Positions 1-64,000 of a DNA stretch of 64,000 nucleotides are shown here, one piece after another. The notes under the pieces were generated by a model. The model was given only the letters and a program-made list of their open reading frames with translations. It did not search any database and was not told where the DNA came from. Made by a program: the position numbers and the translations under genes. The stretch lies in assembly GCF_026210795.1 (NCBI RefSeq), contig NC_089443.1, forward strand, positions 4,774,001 through 4,838,000, read 5' to 3'. Origin of the DNA: Rhizophagus irregularis. Lineage: Eukaryota > Glomeromycota > Glomeromycetes > Glomerales > Glomeraceae. Numbering within the stretch: position 1 is the first letter of the stretch; each line of letters starts with the position of its first letter.

Positions 1-721
1 AAATTGCGCCCAAGGCAGAAAATTAGTACTTATTGGGCAATAAAAGAATAACTTTTTATACTTTTATACGTGATTTTGATATTTTGATTAAAAATAACTC
101 AATCAATTAATTTTTAATAAAAAATAATATAAAATCTTTCAACTAGATAACATACAAAATCGCCAAAATTTTTTTTTTTTCATTATTTATGAAACTTGAT
201 TAAAAAAACAGCGCATAAATTTAACCACTAATAACATCGTTGATGTAATAAAGTTCTGAGTTCCATTCTGCCTGCGTACATGAATAACATCTACAGGAAG
301 ATGTTCCCATGTCGATAGGGAGGATGATCCCCATACTAGACTGACTTTTGTTTAAATTATAGTTCATATGTATTACTACTAAAATGATAGATGCAAGTTT
401 ATCACGATCATTCGGCGCTGATAGACAAATCGTTCGTTGAGATACTTGTTACATGCAGTATGATGATTAATTACTATTAGATTTATACAAAATTTATGAC
501 ATTTTAAATCGATTTTAAAGGTATTAATATTATCTTATCTTATATTATGAAAAAGAAGCTGGTTTAATAGCCAAAAAAAAACATCATATTTACAAAATAT
601 AAAGGAATTTTCAAATTAAAAAATGAAAAAATGAAATATAATTGATTAATCATGACTTGTGAAATTTGAAGTATTCTGATAAGCTGCTAAATGTAGGTGA
701 TTGCGATTGTTGTTGCGATTG
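1..721. other. AT-rich intergenic stretch
   Basis: No coding signal or RNA gene could be supported. The segment at about 250-340 is less AT-rich than its surroundings, but no frame stays open. Confidence 0.5.
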
Positions 722-1054
722 TTATTGCGATTGTTGTTGCAGCTGCGTTTGTTGATGTTGTTGCGAAAAATATAATCGTAAATTTAAATCATAAATTTCT
801 TTTTCATAGTCTTTTATTTTTTCGTCATATATTTTTAACCACTCCACCAAATTATTGTTTTCACGGGAACTTTTCTCCAACTTATTAAGTAATTTCTCTC
901 CCGAATCGTACACAACTTTTTTAAAGTCTAGCAACTGGACTTGCAAATTGGCAACTTCCTTATCCTACCCTTTAATTCCTTTAGCATTCACTCTCTTCTA
1001 TTTTTTTTTGCGATTTCGCGAGGATTGGCGAGAATTCAACGATAGTTTGCCCAT
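722..1054 (-). pseudogene. Coiled-coil (possibly bZIP-like) protein relic
   Basis: The minus strand reads from an ATG at 1054 into a basic stretch (RQSSRNRKKK) and then a stop. After a frame change it continues as a leucine-rich coiled coil (LQVQLLDFKK, LLNKLEKSS) and ends in a glutamine-rich tail of CAA/CAG repeats. A basic stretch followed by a leucine heptad region is the bZIP layout, so a decayed bZIP-type gene is my best guess. The asparagine between basic region and zipper cannot be placed with certainty. It could also be any low-complexity coiled-coil gene. At least one stop and one frameshift separate the two halves. Confidence 0.35.
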
Positions 1055-1370
1055 TTTTGCGAAAATAATCTTTCTGGCTAATCTCGGAATTTATAATTCG
1101 ATGAATAAAGCATGTATTATTGCTAAAAATGGCTAATAACATTCATTATGCTATATTTTAGGGGGTGGGAGAGGCGCAAAAGTGCCTGTCAGGTGGTATT
1201 TTCCAATCATATATATATAAATTGGTTAAAATCCCGAAAGATTTTGAGTAAATATTTGTAATATTATAATTAATACAAATTAAAAAAATGTGGCTGATTG
1301 TTTCACTTTAATAAGTATCTAGCAGCTTTTTGTGAATCAGAAATTAACTTTTAATATTAATTCAGGATCT

Positions 1371-1453
1371 CAAAAAATTTCCTAGATAAAAAAATTTTTC
1401 AAAAAAATTTCCTATATAAAAAAAAATTTTCAAAAAATTTTCTAGATAAAAAA
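1371..1453 (+). repeat. Short tandem repeat before the CACTA ORF
   Basis: Three copies of a unit of about 30 bases (core AAAAAATTTCCTAGATAAA) run directly into the ATG at 1454. The rest of 1137-1453 is AT-rich with nothing else supported. Confidence 0.7.
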
Positions 1454-4400
1454 ATGTCTAACCCTCGAGCTGTTGCCAAATCTAATAGAACAAGAATAAG
1501 AACTAAAGTATACTGCTTTTGTAAAGAATGTAATGGCAAGTTAGTGGACCCAAGAACGAAAACTAAACATGGGTTAAAATATAATATATCTTATGCGAAT
1601 AATAATTTTAGTAACAATTATCAAGAAGCTGAGCCTTCTAATGCTAATCCATCTAATAATTTTGGTGATGATTATCAAGAGGCTGGGCCTTCTGATGTTG
1701 GACAATATACTGACGATAATAATGCAATGGAATGCGAACCTTTACTCGAGATGATACCTATACATGAATCGGCAAAACATAAATTCACAAAGAAAGGGAA
1801 AATATCTGATCACGTTCTTGAAAATTTATTACCGGATAACGGAAGAGATATGAATGATGATCAAGATAGAGATTTTGAAGACTATGACGACGAAAATAGA
1901 GATTCTGAAAGTTTTGAAGATGATGACGAAGATGGTGTTTCTAGCGATTTTGAAGATGATGACGAAGACAGTAATTTTGGAGATTTTGAAAGCGATGAAG
2001 AATATAGAGACTCTGAAGATTTTGAAGATGATGATGAGGAAGAAGTCAATTTTGCGTCAAAAGATTTTGACGATGGTGAACCAAAACTTCCTAATATCAA
2101 CAATGATAATTATACCTGGATTATCTTATGGATATTACAATATCAACAAAGATATAAGCTTCCTAATGTTTCAATAGATTCTTTATTTAAATTTCTAAGG
2201 TTTTTTCTTTTAATGGTAGATGAAAATAAATTTTCATCTTTTTCTTCTTCCCTGTACGTAGCCAAAAAAATATTGGGAATATCAACGAATATTATCAAAT
2301 ATGCCGCATGTAATAAATGTCACAAATTGTATGACATAAATGAAATATCAAACACAACCGAAGTACCAACATGTAGTTTTATAAACTACCCGAATCATAG
2401 CATAGAAAGATTTCGACAAAAATGTAATAACCCTCTAGTCAAAAAAATAGACAGTAATAAAGATGGTGGAAATAATCCAATTATCCGTCCGATAATGACA
2501 TTTCCATTAGTTAACATTAGGCGCCAACTAACCCTATTTTTCGGTCGCAAAGATTTTGAGGTGACATGTCGAAAGTGGGCAGAAAGGGAAAACGAAACTG
2601 AAGCCTTATTTGACATTTATGATGGGAGGATTTGGATGAGTTTTGAAGATGGCAAAGGAGAATCATTCTTCAAAAAGAATACACCGAAACTCATATCGGA
2701 TTAATGCTAAACATGGATTGGTTTCAACCCTATATAAATTCCCAATATTCTGTCGGTGTAATATATGCCGTTATTTGTAACTTACCCCTGAAGCGAACGT
2801 TTCAAGCCCTACAATATTCTCACACTAGCAGTTATACCCGGTCCTAAAGAGCCAAAGAAACATGAAATCAACAATTACTTATACCCCATCATAAATCAGC
2901 TGAATCGGTTATGGGAAGGGTATCATATAAAAACCTACGAATATAACAACGGTCGTTTTATCTGTGGCGCGATAATAGGTTGTGCTAGTGACGTTCCTGC
3001 GACTCGAAAATTATGTGGTTTTATATCAGCTCGAATCGCATGTTATCGATGCTATAAATCAGCAAACTTGGTAAATAATCAACCCAATTTTGGTGGGTTT
3101 GAAGACATTGACGACTGGTTTGTTGAGAGAGATATTAATTTAATAAGGGAGAAGGCACGTGAATGGAAGAAATGTGCAACCGAAGAATCGCGTAAGGCTC
3201 ATGTCTTACAGTATCATGTTCGTTGGTCGGAAGTATACCAATTACCTTATTTTAATTCTGTGCGCTTTTGCGTAGTTGATCCCATGCACTGCCTCTTTCT
3301 CGGGGTAGCAAAGTGGATTGTAATGAAGCTCTGGATCGACAAAGGTATATTAAATAATGAAAAGCTCAAAATAATGCAAGAGCGAGCCGACTTGATAAAA
3401 TTTTTAAGTGACCTCGGTCACCGTCCCGTTAGAATAGCCACTGGCGACGGCTTTTCAAATTTTACGGCGGACATGTGGAAGACGTTTGTTCTAATTTTGC
3501 AATACCTATCACATGGAATCTCTTGGGAGAGATCGATCGAAAAATTCTTGCTTATTTTGTACGTTCCTGTAAAATTTTAACAAATTGGGAACTACAAAAA
3601 AGTGATCTAAACGAAGCATTTACAAAACTACTCGAAATGAATAAATTAATTGAAAAAAAATACGGACAAAAAAAAATAAGCCCAAATCTTCATTTATGCC
3701 TTCACATATGTGAATGCGCTTTAGATTATGGACCTTTATCCTCATTTTGGTGTTTTAGCTTCGAACGAATGAACGGAATTCTAGGTATGATATATTAATT
3801 TCGCCGATTTGAAAATCGTATTGTTTTTTTTAATTTATACAGATTGACCAATTTATTTCTTAAGAACATAGGATCGTATAAAAATAGCAAACGTAACATT
3901 GAACCAGAGCTATTAAAAATAATGGTTGAAAGTTCCTTTTTAAACTATTACCTCACAAATTGCGATAGCAATATATTAAACACCACTTTGGACATTATAA
4001 AACCTAGAAAATCTGCAGGAAGCTTGGCTGCACTTGACGATTTTACAAGTGATGAGTATCAAAATTTTCTGAGGCTTTCACTTATCGAAAATGAATCGGC
4101 TTATGGAACAGAACGTTTTCCCGGGTTGTTAATGAAACCGCGCCAAGAAACATGTCTCCCAAACCGCGTCTTGGACTTACTGGTTGAGTTTTATAATAGT
4201 TTGTATGAAGAACATTTCGTCCCCATTTATTCTATAACGGGTCCAAATAACGATATTGTTGTAATTTCCAAAATTATACAATACGGTAGAATAAGAATTG
4301 GGGCGGATATATTTGGTTCCATTCAGGCAGCTCGTCATGAGAAATCATCATACATATTAGCTCGTTTTGAGCAGGAAGATGGAACTATAGACACATACCC

Positions 4401-4716
4401 CGGTCAAGTTCAATTTTATTTTGAACATACTATTTATTTAAAAAATTCATCATCATTAACTCATTCGCTAGCACTAGTTAAATGGTACAGGCCGGCCCAA
4501 GATCATAGGACAAGATATTTTTGTCAAGTAGACGATGACATAAAATCATGTAATATAGAATTATGGACAAATGGATTTTATGATATGAGTCGAGATAGTA
4601 TTATACCGGTACATCATATATTAGGAAAATTTATAAAATGTGATTTTAATATTGAAACGAGAAAGATAAAAGAATATATGGCCGTGATTCCTTTAAATAA
4701 AAAAATTTCGTTTTAA
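1454..4716 (+). pseudogene. CACTA/EnSpm-type (tnp2) transposase, broken
   Basis: This is a transposase gene of the plant/fungal CACTA tnp2 family. The first 416 codons (1454-2704) are open. They hold an N-terminal Cys motif (CFCKECNGK), a long Asp/Glu-rich region at about residues 125-210, and a second zinc-like motif (CNKCHKLYD). The core follows in other frames: the GLMLNMDWFQP segment, then IPGPKEPK and the DPMHCLFLGVAKW signature at about 3280-3315, then SFWCFSFERMNGILG at about 3745-3785. The C-terminal part (3844-4716) is open to a TAA. Frame changes are needed near 2790, near 3530 and around the intron-like gap at 3785-3842. That gap has GT and AG ends, but splicing there does not restore frame. 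The family call rests on remembered motifs. It is inactive as it stands. Confidence 0.85.
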
Positions 4717-4879
4717 AAAACAAATGAATCTTATATAAAATTGTTTATATGTAAATCAGAATGACGAATTTGAATTATATAACATTTGTATTTGATTAAA
4801 TTATAACTAATTTTTTTTATTAAAGGATATATCATATTTTTATTATATTATTATTATATTATTGTTACATATATTATAT

Positions 4880-6354
4880 TTATAAAACTACTAAAGGGTT
4901 ATTATCGTTGTTGTTGTTGTTGTTGTCATCGAATTCGTTGTTATTATTATTGCCACTATTGTTATTATTGTCATCCTCATCATTATTGTCATCATTATTA
5001 TTATTGTCATCATTATTATTATTGTCATCATTATTATCGCCACCTTCATTATGACTTTCATTGCTGTCTTCGCTGTCTTCGCTGTCTTCGCTAACTGGCG
5101 CCCAGGTGGAAGAAATCCACCAGTCTGGCATTATTTCTGTTGGTCTACTTTTATTATCGATGACATTATCTAAACGATGACACATACGGATTAGACCAGT
5201 TCCAATACTCTCCCCGATTTCATCCGCCCTACTTAGAATTCTCCTAATCTAATTAAAAAAAAAATATTATTTATAAATGTTATATTGATAAAAAAATAAC
5301 TTTACATACTCTCGTAGATTTCCATTTTTTTTCATGTATTTTGATTACAGAATTCGATTTATCTAAACGTTCTGGTCTTTTCTCTAGATTTTTTTCATTG
5401 TTGGCAAGATTTTCATCTTCCGATGACCACTCATCGGAATGAAGTTCCGAGATCACTACAATTTTTTCACAATCTTTCATGTACTCGTCCCAGGTAATTT
5501 CTTGAGGTTTGCAGTCATTTAAAACCTTGTCTTTTGTGTTAATCATGTGTTGTAAACCGCATTTACGTCACGTCATTTTCTGTTAAAAAGTTAATTAATA
5601 GTTAATTAATAATGTTAATTGATTGCATAGACAATTAGAAATAATTGACAAATTTTGCATTTTATTAAATTTCGTACTTGGTCTCGCCGAGAAGTCATAT
5701 GTTGATGTCTACTGTGCGTATCTAATTTGCCATCCTGGGTTATTTTCCAGATATCTCGGCGAGACTTATGAAGCTGTTTGATTACATTAACAATCTCGGT
5801 ATCGTATACTTCAATCGATGGATTCATTGCCGCTTTTACCGCTGGTAAAAGTTTTTTGTTTATTGATTTCTTCTAGTCACTAAACGTTTGTAAAACATCA
5901 AACGAAATTCTGGAACCTAAATTATTAATGATTTGAACAACTTCATCCTATTTAAAATAATAATGAATATGATTAAAGATTATAAAAGATAAATATTTTA
6001 TAATAGAGGTGTAACTTACACGAAGTGTTTTTTTAAAGCCTGGAGTCATTGGTGATAGTTTTTTTCCTTTATTTCTGCTTATTACGGGTGATAGACTTCG
6101 ATTAACACTTGTTGTTATACTCGCGATCATCTTATCACTGGAATGGCTGGAGTTACTGCCTGTCAAAGCCTCCAGTCGACTAGACAATTGTGATACCGCG
6201 CTTTTTAGTTCTTGAATTTCTTGATTTAATAATTTTATAATAGGAAAAACAGTTATGCAAAGAAGCGCGAAGTTGATGAAGCGATGATATGAATGGGTCC
6301 TCACCTAAAGATTGCGAAGATTGCTCTTCTTGATGATGTTGCTGTTGTCCACCT
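4880..6354 (-). pseudogene. CACTA partner ORF, multi-exon, broken
   Basis: A spliced minus-strand gene faces the transposase tail. Likely exons are about 6354-6305, one ending at 6020, 5947-5678, 5579-5311 and 5248-4880, with GT-AG introns between them (donor GTAAGT at 6019, acceptor at 5949-5948). The product has a coiled-coil segment (EIQELKSAVSQLSSRLEAL), a helical middle (VIKQLHKSRRDIWK) and an Asp/Asn-rich tail coded by AAC/GAT microsatellite. An in-frame TAG at 5873-5875 and a TGA just after the 5579 acceptor break it. I do not recognise the family. Its position suggests the second gene of the CACTA element, which is inference. Confidence 0.5.
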
Positions 6355-6596
6355 ATCAGAAGTTAATAAAATATTATAAATTTATTATATTTTTAATTAA
6401 TTTGATAATAATATATATATATAACCACCTTCCGATAAATCCGGCAAATTTCCTATTATTTTACAAGTAATTAGTACAGGTCATATTAAATACAATTTCA
6501 ATAAAAATATAAATAATAATACTTTTTGTTAACGATCTCCCCTAGAGGGGAGAGAGGATTGTTGAGAATGAGAATTGGAAGAACGAGAATGATAAT

Positions 6597-6830
6597 GATG
6601 TCGACGTTGACGAGAGTGAGAGGAGGGAGAGGAGGAGAGAGAATGATAATGGTGTCGAGAACGAGAATGATGTCGACGTTGATGTCGACGAGAGTGAGAG
6701 GAGGGAGAGGAGGAGAGAGAATCATAATGGTGTTGAGAACGAAAATGATGTCGACGTCGATGTCGACGAGAGTAAGAGGAGGGAGAGGGGGAGAGAGAAC
6801 GAGAATGATGTCGACGTCGACATCGATGGG
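6597..6830 (+). repeat. GA-rich coding-type minisatellite
   Basis: Three units of about 78, 78 and 60 bases share the core GATGTCGACG and GAGAGTGAGAGGAGGGAGAG. Unit length is a multiple of three, so every frame stays open on both strands. One plus frame reads as alternating acidic (NDVDVDVDE) and Arg/Glu-rich blocks. Whether any frame is translated cannot be decided. Confidence 0.75.
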
Positions 6831-7025
6831 AGTGAGAGGAAGGAGATTGATGATATTGCTGAGAGCGACCCCGCGAGAAGGAGAACGAGGATGTGATTCG
6901 CTACGTGAAATAGGAATAAGCGTCAATTTATTTTTTTTTTCATTTTAATAATGTAAAGAAACAAGATTGAAACGAAAAGAAAGGTGAAAAGTCACCTATT
7001 TAACCATTACTTACATCATTAAAAT

Positions 7026-7200
7026 AATATCATAATCGTTATCTCTTAATTAAAAATTAATATCATCGATATCACTTAATTAAATTAATATCATCGATAT
7101 CACTAAATTAATTATCATGTGTATATCACTATTAAAATTAAACTAAAAATTGATACCATCGATATCACTTAATTAATTATCATGTATATATCACTATTAA
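7026..7200 (+). repeat. AT-rich short interspersed repeats
   Basis: The motif ATCGATATCACTTAATTAA recurs several times in direct order with spacers of about 30 to 60 bases. No coding signal is visible from here to 7590. Confidence 0.6.
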
Positions 7201-7589
7201 AAATCGTAAAATGAAATTTACTTAGCAAAACAATCAATCAACCATCGTTCTAAAATTCGATAAAGGGATGGAGAAAGTTTTATATAAATAATTATTGATT
7301 TGTTTGTTCACGTGAAATATTAACAAATAATTATACTACGATTATTGCCGTTTTTGACAATTGGAATGTCGAACAATATAAGGCGATTTTATAGTAACCA
7401 ATCAATTGACAAAAGTATTTTTTTTAATCATGATTGTTGCAATTGGGCGTATGTATCAGTTTGGAAACGGCTAAACTATCACTCGTAAATACTAACCATT
7501 GTGGGTCCAGAGTGAAAATTCATGTGATTTGCAAATTTTTAGACATTCCGGACCTATAGACCTTAAGGGACAGGTCTATTTAAATAATT

Positions 7590-7806
7590 ACTTGCACTAG
7601 TTAAATGGTATAAACTGATTTATGATTCTCAAGATAAGATTTTATTGTCAAGTATATAACGACATAAAATCATGTAATATAGAATTATGGATAGAGATAG
7701 TATAATACCAATATATAATGTATTATTACATGTAATTTAATGTTGAAGTGAGAAAGATAAAAAATTATATGGCAGTTATTCCTTTAAATAAAAAAATAAC
7801 ATTTTA
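7590..7806 (+). pseudogene. Second, decayed copy of the tnp2 C-terminus
   Basis: This block is a diverged direct copy of 4467-4716, the end of the transposase. It shares the GCACTAGTTAAATGGTA start, the ACATAAAATCATGTAATATA core and the ATTCCTTTAAATAAAAAAAT end with the stop codon. Deletions and in-frame stops make it non-coding. It shows a second tnp2 insertion or a local duplication on the far side of the partner ORF. Confidence 0.8.
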
Positions 7807-8068
7807 ATAAAATGAATTTTCTATAAATTTGAATAACGTTATTAAAAATCGGCTCAAATCTCAAAATAATATATTACTAATTTAAAGTTGCTATTCTCCT
7901 TATTCTAAAAATAATTATTCTAAAATTCACGTGTATTTTCATCAGCTTGTTCGCGTTTTTCAGGACGCGTATTTTTATTATATAAAGTCTACCTTTCATC
8001 ATTCCATGCCCTTTACTTTCGCTCAATAATTTTTGTCTTTTCATCAATTATATTTTATTAACGCCATT

Positions 8069-8828
8069 ATGGGTTCTCGCCGTTCCACAACCTCGCAGAA
8101 AAATCTAAGGAGCGTTTTAAGACGCTCAAAGCGAAGCGTATGACGACCGTAAAATTTTTGAAAAGTGGGTATCGTACGCAAGGTTCATGGTTGTATTTCT
8201 CTAATGGAGTCGCCTGTAGACGGAGTTTTATACTCCCAGAGCTGTCTGGTTCTTAGATGGGTCACCTGAAGAGACGAAGTCTTGTACCTCCAGGGCAGTC
8301 TCGGTTCTTAAATGGAACAATCCTGAAGAATGCTTCCAAGGACTATCGACTTATTCACTTAGCTTTTGCTAACCACCCATTATTTTTATATATATGTATT
8401 TTTTTTTATTGCTCAGTGAATGTCGATTGTTATAACAGAGGCCTGGGAACATGCCTTGCGGAGTTAAAAGCAACGAAAAAAGCATTAGATGCTTCGCAAA
8501 CCAAGATACAAGAGCTCCAAAATGCTCACCAAAGGACTATTAATGCACTCTGGGACGCAGAAGATAGGGTTGAGGAGCTGGAGAACCATGAAGTAGAATC
8601 AATTTCTACTCTTCACCGGCAAATACGCAAATTACGATGAAAGTATCTTCCTTATTACTTAAAAATATCTTTGTCCTATTATTTCATATTATTTCATTAA
8701 CATATCTTTTGTTAATTTCAGCGGAAAATCAAGCTCTAAAAAATCTGAGAAACTTATTACGTTCGCGCTCCAACTTACCTGATAATAATAATAATAATAA
8801 AAAAAAAAATCAAAATAATTTTTTTTAA
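8069..8828 (+). pseudogene. Small coiled-coil protein gene, probably broken
   Basis: An ATG at 8069 opens a short basic N-terminus (MGSRRSTTSQ). A middle part follows with two or three imperfect repeats of about 56 bases (8200-8330). The last part is a clear coiled coil (8450-8640; LAELKATKKAL, AEDRVEELENHEVESISTL) interrupted by an AT-rich intron ending at TTTCAG (8721). The final exon (ENQALKNLRNLLRSRSN) ends in an Asn/Lys tail. The first and last parts do not join in one frame: a TGA lies before the donor, and the donor phase does not match the last exon. I do not recognise the family. Confidence 0.4.
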
Positions 8829-9035
8829 ATAATTATGTTCTCTTTTTCTTATATGGTATAAGTATATTTCCATTTGTTAAGTTAAGAAGCACTTAACTAA
8901 TTTTCCACCTAAGGTCCTAAGTTTATTATCTTTAAGTATATCGTGAAGGTTTAATTCACTTATTTTCCAATGCTTCCTTTTTTTCTTCTCTATCCGAATT
9001 TTCATTGTTATGAAGTCGGTACATTAGTGTATATA

Positions 9036-10319
9036 CAGTGTGTTGCAAAAAAAACCGGAATTTTATTCACATGACATAAATCGGACTTACGTACCCAATT
9101 TGTATCCGATTTGGAAAATCTAAAATGGAAAATCGACATGACGATCATGACCATAAATCCCGACCTAATTCGTAAATAATATATTTATGTTTTTCCGAGC
9201 TACTGCGCCGCAAAATGACAGTTTCAAAGAAAGAAAGGCAGCGACAAACAATTTTACAATTGTGGAGTGAGGGTATGCGTAAAGGGACTGAAATACACAA
9301 GATTACACGCATCCCACTCTCCACTATATATGATAATATTAAAAAGTTAAAAGAGGATAACATAGTAAACTGAAAAAAGGGAAGTGGTCGCCCAAGGAAA
9401 ATTACCGGCAAATTTTCCAGGTCCCGCTGGACAAAGTATCCGAAGAGATACATCAGTTCCAACGAGGACTTTGGCCAAAAAATTGGGCCAAATGGGCCTT
9501 GAAGTATCCCACTCGACAGTTTCAAGGCACTTAACTGTCCATGGCTATAAAAAATCACTTCCAAGGGCGACCCCAATGCTTACTGCTGCGCATAAGCAAA
9601 AACGTATCGAATGGGCGCAGCAGCACATTAATGATAATTGGAACACAACACTTTTTTTCGGATGAAACAGCCTTCCAACTCTTCCGGAACACTGTGAAGC
9701 GTTGGCATAAGAAAATTCGGCCAATACGCCCCATGCCAAAAGACAGAACAAAGATTTTTGCATGGGGCGGATTTTGCGTAACGGGCAAAACAAGTTTGTT
9801 TTGCTTCCGTCGAATAATGAATGCTGAATTTTATGTTGAGATCCTTGAAAATCATATTCCGGAGATTGATGCAATGCTCGGTGATGATTGGCGGCTCCAG
9901 CAAGACAATGACCCGAAGCATACTAGCCGTCTTGCTAAAGAATTCCTCCAAAACAATGTCCCGGAAGTCATGGATTGGCCCTCAAATAGTCCTGACTTAA
10001 ATCCGATAGAAAATTTATGGGCTATTGTTAAGGGGAATGTGGAGCGCCGAATGCCAAAAAATCTCAATGAATTGGAGAGTTTTATGGCAGAGGAATGGTC
10101 GGCAATTCCGGATACCGTGATAAAGAATCTCGCCGGTTCAATGAAACGACGTTGCGAGCTAATTATCGAAAATAATGGAGAACGAATCTCCTATTAAATT
10201 ATATTAATAGAAAGAGCTGGTTTCTAGCTCTTAAATAAAAAAAAATTTACTATGTTTTTATATTCTCAATGTGAAGTTATGGCCGTTTACTTTATTCCGG
10301 TTTTTTTTGCAACACACTG
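9036..10319 (+). mobile_element. Tc1/mariner-type transposon, complete ends
   Basis: Both ends are intact. The left end begins CAGTGTGTTGCAAAAAAAAC at 9036, and the right end at 10319 is its reverse complement over about 26 bases. A TA dinucleotide flanks each side (9034-9035 and 10320-10321), the target duplication of this superfamily. The length of 1284 bp and the single DD34E transposase gene fit Tc1-like elements. Confidence 0.95.
9215..10197 (+). pseudogene. Tc1-type DD34E transposase, broken
   Basis: This is the transposase of the 9036-10319 element, a cut-and-paste enzyme. From the ATG at 9215 it reads through a helix-turn-helix region (QTILQLWSEGMRKGTEI) and the GSGRPRK linker typical of Tc1. 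The catalytic triad is visible: D in SDETAFQLF, D in QQDNDPKHTS, and E in SPDLNPIENLW, with 34 residues between the last two. Three lesions break it: a TGA at 9371-9373, a frame change at about 9375-9410, and one extra T in the T7 run at 9652-9658. The C-terminal half (9660-10197) is otherwise intact. The few lesions suggest recent inactivation. Confidence 0.93.
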
Positions 10320-10400
10320 TATATATATATTAAAATTATTAAGTCTGCAGTATTACCGTGACAGTATTATACTTTAAATCGGCAAAGATATGCTGTAATC

Positions 10401-10940
10401 GGCATGGCTATATTTAAAGGAGCGAATTCCGATTTGTACATCAGACCTGCGATATGAAAAGCGAACAATACTATATAATAATAACAACATTCGAATTTAA
10501 TATCAGTTTTATTTAACAAAGATCGGTCATTAAAAATTGGTATTTCCGACTGAATTATCGGATTTCATCGAAAGCTATACTGAAATTGGCATGGCTATAT
10601 TTAAAGGAGCGAATTCCGATTTGTACATCAGACCTGCGATATGAAAAGCGAACAATACTATATAATAATAACAACATCCGAATTTAATATCAGTTTTATT
10701 TAACAAAGATCGGTCATTAAAAATTGATATTTCCGACTGAATTATCGGATTTCATCGAAAGCTATACTGAAATTGGCATGGCTATATTTAAAGGAGCAAA
10801 TTCCGATTTGTATATCAAACCTCTGATGTGAAAAGCGGACAATACTATATAATAATAACAACATCCGAATTTAATATTAACAAAGATCGGCCATTAAAAA
10901 TTGGTATTTTCGACTGATGTATCAGATTTTATTAAAAATC
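10401..10940 (+). repeat. 187-bp tandem repeat, three copies
   Basis: GGCATGGCTATATTTAAAGG starts at 10401, 10588 and 10775. The first two copies are nearly identical; the third is diverged and about 20 bp shorter. No open frame is seen. Confidence 0.92.
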
Positions 10941-11039
10941 GGCATAAATGGGCAAATCTATACATAAATACGCGAAAAATCGGCATGTATATGCTAATAT
11001 CGGCAAAACTATTTTAAAAGGGTCAAAATCCGATTTTTT

Positions 11040-12143
11040 TTCATTTGACCTGTGTCAGGTTAACTGAAGTTTTATTATTATATTGAATATTTCAAGTAAA
11101 AAATGTTTTGTAACATTTTTTTTATTAATTATACAAAAAATGTCAGGTTCGACGTTTTTAATTAAAAAAAAATGATTTTTTTTTAATTTTTATTGAAAAA
11201 AATGTCGGGTCTTAGTATTTTACTTTTTGCTTTATATAGTTTTGGCATTTTTTTTTATTTTACATGTAAAAATGCTGGAACCATTAGTTCTGGCAGTTTT
11301 CTTTTTAATTTTACATGTAAAAATGCTGAAACTATTAGTTTTAGCATTTTTTTTCGATTTTACATGTAAAAACGCTGGAATCATTAGTTCTGGCAGTTTT
11401 CTTTATAATTTTACATGTAAAAATGCCAAAACTATTAGTTTTGGCATTTTTTTTCGATTTTACATGTAAAAATGCTGGAATCATTAGTTCCAGTATTTTT
11501 CTTTTTGATTTTACATGTAAAAACGCCAAAACTGATAGTTTCATCAATTTTACATGTAAAAATGCCATTAGTTTCAGCATTTTTTTTTAATTTTACATGA
11601 AAAACGTTAGAATTATTAGTTCCAGCATTTTTCTTTTTGATTTTACATGTAAAAATACCAAAACTATTAGTTTCAGCATTTTTTTTCAATTTTACATGTA
11701 AAAATGTCAGAATCATTAGTCCTGGTGGTTTTCTTTTTAATTTTACATGTAAAAACGCTGAAACTATTAGTTTTAGCATTTTTTTTAATTTTACATGTAA
11801 AAACACTGGAATCATTAGTCCTGACGTTTTTCTTTCTAATTTTACATGTAAAAATGCTGAAACTATTAGTTTTGGCATTTTTTTTCGATTTTACATGTAA
11901 AAATGCCAGAATCATTAGTTTTGGCAGTTTTTCTTTTGATTTTATATACAAAAATGCCAGAACTATTAGTTTCAGCATTTTTTAATTTATTTGACCCAAA
12001 TATATGTCAGATCAACGGATCAGATCAGGTACTGACTAGCACTGACCTGACCCGTGTTAGGTCATGAATTTGATGACCTGACCTGAATATTTCAGGTTAA
12101 CCCATTAGGTTACCTGATCTGTCAGGTCAAGTTGCGGAGCTCT
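11040..12143. mobile_element. CTGACCTGA-ended element, left end unclear
   Basis: The right end reads CGGAGCTCT at 12135-12143, the exact reverse complement of the left end (AGAGCTCCG) of the element at 38524-39562. Inside the end lie many CTGACCTGA/TCAGGTCAG words. A hairpin block at 11095-11135 (TGTTTTGTAACATTTTTTTT) resembles one at 39220-39240, and a palindromic satellite fills the centre. I could not find the left inverted end or a target duplication, so the left limit is approximate. A further diverged end fragment (AAAGCTCT, 12285-12292) follows. Confidence 0.55.
11225..11985. repeat. Palindromic satellite, unit about 50 bp
   Basis: About 15 units of 49-51 bp alternate. Each is centred on TTTTACATGTAAAA, itself a palindrome, followed by an imperfect hairpin (AATGCTGAAAC...GTTTTAGCATT). 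Both DNA strands read as near-identical open frames rich in CKN and ISFGIFF words, a by-product of the symmetry rather than evidence of a gene. One unit (11512-11551) is shortened to 39 bp. Confidence 0.9.
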
Positions 12144-12594
12144 AATTCATATTACCTGAAGTAATCCAAATATTTTTAAGTCAAATGAATCAGATCGGGT
12201 TAAAATGGTTTACTTGAACTAACCTGACCTGAAAAAAATTTCAGTTCAGGTTAACCAGATAACCTGACCTGATCCGATCTGTGCAAAGCTCTAATCAGTA
12301 TCATATACGTCGCTATCAGAGACCCAGAAAAATTCCATTTTTATAATAAATGAATAAATCAGAATTTTTGTTGTATTATGAAATAAAATGGAATTTTTAT
12401 GATTTTTAACAATTTTATTCTGACACGTGACAACTAGCCAATAATTATTGCATATTTTATTGACTATATCGTGATAGAAGTCTCATTAAAAAATGTATTA
12501 AAAAATTTTTATTTAATGTTATTATACTATAATTTGGTAAATATTTCTTTTAAATTAATATAATTCTTAGCACTTACTATATATGTTAAAATTT

Positions 12595-12925
12595 TACATC
12601 TCAACTTAAAACGTAAATATCTCCAGATCCAGTGATCCAATCGGCAAGCTCTTTTTTCGTTCATATAGACCAGATCAAGGGCTTTCCAAAGAGCCTAAAT
12701 TTATAAAAAATAGATCAGTGGATCCCAAGATATTTGCATTCAAGCATGTTAAAAAGTTTGTACCTCAACTTTAAACGTAAATATCTCCAGATTTAATGAT
12801 TCAATCGGTGAGCTTTTTTTTCGCCTATAAAGTCCAGAACAAGGGCTTTCCAACGAGCCTAAAATTATAAAAAACGGATCAGTGAATCTTGATATATTTG
12901 CGTTTAAAGATGGTAATACAAACTC
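12595..12925. repeat. 165-bp direct duplication
   Basis: CGTAAATATCTCCAGAT recurs with a spacing of about 165 bases, followed in both copies by GGGCTTTCCAA, GAGCCTAAA and a GATCAGTG segment. The copies are about 85 percent alike by eye. The stretch 12300-12595 before them shows nothing. Confidence 0.8.
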
Positions 12926-13139
12926 CAACATAAAATAATTATTTTTATTGTTTGAAAATATCTATTATGATACCATCTTTTATATGATATTTTTATTATA
13001 CTTTTATAAACATTTATAGCTACTAAGGCTATATAAATTTTTATTTTACTTTATATTTTATTAAAATATACTATATATCGCGGGCCACAGTACCCCGGGT
13101 ATCTTGCAAATTTTGGGCGTTTGGACCTGTACCCGGGGG

Positions 13140-13572
13140 CAGTGTTGGGCAATTAGACAATTGAACGTTTTGGACATTTGTCCAAAACCTGTCCAAAACC
13201 AAAACCTTTTTTTCATTGGACAGGTTTTGGACAGATCACATGACAAAAAAGTTAATTTTGGCCAGAATTATGACTAATTTTGGCTAATTTTAATTTTAGT
13301 TCAATTATTAAATTACTTCAAAAATCTTTAAATGTTAATTTTTAATATTATTTTGATTTTACATTAATTTTTATTATTTAATTTATATTAAATATTTACT
13401 TTTTTAACATTTTAACATTAGATTTTTATTTTATTTTTAGTTTCAGTTGATAAATATTAGGACTTTTGAGCAGTTTTAAACTATATCCAAAACTATGTCC
13501 AAAACTGGTTTTGAACAGTCCAAAATTGTCCAATTAAAAAAACCAATTGGACAAGTCCAAAACCAAATACTG
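13140..13572. mobile_element. hAT-type MITE nested in the pogo element
   Basis: The insert starts CAGTGTTGGGCAATTAG and ends in the inverted form CCAAATACTG. It is flanked by CCCGGGGG and CCCGGGGT, an 8-bp duplication with one difference. The TIR start and the 8-bp duplication point to the hAT superfamily. The interior repeats GTCCAAAAC words and has no open frame. Confidence 0.82.
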
Positions 13573-13858
13573 CCCGGGGTATATTACATGAGTGGATACT
13601 ATACATAGGAGGGGTACAGGATTTTTAGAATACCTGGGGTACTTGCCATGTATAATATCTGGGTATTGTGGATAATCACTATGATGTAATCTCTCATTAA
13701 GAATTTCTAAATGTATTCTATTTCTCATATCTTGATACTTTTCCAAGATATTTTACACAAAATTACTTATCTAAATACCCCTATTAATACATAAAAATGT
13801 CTTTGTTTGATTTACATGTCTTTATTTACGTATCTTTTTTTCTTTCTGCTAAAGTAAA

Positions 13859-15741
13859 ATGGTAGTTATTGGCAACAAGAAAAATAAAAAAACACGCAAT
13901 CGTTTACCACAAAAGAAACGAAGACAATGGAACATAAGGGAAAAATTAATGATAATGCATTATTATGAAAATAATAATAGAAGTATACGTGGAACTGCTA
14001 AAATATTTGATATTCAGCCTAAACAATTGCGTGATTGAAAAAATAAAAAAGGAACTTTGCTAACGACTGCTCCTTATGTGGCTAAACTTCATCAGGGTAA
14101 ACCTGCCAGATATCCGAAATTAGAAAATGATTTATTTGCATGGATAAGTGAAAAAAGAGCTAATAGAAATGCCATTACTCAAAAATTAATTACCAATAAA
14201 GCCATTTCCTTATCCAAAAGTTCAGAATCATTAGCAAATAATCCGGATATTGTTGGGTTTAAATTTTCTAATAAATGGCTTAATGGATTTCTAGGAAGAT
14301 ATGACACTTAGTGAGCATCGTAGAACAACAGTAGCACAGCAACTTCCATCAGATTTAATTGAAAAACAAAATATTTTTCTGAATTATATTATGTACCTAA
14401 GAATTCACAATAAATATAAATTAAAATATATGGGCAATATGGATGAAACGCCTATGTGGTTTGACTTGCCAAGTAATACAACTATAAACCAAAAAGGAGC
14501 AAAAACGGTAAATATTTGTACAACTGGTCACGAATGATCATCATTTACAGTTATACTTGCATGTATGGCTGATGGTACGAAACTTCTTGCAGTTTGCATT
14601 TTCAAACTAAAAAATATTCTGAAAGAAAAATTTCCACACGGTATTTACATAAGAGCCAATGAAAAAGGGTGGGTTAATGAACAGGAAATGTTGTGATGGG
14701 TTGAAAATGTTTGGACTTTAAGGAACCGTTTTGGAAATCCACTTTCTATGTTAATATTAAATTCTTTTCGTGGGCATATAGTAAATTCTGTCAAAAATCG
14801 ATTAGTGGAAAAAAATACAAATATTGCTGTGATTCCTGGCGGTTGTGCATCCAAATTGCAACCATTAAACGTTGCAATTAATAAAAGTTTCAAATCTAAA
14901 GTATTGTTATTTAACCTTTTTCTTCAATTTTATTTTTATTAGTTATTAGTTAATATTAGTGAAATTATAGGTTAAAGATCGGTATAATAATTGGATGATA
15001 TCAAATATTTATGCCTTTACTCCAGCGGGAAAGATTAAAAGACCTTCTTATTCAACAGTCACAACATGGGTTAAAGAGTCGTGGGATAAAGTTGATGAAA
15101 ATCTTATTCAAAGATCTTTTAAAAGTTGTGGAATATCGACAAATATTGATGGCTCGGAAGATGATTGTATTTTTGATCATGATTAAGGTTGCTTGCCGAA
15201 ACTTAGGGGTTTAGGCAAGATGGCGTTTCGCCGAAAAGCGAAATTCTGCCGAAACTATATTAAAGTTATATTAAAAAACTGGTGAAACTTTGGAGAAAGG
15301 CGAAACTGCCGAAACTTATTATAAATGCCGAAACTGCCGAAACTCTGCCGAAACTATAATAAATCTATAGTAAATTTTTGACGAAACTAATCGTAGGATT
15401 TTGAAGAGGTTTAGACAAGCAACCTTAATCATGATAGTTTATTGAATAGAGATAATGAAGTGTTAGAAAATTTGGATAACTCAACCGATAAAAATTATGA
15501 AGAATATCCCAAAAAAACTAATTATGAGAATAAATGGGACATTAAAGTTGTTATTGAAGTTGGTCAGGAAGAAGATAATGATGAAAGTGAAAGTGAGAAA
15601 GAGGAAGATGATGGTAATTATGATTATCAAGATTCTGATGATCAAAAAGAAATGCGCTATAGACTAAATGAATTAAAAAAAACATATAAGGCAAAAATTT
15701 TTTTTTTATATTATTTTATTCCATTTATCGCTAATTATTAA
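13859..15741 (+). pseudogene. Pogo-type DDE transposase, broken
   Basis: The reading starts at the ATG at 13859 with a basic helix-turn-helix of the psq/CENP-B kind (KLMIMHYYENNNRSIRGTAK). A CENP-B-like second DNA-binding region follows (FKFSNKWLNGFLGRYD), then the DDE core (MDETPMWF, SFRGH, VIPGGCASKLQPL). An intron of about 70 bp (GTATTG...TTATAG, about 14901-14971) precedes the last part (TPAGKIKRPSYSTV) and an acidic tail. Lesions are TGA at about 14036, one extra base near 14301, TGA at about 14535, TGA at about 14695, and the MITE at 15184. The second and third catalytic Asp codons read Asn (LILNSFRGH, QPLNVAIN), so the core would be dead even if the frame were open. Confidence 0.88.
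15184..15427. mobile_element. 244-bp MITE with 8-bp duplication, copy 1
   Basis: TAAGGTTGCTTG and CAAGCAACCTTA form the ends, and ATCATGAT is duplicated exactly at 15176-15183 and 15428-15435. Removing the insert and one duplication restores the transposase frame across the site (DHD joined to SLLNRD), so the age order is certain. The interior is full of GCCGAAAC words. An 8-bp duplication suggests hAT mobilisation. Confidence 0.95.
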
Positions 15742-16063
15742 ACTTGCATTATAATTAGAAATAAAAGACCGATTAAGGAGTATATTACTATAAATATATT
15801 TGTATAATAAATAATAAACAAAATTAATAAATGTTAAATAATACTCCATTTAATAAATAAAGTTGTATTCGGAATATTATATTATAAATAAGTATTTATA
15901 CCCCGGGTATTTTACAAATTCTAAGATTTTAAATTGAAAATTTCTATGTAAAGTATCTGGGTACTTTAAAATTCTGATAAATTTTTTTAAAGGGATACTG
16001 TGCATAGGGGGGTATTGTGGCCCGCGATATACGGTACTTACTTTTTAATAATTATAAATTATA

Positions 16064-16200
16064 GTGCTTGTAGCGATTAATATTACAATTATTAACCAAT
16101 GCTAGCAGATGATTGGTAAGGATTTGGCCACGTAGTGGCCAAATCTGTCCAATCAGAATGCAGCATTGGTTAATAATTGTATATTTATCAACGCAAGCAC
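16064..16200. mobile_element. Foldback MITE, 137 bp
   Basis: The whole insert is a long inverted repeat: GTGCTTG at the left end, CAAGCAC at the right, and near-perfect arms meeting at TTTGGCCAC-GTA-GTGGCCAAA. It lies just outside the pogo element. A clean target duplication could not be assigned. Confidence 0.85.
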
Positions 16201-16366
16201 AATAATGATATTATCGTGTGATATTATGATGTTTTATTTAAACTTTTATTAAACTCGAATTAAACTCATAAATTAAGCTTTTATCATTTTTTTCTTTATC
16301 CAATTTCATTTCTCTCCATTTCTGACTCTCTTTTTTACACAAAACCTTTCTATTAATATTTTAAAG

Positions 16367-17949
16367 ATGCAAGATAACAAAGATAAATGACCTTGTAAGA
16401 AATTAAAGGTGAACTTTACTTATAAAAAGCCTACTGATGATGAGCTTCGCAATCTTATTGATAGTAGCCGATGTAAAAATACTGATTATTCAACTTCAAA
16501 TTGGATACGAGCTTTGGAAAAATTTAGAACAGATGTTAATTATCAAGGATTGATTGAGGAAGTTGATACAAAAGAAGAATTAGAGGATCAGCTTTGTAGA
16601 TTTGTTCATGCAATGAGAAAAAAAGATGGTTCTGAATATCATGTTTCTTCAGTTAATAGTTGCATGTTTGCAATAAATAGACATTTGAATAATAAGTCTG
16701 TCCTTTCAAAACCTATCAACATTATGGATAAAGATCAATATTACAAATTATGGCAGATTTTGAATGGTAAAGTTAAGAGTCTTGTGAGTCAAGGTCGTGG
16801 GGAGCGTAACGGTGCTGATGGATTTACTGAAGATGATCTTCTTCAGATTCTTGATCATCCAGCAATGTCTGGCAATGATCCTGCCAGTTTATTATATAGG
16901 ATCTTTTTTTTTAATGCTATTTTTTTAGGGTTAAGGGGAGGAGAACATTTCAATTTGCAGCTTCAAAATTTTATACGAAGAAAAGACAAATATGGTGGAT
17001 TTGATGTTATCATTTACAAATCAAAAACTAATCAACGCGGTGCCAATAATATTAAATCTCAAGGTGATAAGTTATACATTCCCGAAATACCTAGTATCAT
17101 TGAAATGTATGAAAATTATTTTACCAAACGTCCAACCCAAGCTGATCCACATTTTTATTTAAAGCCATGCAATATTAGTGAAGGTAAATATTAAAATTTT
17201 TTTTTTTTTGACAAATCTAATGTCAAAATTTTTATTATTTTTTATTTCATATTATACAGTTGAATTTAATGGACAATGGTATCATAAGCAACATGTGTCT
17301 GAAAAAGAAATTAAATCCTTTATGAAAAAAATTGTTACCTTAACCGGAATTAACGTGGATGATCGCAAAATTAGTAACCATTCAGGTCAGAAAATGCTAG
17401 TACAAATATTAAAGCGACGAGGATTTTCAAATTCTGAATGTATGGCAAGTACACGACATAAGTCTGAGCAAGGGCTTGCTAGATATGAGCATCCAGAAAC
17501 TGAAATTCAACGAAATAATGCTTTTAACCTTGTTGAAGCATTTGGTTTTAATAAAAATAATATTCAATCAGGTAAAAATTTGAAATTTTTAATCATTAAT
17601 AAATGACCTGCATTCTAATTTTCTTCTATAGAAGAATCAATGGAACAATCAACTTTATCAACAGACAATTTCGTTGTTGCAAAATCATTGCTTAATGGTA
17701 ATATTCTAAAATTTTATTCTATTTTTTGATAATCAATTTAACAAAATTGAACTTTTTCTAGATAATCGTGAAGTTATTAATTCGGCAAACAGTAATATTA
17801 AAGTTACAAGAAGGCCATTAAAAGATTTAAATGAAATTCAAGAAAATAAAAGTCAAAATTTGGAAGAATTAGTTTCGAAATTAACAGCTGATAAAGTTTT
17901 TATCAATTCTGTTATTATTTTCAATAATAATCCTAATAGCCATAATTAA
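16367..17949 (+). CDS. Crypton-like tyrosine recombinase gene, one nonsense codon
   Basis: Four exons join in one frame with canonical introns: 16367-17183, 17260-17571, 17632-17697 and 17762-17949. The product resembles the tyrosine recombinases of Cryptons and their domesticated relatives (QRICH1/ZMYM2-type C-terminal domains). It has an N-terminal SAM-like region (STSNWIRALEKF), then R in FLGLRGGEHFNL, NHSGQKMLVQ where HxxR is expected, HKSEQGLARYEH with the last His, and the candidate nucleophile Tyr. The Arg of HxxR reads Gln, which would impair catalysis. The ATG at 16367 is followed after seven codons by a TGA (16388-16390), so either that is a lesion or the true start lies further in. 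Apart from this the gene is intact, unlike its neighbours. The C-terminal exons are short and of unknown role. Confidence 0.65.
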
Positions 17950-18629
17950 TAATTATAACACATGTATTGTTTATAGCTTAAATATAGTTTATTGTAATTA
18001 TTAAACTTACGCATAAAAAATAATTAAATTACAAATCATCAACATCATACAGCGGAGCACGATAATATATGTTAAAAATTCCATATATATGAGAAATGGG
18101 TTTTTACAGTTCTTTTACATTTAATAATTTAAGTTTTGCAAATGTAAATGTTTGTTCAACTTATTATTTAGTCAAGTGATTATTAATCAGATGATTTTTT
18201 GGTATTACAAAATAATTTTGAGTAACAAAAATTGTGAAAATCAATTAATAACTCTTTTTAATGCAGAGTAAACAAATCAGCCCATATGCATCATATTTTA
18301 GGTAGATTTGTACCAGACTACCAGTAAGTTACAAAATCTCAAATCGGCAAAATGCAAGAGAGTATTTAACCATAAATCCAATTAGTAGAAAATACCAATT
18401 ATAAACTTATAAGTTTTAGACATAAATTTATAATAAATTGAATAATTGACTATAAATTTGGTATTGATTTTTTCCGAATTTCTGAATTTTAATGACAAAT
18501 CATATTTTTCAAAAGTTAATTTTGATGACTTTTTTGTATCAATCAGCCATCAATCAAATATAATAATTTTTTGCCAAATTTTTATTGAATTTTTATTGAA
18601 TTGTCAATTTTACATAAATCTAAAGTATA
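17950..18629. other. AT-rich flank with repeat fragment
   Basis: No gene is seen. 18540-18625 (CAATCAGCCATCAATCAAAT onward) matches 23515-23600 on the far side of the next element, so that element inserted in a dispersed or tandem repeat. Confidence 0.6.
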
Positions 18630-18927
18630 TACAGTCAACTCCCTCTATAGTCACTCCCGTTATAGTCACATTCTACTATATAGTCACACCAGTTGAATGT
18701 TCAAAACACTTTATTATTAAAATCTATCCTATATAGTCACAATCTATCTATAGTCACTATCACACCTATCCTCAAAAATCTTATATTAAAAAGAACCGTT
18801 TATAATCACAGTTATATAAAGAATATATTAAATAACTTGGCATCTAATAATCGTACAAAGATGTATCATAGCTTGTTAGAATCGTCTCACTGAGGCGAAT
18901 CGAATGGTGGTAGTTTTATCCTTTTCC

Positions 18928-19322
18928 TTTGCAAGTGTTTACGGCCAGACCACCCATTGCCTCTTATGAGACTAATCTCGGGCTCGCGTCCTATCATCTT
19001 CAATGGGCAACCATTATACCGAGTACTTAATTCCTCAGGTAACAGCACCACTATAGAAGACATCCCCCATCGGGCCATTTTAGGCTGATCTGAAGCTAGG
19101 TACACGCCGCCTACTCATCCTATACCCATTGCATGATACCTGATACTCAATTTATTTAACGACCTTTAGAGAGCATCTACTTTCATGGAGGACTTTCGAC
19201 AGGTAACATCAACCATCTAGTACCCTTCCATACCACCATTTTAGGTACTAAGTCTCACTCAAAGGCCACTACAGCCCGCGATTACCTAGTACCGATAGTA
19301 CAGTTGTTTACCCCAAGTGGTA
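18928..19322 (-). mobile_element. 5'-truncated retroelement fragment A
   Basis: Read on the minus strand it ends CCGTAAACACTTGCAAA directly before the target word. It shares this 3' end and about 200 bases with fragment B but extends further upstream. Constant 3' end, variable 5' end and target duplication are the marks of target-primed (LINE-like) insertion. A short frame (MARWGMSSIVVLLPEEL) is shared with B and may be an ORF tail or chance. Confidence 0.75.
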
Positions 19323-19338
19323 AGTTTTATCCTTTTCC

Positions 19339-19546
19339 TTTGCAAGTGTTTACGGCCAGACCACCCATTGCCTCTTATGAGACTAATCTCGGGTCTGTGT
19401 CCTATCATCTTCAATGGGCAACCATTATACCGAGTACTTAATTCCTCAGGTAACAGCACCACTATAGAAGACATCCCCCATCGGGCCATTTTAGGCTGAT
19501 CTGAAGCTAGGTACACGCCGCCTACTCATCCTATACCCATTGCATG
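19339..19546 (-). mobile_element. 5'-truncated retroelement fragment B
   Basis: This segment is a nearly identical copy of the last 208 bases of fragment A, cut at CATGCAATGGG on its 5' side. It sits between two copies of the 16-bp target word. Confidence 0.78.
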
Positions 19547-19562
19547 AGTTTTATCCTTTTCC

Positions 19563-22500
19563 TGTGCAAACAGTCTTGTGACTTTATCTTTTATTTATAT
19601 TTTGAACTTCGAAAAATAATCGAACAATATTACAAAAATAAGAAAATAAACTAATAAAAAATAAAAAGAGTAGCTTCACGACTCATACAAGTAAAGAAAT
19701 CTAAACTAAAATAAAATTAAAGCAAAGAAAAACTGAACTATTACAGAATCGCATACCCCAACTTTACCCGAAGGCCAGTGTGAGTCAACTATCCAACATC
19801 CAAAAATCCAGTCCGTTACCAGAAAGAGATCCTAAGAGGTTGAACTGTTAAGCGGCGCAGAAAATCCAAGTGCGAAATCCAAGATCCACCCCGAATTATA
19901 GAAGAGGATATCCAAGAAATCCAGGAATCCTGAGAAACTGACGCCAAAGAAAAGTTGTGTTGTTGTGGAGAAGTAATATTAGGAAAAGAATTTGTAGATG
20001 GGCCACGTAATTTAGAAGCAGCCGAGATACCCTGCGACTCCTCCCAAGCATGGAAAAGAACATCACTAGCAAGCTAGTCGAATTAATCTTTAACCGAAGT
20101 TTTATGTGTAAATTCTGGCTGACATAAAATGTTGTAAAAATTTGTAATTCAATAAAGTAAATTCATCAATCGCTAAAGCGCTGTATATAAATTTCCGATA
20201 CAGAATGATAAAATTTGTATTCATAAAGAGAAGGGAAATAGGAAAACTTAAAATAAGCATAAAAGAAGTGAAAAAGGAAAGATGATTAAAAGAAAGTAAA
20301 AGAAAGTAATTAATTAAAAGGGAACTAGCGCAATTAGCGCATTAAGAAAGTAGGATGAACAAAATCAGCGGGTAAAACCCACTGTGATCGAAAATCAGAA
20401 GGAGCAGGGTAAGGATGTGAATCAAACCAAATTGCACAAACATCCAATAATGATAAGATATCACAAGGTTTAACACGATCTAGTTTGAAAGAAAACCGTG
20501 TATCACTGTTCCAAAATTGTGAAAATGTTGAAGAGGAGGCCGATTTGGTGATAACAGATTGGATGGCATCGCGAAGATACTTCTTTGATACCGAAGAAGT
20601 ATTGTGCTTGGAAATTAATAACCAGAGGAAATTGTGAGAAGGTACATAAATGGAAGCACTATTCGAGAGTATCCTTCGGACCATATCAATAATGGAACGA
20701 CTAAAGCCAAGAGTTTTGAAATCTTGATAATCAATAACAGGGCAGTTTGGACCAACAAAAGGACCAGAGGTGGGTTTGTTAGTAATAAAATGACTTGCAA
20801 CTACAGAAGAGGGATTCAAAATCACTTTTTGGATAGAACCCGTAAACTTAGAAGAAACGAACGCAACTGAAGATTGATGTGAACGTTCTTTCAAACAGAA
20901 GGAAACATCAGGACGCGAGGATACAAGATTACGTATATTCTGAACAATTGAGTAATCAGTAGTAGACATAGTCAAATTATAGGAGGTAGGAGGAATGACT
21001 ATAGCAGGATCCTTAGTAGCCATCCACATAGAAGAGTCAAGAAGATCGGGGTGAACAACATGTCGTGAAAATTTACTCCGGTCTGATAAAAGGTCTTTAT
21101 GGCGTACTTGACGGGCAAGTTGTTTCTTCGTAGGGTGGGAGATGGATTGGTGAGCAGAATATGAGATAAGAGTTCGTGCAGAAAGTGAACCATTGTCGTC
21201 CTCAAGAACATGGTGAAAAGCATAAGATTTGCGGTAGGAAATTCCTAGGCGTCGGGAAGTTACGTCTTTATAAAAACCATCAGCATGTCTTTTAGACACA
21301 CGGTTACAAGGTAAACTGAAAGGAGGGGAAGAAGGAGGGGGAGGAGTGTGAACAAGTTTTTTGTCATGAATATGACAAGCATGACGAAATTGAGACATAA
21401 CATAGGCAGCAGGAGTCTTGCAAAACGGACAACCAAAATAAAGGCCAAGGTAAAAGCAAGATTGATGATATCGAAATTGAATAAAAGTACGAGTACGTCT
21501 ATTATTACGATGAGAAGATGACCAACGAGCAAGAGAGGTAACACGTTGTGTTAATAAAAGCTGGCGTAATCTATTAAAATATTTACGTCGAGCATGAGAG
21601 GGAATACGGTTTTGTCGGTAAAAGAAAAAGGTTAAAAATTTTGATAAAATAAATTTTAAGTTAGGAGAAGGACGATCAGATGTAAATTGAAAGGGATCAG
21701 TAGTTGAAAGAAGAGGAGAATTGGTATGAATCGAATAACAATTATCCGAATCAGGAGTGGGGTCCAAAAGGAAGTAACAGTTGCCTCGTCGAATAGAATA
21801 TAAACGGTTAGAGCCAACATTTCGAGCAGGACGTATCCGTCCATCCAGGATGGTACGTATTGTGAAAGTGTAAGATGAACACTATGTGTGATCATGAGGG
21901 AAGGCTGAAACAGAAGTCGCAGGAAAAATTTCCGCAGGAATACTATTTAAAGAAAGGACCGGAGAAGCTAGAGGAGGAACGATATTGTCATAATCAGCGG
22001 TATCTACTAAGGCTGAAATTTGGGGAGTAATAAGAGAGGAATCCAGAAAATTATTTTGAAAAGAATTCTTAGGCTCGGAAGGACGTGGTAAAGGTGGAAC
22101 CAATAAACGTATTGTAGAAGGGGATAAAACCAAACGCGCAAAAGACAATTTAGTTTTAATTTTCTGTGCGCGCTTAAAGGATGCAGGGGAAATCATAGAG
22201 GATACGCGTTTACAAAGAAATTTAGGAGTATGCCGTGAAGGGCGTAAACGATTGGTGCATCGTGTAGAAGGGGTACATAAATCTAAGATGATATTAGGAT
22301 CAGCCTCGTGTTTAGAAGCCCAAATAGCTAATGGAAGAGGAGGTAGATCATCATTCATTGGATCATCATGTGATGGATGATTGTCAACAGGGGGGATAGC
22401 GAAATCCTTTTTTGAATCCGCAGTAGACGAAAGAGAGTCCAAGCGCAAGTGTAAAAGGCGTTTTTGTTCAGAAAGAGAGTCGTCTAGTAGGCGGAGGGGG

Positions 22501-22770
22501 CCAAAAGCGAGGTAAGCACGTGACTTGGCGGAAGAGTTGTCAGGAAGAGAGTTGTAACGAGCAAAAAGAGTTTCTTGTTTAAGGGCGCACTTAGCGCAAA
22601 GGTCCTCAACTTCGCGAAGTTTAGAAAGAACTTCATCCCAACTCAAAGTTGAGAAGTCATGAGAAGAGGCCATAGGCCAGAGGAAGGATAAAAATAAAAG
22701 AAAATTTAATAAAAAACTTTGAAAAAAATTATTTTATTTTTATGTAAAAATTGTCGTGAGGGCAACGGGA
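19563..22770 (-). mobile_element. 3.2-kb retroelement-like insert C with long ORF
   Basis: The insert is bounded exactly by the 16-bp target word. On the minus strand it has about 97 bases of leader, a 780-codon frame and a trailer of about 770 bases ending near a polyadenylation-type signal (AATAAA at about 19590) and GTTTGCACA. Base composition is clearly less AT-rich than the flanks. No reverse transcriptase motif was found. The trailer contains a coding-like patch (19815-20070; SWISSSIIRGGSWI), perhaps the remains of another ORF. It may be an internally deleted LINE or a non-autonomous passenger. Confidence 0.7.
20334..22673 (-). CDS. Unrecognised 780-codon ORF with one amber codon
   Basis: One frame runs from the ATG at 22673 to a TAA at 20334-20336 and is broken only by TAG at 21882-21884. 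The N-terminal 263 residues begin with a helical segment (WDEVLSKLREVEDLCAKCAL) and continue Ser/Pro-rich with conserved-looking basic stretches. After the amber codon comes a region rich in Arg and aromatics, then a Cys/His cluster (GCPFCKTPAAYVMSQFRHAC, then HIH) that could bind zinc as CxxC...H/C. The C-terminal 300 residues are mixed helix/strand with aromatic pairs (FLWLLIS, SQWVLPADFVHP). No RT, endonuclease, RNase H, integrase or transposase motif is seen. I do not know this protein; an ORF1-like nucleic-acid-binding protein is a guess. Confidence 0.6.
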
Positions 22771-22879
22771 AGTTTTATCCTTTTCCGATCACTGGCTGAC
22801 GAGTTATTCAACAAAATGTTAAACATCGGCATTATAATATTTCTTGATTTACGTTTACTGCGCCATTTAACATTTTGCT

Positions 22880-23290
22880 AGATTTCTCGGTATCTAGTAA
22901 TTGTAAAAAGACGATTTATAGCTCGTTGGAATCGCCTCATCGAGACGAATCGAATGGTGGTAAGCTCATCTCTCTGTGATCAATATTGACGGAGTTATTA
23001 CTTAAAAACCATTTAATATTTTTTAATTTCGGAAATTGATCTAGTGATTGGATTTCGGTGTATCTTATACCATTAGATTCGTCTCATCAAGACGAATCGA
23101 ATGGTAGTAAGATCGTCTTTCTAGGATCAATATTGGCAGAGTTATTACACAAAAACCATTAATATTTTTTTAATTTCGGAAATTAATCTAGTGATTGGAT
23201 TTCGACGTATTTTATACCATTAGAACCGTCTCATCAAGACGAATCGAATGGCGGTAAGATCATCTCTCTACGATTAATATTGGCGAAGTT
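22880..23290. repeat. 147-bp tandem repeat
   Basis: CGAATGGTGG or close variants occur at 22951, 23098 and 23245, always preceded by the inverted pair GATTCGTCTCATCAAGACGAATC. A diverged unit at 18870-18911 contains the retroelement target. A related word (AAGACGAATCTAATGGTAGT) sits in the foldback at 42612-42992. Confidence 0.85.
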
Positions 23291-23453
23291 ACGATACAAT
23301 AAAGTTTTAAGTATAATTCTGGCTAAAATTATGTTAATTTTTGGCCGGAATTATGATATACAAATATAAGAAATTTTTTATATAGTCACATCTCTTTATA
23401 ATCACCAAATATGGACTGTCCCAAATGTGTGACTATAAAGAGAGTTGACTGTA

Positions 23454-23840
23454 TTTAAATATTGAATAAATTCAGTTTAGGTTGATTTGCAATTTTTTTT
23501 TTGATTTTAACCAGCATCAATCAGCCATCAATCAAATATGATAATTTTTTGCCAAATTTTTATTGAATTTTTATTGAATTGTCAATTTTCCATAAATCTG
23601 AAGTACCATATTTAAATATTAGGTAAATTTTAGGTTAATTTGCCATTTTGTCCAATTTTTTTTTGATTTCAACTAGCATCAATCAGCCGTTAATCAAATA
23701 TGATGATTTTTTGCTGAATTTTTATCAAATTGTTTGATTGGCATCAATCAGATATGCCGATTTGTAATATTAGCCAATTTTGGTTTTATTTTTGGCCGAT
23801 TTTCCATATGTCTAATTTTTTTAATTTTGACCAATACATC
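23454..23840. repeat. Degenerate repeats of about 150-170 bp
   Basis: CATCAATCAGCC with ATCAAATATGATRATTTTTT recurs at about 23515 and 23680, and before the element at 18540. The element at 18632 appears to lie within this repeat. Confidence 0.6.
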
Positions 23841-26086
23841 CACAGGTAGTAAACATAAGTGACAATGATTATAGTATGACAAAACTGCATCTATAATAAA
23901 ATAATAATAATAATAATAATAATCCATTTTATTAAAGTAAATAAAAAAATTTTAACTTTTTAATCAGAATAGCTAAAGTAGTAAAATAAATGCCAAAAAT
24001 TAATTTAACTTAAAATTAATTTATTTCAAAATATTAAAAAGATTCAACTAGTAATTGTTAAGAAATTTACTTTTTAAAATCATGAATTTTGGTAAAATTC
24101 TAGAAAATTCTTATAATTTTATATATAAAATTGTAAAATTATTTTAAATTTTTTTAGATTTTTCAGACTGAAATATTTTTGACTTTTAGGTTTTAATTTT
24201 AGTTTTATATGTATATTAGATTTCAATCAAAAAACTTTATAATAAATTATATTAAATATAAATATAAAGCAAAACATTAATAAATATTTTTTTCCTATTA
24301 GAAAAGTATAGCATAGTGTACTTATCATATTTGTTAATATTTTACTTTTCTGAAAACATGTAAATTATTAATTTTAAATTCATATTTAAATACTAAAGTT
24401 TTTTATTCTTAATTGATTTTTGATTATTAAAATTTAAAATTAAAATGATATGTAACTTTAATTTATAAGAATTTTCTTTAAAGAAAAATTTATATTCTTA
24501 TATATCTACTGTATATGATCTCTTTTTTACAAAAACTGTTATAATTAAAATATCTTTTTGACAATATGAAAGTAGCATATAAAAAATAATAATAGACATA
24601 GGATTATTTAACAAGAATATAAATAATATAAATGCACTTTTATATCAAAATTCAATAAATAATATATAAAAAAATCGAAATTTATTATATTAATTTATCC
24701 AATGACACCAAGGACATTGTCTAAACGACAGTGTGACAAGTGTCATTAAAATAATTTATAGATATAACTTATCAACTTGGACAAATGAATATACTGTATA
24801 TCCAGTTGGATATCCCAATTGGATATCCAAATGTCCAATCGAGCAACTTACACTGTTAATTCCAATTTTCTTTTGACAATGCATAAAATTTTTGTCATTT
24901 TTGTCGATGCATTTAGCGCGAATCTATTAATAAAATATGTAATATGTTATATCATAACTTTTATGATTTACTACATCTCGCATATATTATAACTATATTA
25001 CTATATTTAGGAGATATTTAAATTTTAAATCTATAATATATTAATTTTATTAATTAAAGAAGTTTTCTAAAAATTCATTATTTTCATTATTTAACACGAT
25101 GATTATATGCTACACAAAAACAAGTGATTTGTACAACCCAACATTATAATGCCAATATACAAATTGTGTTTGACTAAATATAGTCCCAACTTCCAAACTA
25201 TTCTCCCTAAAAATTCTTAGTTCTGATTACCGTTTTAGCGTAATTAAACAGAAAAAAGCAAGTTGGCAAAAAAACAATGTGATTGATTTGTGAAACTGAA
25301 ACTATGTTTAGCATCAAACTATAAATAACTATATTAATAATGATCTCATTGTATATAAATAAGTTGATAATCAGTCCCTTTACTCATTCTTAATTCAGAA
25401 ACAAATATCTTTTTATGAAGTTTTCATTATTTTACAAAATTTATAAATTTGTTACGTAAAATGGAATTCGCATAATTTCTTTTTCATATGAAGAGGACGA
25501 TTAAAAATTTTTTTAAAGTCAAAAAAAGAAAATTAATTCATTGGGGTTATGAAAATATTTTATAGAATGAAATTTGGGGATGTTAAAGGAATTTCGCGAC
25601 CGTCAGTGTAACACTTCTCTTTTTTACTTTTGAAATTTTGATGATATTATCCAATAAAACTTCATTCATTAACCACAGATTAAGTTAAACGCAACAAAAA
25701 TAATTATTAAATTACACAACAGGAGATAATTTTTTTTTTTTGGTAACGAAATCAATAATGAAGTCATGTTTAAACATATGAATCCCCAATATAGTAGAAA
25801 ATAATAGGGGGGTAAAAGGGACTGTCAATCATCTATATATAAAAAGATATATTTCAATTCAATTCCTGCTTTTTTTTTTCAAGACCAACCTGCTCTTTAT
25901 TTACGACTCCTTAGTTCAGTCAGGGAATATTTTGTTAATTTCTTTTTATTGAACGGTTTTATTTTACTTAAACACCAATATAGTAACTTGAACGACTTCT
26001 TTTAACGACAAACTTAACATTTGTTTAAAGTTATTTGACTGAACCTTTACGTCCCATACGTTTTTTCTATTACAAAATAATATAAT
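23841..26086. other. Long AT-rich intergenic region
   Basis: No gene is supported. A trinucleotide microsatellite (ATA)n lies at about 23896-23923. Short inverted repeats occur at about 24690-24750 (GACAC/GTGTC) and about 24795-24835 (TATCCAATTGGATA type). The last 200 bases are presumably the promoter of the next gene. Confidence 0.5.
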
Positions 26087-26850
26087 ATGTGGTGCGATAA
26101 TTGTTGTTTATTATTTCCGTTACGAGCTGGAGCCATGGCTCTTGGTGTGATAATGGCGGTAAGATAACTTAAAAATTCAATTAATTATTATTATGCATTA
26201 TGCATGTATGCTTAAACTAATCAATTGTTTCTGCGTGTTTTATGTATAATAGTTATATCAAATTGGAGCTGGAATATTTTTATTTCAATTAGGAGAATTT
26301 TTCTTTACGCTCTTTAAAGAAGCAGCAATCTATGGTGGATATGCAATGGGTCAAGGAGCGTTAGCATTACTGGCAGTTATAGCACTTTCATCAAGATCAT
26401 ATGTATTTAGCAGATTTATCTTTTTACTATATCCTGTAATAATAGTATTAGGAGCAGTTAGAGCAGGTGTAATGGTATGGTCATTAAATAAATATTCAGA
26501 TAGGATTATATGGTCATGTAATAATGGAGGAGTTAGTTGGGTTCAAGCACATGAAGAATATAATGGTTTCAAACCTCCACCAGCATTATATGATAGTCCA
26601 AAATTACCAAATCAATTTTGTACAGCTGGAGTTAAACAAATATCTAATGTTTTTGCTCTCTTCCTTGTGGTTGATTTCGTATTAATGGTAAGTATTCATT
26701 CTTTTGAGAAAAATTTAAAATAACCAATATATAATATATATTTATATATATATTTTTTTTTTGTAGCTTTATTTTTACTTCCTAATATGGCGATTTAATG
26801 TTAGATTGCAACATTATCCAGTGCAAAAGAATGATCTCGTTTATCCTTAA
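26087..26850 (+). CDS. Four-transmembrane protein, unknown function
   Basis: Three exons (26087-26158, 26253-26687, 26767-26850) join in phase with GTAAG-type donors and AG acceptors to give 196 residues. The N-terminus carries a Cys pair and a Pro-Leu-Arg motif (NCCLLFPLRAGAMALGV) that leads into the first membrane segment. Further hydrophobic segments lie at about residues 55-70, 77-100 and 152-178, with a polar loop rich in Trp/Cys/Pro (about 101-150; SWVQAHEEY, PNQFC). The tail is short and charged (VQKNDLVYP). The layout resembles small fungal tetraspan membrane proteins, but I cannot name the family. It converges on the uridine phosphorylase gene. Confidence 0.82.
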
Positions 26851-27255
26851 GCTTTAATATCATTCATTGATCGTAATGAACTTGAAACAACTTACCTTCC
26901 TTTTCTCTCATTTTTTTTTCTTATTTATCGTTATGAACAATTTACCCTTTTTCCTAAAGTATTCCCTCACGTTAAATAATAATTAAATTAACGGAGAAAT
27001 TATATTATTGTATTTTATATATGTATTTTTTTTTAATAATTTCTTTTGTATAGTATAAATACTTTTTTTTTAGTTAAATTTGTAAATTAATTAATTAATT
27101 AATAAAGGGAGGGATTAATTTTTCTTTATATAATGATAAAAAAACATTTATTATTATATAAAGGAAGATTATTATTTATTTATAAAGGAAAATGATTAAT
27201 ACAAAGGAAAATGATTAATACATAAAGGAAAATGATTATAAAGGAAAAAAAAGAA
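26851..27255. other. Convergent 3' flank of two genes
   Basis: This region holds T/A tracts and a short array of AAAGGAAAATGATTAATAC units (about 27187-27245, four copies with changes). No gene is seen; the 3' UTRs of both neighbours must lie here. Confidence 0.6.
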
Positions 27256-28491
27256 TTAATTTTGATTCCAAACACAATCATCATCATCAGGATGAACATA
27301 AATTAATTCAAAATCAACCAAAGCATTTAATACAGCTTTACCAGCAACTTTTTGTATATCATGAACTTTAACAGGACTAATAAAATCATTTGTAACCCTA
27401 TCAGCAACTACCATAGCAGCAGAAGCAGCTTTAATACTATTTTTTAATATAGTATTATTAGAATCTTTTAATGGTAAAGAAGTACTTGATTTTGCTAGAT
27501 GAAATAACATAAAAGCTTCCATCTCTAAAGAAATAGCTTCGGGATAAACATCAGAAATAGTTGAAATTAAATTTGAATTATAATCACGAAAATTTCCATC
27601 TTTACGACCTTGAGATGAATAAAATGAATCACAAGTAGCATTTAAACCAGTAAATACATTATCTTCACCAAAAGAGTTTATTAATTCCAATTCAATTTTT
27701 TTATATAATTGAGGATCAGCATGAAAAATTTTTGTAAAATTATAAGGTTTTTCATCAGTTAATTCAGATTCAATTTCTTCAGTATCAGAGAAATAATTAT
27801 AATTTCTAGTAATGGCAAAAGCAGCATTTTGTACAATTATAGAACCAGTTCTAGCAGCACCTATAGAACCACAAGTACCAAATCTTATAATAGCCAATTG
27901 ACCATCAACAACAGATCTAACTTCTCTAACAAAGAAATCCATCATAGGAAGTCCCTGGGTGAAGGAGAGATGATGCGGTGAGATGATGCGGTGAGACAAT
28001 GTGATATTGTGAGACGATGTGGTGAGACGATGAGAGATGTAAGATGATGATGTGAGGAGATGGATTAAAGATCATGTGATTTTATAATTTTTAATTTTTC
28101 TGGAAAGTAATAAAACTTACCATTCCGATTGCTATTATTGAGATAGGAACACCTTTATATTTACCGGTTATAGTTAAGAAACCCCTAGCAGAACTCAAAC
28201 GAAATAAAGGAGAATCTTTATCAAGATATTGAGCAAACTCTTCTGCTCTAGTATGATCACCAACGGTTATGATCCTATTCGCGACTAAAAATATGATAAA
28301 GTTTAAAATAAAAACATTATTTTTTTTTTTAGAAAAAAACAATAACTATTTTGATGCATACCTTCACCTCTTTTTACCTCTACATGATAAACACGACCTT
28401 TGTCAGACATTGGAAAATTCGCATTTTCCATCTTTTCTTCAAAGGTTGATGTTTTCATCTCACCATTGCTATAATTAATTAAGTTTGACAT
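27256..28491 (-). CDS. Uridine phosphorylase (PNP_UDP family)
   Basis: The enzyme splits uridine with phosphate to uracil and ribose-1-phosphate in pyrimidine salvage. Three minus-strand exons, 28491-28362, 28284-28121 and 27954-27256, join in frame to about 330 residues, close to animal UPP proteins. Visible family marks are the phosphate-side motifs TVGDHTRAEEF and RFGTCGSIGAARTG, and the nucleoside/ribose motif ISLEMEAFMLFHLA. The N-terminal 43 residues are a non-conserved lead. Intron 2 contains imperfect GATGATGCGGTGAGA repeats and stays open in one frame (MSHRIISPHH), but GTAAG and CCCAG borders and alignment to the family mark it as an intron. The Cys in GTCGSIG, where many bacterial relatives have Ser, is unlikely to affect function. 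Confidence 0.92.
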
Positions 28492-31355
28492 TATTAAAAT
28501 TTTAATTTTTTTTTTTCTAAGAAGAGAGAGAGATTATGATTTAAACTAATGATGACTCTACATAGATGGAACCTTTTTATATTGTTCCGCGTAACAATAT
28601 TAAAAAATGGTGATGATGTATCATGTGTGTATAAATATGCGTAGATCGGTTAAAATGTAACATCGGTAAAATTTTTTTACGAAAATACTGCGATTACTGC
28701 GGTAAACACTTGTTTTGTCAATTTAGACATTGACTCGTGACCAATCGAAAGAAAACAATTATAACCCTTACAGAAATCATTGCATTATGATTAACGTTTG
28801 AGAGATTTTTTCTAAAATAAGTAAAGAAAATTACAGGAGGGAAAATTTTAAGTATTAATATTATATTATATCATATGTTAAAAATAATTATTTTCTTTTT
28901 AATAAAAAATCTATTTACCGAAGTTCCCATGTATTTTTTATAAAATAAGGTTTTTTTGATTATATATTTCAAAAGGAAATAAAAAAAAGAAAAGCCACAA
29001 ATTTAAAACGCCATAATTTTTTTCCCTGGTACACTGAACCTTAATTAGGGACTATGATGTTAAACCTGAAAAAAATCTGGGATATTCATCAATAAATCCT
29101 TTTATACCAATTTTATCATTTTTAATTATTATTATTATTAAAAACATGTGAATTGTGGAATTGTGAATTGTGAATTTAATTTTAATAATTACATTTTTAT
29201 TTCTTTTCGGATGAACAATGATTAAAATAAATTTTTATTTTTTTTTATTTTTTTATTTTTATTTTTTTTTAAAACATTTTTGAAAAATAAAATAAAAAAA
29301 AATATTAAAAAATTTCATACTGTTATACTATATTAGAATATATTTTTTTTTGGCTAAATCTAGCATACTTCTTTCGAATCTTCAATTGCATAAATAACTA
29401 ACTCAAAAAAAGTATGTCATTGAATAATAATAAAAAAAATCTTTGTTAATATGCAAATAATTCAAATTTAGTGTGACTTTTTTTAAAAAAATTTACTTTT
29501 TATAAAGTAAATTTCCCAAAAATGGTTAAAAAATTTATTTTTAAATTAAAAAAAAATTTATTTTTTTCGCTTTTTTCCGAAAAAAAAAAATTTAAAAAAA
29601 TTTTTAAAAATAAAAAAAAAATAATCAAAAAAATCATCAAATATTTGGATTGGATCAATTATTTGTTTGACGAAATATACGAAAATATACGAAATATAAA
29701 TGTGAAACATTAAAATTAAATAAAAATAATGTAAGCATGATTAAATACGACATATTTTTTTTTAATCTTTGGATATTTTAAATAATAATATACTTTGGGT
29801 AGTTATCGTTATCTAAAGTATATTATAAATTCAAAAAGTATATTATAGTTTCGGAGATTATAACCCAATTTTTTTTTTATAAAAATGAAATTTGTAAAAC
29901 ATTATATTTTTATGACCGTATTTCCATATTTGTTAATTTGATTTGTTCATGTTGAATATCATGTATGGATTATCTAATTTACCAATTACATTAGTATGAA
30001 AATAGAGAGATCATAATCGAACTTTCCGCGTAAAGTAAAATTATTCTGCTGTATAAAAAAAGGGTCCTCAATGATCTACTGTAATTATCACTGGACGGTT
30101 AATATAAAGTTTGGTTGTAAAAATTATATTTAGCATATATATTTTACATTTTCGTACATTTTAGTAAATTATTTACATATTTAATTTTATCCATAGTTAC
30201 TCATTCTCATATAACAACATAATCCCGTTATTCCCGTATTACAGTATGAATTACTTGCTGATTGAATGATATAATATCCTTTTTTTTTTCATTGTATTAA
30301 TTAAAGGCTTTCCTTTTTTACCGATTTCCTATTATGAATATTAGGGAGTTTTCCGAGCAAAAAATTAAAATAATAAAAAAAATTATTTTTTTTCTTGACC
30401 TGTATTAGAAATATTATAATGTCATTTAAACATGTGGTACATATTTCCGGTCGGTTTTTATTTACTGGGTCTCTTTTTAAAAATTGAGATATTTATGCAA
30501 AACAGTTCCACTCATGCTTATTTATTTTGATGTACATTTAAATTCTTACTAACTTTATTTGGTTAAGAATCAATTGAATAGAATATTCCTTTGTTTAACA
30601 CGGGTGAACTGTTTCTAAACTAAAAAGTAAAATCTAAACAATCTTACTAAATGGTTTTTTTTATTTCGTTTTTTAAAAAAAAATATAATATAAACAATCC
30701 GAGTCAAATCTGTAACAATTAAGTCATTTGTCTCTAAATTTATCCATTTCTTTTCTCCTTTTCTTCCCTTTTGAAACGCTGTCACTGCAATTGTTACGCG
30801 CAGTATTTTTACTATATTTCCATATTTACTATATTTATTTGCCACTTTCAAATAATATCTTATTTTTATTAAGAAAAAATCACGTCTTTTACAAAGCCAT
30901 CTTTTTTTTGTTCCTTTTCATGATTTCATGATTCAGGTTTGAAAAATAAGTTTCATTTAAATTTTTTATTTCTATTTTTATTCTTTTTTTTCTACCCCTG
31001 CGAACGATATTCGGTTATATTTAGATTTGTTTCTTTTTTTTTTATTATATTTTTTTTTAAGCCACATCATATTATCATCTTCATAATCTACTTGCATATT
31101 TTTAATTTAAGCTGATACTTTATTTGGAAATCGCATTTTTTATTTACTAATGAAGAGATATATATTTATATTAAATTATAGTCGAACAAAAAAAAAAATT
31201 CAAAACTTATTTAAACCCTTCTTTAATCCCGCTTTTCCCTTTATCATTTCAATTTGTTCAAAAAAAAAAAAAAAGATTTTTTTTTAATTCCTCTCATTTT
31301 TTTTTTCGACTTTTGATATATACCACTTAATAAATTAAACTATTTCATTGCAAAA
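28492..31355. other. Long AT-rich intergenic region
   Basis: Poly-A/T tracts dominate (29100-29800 is almost pure A/T). Frames here, including 29522-29713, are Lys/Phe homopolymer readings and not genes. A TATATA box-like element at about 31316-31321 precedes the deacetylase start. Confidence 0.5.
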
Positions 31356-32423
31356 ATGCATTTGTCATTTACTTTCTTTAATTTAATCTCAGTAGCTACT
31401 TTAGCTGTGTTAGGAGGTGTATCAGCACAAGATGAAGGTCCTAATTACGTTTTCAAGTGTAAAACACCAGGAGAAGTTGCTTTAACTTTTGATGATGGTC
31501 CTTCTCCATTCACTCCTAAATTATTAGAACATTTAGCTGCTGCAAAAATTCCTGCTACATTTTTTGTTTTAGGCACAGCCGTAAAGGAATTTCCAGATGC
31601 TCTTAAAGCTGCTTACAATGCAGGTCATCAAATTGCTCTCCATTCAAATACGCATGCTGATATGAATACGTTAGCACCTGCAAAAATTTTAGATGAATAT
31701 ACAATAAATCTTAATGCTGTTAAAACTACTATTGGTATAACTCCAAAAATGGCCAGGTATGAATTATCTAATTATTTTTTTTTTTTTATTTTATATTTCT
31801 TTTTTTTTTTTTATTATTATTATCTAACTTTTTGAATTTTTTTTTATAATTTAAGACCTCCTTTCGGTAATTGTAACGCTGCTTGTGCTAAAGTCCTAGA
31901 AGGACAAATGGGCTTAAACGTAATACAATGGAATTGTGACTCTAATGATTGGCAATATGAAGGAAAAGTTGCTGACCAACCAAAACTTTTCACCAATATG
32001 CAAACAATTATTAATCCTTCCAATCCAAAGGTTGATTCCTTTATTACATTACAACATGATATTAAGGACTATAGCGTCGCTTATGTCCCCAAAATCATTG
32101 ATATGATTAAAGCCAAAGGTTACACATTTGTTACAGTAGAACAATGTACTGGTTTACAAGCCTACGTAGAAGGAAAAGCTGGCGCTGCTCCTGCTGCTGC
32201 TGCTCCTGCTGCTGCTCCTGCTGCAGGTAAAAAAGCTCCTCCCGCTCCAGCTCCAGCTCCAGCTCCAGCTCCTGCTGCTGCTGCTTATCCCTCTTCTTCA
32301 CCTGCACCTACAGCTGCTTTTGCTGAATCACCAACTCCATCATCTACCAGTTCAGCTGATAAAATTACTTCTGCATTTGGTTTGAATTTGGTTGGTTTAA
32401 TATTTGGTCTCTTGATGTATTAA
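31356..32423 (+). CDS. Secreted chitin/polysaccharide deacetylase, GPI-type
   Basis: This is a carbohydrate esterase family 4 (NodB) enzyme expected to deacetylate chitin at the wall. Two exons (31356-31756 and 31856-32423) give 322 residues. A signal peptide covers about residues 1-24 (ending VSA). All NodB motifs are present: TFDDGP (metal and base Asp), HSNTHAD (metal His pair), RPPFGN (across the splice), DSNDWQ and LQHD. A Pro/Ala repeat linker (PAPAPAPA) and a Ser/Thr-rich stretch follow. The protein ends in a hydrophobic segment suited to GPI attachment. The Ala/Pro linker is coded by GCT/CCT repeats and may vary between strains. The gene should be active. Confidence 0.95.
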
Positions 32424-34180
32424 AAAAATTAAACCAATATAATATATATATATATATAAATCAAAATAGAAAAAAAAAATACGCATTACGTGTCATTTAG
32501 CATTTTCATTTTATTAAAATTTAATTTTTATATATACATAGAAATCTAGAAATACTGTAGTTGTTTGTGGTTCTTTTTTTTTTTATAATATGGGGTTTTC
32601 GTGTTGGGTTTTTTTTTGGGGTTTTTTTTTCTTAATATTATTCCTTTCTTGTACTTAATATATTATTCTATTTTTCCAAATTTTATTATAAATAATTTAT
32701 TTTGATAATAAATTTCTAGTTCCTTTAATTTCGCGTGTGCATATTTTTAAACCTATTTTGAAAATAATTTTAAATGATAATTTTTTTTATTTTTATTTTT
32801 TGATATTTACAATTTAACAAACATTTAGTTTTTTTTAGTTATGATAATTTTTTATTTATTGAAAAATCTCTAAAAAAAAAAAAAATTAAAAAAATTAATA
32901 AATAAATAAATAAAATAAAGCAATATAATGTGTTGTATATCGATCGAAAAAAAATATATCGAAAAAATATTTTTCGGACTTCTCAATAAGATCCTCCCGA
33001 TTATGTAGAAAAAGCCGCGTGGCTTCCAGTCATACCACAGTTTCCCAGTCGAACCGTTTTTTATATTCCATCTTTTTTTCGTAAAAGGAAACCATATTTC
33101 CGGAATTAATAATCTTATACGAAATTTATCGAATTATTTACATTTTTCTTGAATAGATCCGTGAAAGGCTCATTTTTACGGAGTTTTTACAGAAATAACG
33201 GATAAAATTTTTTATAGGGTAATACGTAATAGAATTATATGCTGCTTAATTGAATACACGTCGTGACCAATAAGATAAGATTGTGATTGACTTTTGTTTA
33301 TAAACAATTATTGCGAAATGGAATAACGTCACATTATTATTGGTGTAATTCATGTAATGCTAAAATTGGACTAGTGGAAATAATGTTTTAGATTTGTGAA
33401 ATTTGAAGAAACCATTTATAAAGTATTTTGGAAAAGAGAATTAATTATATTTAACTGGAGGAGAAATTAACAAGTAGGTAGAATTACATAATCCCTAGTC
33501 AATTTTCAAAACTGGATTGTATTAGAATTAATGTAATTTCTTACATAATTAATTTTCTCTCCTATTAAAATTAACAACACTTTTTGGAAAAATGAATATA
33601 TAAAAAAAATTGGATGAAATAATCAATGGAAAAGAAGTAAATATTGGAGTAAAAAGCATAAAAAATTTTACATAATTTTTGATATTTCTATGCTGAATTT
33701 TCTGAGTCTGCTAACTTTACTGAGTCTATTAACTTCCTTTTTTGCGTCATCTTGAATAAGAAAGAAAAAAAAAAGAAAGAGAAAGGTTATACCGTTGTTA
33801 AGAAAGAAAGAGAGGTAAGCTAATTTTTTAAAAAAATTAAGTCACTTATTTGTATTCTTTTTGTCCTCTTTATTTCCTTTACAAATTATATTATAATTGG
33901 TATTATTAAGGTTCAAATTCTAATATGATAATAATAGAATATATAGATAATGGTAGTAGTTTAAAATAACATTTAAATAATAGTTTTTGATTCAATAAAT
34001 TGAAAGAAAAATTATTTATTTTATAAAAAATTAAAGATTGCTTTAATATTATTATTTTTGTATATTTATAAAAACTTCATTAGTTGTATGAATTTTACTG
34101 TAAAATTTATTAAATTTATATATAAAATAAATTATAGTAAAATTCATATTACTAAAATTCATAAAAAATAAATATCATAT
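32424..34180. other. AT-rich intergenic region
   Basis: An (AT)n run follows the deacetylase stop. Homopolymer tracts and a weak inverted repeat at about 33420-33580 (GGAGAGAAAATTAATTA type) are seen. No gene is supported. Confidence 0.45.
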
Positions 34181-34185
34181 CTGCC

Positions 34186-34915
34186 GATTTGCAGAATTTG
34201 CCAATCATCAATTATGTGGTGCAGTACCAATTAAAATTGATCAAAACCCATTCCTACATAAGAAAAAATGTTAAAAATATATATAAAAAAACTTTTAAGA
34301 CCTCTCCCAAAATATTTACCTCTTTAACCCAAAACCAATAGAAGGAGTTTCTAGAAAAAAAGGGAAAAAAATATTATAAAGTTAGTTTATTAAAAAAAAA
34401 AGAAAAACTTTACAAAAATCCAGAATATTTAATGATTTAATGAAAAAAAATTAACTGAAAAATAATTAATAATAAATATCAAATAGATTATAATTAAACA
34501 ACTAATCAATACATAATTTAATTTCGCTAAATCATCGTTATTAATATTTAGAGTTATTTCTTTATTGAAAGATTTTTTTGAATAATTTTGCTTTCTAAAT
34601 AAATTTTTTTTATAAACTATAAAAAATAAAAATAAAAAAACAGTTCCAAGTTATGTCTAATGTAAAATAATTACTAATATACTTGCAAAAATTCTCAACT
34701 TACTTGATGTAAAAACTGGTTGACAAGTTAATGGGAAGTTGATGGGAAGTTTAATAGGAAGTTTACGAAAGAAAAAAATTTTTTAATGCAACTTTTTGTT
34801 GAAGTAATTTCTTGATATTTTGTCATATGATCATGTAGAACAAGTGTGATCATTTCTGCAAAATTTAATTTACCTAATTTTTATTAAATTATTGTCAAAT
34901 TCCTTAATTTAGATC
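34186..34915 (+). repeat. Dispersed repeat, copy 1
   Basis: 34190-34430 and 34800-34915 match 41264-41594 in the same order (shared words ACTTTTAAGACCTCTCC, AATATTTACCTCTTTAA, GGAGTTTCTAGAAAAAAA and ATTGTCAAATT). Copy 1 has about 370 extra bases in the middle. There is no open frame, and the repeat class is unknown. Confidence 0.75.
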
Positions 34916-35005
34916 AGTGGATATGAACCTGGGTCATGTGATTATTGCCATTTTGACTAATAGTATAAACTTCAAAATTAGTAGATAAATAGATTTTTGC
35001 CTGCT

Positions 35006-35192
35006 CTACAAGTTTATCTAAGGCATCAAAGGTGCTTTTGAATATCAGTTTTGACTTTACCTATAAATAATTGATTTTGCCGATCATTCTTAAAAAAAAT
35101 TGGGAAATGATCGGCAAAGACAGTTTTTATATATAAGTTAAAAATGGCATTTAAAACCCCTATTGATGCCTTAAGTAAACTCAAAAATACAT
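35006..35192. mobile_element. Foldback MITE, about 185 bp
   Basis: The arms are imperfect inverted copies: TCTAAGGCATCAAAGGTGC on the left, complementary to CCCCTATTGATGCCTTAAG on the right. They close on TTTGCCGATCATT / AATGATCGGCAAA. Open frames inside arise from the arms and are not genes. Confidence 0.75.
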
Positions 35193-35475
35193 ATATTACA
35201 TAGAAAAAGTAAAAGAATATAACATTGGTATCATTATATTTCACATGACCCGTATTTAAACATCTTGTGTAAACTTTAAAATTTTTTTAATTTTAACCTT
35301 AAATATATATTAAAAATATTCTTTTTTATTAGTAAATAGGTTAAAAACTTCAAATAAATATAAATATATATAAAGAATAAAAAAAGATTTTTATATTTTT
35401 TTTTAGATAGTTTTATAAATAATATAAATGGATATATACTATTATTTTTCAATTCAAAAAATTTTGCCTTTTTTA

Positions 35476-35655
35476 ACTTAAACTTCTCCAAAATCCTATA
35501 ATTAGTTTTTCTAAAATTTTACTATAGTTTTATTATAGTTTTAGCAAGATTTTAGTAGTTTTAGCATTTATAATAAATTTATTAGGTTTCAATTTTCTCT
35601 AAAGTTTTGCAAAGTTTTGCTATTTTAGCATTTTGCCAACTTGTTAAAATCCTTT
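35476..35655. mobile_element. Decayed copy of the 244-bp MITE
   Basis: The order of words follows the copy at 43711-43954 (CAAAATCCTA..ATTAGTTT, ATTTTACTATAG, GCATTTATAATAA), but almost every CG in that copy reads TA, TG or CA here. The ends are lost. Confidence 0.75.
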
Positions 35656-35712
35656 AGTTTCTCCAGTTTTTTCAATACTAATTTATTATATAATATAATA
35701 CAATTAACTTTG

Positions 35713-35921
35713 GGGATAGCCAGAAATGACGTAATTTAAATTTTAGGATTTTTGACCCTCCCCTCCCTATGTCATCATTCATTTTAGGAAATATAAAATT
35801 AAAACACAATTCTGACTAGAATTATATTAACTACAAGTGTCTAAAAATGAAAGGTGTGTAACATCATTATGGTCTTAACCCTCTCCCCCCCTTAGGAAAT
35901 AACGTCATTTCTGGCCATTCT
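35713..35921. mobile_element. MITE candidate with GCCAGAAATGACGT ends
   Basis: GCCAGAAATGACGT at 35719-35732 is inverted as ACGTCATTTCTGGC at 35902-35915. The bases just outside are also partly symmetrical. The target duplication is unclear. Confidence 0.6.
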
Positions 35922-38523
35922 CTTTCTTATATTAAATTTTGATATAATGAATTTTATAATAATATAAAAGATCTTTAATATAATAAAGATATTAATATAT
36001 AAAAAAAAATTCATTATACTAAATTTTATTAATTAAATGATATATACAATTTAATAAATAAGTAAATGGTATAAGAGCCGTGACATATATTAGCTAATAT
36101 CGCTTTAATAGTAGCGTCTACCCCTACCCCCAGGTAAGATATTTGGTCACGTGTACAATGATCACTTTCCTTTTTAGGTGTTATTAATTAAATAATTTAA
36201 TATTTAAATAGTGATTTTTTTTTTATTGTTTTTTTTTTTATTTTTTCTTTTTTAACCTTTCCGTTTTATTACATTTTTTTTATATTTTAAATGTACTATA
36301 AATTTATAATGTTCAACTATAAAAAACTTTTTTATATTATTATTTTGATTTAAAACTAGTTTTTTTGATCATCGCTCCAATATACACGTATGACAAGATG
36401 TACAATGATTATAAATGTACTGCAGCACACTGGCCTTCACTTAAATCGCTCACAATAATTATAAATGTGCTGCAGAGTTTTTATGTCGCGTTTGACTTAT
36501 ATTTCTACAAAAAATTTATTTATACAAAAGACGCGTTAACACTTTATACCAAATATTAAAAAATGAGCTGTCAAATATTTTTATTTAGCCCTAAATTTAA
36601 TAAGAAACCCATCTATAATTTACCGGCAAATAAATATCAGAAATTTTCTAATGCTTTTGTATATAGTATTATAGTTAAGACTGGAAATAGCATCCCAAAT
36701 TGTGCTGATGTTTGTCGTGAAGCAATGCAAGAATGGAATAAAATTAAAAAAAAAGCACAACAGAAATTGATGAAATAATTAGAAGATTCCTGAATACACA
36801 ATTTAGCTTATATGATATACAAACAATGAGACTAAGGAATCCTGCGCCTAGAGAGCTTAGAGAAGACTTGACCCCTCCTCTTCCTACTATTCATTCAAGA
36901 GGATTTACGCAGGAAATTCCTGTTAATGCAGCAGCTCAAAAGAAGGCATCAAATGAAATCACAATAGCTGAGAAAAAGCTTACTGAATTTAAGCAAATTT
37001 ACAATCTCACGACTGATTTTCAACTTCGTCATGATATGTATGAAAAAATAGTAGATCTTTGAGATCAAATCAAATTAAATGAGGACAAGATTGTCAAATT
37101 AAAAAGGAATGCAAAGTATGTTCAAAAGTGTAAAGAAAAAAAACAGAAGATACTTTATGAAAATCAGGAAGTAATAAAATATGATAAACCTAGTCGGTCC
37201 CCACTCCTTTTCAAATATCCAGACTTATACGATCATATTCATAATTCAATTGAATTTGGATCAGCTGATGAAAAATGACGGAAAGAAGTTGTTAAGGTGC
37301 AGATAATCGAAAATTTGCGCAAGAATCTTGAAGAGAAATATAACGTTTACATAGTACGAATGACTTTGAATAATTATTTGCTGCCTCAGCAATCCAATTC
37401 TATTTCTGTAAGAGCACACCATCATCCAGTATGGGTTGCAGTAGCTGGAGTATCACGTACTGAAATACGAGACCATCCTAATGGTCATTATTGCCTTGTG
37501 TCAGTGAAAAGTGTGAAACAATTTGCAAATGTTTTTGCTGATATGTCTGTTGTTATTTCTCAAGATGACAAGGCAAAGATAGGTCTTGGAATACCCGCTG
37601 TAGGTCGATCATTTTACACATTGCAGTCAGACAGTCAGTTAACGAGCCTGTTTATGTGGCTGATCATGATTTTCCTGCAGGAAATGGGCAAAAGTTAATT
37701 CTATCAGTTTACCTTATAATCAGACTAAATGAGTCAAATGATGAATTACGAACAGGAAAACTTGCTATTTATGTATGTCATCAATAGTCCTTTGGTACAT
37801 CATCACTCACACATATGCAAGACCTCAAAAGCCTCACATCAGATCCTCAATATGATGATGCTTTAAAGATTAATAGAGAAATTTGACCTATTTGGATATT
37901 ATTAGTAGATGGAGGACCAGATGAGAATTCAAGGCATCTAAAAAACATAAAAACATATTGCCAACTTTTTCAAAAATTTAATTTAAATTACCTGACTGTA
38001 CGAACACATGCTTTAGGACAATCCAAGTACAATCCTATTGAGAGGGTATAGCGATACTATCTGGAAAATTGGCAGGTATCATACTACCAATTGATCATTT
38101 TGGGACACACTTAAATACGCAAGGAAAAGTCATCAATCCAGAATTGGCTCTTCAAAACTTTAAATATGCTGGAGAGGCACTTTGTGATATTTGGCGTCAT
38201 GTTTTGAGTTTTGGAAGGAGTGTAGATGCACGATATGTTGAAGAGCTTGTTAATCTGTTTGAAGACCTGCATTTTGAAGGTATAGATAAGGAAAATGCAG
38301 AACAACAAAAAAAAAGAACTAAGAGAACGAAAATAATTCAACAAAATGTTTTGTGCCATGGGCATAGGTTGAAAATCATTGTAACTTATGCCAATATTCT
38401 CTTGATATTAAACGATGCACAAATCTAAGTTGTTGTGGGCCACCTTGTGCAAAAGAAGCTATGGATTTTCTTCAATTAAACAATGGCTTTTTGCCTCCAA
38501 TTGTAAAAGCTAGAGATGGGCAT

Positions 38524-39562
38524 AGAGCTCCGAACAGGTCAGCCAAATTCAGGTAACCTGACCTGACCTGACCTGAAATTCAGGTCAGGTATGAGATTTT
38601 TGAAAAAAATTCAGGTCAGGTATGAAGATTGACCTGACCTGATTGACCTGTTGACCTGAAACTATTGATTCTACTATATAATAAAAGTGAGTTGCAGTAT
38701 TGCGATTCACTTTTTTATATTGATTTTATATAATAAAAGTGAGTTGCGGTATTGCGATTCACTTTTTTATATTGATTTTATATAATAAAAGTGAGTTGCG
38801 GTATTGCGATTCACTTTTTTATATTGATTTTATATAATAAAAGTGAGTTGCGATATTGCGATTCACTTTTTTATATTGATTTTATATAATAAAAGTGAGT
38901 TGCGATATTGCGATTCACTTTTTTATATTGATTTTATATAATAAAAGTGAGTTGCGATATTGCGATTCACTTTTTTATATTGATTTTATATAATAAAAGT
39001 GAGTTGCGATATCGCAACTCACTTTTTTTATATTAATTTTATATAAAAAAAGTGAATTGCGATATCGCAACTCACTTTTTTTATATTAATTTTATATAAA
39101 AAAAGTGAATTGCAGTATTGGAATTCACTTTTTTATATGATTTTAATATAAAAATGTTGAATCGCAATATTTCAAGAAAAAACGTTGCGAAAACATTTTT
39201 TTCATAATATTATATTAAAAAAATGTTTCGTAACATTTTTTTTTTTGATATTTCAATAATAACGTTGTGAAAACATTTTTTTCATAATGTTATATTAAAA
39301 AAAACATTTTGCAATATTTTTTTTCAATATTTTAATAAAAAACGTTGCAAAAATGTTTTTTTTCATAATATTATATTAAAAAAAAAAGTTTTGTACCATT
39401 TTTTTTCAATACTTTAATAAAAATAGTCCTGAAATTTTTCAGGTTTCAGGTCAGGTCAGGTCAAACAGACAACCTGATATAACCTGACCTGACCTGACCT
39501 GAAAAAAATTTCAGGTCAGGTTTATCAATTAACCTGACCTGACCTGACCTATTCGGAACTCT
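38524..39562. mobile_element. MULE-like non-autonomous element, 1039 bp
   Basis: The ends are AGAGCTCCGAACAGGTCA and the inverted TATTCGGAACTCT. AGATGGGCAT is duplicated exactly at 38514-38523 and 39563-39572. A 10-bp duplication suggests Mutator-like mobilisation. Inside the ends lie CCTGACCTGACCTGA arrays in both orientations, then a 52-bp hairpin satellite, then 90-bp hairpin units (39130-39420). It has no gene and interrupts the transposase codons between KARDGH and FTNSIHF. Confidence 0.9.
38670..39125. repeat. 52-bp hairpin tandem repeat
   Basis: About nine units keep AAAAGTGAGTTGCG and CACTTTTTTATATTGATT at 52-bp spacing. In the unit at about 38995 the two arms are a perfect 32-base palindrome centred on GATATC. 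The others have a looser second arm (TTGCGATTCAC). Confidence 0.92.
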
Positions 39563-40097
39563 AGATGGGCATTTCACGAATTCTATACACTTCCTTGAAT
39601 ATTATGATATCTTGAAAATTCCCAGTTATGACTCACATTGCCCATCTCTTGACCAAACAACCTATTTATGTCTTTGTTGTTCAGAATGTAATAAATACTT
39701 TACAACTCTTACTTATATAATGAACCATAAACGAACAATGCATCCTGTTACCCGTGGGCGACTTAAAGGAAAAGGTAAACAACAAAACTCAAGAACTCTT
39801 GATGATTTTTCTCTTTTTTCATTACAGTGAAAGCGACCTTTTTGCGATGAAATAAATTTAAGGGAATGTATATCGAATAGAGAATAATTATTGGTTATAT
39901 TTAGTTGTACGAAATGATAAAAAAAAAATAAAATTTAATAAATTCTAATCTATTGTTATCACGTGATTTATAATATTATGTGCAACCTAAGATCTTCACA
40001 TACCCCCCACCCCTTAAAATATTAGCTAATATATGTCACCGCCCTTACTATTCCAAATGTATAAAGTTATATATAGATTTTAGCTTCAAATTTTACT

Positions 40098-40393
40098 AGG
40101 ACCCCGGATATCTAATATAAAGGTCATAATGGACTTTTGGCCAAAAACACCCCTTTTTGCTGAAACTCAAAAAATCATTTTTTGTAAATATCTCAGCATC
40201 CAGTAATTCAATTTTAATGAACTTTTTTTTATTTTGTAGCCCTCATTTAGCTCTACAATTTAAAAAAAGTTCATCAAAATTGGACCACTGGATGCCGAGA
40301 TATTTACAAAAAACGATTTTTTGAGCCCCTGAAAAATGGGCCAATCTGCCGAAAGTGTGACTTATGACCTGTTTTGGAGATATCCGGGGTCCT
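40098..40393. mobile_element. 296-bp MITE, 8-bp duplication
   Basis: Ends AGGACCCCGGATATCT and AGATATCCGGGGTCCT are perfect inverted copies. ATTTTACT is duplicated exactly (40090-40097, 40394-40401). The interior has a second inverted pair (AAATATCTCAGCATCCAGT / ACTGGATGCCGAGATATTT). Confidence 0.93.
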
Positions 40394-40401
40394 ATTTTAC
40401 T

Positions 40402-41263
40402 ATTTTAGGATTTAATAATTGGATTTTAATGAACTTTGGCTTGTTAAATTTGTCTCAATAAGATGAATATTTTGATATATAATTTATTTTTTTAGGTATA
40501 ATATTGGTTGAAATATTACATTTTGAAATTTTAGTTACATGGGATCTAAATTGGTTTAGTAATATTTGGGGTTCTATATCAAGTTCAATTTCTAATAGTT
40601 TGTTTACTGTTAAATTATTTCTAACATTAAACCCAAATTAACTATATAAATATTAAGGTAGAATTTATTCACTTTATTATATTCCTCAATCTTTATATAA
40701 TGTCAGGTATTATAAATTTCTTGATTTTAGTCAATTTAGATCTGATTATTAAGCACGCAATTTTGTCAATATAATGTACAGTACAGTTGTTTAAATAATT
40801 TAATTGAGTAATACTAGTTTTGAAATATCAGGATAGGTTTTAGAATATCAGAAATTGTTTCAAATTTTGGTAGAAGTTTAGGTTATAAGTTGAGTTTTAA
40901 TTTGTATACACTGAAATCTGAAATATTCAGAAATACTTTTAGGAGTTTCAATATCCATATTTAATTAGCAATAATTTAAGCTATCTATAATACCAGCTTG
41001 AATTTTGTAAAATTGCTTGATACTTGTCAAAAAATAATAGTATCCAATTTAGTTAAATAAAATTTAAGATTTTTGTAATATTAGTTACCATTATATATGT
41101 AGTCTAAATTACTGTTAATTCATAATTTAAAAAAAAAAAGATTTTTAGATTAAATTGATTAATTTTAAGTTATAAAATAGTTATAAATATAATAAAAATA
41201 ATTAGTTTATGTCTTTAATATATTTTTATATTTATAATAATGTATTTATTGCAAATATATTTG
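40402..41263. other. AT-rich flank without genes
   Basis: Nothing beyond low-complexity AT sequence is seen. Confidence 0.45.
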
Positions 41264-41594
41264 CCAATTCATGGAATTTGCTGATCATCAGTTATGTGGT
41301 GTAATACTGATTAAAATCGATTAAAACCCGCTCCTATATAAGAAAAAATGTCAAAAAATATATAAAAAAAAACTTTTAAGACCTCTCCAAAATATTTACC
41401 TCTTTAACTTGAAACCAGTAAAAGGAGTTTCTAGAAAAAAAAGGAAAAAATATTATAAAGTTAGTTTATTAAAAAAATAAAAAGAAAAACTTTACAATCT
41501 GTTATATGATCATATAACACAAGTGTAATCATTTTTGTGAAACTTAATTTACCTAATTTTTATTAAATTATTGTCAAATTTCTTAATTTAGACG
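41264..41594 (+). repeat. Dispersed repeat, copy 2
   Basis: This is the continuous version of the repeat at 34186-34915; both carry the word TTTACCTAATTTTTATTAAA near the end. 41595-42025 shows nothing further. Confidence 0.75.
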
Positions 41595-42027
41595 AATTTT
41601 ATTAATTCTACATATTGGTGAATATGAATTTTATGTTTCTCAAATTTTCAAAGATTGATATAATTCAGGTAAAATTTATAATGCTAGTCAAAATTAATTT
41701 AAAATTAATAAAATATTACTAATTTAGTTAAAAATATTATGTCAAAATTTAATTAAATTAATGTTACTAACTGAATATTATTTGTTAAAATTGAGTAATA
41801 AAAAAAATTTTTATATATAATTTTATCTGAGTTTCAGTTTCTATCCAGATATATTTAAATTTATATCTGAATTGAATAATTCAGATAAAAACTGGATAAT
41901 TTTTTAATTTATCTGAATAATGGTTTCAAAGTACTATTTCAGTTTAATATAATCTATAAAGTAATTTAATTCTAAATTTTTTAATGTATTAAAATCAATT
42001 TTTTTAAATTTGATAGTTTATATATTA

Positions 42028-42333
42028 CAGTTAAGTCTTTTTATAGTTACACATTTGGGATAGTCTATATAATTGTAAAAGGATAAAACTATTACCATAC
42101 ATTCTTGTATGATTATTAGATGCCAAATTATTTAATATATTCTTTGTATAACTGTGATTATAATAAATGGTTTTTTTAATATAAGATTTTTGAGGATAGA
42201 TGTGATAGTGACTATAGATAGATTGTAATTATATAAGATAGATTTTAATGATAAAGTGTTTTGAACATTTAACTAGTGTGACTATATAGTAGAATGTAAC
42301 TATAATGGGAGTGACTATAGAGGGAGTTAACTG
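42028..42333. mobile_element. 306-bp MITE of the CAGTCAACTC family
   Basis: Ends CAGTTAAGTC and GGGAGTTAACTG are flanked by TA. In reverse orientation it matches the first 280 bases and the last 40 bases of the element at 18632-23451, and it holds the unoccupied retroelement target at 42075-42090. Confidence 0.88.
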
Positions 42334-42611
42334 TATTACAAATGCTAGCAAAAAAACTATTTTAATTATTAAATTTTTGATAAATATTTATAAATTCTTT
42401 TTTAATTTTTTTATATAATCCAAAAAAAATATTATATTAATAGGATTATCAGAATAAGTTAGAAGTAAATTTTTAATATAATAGTCTATAAAATATATAA
42501 TACATTACTAACATTAGAATGTAAATTGCTATTTATATAATATTTATGAATTTTATTGATTGTAGATTTATATTCAAATAGTATTATAAGCAAAACTTTT
42601 AAATAGTATAT

Positions 42612-42992
42612 AAAAGTGAAAAATCAGGTATCAATTGGTGTCTAATTGGTATTTTTGCCAAATACCATCATCAATTAGGCAATTTGCTAACTTTTGACCC
42701 AGTAATTAGAAAAGGGAGAATGAAATATAACTCATTGGAATCATCTTAACAAGACGAATCTAATGGTAGTAAAATTGCATTTTTAGGATTAATACTTAGT
42801 GAGAAATTAAGTAAAATATAAAAATAAAAATATATCACTTATATTTTATTTAATTTTTTATCCATTAGATTTGTCTTGTTAAGATAATTTCAATGAGCTA
42901 TATTTCATTCTTTTCTGATTACTGAATCAAAAAGTTAGAAAACTGCTGATTGGTGACAGTATTTGGCAAAAATGCCTGATTTTTCACTTTTC
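42612..42992. mobile_element. Long foldback element, about 380 bp
   Basis: The left arm (AAAAGTGAAAAATCAGG...CGAATCTAATGG) and right arm (CCATTAGATTTG...CCTGATTTTTCACTTTT) are inverted over roughly 150 bases each. The middle is AT-rich. Arm words resemble the 147-bp repeat at 22880-23290. Confidence 0.8.
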
Positions 42993-43446
42993 AACCTGTG
43001 ATATATTTACAAAGAATTTGCAAATACAAAAAAATTAATAATTTGTTTTGAAAAACCTTTATTTTATTTAATATTATATTCTGAAATATAATATAAAATA
43101 TTTTTTACTTCAGATTTCAAAAAGAATTTTTGTGATTAGATGTAATATATTATTAATTGACAATAAAATTGAAAATGTTAATAAAAGTTATAAAAGAAGA
43201 GAAAACTATGAAATGGATTTTCAAAATGGAACTAAAATTATTAGTGATATTTTCTTATACTAAAATTTTCAGAATTATGAATTAAGGTGAATTTATTTAC
43301 AGTTTTATTTTGCATTAAGACTATATCAATGTAAATTTTTATTCTGATCATTTAATATTAGGTAGATTAAATTTTTTTATATAAGTTACATAATAGATAT
43401 ACAAATATTAAAAAAATTTCTTTAATTAATTATATATATACATATT

Positions 43447-43966
43447 AGGATATAGATATCTAATATATAAATCATAATAGATTTTTGGCCAAAATTATTC
43501 TTTTTTGCTAAAACTCAAAAAATCACTTTAAACTAAAAAATTGTTTTTTGCAAATATCTTGGCATCCAGTAGCCCATACTTTTTTTTAAAATTGTAGAGC
43601 TCAATGAGAGCTACAAATTGGACTACTAGATGCTGAGATACTTGCAAAAAATGATTTTTTTGAGTTTTTAAAAATGGGCAACTCATGACTTATTTTAGAG
43701 ATGTCCGGGGTAAGGTTGCTTGTCTAAACCTCTTCAAAATCCTACGATTAGTTTCATCAAAATTTTACTATAGATTTATTATAGTTTCGGCAGAGTTTCG
43801 GCAGTTTCGGCATTTATAATAAGTTTTGGCAGTTTCGCCTTTCTCCAAAGTTTCGCCAGTTTTTTAATATAACTTTAATATAGTTTCGGCAGAATTTCGC
43901 TTTTCGGCGAAACGCCATCTTGCCTAAACCCCTAGGTTTCGGCAAGCAACCTTAGTCCGGAGTTCT
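43447..43966. mobile_element. Second copy of the 40098-type MITE, interrupted
   Basis: The interior matches 40098-40393 in order (TTTTTGGCCAAAA, AAATATC, GCATCCAGTA), with many changes. It is split near its right end by the 244-bp MITE at 43711-43954. Confidence 0.82.
43711..43954. mobile_element. 244-bp MITE, copy 2
   Basis: It has the same ends and the same length as the copy at 15184-15427, in opposite orientation. The flanking 8 bases are GTCCGGGG and GTCCGGAG (one difference). Confidence 0.92.
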
Positions 43967-46622
43967 GTAATAATAATACAAAATCTAATAACTAGGAAAC
44001 CGCCAGAATTGGTAAGTCGGAGGCGTGATCATAATAAATAACAAATATCTAGAATGGTAGCGATTTTCTACTAATTAGCAGCATAACGCCTGTAATTTTC
44101 TGCTGATTAGCAGCATAACGCCTTGGAATTCCGGGACACGTGATCGATCAATTTTCATAGTTCCGGACAATATGAAAAAAAAGTCAAATAATAAAAATAA
44201 ATTAAGGATCGCCTAATTTTTGAACTAAAAAAACAGAAATTTGTAATATTATACCATATTTAATGAGATTTGCCGATCATGAGTGATTTTCTTTTAGAAG
44301 GTTTACTTAAAGAAATTTATGTATTTAGCATTATCCAACCGTTTGTTTTTTAATACAGAACTTTTTTTTGCGCTTTGAATTAGCTAAATATTCTTACTTT
44401 GCTATAATTATAACGCCAAAATCTATACTCACAAGTTCTAATAGCATAACTCGATTCGCTATCTCTATTTATAACAGAAAAACTATTAGTATTGTAATAT
44501 TAACAATGAATAATTAACGTAATTATAATCAAATATTATTTATTATCAAAATTGTAAGGTATTTCAGTTTAAAACCTTTTTAAGATATGTCCGTTCATTT
44601 TCAATTACCAACACGACAAGATAATGAAATAGTGTTTCAATCCAAAACAATGAAATAGGTTTGAAGAAAAGGTACTGTATATATCATTTAGTAACGAGCT
44701 ACAAGAGTGTAGGCGAATTGTTATATAGATGTTATATCCATTTTTATATATATATCCACAGGAAGATAGATCAATTTTTAATCTTTTACTGCTATCACGA
44801 AAAGGTAATGACGCGAAGCTACCATTTGCTGAATAATGCAGAACATCTCTAAGTCAGAATCCTTGCTATAATGTGATTATCTGATTTATTACTTAGATAT
44901 ATAAAAATAGAGCTTTTGCTATCAATTCTAAACGTTATCACCTATCCCAAATTAAGCTTTGTTATTAAATTGACGAAAGTATGATGAAATACATAATGGG
45001 GACGACATATAATGGATCAATGATGAATATTTATGTTGTGTATTTACATGTAAGTTAAATTTTTATTTAATATTTAACGGATTATTATACAGAATTCCTT
45101 ACGTCAGTAGTAATTGCACTAGTTGAACAAATTACACCTTAAATTTATTATCACAGCTTGAACTACAACCTCTATCATTTGGATCAGATAGTCAATTACA
45201 GTAACAAATACGATGTTTAAACATATATTTTTATGCCAAACCTATGGACAAATTGGTTCAGTAGTACGTGTTCAGGAAAGAGTTAACTTCCTTGCGTTCA
45301 GAGTTAGAAAAAAAAAATTGCAAACCAAGAGGTTTGTACTTCAGAAATACAGTGAGAAGAAAATTGGATTTCAAAAAAAAGAAAAGGACATGTAGATTCC
45401 GATGCAGATTTGAATGAATAAAAGTCAAGTGACTTTTTAGGCGACTTGGAAAGATGATGATATTATAACGAAGCTTGGAAGATTAGAACTAGAAAACGTG
45501 TTAGAATCAAGAAATTATATAGGTGTCAAAACAGTAAGAGCTGAAATTAACCTTATAAAAGAATAGGAAAAAGTTTGAATGATGGTTCTGGGGAACATTT
45601 GGAATAGAAGAGATTCTACGCTAAAGGAACGTAAAATCGGAATCAATGGCAACTAATAAGAGATATGGATGGAAGTGTAGATATATTGAGCTATCGGGAA
45701 AATTTTTGTGTAATAATGCAAAAAAAATATTCAGATTTTGACTTAAAACGAACTTGCATAAATGATTAACGATTACGAAAAAAATTATCCAGATCTTGCT
45801 CAAAATGAAAACTGATTGCCCCGGTTTTTGGCTTAATTTTCGTTAGGTCAAGATGGAACAGAATGTAGTAATTCGGTTGTTTCTTCTGTTCCATTTTGTG
45901 ACTAGGGTCACGATGACTTTTTTAGAGAAATGAAGTATGATTTAAAAATAATTTGTAATTAAATAGGCTATTTATATTATTCCTTATATTTCCTTTCGAA
46001 AACTTATTGAATAATAAAAAGGAAAATTGTAAAACAAGGAGAATTTAAAGATAAAAAAATAAAAAATTTATAAACAAAAGTAAAAAATTTTTACTGGTTT
46101 GTTTTGCTGATCACAGTGATATGCACAAATTTATTTTTATAGACTGTCTATTTATGAGAAAATTTTTAATTGCCATGATTAATTTTCACATCATAACTTC
46201 ATAGGTCAAATGTAATTGATATTCAGAATTTTAGAATTTTAGAAACATCATTATTACAGTATTTTTTGAGCATAAAATTTATAACATTATTAAGTTGCTA
46301 TGTATATTTTTAAAAGTATGTCATTAATCAGATTTAAAAGATTTATAATGGATGCACTAATAAAATAAAAAGAAATTTTAATTTGCTGATTTTGTTATGA
46401 TAATAATTATTATTTTTTTATAGTAGTTGAATTCTTTTTCTTTTGTAAAAAAATAATTAAAAATTATGACTACAAATCATATAATGGTACTACAAACAAT
46501 AATTTCTATAAAAAAGGAAATTTCTTTATGATCGCAGAATTTAGAATTTTCGCTATCTTGATTATATAACGATAAAATTAAATGCATATGTAAAAATTAT
46601 TTTAAAGTTTAATAAGAAATTT
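43967..46622. other. Gene-poor region before the tRNA
   Basis: A 32-bp direct duplication (GATTAGCAGCATAACGCC) lies at 44064-44123. 45200-45840 has somewhat lower AT content and short frames that do not join into a recognisable gene. Confidence 0.45.
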
Positions 46623-46694
46623 GGGGGGTTGGCGCAATGGTAGCGCGTCCGCCTCCAGAGCGGAAGGTTGGGTGTTCGAGTCACTCACTCCCCA
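46623..46694 (+). tRNA. tRNA-Trp (anticodon CCA)
   Basis: The cloverleaf is complete: acceptor GGGGGGT with ACTCCCC, D-stem GCGC/GCGC, anticodon stem TCCGC/GCGGA with loop CTCCAGA (anticodon CCA), T-stem GGGTG/CACTC with loop TTCGAGT, and discriminator A. There is no intron. The acceptor stem has one G-U pair and the T-stem one G-T (G-U) pair. Confidence 0.95.
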
Positions 46695-46712
46695 TTTAAA
46701 TCAATTAATTTA

Positions 46713-46750
46713 TTTTTGAATCCCAATTGACAATCTTTTTTTTTTTTTTA
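46713..46750 (+). terminator. RNA polymerase III terminator T-runs
   Basis: A T5 run (46713-46717) about 20 bases after the tRNA is followed by a T15 run (46736-46750), as expected for Pol III termination and back-up. Confidence 0.7.
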
Positions 46751-46993
46751 AGGAGTAGATAATACAGATAAGATAGCCATTAAGATAACAAGATAATAAA
46801 GATATGCAAGTATCTCATGAATTTTATAACAGATAACCAAAAAAAAAGAAAAAAAAAAAAATTTTCAATATATTGACGTAATATAAAGATATTTTATTTT
46901 TAAAAATAAAACCCTTTTAATTTTAAACACATCAAAATAATAATAACAAAGAATGTTTACAAATTAAATAATTAATCCATTTTAAATACATAA

Positions 46994-47751
46994 TTATGCA
47001 GAAGGTGCAAAAGTTAGTTTAAAAGTGATTACACCATCTTTAGAGAAACCAAGATTATGTGTTAATTCATGTGTCTTTTCTTCACTACCTTTTTCAAACA
47101 CATTTTTAAGATCGATACTTCCTGATGCCAACTAATTACAAAAAACATGAATAATGGTTAATAAATATAAATATAAATAACTGACTAATATAATTCTTTA
47201 ATATACCTTATCATCTTTTCCTTCTTTTTCAGGAGCATCAGAGTCCCATATTTTAAAATGAAGTTTATTTTGATGAGTGATTGGACTTAATAAAATTCGA
47301 ATAGATTTTATAAAAAATGTTAGAATTTTCATATAAAATAAATCTTCATATACAGAAATCTTTATATATATAAATTTCAATATACATACAATTTAAAAGT
47401 TTCATTCCAAATTGGATCTAAAGTACCAACTTTAGTAGTTGTTCTTTGAGAATCAACATCGTCAACCCAAAGTCTAACGTAAGGATCACTTTTTCCTATA
47501 TTGATAAATTATCTAAATGTTAATAATAAAAAATTGGGAATAAATATTAATTAATGTATATCTAATATCTTACCAACATCATCAGCATTCTTCAAACCTT
47601 TTGCTGAAACTAAACGTGGGAATGAAAACAAAAAAAAAAATTATTATAAAAGATTTAAAAATAATAATAAACGAGATAATTATGTATATAATATATTATA
47701 AATTTTATTATAAGACTTACCTACAATAACAGTAAGTGTACCTTTGGTCAT
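46994..47751 (-). CDS. Single C2-domain protein 1
   Basis: Five exons (47751-47721, 47609-47574, 47495-47390, 47285-47207, 47131-46994) give 129 residues, almost all one C2 domain. C2 domains bind membranes, often through calcium held by Asp loops. The loops are visible: GKSDPYVRLW in loop 1 and IWDSDAP in loop 3. The usual K/R-T-x-x-L-x-P-x-W-N-E core strand is present (LDPIWNETF). It is the most diverged member of the cluster: exon 2 is six bases shorter, exons 3 and 4 are longer, and its second splice site is shifted. The AT-rich flank 46751-46993 shows nothing else. Confidence 0.92.
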
Positions 47752-48103
47752 TTTTTTTTTTAAAAAAAACAAAAACTTTGTAAAAAATTTTTTTAAAGAA
47801 AAAACTGGAAGAGATTTATAACTTTAATCAATGTGATAGAATGAATTTTATCAATCAAAAGCTAAACAGAAATAGCGTGCTGTGATATTTTTATTTTAAT
47901 TTATATATTGTCTACACAAAAAAACAATATTTCCTAAAATGTTTCAGTTCATGATTGAATAAGGTGTAATTAAAATTTGGCTGAATGATTTTCATGCTCA
48001 TGCTCGTAATACATATGTAAAAAGGGTAAAACCTGTTAACGATATTCACATTCACTTTATTTGATTATATCACATGAAATTTAATTACAATAAATATAGC
48101 TTT

Positions 48104-48827
48104 TTAATAAGCGAATTCTAAAATAATATGACATTCTCCCTGACTTCTTTTACTATGACTAGATTTTATTTTGATCCAAGTATCTAAGAAACCGGATTCG
48201 TAAACTTTAGCAAGTGGAATAACTTCTGAACCAATCTATTTAAAAAAATATTAAAAATATTAAAAAAATATTAGAAAATTTTAGAAAATTATAGATTTTA
48301 ACTAAGTTATATCTTACTAATTCATCAGAACCAATAGTATTTCTGTCCCAAACTTCAACTTTGAGCTCCTTTTCTCCGTCAGTTACGCTGTTAATGATTT
48401 AATCATATAACGATTTAATCTTTAGTCAAATATTTAAAAGAAAAAGATGAAATTTTTTTTACTGTATGTTAAATAAATAATTTCTTACAAATTAAATTCT
48501 TCGTTATATTTTGGGTTCAATTCGCCTTTCTTGATCGTAGTTGACTGAGATTTATTATCACTAAGAACAAGTTTAACGTAAGGGTCGCCTAAGGATCAAC
48601 ATTCGTTAAATAAAACATTACAGTGGTATGTTTAAAAAATGATAAAACATACATACTTTTACCAAATAGGTCTACATCGGTCAACTTTTTTGCTTCAACT
48701 AATAAATTATTATATTTTTAATTTCAAATTTTCAAAATTTTTTTTATTTTTTTTATTTTTTTTTACATTTAAAAAATTTTTATAAAAAAAATTTACCAAC
48801 AGTAGCTTTAAGGTTTCCTTTGGTCAT
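48104..48827 (-). CDS. Single C2-domain protein 2
   Basis: Exons 48827-48797, 48698-48657, 48588-48489, 48387-48318 and 48235-48104 join in frame to 124 residues. The C2 features are MTKGNLKATV (strand 1), LFGKSDPYVKLVL (calcium loop 1), LNPKYNEEF and VEVWDRNT (loop 3, where the second Asp reads Arg, so calcium binding may be weaker). Exon lengths 31/42/100/70/132 match its neighbours downstream. No other domain is present, so it is probably a soluble membrane-recruited or signalling protein. Confidence 0.92.
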
Positions 48828-49209
48828 CTTTTTTTTTTTTTTGTAGTATACGAGAAAGGGTTTTTTTTCCTGTATCAAACAAATATTTAAACCATTTTAT
48901 ATATAGATTATCTATTCGGGCGTGGGAAAATGTGATATCTCATATAATCACACCGCTTTAATAGTAATGCGTATTGGCGTTTAGTTGTTTCACTACTTTC
49001 CGTCAAATAACTCCTTTTTCTATATTGATTTACATGATAATTTTATTCGTACGATGAAGATTACAAAAGATAAACTTGATATAATGATGTAATCGATAAA
49101 TTGATAAAATTATGTAAAAACGATTACAATATTTTATTGGCAAATAAATAAATATAAGGAAAAAGAATCAAAAAGAAAGTTCTTATAAAAAGTAATCGAA
49201 AAAAAAAAT

Positions 49210-49915
49210 TTAAGCAATAGGTTCAAATGTCATCTGTAAGTGAACTTCTCCCTTGCTTCTAATTCCAAGTTTTCCTGATTTTAATTTAACCCAGACATCA
49301 TCGGTTCCTTTAGAGATAACATGAGAGAGGCTAACATCGTTTTTTCCAATCTAATGAAATATAAAATAAAAGTTTTAATAAATAAAATTTTTTAAATTTT
49401 TTTTTTTTAAATAAATTTTGTATATCATACTATGTCATCACTGGTAACTGTATCTTTGTCCCAACATTCAATATCGAGGTGTTTATGTCCGTCAATATTA
49501 CTATAAAAAATTATTCACTTATTAGTTTCGATCAATAAATTCAATAAACCCAATATTATAAATTTCTTACAAGGTGAATGTTTCATTATACGTTGGGTTT
49601 AAGTCACCACTCTTAGTAGAGGTAGCTTGAGTGTTATTCTCATTTAGAATAAGTTTGATATAAGGGTCACCTAAATTTTTGGTTTTTTTTTTTTTAGAAA
49701 TTTAATTATGAAATTTATTAAAAAAGAAAAATTATTCTTTAATATAGTATCTTATAATATTTTATTACATACTTTTACCAATAAGGTCTTCATCTTTCAA
49801 GTTTTTGGCTTCAACTAATAAATTTATTTGGTTAATTAATATTAATGATTTCCTTTACTTTTATTAGAATTTGTAACTTACCAACAGTTACTGTAAGAGT
49901 TCCTTTTTTAGTCAT
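49210..49915 (-). CDS. Single C2-domain protein 3
   Basis: Exons 49915-49882, 49814-49773, 49670-49571, 49500-49431 and 49350-49210 give 128 residues. Motifs are LIGKSDPYIKLIL, LNPTYNETF and IECWDKDTVTSDD, with all expected loop Asp residues. One extra Lys codon lies in the start exon (MTKKGTL). The last exon carries IRSKGEVHLQMTF, a pattern shared across the cluster. Confidence 0.93.
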
Positions 49916-50339
49916 CTTTTACAAATCTTTAAAGAAGAATTGTTTAGTTTATGGAAAAGATTTATGAAAAATTCCCAATATGCGACCAATATATATGAGA
50001 AAGAAATCGACTTGTACAACTTAGGTTAAGTGGGTAATTATTTCTTAATTGGGGTTAATGCCAAGAAATTAAAGGTCATGGGCGTTCACCATCTTACTAT
50101 AAATGATTATATTGAAAAAAAAAGTTTTTATAAATAGAAAATCTTAAACGAATGATATTTTACTGATGTTTTGTTTTATATATTTGTCGGGAAATGTATT
50201 TAAAATAACCTTATAACTTTGGTCGTTTAATCAGTATTATGTTATATAAATTTGTTTAACACCAAATCATAAATTTACCGAGTTCTGAGTTCTGACGTGA
50301 GTCAAATTTCACGTGACCACTGACCATTTAGTTTTGAGT

Positions 50340-51420
50340 GGGCCGGAGTAAGTTGGCACGTGCTTACTAAATTAGCACTTTTATCAGTTTTTATGTCCAA
50401 ATATGGGTTAAATCCTTCCGAAAAATCATTTAATGGCTTAATGACATAATAATGGAAAAATCTCCATTTTAGTGTTTAGCTGTGTGATGATAATTCACGT
50501 AATTTGAACGCGAATCAAATTTTTATAGCATCTTCATATCCAATATGATGGTGTTTATTAAGATGATAGTCCTACATGCCTGCCATGGAGATGTCAGCCA
50601 CGATCAAGCAACAGAAAAAATATCAAACTGTACTGGTTCATGTAGTGATACCTTTGTTCACATCTGAGACTACACACTTCGACACTTCGTAGTGTGCATA
50701 TTCGATGGTTCCCTGGCAAATGGAAACTCCAGACGCGAAACGTTTTAGGCAATATAGTAGAAGGTAAACTTTGGAGTCGGGACCAAACTCACGAAATTCT
50801 AATGAATTTCAACGTTAAAGCTATAAACTTATCAAAGAACAGTAAGATCCAATTGAGTGTTTCGAAAAACATGAGGGAGATGAAATGAGCGTTAGAAACC
50901 CAATTCTCATACGAAAAACTTTCACATCCCAAAAAACAAAAGAAGATGGCATCTTCGTCATGGTCTTCGAAAAATGATGGTAACAAGGGCTCTGCCAACG
51001 ATCACAACATCTCATAAGAAGGCGATGTGGTTACAGCGCTCGTTAGATTTTTCGTTTTCTTTCATTTGTCTTTTATTTAGTTTTTTTCTTAGTTTTGTAT
51101 TTTCCCCTTTCCTATCCCTCCCCAATTGCGATATGTAGTCAGGTCACAGACTATTGTTGGTGGTTTTTTGGGTATTTCTGGTGTACAGCATATGTCCTCG
51201 CCTAAACACAAACCCTACCTCTCCACTAAATGAAAGATTGTTTTTGAGCGACTGCTAGTTAGTTTCATATTACATACGAATTTTTACTTGACTTGTTAAA
51301 GAGACCTATTTGACTTCTAGCGTTTTTCGTTCGATAAATAAAAGATAAATTCGGGCCTGAGTAACATAAATACTGACTTGTGCTTACTAAATTAGCACTT
51401 TAGGTGTCTTTGTGTTATTT
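50340..51420. repeat. Duplicated intergenic module around an unknown insert
   Basis: GTGCTTACTAAATTAGCACTTT occurs in two copies, at about 50361 and 51380. Each is followed downstream by TTTATGTCCAA and TCCGAAAAA words, and later by a TTTGAACGCGAA word (about 50506 and about 51636). This fits unequal duplication together with C2 genes. The segment at about 50540-51365 between the copies is less AT-rich and ends with a T/C-rich tract. It has no frame I can defend and may be a separate insertion. Confidence 0.6.
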
Positions 51421-51724
51421 ATAAAACTAAACAAATTTACATTCTTGGCAAATCTTACCCAGTTTAATTACTCGATAAATTGCCTTTATGTCCAATAATG
51501 GTTTAACTTTTTCCGAAAAAAATCAATTAATGCCATATGAAAAAATCATTTGTTTTTAAAAACTATTTATTATATACGTAATTGAAGTAAATTTGTTTTA
51601 TAAAATTTTAATTATTGAGAAGTTCGTATCACGTGTTACACGTGATTTGAACGCGAAAAAAAAATTATAGGTCAAACTTTTCCATAAGGATTTTATTTAT
51701 ATAAAAATTGAAAAATAATAGTAA

Positions 51725-52097
51725 TTAGACAGGAGTGAATTTCATTACTAATTTAACTTCTCCTTTGGTTAAAATCGCCATGCGTTTAATTTTGATCCAT
51801 TCCTCTTCATGACCACTAGAAAAGACCTTATCGAGTTTTATATCGGCTTTACCAATCTAACAAAAAATGGAATGGATCCCATAAGTACAAAATTTGATTC
51901 TCTCTTTACCGTTATAAATTGGAAATATATCCTTACCAAGTCATCTTTGACGGGATCTTCCAAACTTCGAGTTTTCTCTGTCCGTCAATGTGACTGTAAA
52001 TCAATTATATGGAAAATTTCAGCAATATTTTAAAATTCGATTTTTTTTTTTAAAACAAAATAGGATCATAACTAAGATTATGAGTTCCTTTAGTCAT
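51725..52097 (-). pseudogene. C2-domain gene relic
   Basis: The start exon (ATG at 52097, MTKGT) and the last exon (51856-51725; IGKADIKLDKVFSSGHEEEW and TKGEVKLVMKF, ending in TAA) are recognisable. Part of exon 4 (51993-51935, IDGQRKLEVW) also remains. Exons 2 and 3, carrying the calcium loop, are gone. A deletion between start exon and exon 4 removed the core of the domain. Confidence 0.8.
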
Positions 52098-52596
52098 CTT
52101 ATTTCAAAATTTAAACTATATAATGTGTTGAGAATCGTGAGAATAAATCGTCATTGTAATGACATCAAATTGTCTATCAATCGTCATATATTAGGTAATA
52201 TAAATTTAAGATCATTACAACCAACCCATGATTCCCATATGCTACCATCCCTAATGGTTTGACTGGTTTGACTTTTATTTCCAATAGTTATTATACAATA
52301 GTTACGTCAATTTGAGCGTATTTTAATTGGCCATTAAGAAACTACTATGACAGGTTACGCAAGTTAAGGTTACGCAAGTTAAGGTTTGCGTCATGTAAAT
52401 CAAACAATAATTGTGTATATGCGTCATAATGATTTCATTAAAAATCAGTAGTTAAATTTTAGTTGTTTACTTTAATATGATTTCATGACGTAAAAATTAA
52501 TTATATGAATAATATTATACATTAAGATAAAAATACTAAACTAAAAATTATATCGAAAAATTTAAAAAAAGAATAAAATTATTGCGCCAGAATAAA

Positions 52597-53273
52597 TTAT
52601 TGAGCGAATTCCAAAATTAAATGAATTTCACCTCTGCTTCTAATACCAAATTTTCCTTTTGTTAAATTAAGCCAGGTATCTATGTAACCTTTAGAGAATA
52701 CTTCAGAAAGTTTAATATCATCTTCACCAATCTATTAAAAAGAATTTTTTAGTGAATTTTATAATTTCGTATAATTTAATCATTATTGATATTGAAAATA
52801 TATTCTTACTAAATCATCTCTCAAGATTGTATCTTTATCCCAAACTTGAACTTCGAGTTTTTTCTGTCCGTTTATATTACTAACAATTGTTACATGATTA
52901 GTTCAAATGATAATATATAATTTAATTAATTTAAATTAATTTCTTACAAGATAAATTGTTCATTATATGTTGGGTTCAAGTTGTTACTCTTATGTTTAGT
53001 TGATTGAATGTTATGTTTATCGAGAATAAGTTTAACGTAAGGGTCGCCTATATTTAAAGGATTAATACATCATTTGTTAGAAAAATAATCTATAAATAAA
53101 TCATTATTATTTTTAATAGGGAATTTACATACTTTTACCGATAATGTCCTTATCTTTCAAGTCTCTGGCTTCAACTAATTAATTTGAGAAATATTATTTC
53201 CTGTTTTTTGATAACAGCTAATATAAAAAACTAAATTCTTACCAATAGTAACTCTAAGTATTCCTTTAGTCAT
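52597..53273 (-). CDS. Single C2-domain protein 4
   Basis: Exons 53273-53243, 53174-53133, 53047-52948, 52879-52810 and 52731-52597 give 125 residues. It has IIGKSDPYVKLIL, LNPTYNEQF and VQVWDKDTILRDD, so the calcium loops look complete. Exon plan is 31/42/100/70/135. It is closest by eye to protein 6 in the middle exons and to protein 3 at the C-terminus. Confidence 0.93.
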
Positions 53274-53871
53274 GATGTTATGATGTTAGGAAGTTCAGAA
53301 GTGTTGATGGTTATTAAAGAATTAAGCGACTATTTAACTGTCTTGAATAAATAATAATCGTATGGTCACATACCGAAATGACTAACCGATTAAGAACAAA
53401 TGAAAGAATAATGATGTAATTACGTCAGACACACTACTAATCGTGTAATGATTTCATAATCATTGTTTTTGTTGGCATTCAATAAATTAACAAATTTAAT
53501 AAGACTATGACTAGAATTAAAATTCCTGCCCAATCATAAAATATATCAATTCTCTCGATATTTGTATTCTTTGCGTAAAAATTGTATTATAGACTCTTAA
53601 CAAAACTACCGGTTATGAAGAAGGAACATGATTCTTCATAAAGACTGAAAATTGAGTTGTTATAAAATTTTAACACGAGATTTATAAATACTTTTAAATT
53701 TATGTCTATCACACAGAAATTTCAGAGTACAGTTGCTGAAAATACTAATGTAGTCCGAAGGGAATACAATCATGTTGATCTTTATGAAAAGTTACTACCA
53801 TTTAGGAACTGTACGGCTTAAAAATTGCGAAAAGATATTTACAGGTCGAATTTTTCATTTTTATTAAAAAA

Positions 53872-53943
53872 GAAAGCAGGAGTGAAGTTCAATTACAAAT
53901 TTAACTTCTCCTTTGGTTAGTATTGCTATGCGTTTAATTTGGA
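53872..53943 (-). pseudogene. C2-gene last-exon fragment
   Basis: A piece of about 70 bases matches the end of the relic at 51725 (KRMAILTKGEVK versus RIAILTKGEVK here). No other exon is found nearby. A still smaller inverted scrap (CTAACCAAAGGAGAAGTTAA) lies at about 55026. Confidence 0.7.
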
Positions 53944-54031
53944 AAAGACCGGATTAAAAGTCGATAATTGTTTTTTATCTAATAATTTAAATATATCGGT
54001 TCAAAGGAATAAAATAAAGTAAACGCTTTAA

Positions 54032-54776
54032 TCATTTGGGAATGAATTCTATGATCAAATGAATTTCCCCTTTACTTTCGAACTCTAATATGTCTTTTGT
54101 CAAATCAAACCAAGCATCTATATAATTTTTAGAAATAACTTTGGAGATATCAATGTCATATTCGCCAATCTATTTAACATTTATTAGTATAAAATTTAAT
54201 TTGAACTTTGAACTATTTATGGATCTTCTTACCAAAATATCTTTGTTGAATAGATCTTCGTCCCAAACTTTGACTTTGAGTTTTTCATGACCTTGAACAT
54301 TGCTACAAACAATATAATTTAATGATTACTAAAATGTATTGACTTTAAAATTTTAATAATTCTTACAAAGTAAATTTTGTATCAAATTTTGGATTTGAAT
54401 CGCCATTTATGGTTTTAGTCGCTTGATAATTATGATCCATATCAAGAATAAGTTGAACCCAAGGGTTACCTAATAAAATATCGGATATTAGTGATTTAAC
54501 TAAATGATTGTGATGAGTTTTGTAGAAAATTGTAGTTTAAGGCATCATTTAGACAAAAGATTTAAATTACTGGAAAAGTTAACGATTTTAAAAGATAAAT
54601 AGAAAATGAAAATATAAATACATAGATCAATTTCTTCGCTCAAGTTCTTGGCTTCAACTAATGAATTTATTTAGTCAATATGTATCATTGTTATTATTAT
54701 TAATTTTTTCCCTTTACTTTTATCAGGATTTGTACTTACCAACAGTTACTGCAAGAACTCCTGCTATAGACATCAT
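54032..54776 (-). CDS. Single C2-domain protein 5, altered loop 1
   Basis: Exons 54776-54740, 54657-54622, 54469-54367, 54302-54233 and 54169-54032 join to 127 residues (126 if the second ATG is used). The usual GKSDPYVKL loop reads CNPWVQLIL, losing the Gly-Lys-Ser-Asp part, because the second splice donor moved six bases upstream and the exon lost its end. Loop 3 still has VWDEDLFNKD. One calcium-binding Asp is missing, so the protein may have lost calcium dependence. The start MMSIAGVL also differs from the family MTKG start. It could be an early pseudogene, but all frames are open. Confidence 0.85.
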
Positions 54777-55218
54777 AAATTTTAAAGAATTATTTGAAAT
54801 ATGTTCAAATATGCGTTTTTTATGTTTTTATTTTTAATAATTGTCACATGTTAACACCTCAACTTACATAGTCAAGTCCACGTGATCGCTTCCATTGATA
54901 CTGGTTTCATATATCGCGTTTTTTCTTTTATAAATACTATTGGTTCAATGGTTCGAATCACATGATTCAAGTGATTTGAACATGAAAATCTTTCGGGTGG
55001 TAGGATACCATACTGTGGATCAGCTAACCAAAGGAGAAGTTAAAATTTAAAGACCATCCGTGTGAGACGAATGAGTGAAATAAATTTTTTTAACAGAAAG
55101 CCTTTTCAATTTTATGAAATACGTGAATAGTCAGTAATCTTTTATTTATTATATAATAAAAATAGTTTTTTTCCTATATAAAAAATCAAAAGGAATAAAA
55201 ATAAAGTGAACGTTTTAA

Positions 55219-55903
55219 TCATTTAGGAACGAATTCCATGAGCAAATGAATTTCTCCTTTGCTTCTGAACCCAAATATGCCTTTTGTCAAATCAAACCAA
55301 GCATCTACATAATTTTTAGAAATAACTTCGGAGAGATCAATTTCATCTTCGCCAATCTATTTAAAAAAGATGACATTTGTAATTTGTAAATATAAAATAA
55401 TAAATTTGTAATTTTGTATAAAATATTTATAGATTACCAAATCATCATGCCCAACCGAGTCTTTGTCCCAAACTTGAACTCCGATTTTTTTATGCCCATC
55501 AACATTACTACAAACAATATGATTTAGTTTTTGTCAATAAAATGTATGACTCAAAAATTTTAAAAAAAAATCTTACAAAATAAATTTTTCGTTGAATTTT
55601 GGGTTTAAATCGTTGTTCTTGGTTGTAGTCGATAGAAAATTATTTTTATCAAGAATAAATTTAACATAAGGGTCGCCTAATAAAATATCAGTTATTAGTT
55701 TTAAAGAAAATGGAAATAGAACTGAATATACGAACTAAATATACATACTTTTACCGATAAAATCTTCATCCTTCAAGTTTTTTGCTTCAACTAAATATCC
55801 GAAAAAAATTAAAATTATTATTATATATATATATATATATTATTTACGTATGATAAACCAATTAACTCTTACCAACGTTAATTTTAAGAATTCCTTTGGC
55901 CAT
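55219..55903 (-). CDS. Single C2-domain protein 6
   Basis: Exons 55903-55873, 55790-55749, 55676-55577, 55507-55438 and 55356-55219 give 126 residues. Loops FIGKSDPYVKFIL and VQVWDKDSVGHDD look complete. The last exon is very close to that of protein 5 (ISKNYVDAWFDLTKGI), so the pair is a recent duplicate. Upstream, 56280-56297 carries a lone MTKKGT start-exon scrap that may be a ninth copy's remnant. Confidence 0.93.
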
Positions 55904-56559
55904 CTTAATCGTTAAATTATTATATTATAAATGTAAATAACAAATCTCCTGCTCAAAATATGATTTGACTATTTTATATTTAAATAAATCGCACTTATTA
56001 ACTTTAACGGTATAACAATAGATAAACGATTTCTATGAGCATGGACCATTTCCGATACTTATCACCTACTATTTATATATCATAAAAGCTCTTATAGAAT
56101 GCATTGTTTCGGGATTCGATTATAAATATAGGCATAACGACAAATGATCGACATCGGATTTGTTTTATTAATATATTTCATTGTATTAATAATATTCCTG
56201 AAAATAATCATGAAACATAAAATATGTACGGAATTTCTATAATTAGAATACCAAATTTACATAAATAGCTCTGACAATAAGTACCTTTTTTAGTCATATA
56301 ATTCCGGCAGAAATCATGATAATGCATCGGCATAATAAATTACATAATGGGTATGAAGCTTATACCGTAATATATTAAATCTCCGTAATGCCTAATTTCA
56401 AAAATTCAAAAATTACAGATAATTTGAATTTGTTAAATATTTAAATGGTAAAATCCATATTTTGTGATCTATAATAATGAGTGATATCTGAATATGCATC
56501 TGGCATACTTTAGGTACAGTATATATATATCGTTAGTATTCTTCTAGTAAGATGAACTG

Positions 56560-57440
56560 GAGATTCTCGTATTTTTGCTGCTTATAATGCTTCAATTTCT
56601 GCTATTTTTGTTGATTTATCGAATTCTGATTTTTTGGTTCTGCCTCTGCAATTGATGCTTTACATTCAATCTCGGCTAGAATTGCTTCAATTTTTGCAGT
56701 TTCTCTTCTCTATATAAAATAGCAAAGAAGAACACCAATAAGCAATATAACAAATTAATTATAAAAAATTTCTAACTTACGGTTAATCCTTCACGCTCCT
56801 TTACACCAACATCACTCTTATATTTACATCAACACTTACTTGTTTTACTGCACTTCATGAGCTTTCATCCGCTGAATTATATTAAAATTTTTATTTCTTC
56901 ATTATGAATTTTTTCTAACTTATCATGTAAGCAAAATTGGGTATCTTGTAATTGTTTTTAACATTAGCATTATAAATGAACAAACCAAATTGATCCAATT
57001 CGGCTTGAACATTTTTACTTTTTCCTTGAACCTTTTCTTTCTTGAAACATTATAGTCATGGCAGCAGCTATAACTCTAGTTTCACCTTCGATAATACCTC
57101 TGACTAGTTCTTTAACGTGATCGGTATTCTTTTCAGTAGTAGTAAATGATTTTGCATATTTTTCTAATGCTTTTGGTTCATCTTTTGATCAATTGTGAAT
57201 ACAGCTGATAAATTGAATTCTAATTTTTCTATTGTTTGTAATTGTGATGTATAATTTGCTGGAGGTCTAAAAAATCTGACCGTTGGCTAAAAAAAACGAT
57301 TTTTGGAGTTGGCCAAACAAAGCCTTTCTTAGATAATTTAATATCAGCGATGGAAACCCCAGTTCTTTCTAGGTATTCATTCTTAAATTTCTATAATTAT
57401 ATGAAAAAATCTAATCCATTTGATACATATTTACTCATTT
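56560..57440 (-). pseudogene. Decayed helical-protein gene
   Basis: Minus-strand pieces read as a coherent helical protein: MSKYVSNGLDFF, then YLERTGVSIADIKLSKKG, RPPANYTSQLQTIEKLEF, EPKALEKYAKSFTTTEKN, VKELVRGIIEGETRVIAAAM, and near the end AKIEAILAEIECKASIAEAE. They lie in different frames with several stops, and only parts can be introns. The pattern (tandem long helices with charged faces) resembles BAR-type coiled-coil proteins, but I do not recognise the gene. 57441-57939 is intergenic with nothing supported. Confidence 0.45.
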
Positions 57441-57939
57441 GAAATATTAAAGAAGTATAATAGTTTTCTTCATTTTCAAAACGTCGAATTTATGGATCGT
57501 CATAAACGAAATTTCACGTGGGAATAATGATAATTTCGCAAACCTTTTTTCAATGTCGAAACTAAAGTGGACGAGCATAAATTTACGTTTCTTTAAACAT
57601 TGCATCTTCGAGAATATTTTTTCAATTTATACAATTTATAGATATTCTTTCATACGTGTAATCGCATGAGTAACGCTGATTTTCATGTCAATTTGATGTA
57701 ATTTATACATAGAGAAAATACAGTGTGTATGGTAATTAATATTTCTTCGGTAGTTAAAATTTCTTAACCGTTAATTAAAGGAATCATGGGTCGTATCAAT
57801 TTTAATTTTATGTCTTTCTCGACCGTACTGTTAATAGTTAAATCATATGACCAAGATTTGATTTATCATGTGATCCGCGTTATTTAAATCATCAATTTTC
57901 GCGTTTTTTTTTCTATCGTTCGTTAATCAATATTGAAAC

Positions 57940-58978
57940 ATGTATCCGTCACAAACCGTCGAAGAGTTCTTTGCTGGGGAAACAGTTAAACTTAATCCAT
58001 TTAATACTGTGATCACGGCTTTCTTCGTCTTTCTTTACCGGTTTTTTACAATAAATTCATTTTTTGATGAATAGAAAGTTCCGATAAAATTCGACCGAAA
58101 TGTTCTTGGCCTTGGAAATTTGATTGGAAAGGATAAAACAAAAGTAAATATATGATCTATTCGCCTTTTTTAAAAAAACATAGTCATCTCAAAATTTCAA
58201 TTTTATAAATTTTATAGGAGATATTGAAAGATCAAGTTTATGAAATTCCATTCTATATCGCGGAAGAACTTGTCACAAAGTAAAACTAAAAAGTTTTTTG
58301 TTCTAATATAAAATATATAAAATATGTTTTCTGGTTTTTAACTTTTATTATTATAGAGAAATTGCAACATTACAACTACCAAAAATATTTGGAAATGATG
58401 TTATGAATGCATTAAAGGTTACTCCTATTGATATGAATTTAAGAAATTATTGTCCGCAATTTTATACATTCGCATCTGATTATGCTTTATTGTATCCTTT
58501 TCTTTGGCTTAAACAAATTGAAATTACTTTTAAAATTAATCTTTAATCTAAAAAGATGGCAAGATATTATAAATCGGGAATATCAACGTTATGGCGATGA
58601 AAGACAGCATCAGTTAGATTTAACTAAAATACAAGAATTCTTAGAAATTCTTAAAAGGGTAAGTTGAATATTTGCTCTTGGTTATTTTACTTTATCGCCA
58701 ACAGGATTATTTAAAACAAATATTTTACGCATATTTTTTAAGAGTAAAATCGATCGAGCTGTGGAAATATTGAATAGAGCAAAACGTTTTTTTGAAGATC
58801 ACAATGATTTTTTAGAGAGATTGGATGATGATGAAAGAAAAAGTATGTAAATTAGAAAAAAAAAATTAATATTGTAAGGACGAGATAGTTTAACTTGAAT
58901 TTTTTTTTCTTATGGACAGTGTTTGAGGAACAAAGGCAAGTGTGTGAAGAAACCTATGTAGATTATACAAAACTTTGA
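57940..58978 (+). CDS. PSF3: GINS complex subunit Psf3
   Basis: Psf3 is part of the GINS tetramer of the CMG replicative helicase, which is needed for DNA replication start and fork movement. Seven exons (57940-57984, 58075-58143, 58218-58279, 58357-58491, 58556-58658, 58743-58842, 58920-58978) join in perfect phase to 190 residues, the usual family size. Family marks are an N-terminal SQTVEEFFAG followed by VPIKFDRNVLGLG, the EIPFYIAEELV strand-helix, LQLPKIFGNDVMNALK, and the C-terminal FLERLDDDERKMFEEQR. The fifth intron (58659-58742) contains a TGA and a long coding-like stretch in the same frame; only splicing to AG at 58741-58742 gives the right length. The first donor (GTTAAA) is non-consensus. 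Confidence 0.85.
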
Positions 58979-59464
58979 TTATTACTATAATTGAATAATT
59001 ATTCCTCATAAGTGCCAAATTATTTACAATTTCTATTGTATGTATCGAGAACATTAAAAATACTAACAGTAGATAAATATTGTCGTAGATAAATATCACA
59101 GTAGATAAATGCTGTCTGTTATGTCGGATAATACATTATATAAACTATTCTTTGAACGAATTAATTCGCCTCCTAAATTAAAATTCAATTATTCGTTACC
59201 TTTGAAATGTTATTAGAACATATTATAAACCTTCTTTCGTTGTTACATACCTTAGCGAAAATTCCTATATATATATATATGAACCTCAATCAAAAAGTGT
59301 CGTTAAATATAGTCGAATTAACAACTAAATAATATATTATGCCTTATATTGTATTTAATATGCTAAATATATTAGGTTCTTTGACTTTGTGAAAATATGA
59401 GTGTTTGTCTTATTAATTCATTCCTAAAGCAAAATAAAATAAGATAAATTAGATAAACTGCACA

Positions 59465-60009
59465 TTAAAATGAAATGTTACTATTGTTAAATAAATACCT
59501 TTTTTTGAAATCATATAACAAATCATCTAATCCAAACATACTAGATGATTGATCAAATTCTTCTTTATATTGTTTGCTTCGATTTTTTGCTGGTTGACTA
59601 TATAATATATATATAAAAATAAAGTTAGCGATTTATTTTAATTGATCAAAGTAAACTTTTCTCATTCTTACTTGGCTGACATTCCTTCGATAGTTAACAT
59701 CAAACTTGTGTTAGATTCTTTACCACCTGGCCCCGCAGTAGCATTCATTTGTGGAGTGGAGCTAACTTTGCAGTTTGTTACTTGAAATTTATGGCTTAAT
59801 GAATTAACATCAACAATACTTTCACCATCTTCACCAAGATTTACCAATACATACGAGTCTTTTGGTACGTCCGAGGGAAAAGGTTCGCCCTCAAATACAT
59901 AATGGACTACTGGGTGTTTCCAGCACTGTTGTAATTGATCGTGAATTACAACAAACTGAGGAACAGTTGAAGGCCCCGGTGGTGTTGTAGTAGATGGGGA
60001 TTGTTGCAT
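59465..60009 (-). CDS. Unrecognised 156-residue protein (possibly Atg31-like)
   Basis: Two exons (60009-59672, 59597-59465) join in frame. A Pro/Ser/Thr-rich N-terminus is followed by a beta-rich core (FVVIHDQL, VVHYVFEGEPFPSDVP, YVLVNLGEDGESIVDVNSL), an insert rich in Gly/Asn, a strand (SLMLTIEGMSAK) and a helical tail (MFGLDDLLYDFKKR). The order 'xYxFEx...VLVxLxEDG.xxDVxSL' resembles fungal Atg31, a scaffold in autophagy initiation, but this rests on memory of the pattern only. An upstream in-frame ATG at 60039 would add ten residues. It is transcribed away from the MFS gene, with 465 bases between starts. Confidence 0.55.
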
Positions 60010-60474
60010 GTTTGCATATATATATTTTTTGCAATTCAATGAAGTGGAAAATATACTACCAAGAGCTGGGAAATCTATATTCCCCCTGTTTCACAAGTGT
60101 TTCACATGCCAATTGCCAAGGCTTCCATAAATTTCCATATAAAGTTTTTAAAATTAGTATATCATTTCGAGTAATTAAATGAAAAAAATTTTTCATACAA
60201 ATTTTTACCCTCGTTTTTTTTGATCCATATTACTATTAATAATTCGAGTTCGATTTAAAGTTGAAGCTGAAAGAAGGCTTCAATTTGCGAATAATCGTTC
60301 TCAACTCTTTATTTTATTTTAAAAACTTCCTTTTAGAAATGTCAACAGGATAGATAGATTTACATTTTCTAAGATAAAAAAAAAAAAAAAATCGCCTAGA
60401 AGGCTTTGGAATTAACAAGAGGAATTGAAAAATCCAACCTAAATTTTTTTTTTAGAAAAAAGCAAACAGACAAA

Positions 60475-62647
60475 ATGTCTACGAAGAATTCAAATGATAT
60501 TGACGAAGAAAGAACAATGTTTATAAAATTACCCTCGTCAGGTACCGATGCAGCAGAAATTGTGGTGGAAGATGATAATTCATCCGATGATTCAATTTTG
60601 CTACAAGATGACATTGCAAAGAAACAAACAGCGCTTGATTCTGTTATAACAAAAATTGGGATGGGAAAATTTCAAAAACAATTATTGGTTCGTTGATATT
60701 TTTTTGTTCTTATTAATGTTTGGATAACTGATTACAATACAATCATTTCATTTTATTCAGGTACTTTGTGGATTAGGGTGGCTAGCAGATAACGTAAATA
60801 TTCTCAATTTTTTATATAAATCTAACCTTTAACTTTTTTTAATTATCTGATGTAATTTATAGATGTGGCTCCAAGTACAGTATTTTTCAATCATGTATTT
60901 GTCTATGTTTCGTCACAATTAATTAAATTAAAAATGTATCATCAATTAAAAGTGTATAGCTGTCATATTACCGAGGGTTCAAAGTAATATATTGTATCAA
61001 TTTGTAATTCTGACGCGAAATTTATTTAATTGCTAATATACTTATCTGTCATAGAACATTTTGGATTGCCCAATTCGCTTATTGGTGCATTATCAAGTTC
61101 TTTGTTCACAGGCATGATGTTTGGTGCCTTATTTTGGGGCGTTCTTTCGGACACTCATGGCCGTAAACAAGCGTTTAACTGGACTTTGGCTGTTACTACT
61201 TTCTTTGGAATAATTGCAAGTTTTGCACAAAGTTTTTTCCAATTATGTTTTATGCTTTTCCTGTTAGGATTTGGCGTGGGCGGAAACATGCCAGTTGATG
61301 GTAATAAATTGATTCATTTAGGATTTTTTCTGCAATATTCTTGTGTTAACTTATTCTTAAAATTTAATTTAGGTGCGCTTTTCCTTGAATTTATACCTAA
61401 AGAACATCAATACCTTCTCACTTTTATGTCAGTGTTCTTTTCTTTTGGTGCTGTGCTCAGTTCAGTTTTAGCATATTTTATTTTACCACCTAACAGTTGT
61501 ACCGAAGATGATTGTAATGTTTTCGAAGAAAACAACGGCTGGAGATATATGTTAGCAATTTTAGGGTCCTTGGTAAGTTTGATACATTTATGTAATTACG
61601 TATTTAGATTATTTTTTTTAAAAAAAAAGAAATTTATTCAATTTTTCTTTTTCAACCTTAGACATTTTTAATGCTCATGTGCCGTATTTTTTTTTTCCAA
61701 CTTCAAGAATCACCTAAATATTTAATTTCTCGCAATCGCAAACATGATGCTGTGCTTGTGCTACGCAAGATTGCGAAGATTAATGGTAATAATATGCAAA
61801 TCCAAGCCAGTGACTTTCAAACTCCTGCAAATACTACAAATCCTCGTAATAGATCATTTTCTTCTTTCCCATTTCCAAATGAAACTCAACATGCCAAGGT
61901 TGAGTTCACCTCAGATCCAATATCATATATTAAATATAAGACATCATCAAATATAGAAGTAGTCATGTCTTTATTCACAAGGAAATGGTTCATGACAACA
62001 ATTCTTGTTTGGTGTATATGGACATTGGTATCTTTCGCTTACACGATGTTTAACGTGTTCCTACCTAAATATCTTGAGAGCTTGGGCTTAGATAATGGTG
62101 AAAGTGATTCATTGATGCAAGATGTTTTGAAAGATTACGTCGTATATTCACTGTGCGGTGTTCCAGGATCTTTAGCTGCAGCATGGTTAATTGAAACTGT
62201 TCTTGGTCGTATTGGCACTATGTCAATCGCAACATTTGGCACTGCATTATCTGTGTTCCTTTTCTCGGTCGTTAAATCACATTCTAGTGAAATAATCTCT
62301 TCAGCTATGGTTAGCTTTTTGGCCACATTGAATTACGCAGTTATTTATGGATATACCCCAGAAGTTTTTGAATCAAAAGTAAGGGGTACAGCTTGTGGTA
62401 TAGCTTCAGCTTTTGGAAGAGTGTAAGTTATTTTCCTATATTTATTTTACAATTTTTTCTTTTTTCTCTTTTTCTCTTTAATCTTATCTGCTTTTATTTT
62501 AGTGCGGGTATAATCGCTCCAATGGTGACAGGCTTACTCCTTTCAATTAGCGTATCTGTACCATTATACGTTTCCGCATTATTATTTACGATATCTGGTG
62601 TTTGTATGGTTTTGTTACCCATCGAGACTAAAGGGAGACAAGCTTGA
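60475..62647 (+). CDS. Major facilitator transporter, SV2/SVOP-like
   Basis: Eight exons join in phase: 60475-60687, 60761-60793, 60863-60874, 60953-60983, 61055-61300, 61373-61572, 61662-62422 and 62503-62647. They give 546 residues. The start has an acidic cytosolic lead of about 75 residues. MFS marks are LCGLGWLADN-MWLQ in TM1, the motif A loop GVLSDTHGRK, the GVGGNMPVDG segment, a lumenal/extracellular loop with Cys (NSCTEDDCNVF), the ESPKYL motif after TM6, a central loop, and YTPEVFESKVRGTACG with the final PIETKGRQA. These are shared with the SV2/SVOP and sugar/organic-anion transporter branch; the substrate is unknown. Exon 3 is only 12 bases (MWLQ). Confidence 0.92.
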
Positions 62648-62931
62648 TGAGGCAAACATGAATTAAATAAATACAATTATTAAACCAATTAAATCGATGA
62701 AATAAATATATTGTCTTACTATTTAATTATTTGTTTTTGTATTCAGAATTTTACTTTAATAAAAGATAACTGATAAATATATATATTTTTATTATATTAA
62801 TATTAACAATGTATATATAATCACATGATCGTGAGATTAAACATGCAGTGTGTCGTAACACAAGATTCAAGTCAACAACCACAGCCATAATACATACTAA
62901 CGATCACTTTTTGTCACAAAATACAAGAGCA
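62648..62931. other. Spacer between MFS and CTNNBL1 genes
   Basis: An AT-rich 3' flank followed by a short 5' leader. An open frame upstream of the ATG at 62932 starts with non-conserved residues and is taken as leader. Confidence 0.5.
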
Positions 62932-64000
62932 ATGAATGTAGATAAGCTTTTTAACATTCCCTCTAGTTCCATTCCTAGTGGAAAAAACAAAAGGAAACTT
63001 ACAGCGAATCCAAATATTGAAGTACTTAAAGCAGTGCGTCAAAAAACTAATCCCGAAGAACTTGAAGAAACTTCCGATTTTGTAACTGGGAATAAAGATT
63101 TCAAAACTTCACAGCCTGTTCCATCAAAAAGTGCTCTTGCCACCTCTAGTTCTTCGAAAGGAAAGGGTAAAGCCGTACAAATATCTGATGAAGTGGAAGA
63201 ACAAGAATATTATATTGACGATTATGAAGAATACGAAAGTGATTTAGAAGAGTTAGAAGAGGAAGAAGGTGGAAGATTTTATGGAGGTGGATTAACTGAA
63301 GAGCAAAAAAGAATTTTAGATTTAGTTGATCAGGTTGATATTGAGGAGGTTTGTATTTAATTATTTAAGGATTTCTTTCTTTTATTTTTTGTTTAATATA
63401 TAAGTAAGTTATTAATTAATTTATATTTTCGAATTTCCAAGCCAGAAAATTTAGACTTAGCCGGAGTGCGTAAAATGATTCTGAAGTTTGAAAAAGCCAT
63501 ACGTAAAAATCAAGAACTTCGCGTTAAATACCCTGATGATCCGACAAAGTAAGTTTTGACTTTTTACGCGTCATATATAATAAAAATCATTAATAAATAG
63601 CTATATAATATATTTCATTTAGATTTATGGAATCAGAAGCGGACCTTGATGAAGAAATTAAACATTTATTAACTCTTACTGAAGTACCTGATCTGTACCC
63701 TCAGATAGTTCAATTGGGAGCTGTAGATTTAATTGTGTCACTTTTAAGTCATGAGAATACAGATATTACTATTGATGCGATAGAATTGCTGAATGAATTG
63801 ACAGATGAAGATGTTGTAGCAGAACATGAAGAAGGTGCTATAAAAATTTTTATTGATGCATTGGTAATATTATTATTCTTTATAAGGTATGGTTGTTTTG
63901 GCGCCAATTGTATTTTTTTAATTTAATAATTTAAATTACTTTTCTTTTATTAGCTTGAACATCAATTATTGGAACTTTTAGTCCAGAATCTAAGTAGATT
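62932..64000 (+). CDS. CTNNBL1: CTNNBL1-like armadillo protein, 3' end outside window
   Basis: Beta-catenin-like protein 1 is a nuclear armadillo-repeat protein of the Prp19/CDC5L spliceosome complex. Exons seen are 62932-63348, 63442-63548, 63623-63863 and 63954 onward. The N-terminus (MNVDKLFNIPSS) is followed by a basic, Ser-rich nuclear-type region and an acidic block (about residues 90-115). The conserved start of the fold then follows: LDLAGVRKMILKFEKAIRKN, MESEADLDEEIKHLLTLTEV, PDLYPQIVQLGAVDLIVSLL and HENTDITIDAIELLNELTDE. These are the first armadillo-type helices. The window ends inside exon 4 (LLELLVQNLSR). Confidence 0.92.

Follow-up and report, generated by a model that had tools for sequence, protein, structure and literature searches.

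Probable successive retroelement insertions at a fixed 16-bp site of a TIR transposon in Rhizophagus irregularis, with an AP-endonuclease LINE as the likely enzyme source

Tx1L and Tx2L of Xenopus, members of the Tx1 clade, are AP-endonuclease LINEs that insert at one fixed site inside the DNA transposons Tx1D and Tx2D. Tx1L-related work was reportedly published by Christensen et al. in 2000 and 2001. To our knowledge, the Tx1 clade has no RNase H domain. Elements of the R1 clade target 28S rDNA and SART/TRAS elements target the telomere, while half-LINEs of the HAL1 type lack a reverse transcriptase, have LINE ends and carry a frame of their own. Parts of one source name Tx1 and R1 as target-specific groups with an AP endonuclease, and describe occasional tandem insertions of Utopia at one site in U2 snRNA genes (PMC4640811). 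An excerpt of another reports LINE/L1-Tx1 and L1-R1 elements in R. irregularis (PMC11075540), and an excerpt of a third describes FoTeR of Fusarium oxysporum, site-specific non-LTR elements of a fungus, at telomeres (PMC12857005).

The locus described here lies in a 64,000-nucleotide stretch of the R. irregularis genome (RefSeq assembly GCF_026210795.1, contig NC_089443.1, positions 4,774,001 to 4,838,000), which we call the window and whose coordinates we use throughout. The window is AT-rich, with a GC content of 0.28. It holds four exact copies of a 16-bp word, word A (AGTTTTATCCTTTTCC), starting at 18912, 19323, 19547 and 22771. With up to two mismatches allowed, there are six matches against 0.22 expected; the shuffle maximum was 2, and 0/100 shuffles gave six or more. 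A first, sequence-only reading of this DNA had claimed three inserts bounded by the word, and we re-found the four copies and the insert boundaries as stated. We interpret the stack as three successive target-primed insertions at a fixed 16-bp site in a TIR transposon, with a LINE that we call LINE-A as the likely source of the enzyme; judging from sequence, we put the probability of this interpretation at roughly 0.9. The features are as follows.

18632-23451, no strand assigned: host TIR transposon, with TA on both sides (18630-18631 and 23452-23453); also present as copies at other loci
18912-18927, plus: target word A, copy 1 (sequence match)
18928-19322, minus: SINE-A copy, 395 bp, 5'-truncated, 3' end at 18928
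19323-19338, plus: target word A, copy 2 (sequence match)
19339-19546, minus: SINE-A copy, 208 bp, 5'-truncated, 3' end at 19339
19547-19562, plus: target word A, copy 3 (sequence match)
19563-22770, minus: w3, a 3208-bp composite element with a LINE-like 5' end, its own frame and a LINE-A 3' end
19563-20063, minus: LINE-A 3' end of w3 (501 nt), overlapping a segment that resembles the final 85 codons of LINE-A ORF2
20334-22673, minus: 776-aa frame of w3, with one in-frame stop here and seen as ORFs of 263 and 477 aa
22691-22770, minus: 5' 80 nt of w3, 81-86% like LINE 5' ends
22771-22786, plus: target word A, copy 4 (sequence match), then host flank GATCACTGGCTGACGAG
22929-23291, plus: 147-bp tandem repeats within the host transposon
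23399-23414, minus: target word B (CCATATTTGGTGATTA), an exact match that is empty in this host copy and occupied elsewhere
42028-42333 (extent from the earlier reading), no strand assigned: short MITE related to the host transposon, word A unoccupied

Once the 3859 inserted bases are removed, the host transposon is 961 bp long, with word B at positions 909-924. Its ends read CAGTCAACTC(C/T)CT(C/T)TATAGTCAC. It is MITE-like in having terminal inverted repeats, a TA duplication and a longest stop-free stretch of 69 codons, and we take it to be Tc1/mariner-like. The related MITE, said earlier to carry the word unoccupied, does so: a copy with one mismatch and no insert lies on the minus strand at 42075-42090. 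The 395-bp and 208-bp inserts have one end in common and differ at the other, and 225 nt including the word are 98% identical, in keeping with the claim of a common 3' end and unequal 5' lengths. The three inserts had been described as retroelements. That much holds; they are two 5'-truncated copies of SINE-A, a SINE-like element of about 980 bp, and one composite, and the enzyme was probably supplied by a LINE that the window does not contain. The 3' end of the third insert differs from that of the two short ones: LINE copies match its final 501 nt. Within the window there is only a broken w3 frame, and LINE ORF2 is absent.

Across the 146.7-Mb genome, word A occurs exactly 467 times, versus 0 matches for the reversed word used as a control. 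With up to three mismatches, there are 406 right-hand junctions at word A, and 225 empty host sites when these are allowed over 36 bases. The check proposed earlier, which was to collect the flanks of the shared 3' end genome-wide, gave 268 matches to the SINE-A 3' tail and 236 to word A plus that tail (the two patterns differ in length, and each was allowed up to three mismatches). In samples chosen by their tails, word A adjoined 20/20 SINE-A ends and 19/20 LINE-A-type ends, counting abutment with up to two mismatches and an offset or indel of 1-2 nt. One of the 20 SINE-A ends (L042) has a one-base deletion and was scored by eye; the LINE-A-type exception (L061) has a shortened word and extra bases at the junction. 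A further copy, L080/L106, is located off exact word A. Only rows whose tail was exact or had a single mismatch were sampled, which favors young copies; tails with two or three mismatches appear in the counts only. There may be further targets beyond words A and B.

The low GC content of the window would suit insertion at any AT-rich or open site, the word being simply common. This is very improbable, given the absence of the reversed word from the genome and the flanks of the sampled ends. For all 60, the neighboring sequence is either the host transposon or a further element of the stack, as assigned by BLAST in 55 and by eye in five (LINE or w3 5' ends in L041, L050 and L054, host in L047 and L061). 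That a site-specific non-LTR element is directed to a MITE-internal sequence, as proposed earlier, is supported by the sampled ends at word A.

Variants of the word that are private to a locus agree across the insert in 7/13 adjacent pairs, versus 8/1369 pairs between loci. Because such variants recur on either side of inserts, we regard word A as a target-site duplication, as had been proposed; the six pairs that differ could be explained by later mutation. A skeptical reader might instead take the word for part of the elements' 3' tail, so that the apparent targeting would reflect where the element's boundary was drawn, the objection that the sequence-only reading had named against itself. 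In a similarity search that scored 40 of its 471 candidates, all 50 rows do start within the first two bases of the word. However, the idea fails because the word stands in the empty host sites, because the private variants lie on both sides of inserts, and because elements whose tails are almost identical, namely LINE-B and the w3 copy L106, adjoin other words. In the host transposon, L106 occupies a near-cognate site and has a duplication of its own, about 15 bp long. The word also adjoins 5' ends directly, at many truncation points, mostly in SINE-A copies and also in the LINE-tail copies L002 and L020. We give the own-tail explanation almost no credence.

It is also conceivable that there was one insertion only, and that the stack and its spread arose by unequal crossing-over or by movement of the loaded TIR transposon. 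Repeated words favor recombination and a loaded transposon might still be mobile, and some copies may have arisen in these ways. As a general account this is unlikely. The stack in the window is mixed in kind and truncation, and the stack at locus L008 consists of inserts of 365, 179, 306, 303 and 989 bp. Host ends are in view beside TA with differing outer flanks, and no identical stacks with identical truncation points were seen among the loci fetched. For stack order, a SINE lay beside a LINE-type tail in 7/20 cases and a LINE beside a SINE-A tail in 1/20 (by eye), too few to use.

Returning to successive target-primed insertion, LINE-A is 7.84 kb long. Its ORF1 has an RRM and its ORF2 has AP-endonuclease, reverse transcriptase and RNase H domains. 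ORF2 of copy L021 is open for 1821 aa (RVT_1 1.2e-16, Exo_endo_phos 6.7e-09, RNase_H 9e-08), and dN/dS of ORF2 is 0.12-0.13 for three copies against L021 in a nucleotide alignment. A reverse transcriptase and an AP-type endonuclease in one ORF, together with 5' truncation and duplication, point to an AP-endonuclease non-LTR retrotransposon. PDB matches are chiefly to L1 ORF2p and R2. An R2-type identity, with a restriction-like endonuclease, does not fit the AP endonuclease found.

A single element had been envisaged; site specificity itself holds, for two LINE lineages and at two targets. LINE-B is a sister of LINE-A, with ORF2 46-70% identical over long stretches. It has 130 junctions genome-wide at word B, the second site in the same transposon, and 15/15 sampled LINE-B tails lie there (L074 with six extra bases between).

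We suggest that the ORF2 protein of LINE-A would determine specificity and nick the strand 5'-AGTTTTATCCTTTTCC^GATC, with the freed end priming reverse transcription and the other strand being cut 16 bp away. The site would be duplicated at each insertion, leaving a fresh target, and therefore insertions would pile up. LINE-A would mobilize SINE-A and w3 (3.2 kb) in trans, and LINE-B would act likewise at word B with its own SINE-B, where the expected duplication is 13-14 bp.

SINEs that are alike in body and unlike in tail separate between the two words, with 75 SINE-B at word B. No SINE-A tail was found at word B by a pattern allowing three mismatches, two of which were already spent because its first letters were LINE-B-like. 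A BLAST search gave no match between a SINE-A copy and the LINE-A or LINE-B tails, so the partnership of SINE-A with LINE-A rests on the common target and duplication, not on the tail. A Pol III promoter scan found GGTTCGATTCC near nt 71 in 5/5 copies and a second near nt 469, exact in 4/5; an A-box scan gave many matches. All six frames of a single translated SINE copy have stops. ARAGORN found 0 tRNAs in five SINE loci. Rfam gave one sub-threshold match (E 0.75) in window positions 18400-23400 and, with an E limit of 0.1, nothing in six loci.

The 776-aa frame of w3 is under selection, as judged by dN/dS from a nucleotide alignment, which supersedes an estimate from tblastn pieces with frameshift overlaps that took in four diverged copies (0.29-0.42). 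No match to a reverse transcriptase was found in w3. Neither Pfam nor NCBIfam gave its protein a family match above cut-off, and a single-sequence search of PDB found no match; a profile search gave one chance-level match, to ribosomal L27 (E 0.27), and no relatives were found in viral contigs. Like HAL1-type elements, w3 combines LINE ends and its own frame with the lack of a reverse transcriptase; unlike them, its frame has no relation to LINE ORF1 detectable by tblastn or profile comparison.

Compared by targeting, not by reverse transcriptase phylogeny, LINE-A resembles Tx1L and Tx2L as an AP-endonuclease LINE at a fixed site in a DNA transposon. The differences are two lineages (LINE-A and LINE-B) at two sites in the same transposon, accompanying SINEs and a coding passenger, the RNase H domain, and the fungal genome. 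The R1 clade and SART/TRAS likewise combine an AP endonuclease with a fixed target, but the target of LINE-A is a transposon and not rDNA or the telomere. Utopia differs in its restriction-like endonuclease and gene target, according to parts of PMC4640811. FoTeR is, like LINE-A, fungal, site-specific and non-LTR, but an excerpt of PMC12857005 places it at chromosome ends.

The MITE family may be a landing strip for layered retroelements, in which two LINEs split the sites, tail-swapped SINEs follow, and w3, lacking a reverse transcriptase and encoding a selected protein, parasitizes the LINE; we find this broader picture slightly easier to believe than to doubt. The sister LINEs differ in target and have many insertions that can be scored, which makes them a natural comparison for LINE target choice, and similar-bodied SINEs with different tails at different targets offer a test of how the tail picks the partner. 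Short targets in harmless repeats are also relevant to the design of safe-harbour insertion tools. If true, a selected frame in a rider without reverse transcriptase would define a novel type of LINE parasite.

In the window, word A (the 16-bp target word, AGTTTTATCCTTTTCC) occurs exactly at 18912, 19323, 19547 and 22771, and these four copies bound three inserts of 395, 208 and 3208 bp, reproducing the positions and sizes of the sequence-only reading. When up to two mismatches were allowed, there were six window matches, where chance predicts 0.22; no shuffle out of 100 gave as many. The genome containing the window (G000; 146,748,485 bases in 32 contigs) holds 467 exact copies, and a control with the letters of word A in reverse order gave no matches there. 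The stack lies within a TIR transposon, the host, which also contains a second target word, word B:

18632-23451 of the window: host transposon containing the stack, with TA adjoining both ends
281-296 of the 961-bp host transposon: word A
909-924 of the 961-bp host transposon: word B, 37 bp from the right end

The host ends in CAGTCAACTCCCTCTATAGTCAC and, in inverted form, CAGTCAACTCTCTTTATAGTCAC. It is 961 bp long once 3859 inserted bases are removed, and stays free of stops for 69 codons at most. At other loci sampled from the same genome, visible host ends likewise lie beside TA, with differing outer flanks. The MITE at 42028-42333 is a shorter relative of the host and carries word A with one mismatch. 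A 36-mer for the empty A site had 225 genome matches and a 33-mer running from word A into the right flank had 406 (both at ≤3 mismatches), so up to 181 of the 406 right-hand junctions are non-empty by this test. Elsewhere, the window has about 9 copies of a 52-bp unit containing an inverted repeat (38675-39151; 95% matches), about 15 copies of a unit of about 51 bp bearing the palindrome TTTTACATGTAAAA (11237-11983), and a tRNA-Trp predicted by ARAGORN (46622-46695).

Judged from its sequence context, word A is a duplication. The alternative, that the word belongs to the element's own tail, fails, since words recur on both sides of inserts, variants included. Adjacent words were identical in 40 of 46 pairs from 31 stretches holding at least two recognised words. 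Where at least one word of the pair was a variant, 7 of 13 pairs were identical across the insert, compared with 8 of 1369 between loci; one word in the pair count (L002 at 2134, three mismatches) could have matched by chance. Many truncation points are represented among the 5' junctions of the inserts. One copy of w3, the third insert of the stack, lies off the exact word, in reversed orientation and in a different part of the same host (L106, the same locus as L080; G000:C3:402950-406330). It is bounded on both sides by a duplication of about 15 bp, GTAAAAAGACGATTA, which resembles GGAAAAGGATAAAACT, word A in the element sense.

The proposal of a site-specific non-LTR element was supported by the flanks of sampled 3' ends. 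Ends were chosen by tail alone from exact-tail rows, taking the first new locus per contig, 20 per list; the LINE-tail sample omitted contig C25. All 20 ends of the short element SINE-A adjoined word A (≤2 mismatches, ≤1 base offset), counting one recognised by eye at a word with one base deleted (L042). For the LINE-A-type tail TGTGCAAACAG, common to w3 and the non-LTR lineage LINE-A, 19 of 20 did so (≤2 mismatches, ≤2 bases offset), the exception (L061) lying at a shortened word plus extra bases. Twenty further ends came from one-mismatch rows: 15 with tail TGAGCAAACAG, which were all such rows among 100 of 330 matches listed, and five hand-picked from 20 others. The 15 all lay at word B, CCATATTTGGTGATTA, with six extra bases separating tail from word in L074; four of the five adjoined word A (≤3 mismatches), and L080 did not. 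The outer flank was host or another stacked element in all 60 sampled ends (55 by BLAST, 5 by eye). Genome-wide, at ≤3 mismatches, we counted 330 LINE-type tails, 268 SINE-A tails, 236 of word A with the SINE-A tail, 130 of word B with the LINE-B tail, 75 of word B with the SINE-B tail and none of word B with a SINE-A-like tail, figures that are not strict fractions of one another because pattern lengths differ. Reversed controls of the tail and word-plus-tail patterns gave no genome-wide matches.

LINE-A was located through word A copies about 7.85 kb apart, and the four copies examined measure 7834-7843 bp between words. ORF2 of L021 runs for 1821 aa without a stop and matches Exo_endo_phos, RVT_1 and RNase_H; pieces of ORF1 match RRM_1 (L022, L024). 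A genome search with ORF2 returned at least 30 rows at 85-100% identity (best 26 of 1933 candidates scored). For three copies against L021, ORF2 dN/dS was 0.12-0.13; a single shifted frame, used for comparison, gave 1.6-1.9. At the 5' ends of L021-L024, AAAACT-like extra letters, varying by copy, stand at the junction with the duplicated word, as if second-strand synthesis had slipped.

The sister lineage at word B, LINE-B, is 7996-8000 bp long in three copies selected for tails about 8.0 kb apart. Its identity to LINE-A is 42-44% in ORF1 and 46-70% in ORF2 (aligned stretches >100 aa; 67-70% in those starting near the N-terminus, 46-58% elsewhere), and 81-83% at the nucleotide level in the 3' region. 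L085, L086 and L087 are head-to-tail LINE-B stacks: beyond the 5' end of the copy, on the other side of word B, comes another LINE-B tail. The sequence separating inserts at word B keeps 13-14 letters constant. The L085 copy, too, matches endonuclease, RNase H and RRM models, in frames that are broken or separate. A small hairpin, AGUC-AUAA-GACU, is predicted near the 3' end of both LINEs.

The insert w3 is a composite. Its first 80 nt are 81-86% similar to LINE 5' ends and its last 501 nt 94-98% similar to LINE-A, the LINE part starting with ORF2 C-terminal codons; BLASTN found no match in LINE copies for the interior between these ends. At least 43 rows were returned genome-wide (best 40 of 58 candidates scored), and 16 among the matches listed, the window copy included, are near full length at 90-100% identity. 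Frames are open for 826 codons in L105 and 813 in L107, and both hold the protein that begins MASSHD (776 aa in L105); in the window copy a single in-frame stop interrupts it. For 11 other copies against L105, which all comparisons share, dN/dS was 0.19-0.53, compared with 0.77-1.40 in both shifted frames. The protein gave no useful match in Pfam, NCBIfam, PDB, profile, LINE ORF1 or viral-contig searches. As a guess, it might act for its own RNA, for example as an RNA-binding stand-in for ORF1.

Target-specific elements with an AP endonuclease are assigned to the Tx1 and R1 clades, and Utopia is at times arranged in tandem (PMC4640811). The Tx group is described as target-specific (PMC3747384), and non-LTR targets are said to include 'other TEs' (PMC8869645). 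New SINE, L1-Tx1 and L1-R1 families have been described in Rhizophagus irregularis; in the main text of that report, 'target site' and 'site-specific' occur 0 times (PMC11075540). In the literature surveyed, mostly titles and abstract openings, such a system was not found for this fungus.

Both short inserts in the window are SINE-A copies truncated at the 5' end. The longest copies run 968-990 bp from word to word, and the one translated (L002) has stops in all six frames. All five copies scanned have the box-B-like GGTTCGATTCC at nt 71-75 and a second one, exact in four of the five, at nt 469-473. A tRNA origin is without support, because ARAGORN found no tRNA across these five loci. Small 3' hairpins are predicted in SINE-A and SINE-B (GUAA-ACAC-UUGC, UUACAA-AACAC-UUGUAA). 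By BLAST, neither SINE tail matched the LINE tails, apart from a LINE-B insert of about 30 nt beside the SINE-B of L088. SINE-A aligns with four SINE-B copies at 84-90% up to its nt 736 (802 in one), and beyond this body the tails of the two do not align in those copies. Targets sort by tail, SINE-A tails with word A and SINE-B tails with word B. Given the shared body, the unalignable tails and this sorting, it is likely that SINE-A and SINE-B have exchanged tails and that the target changed with the tail.
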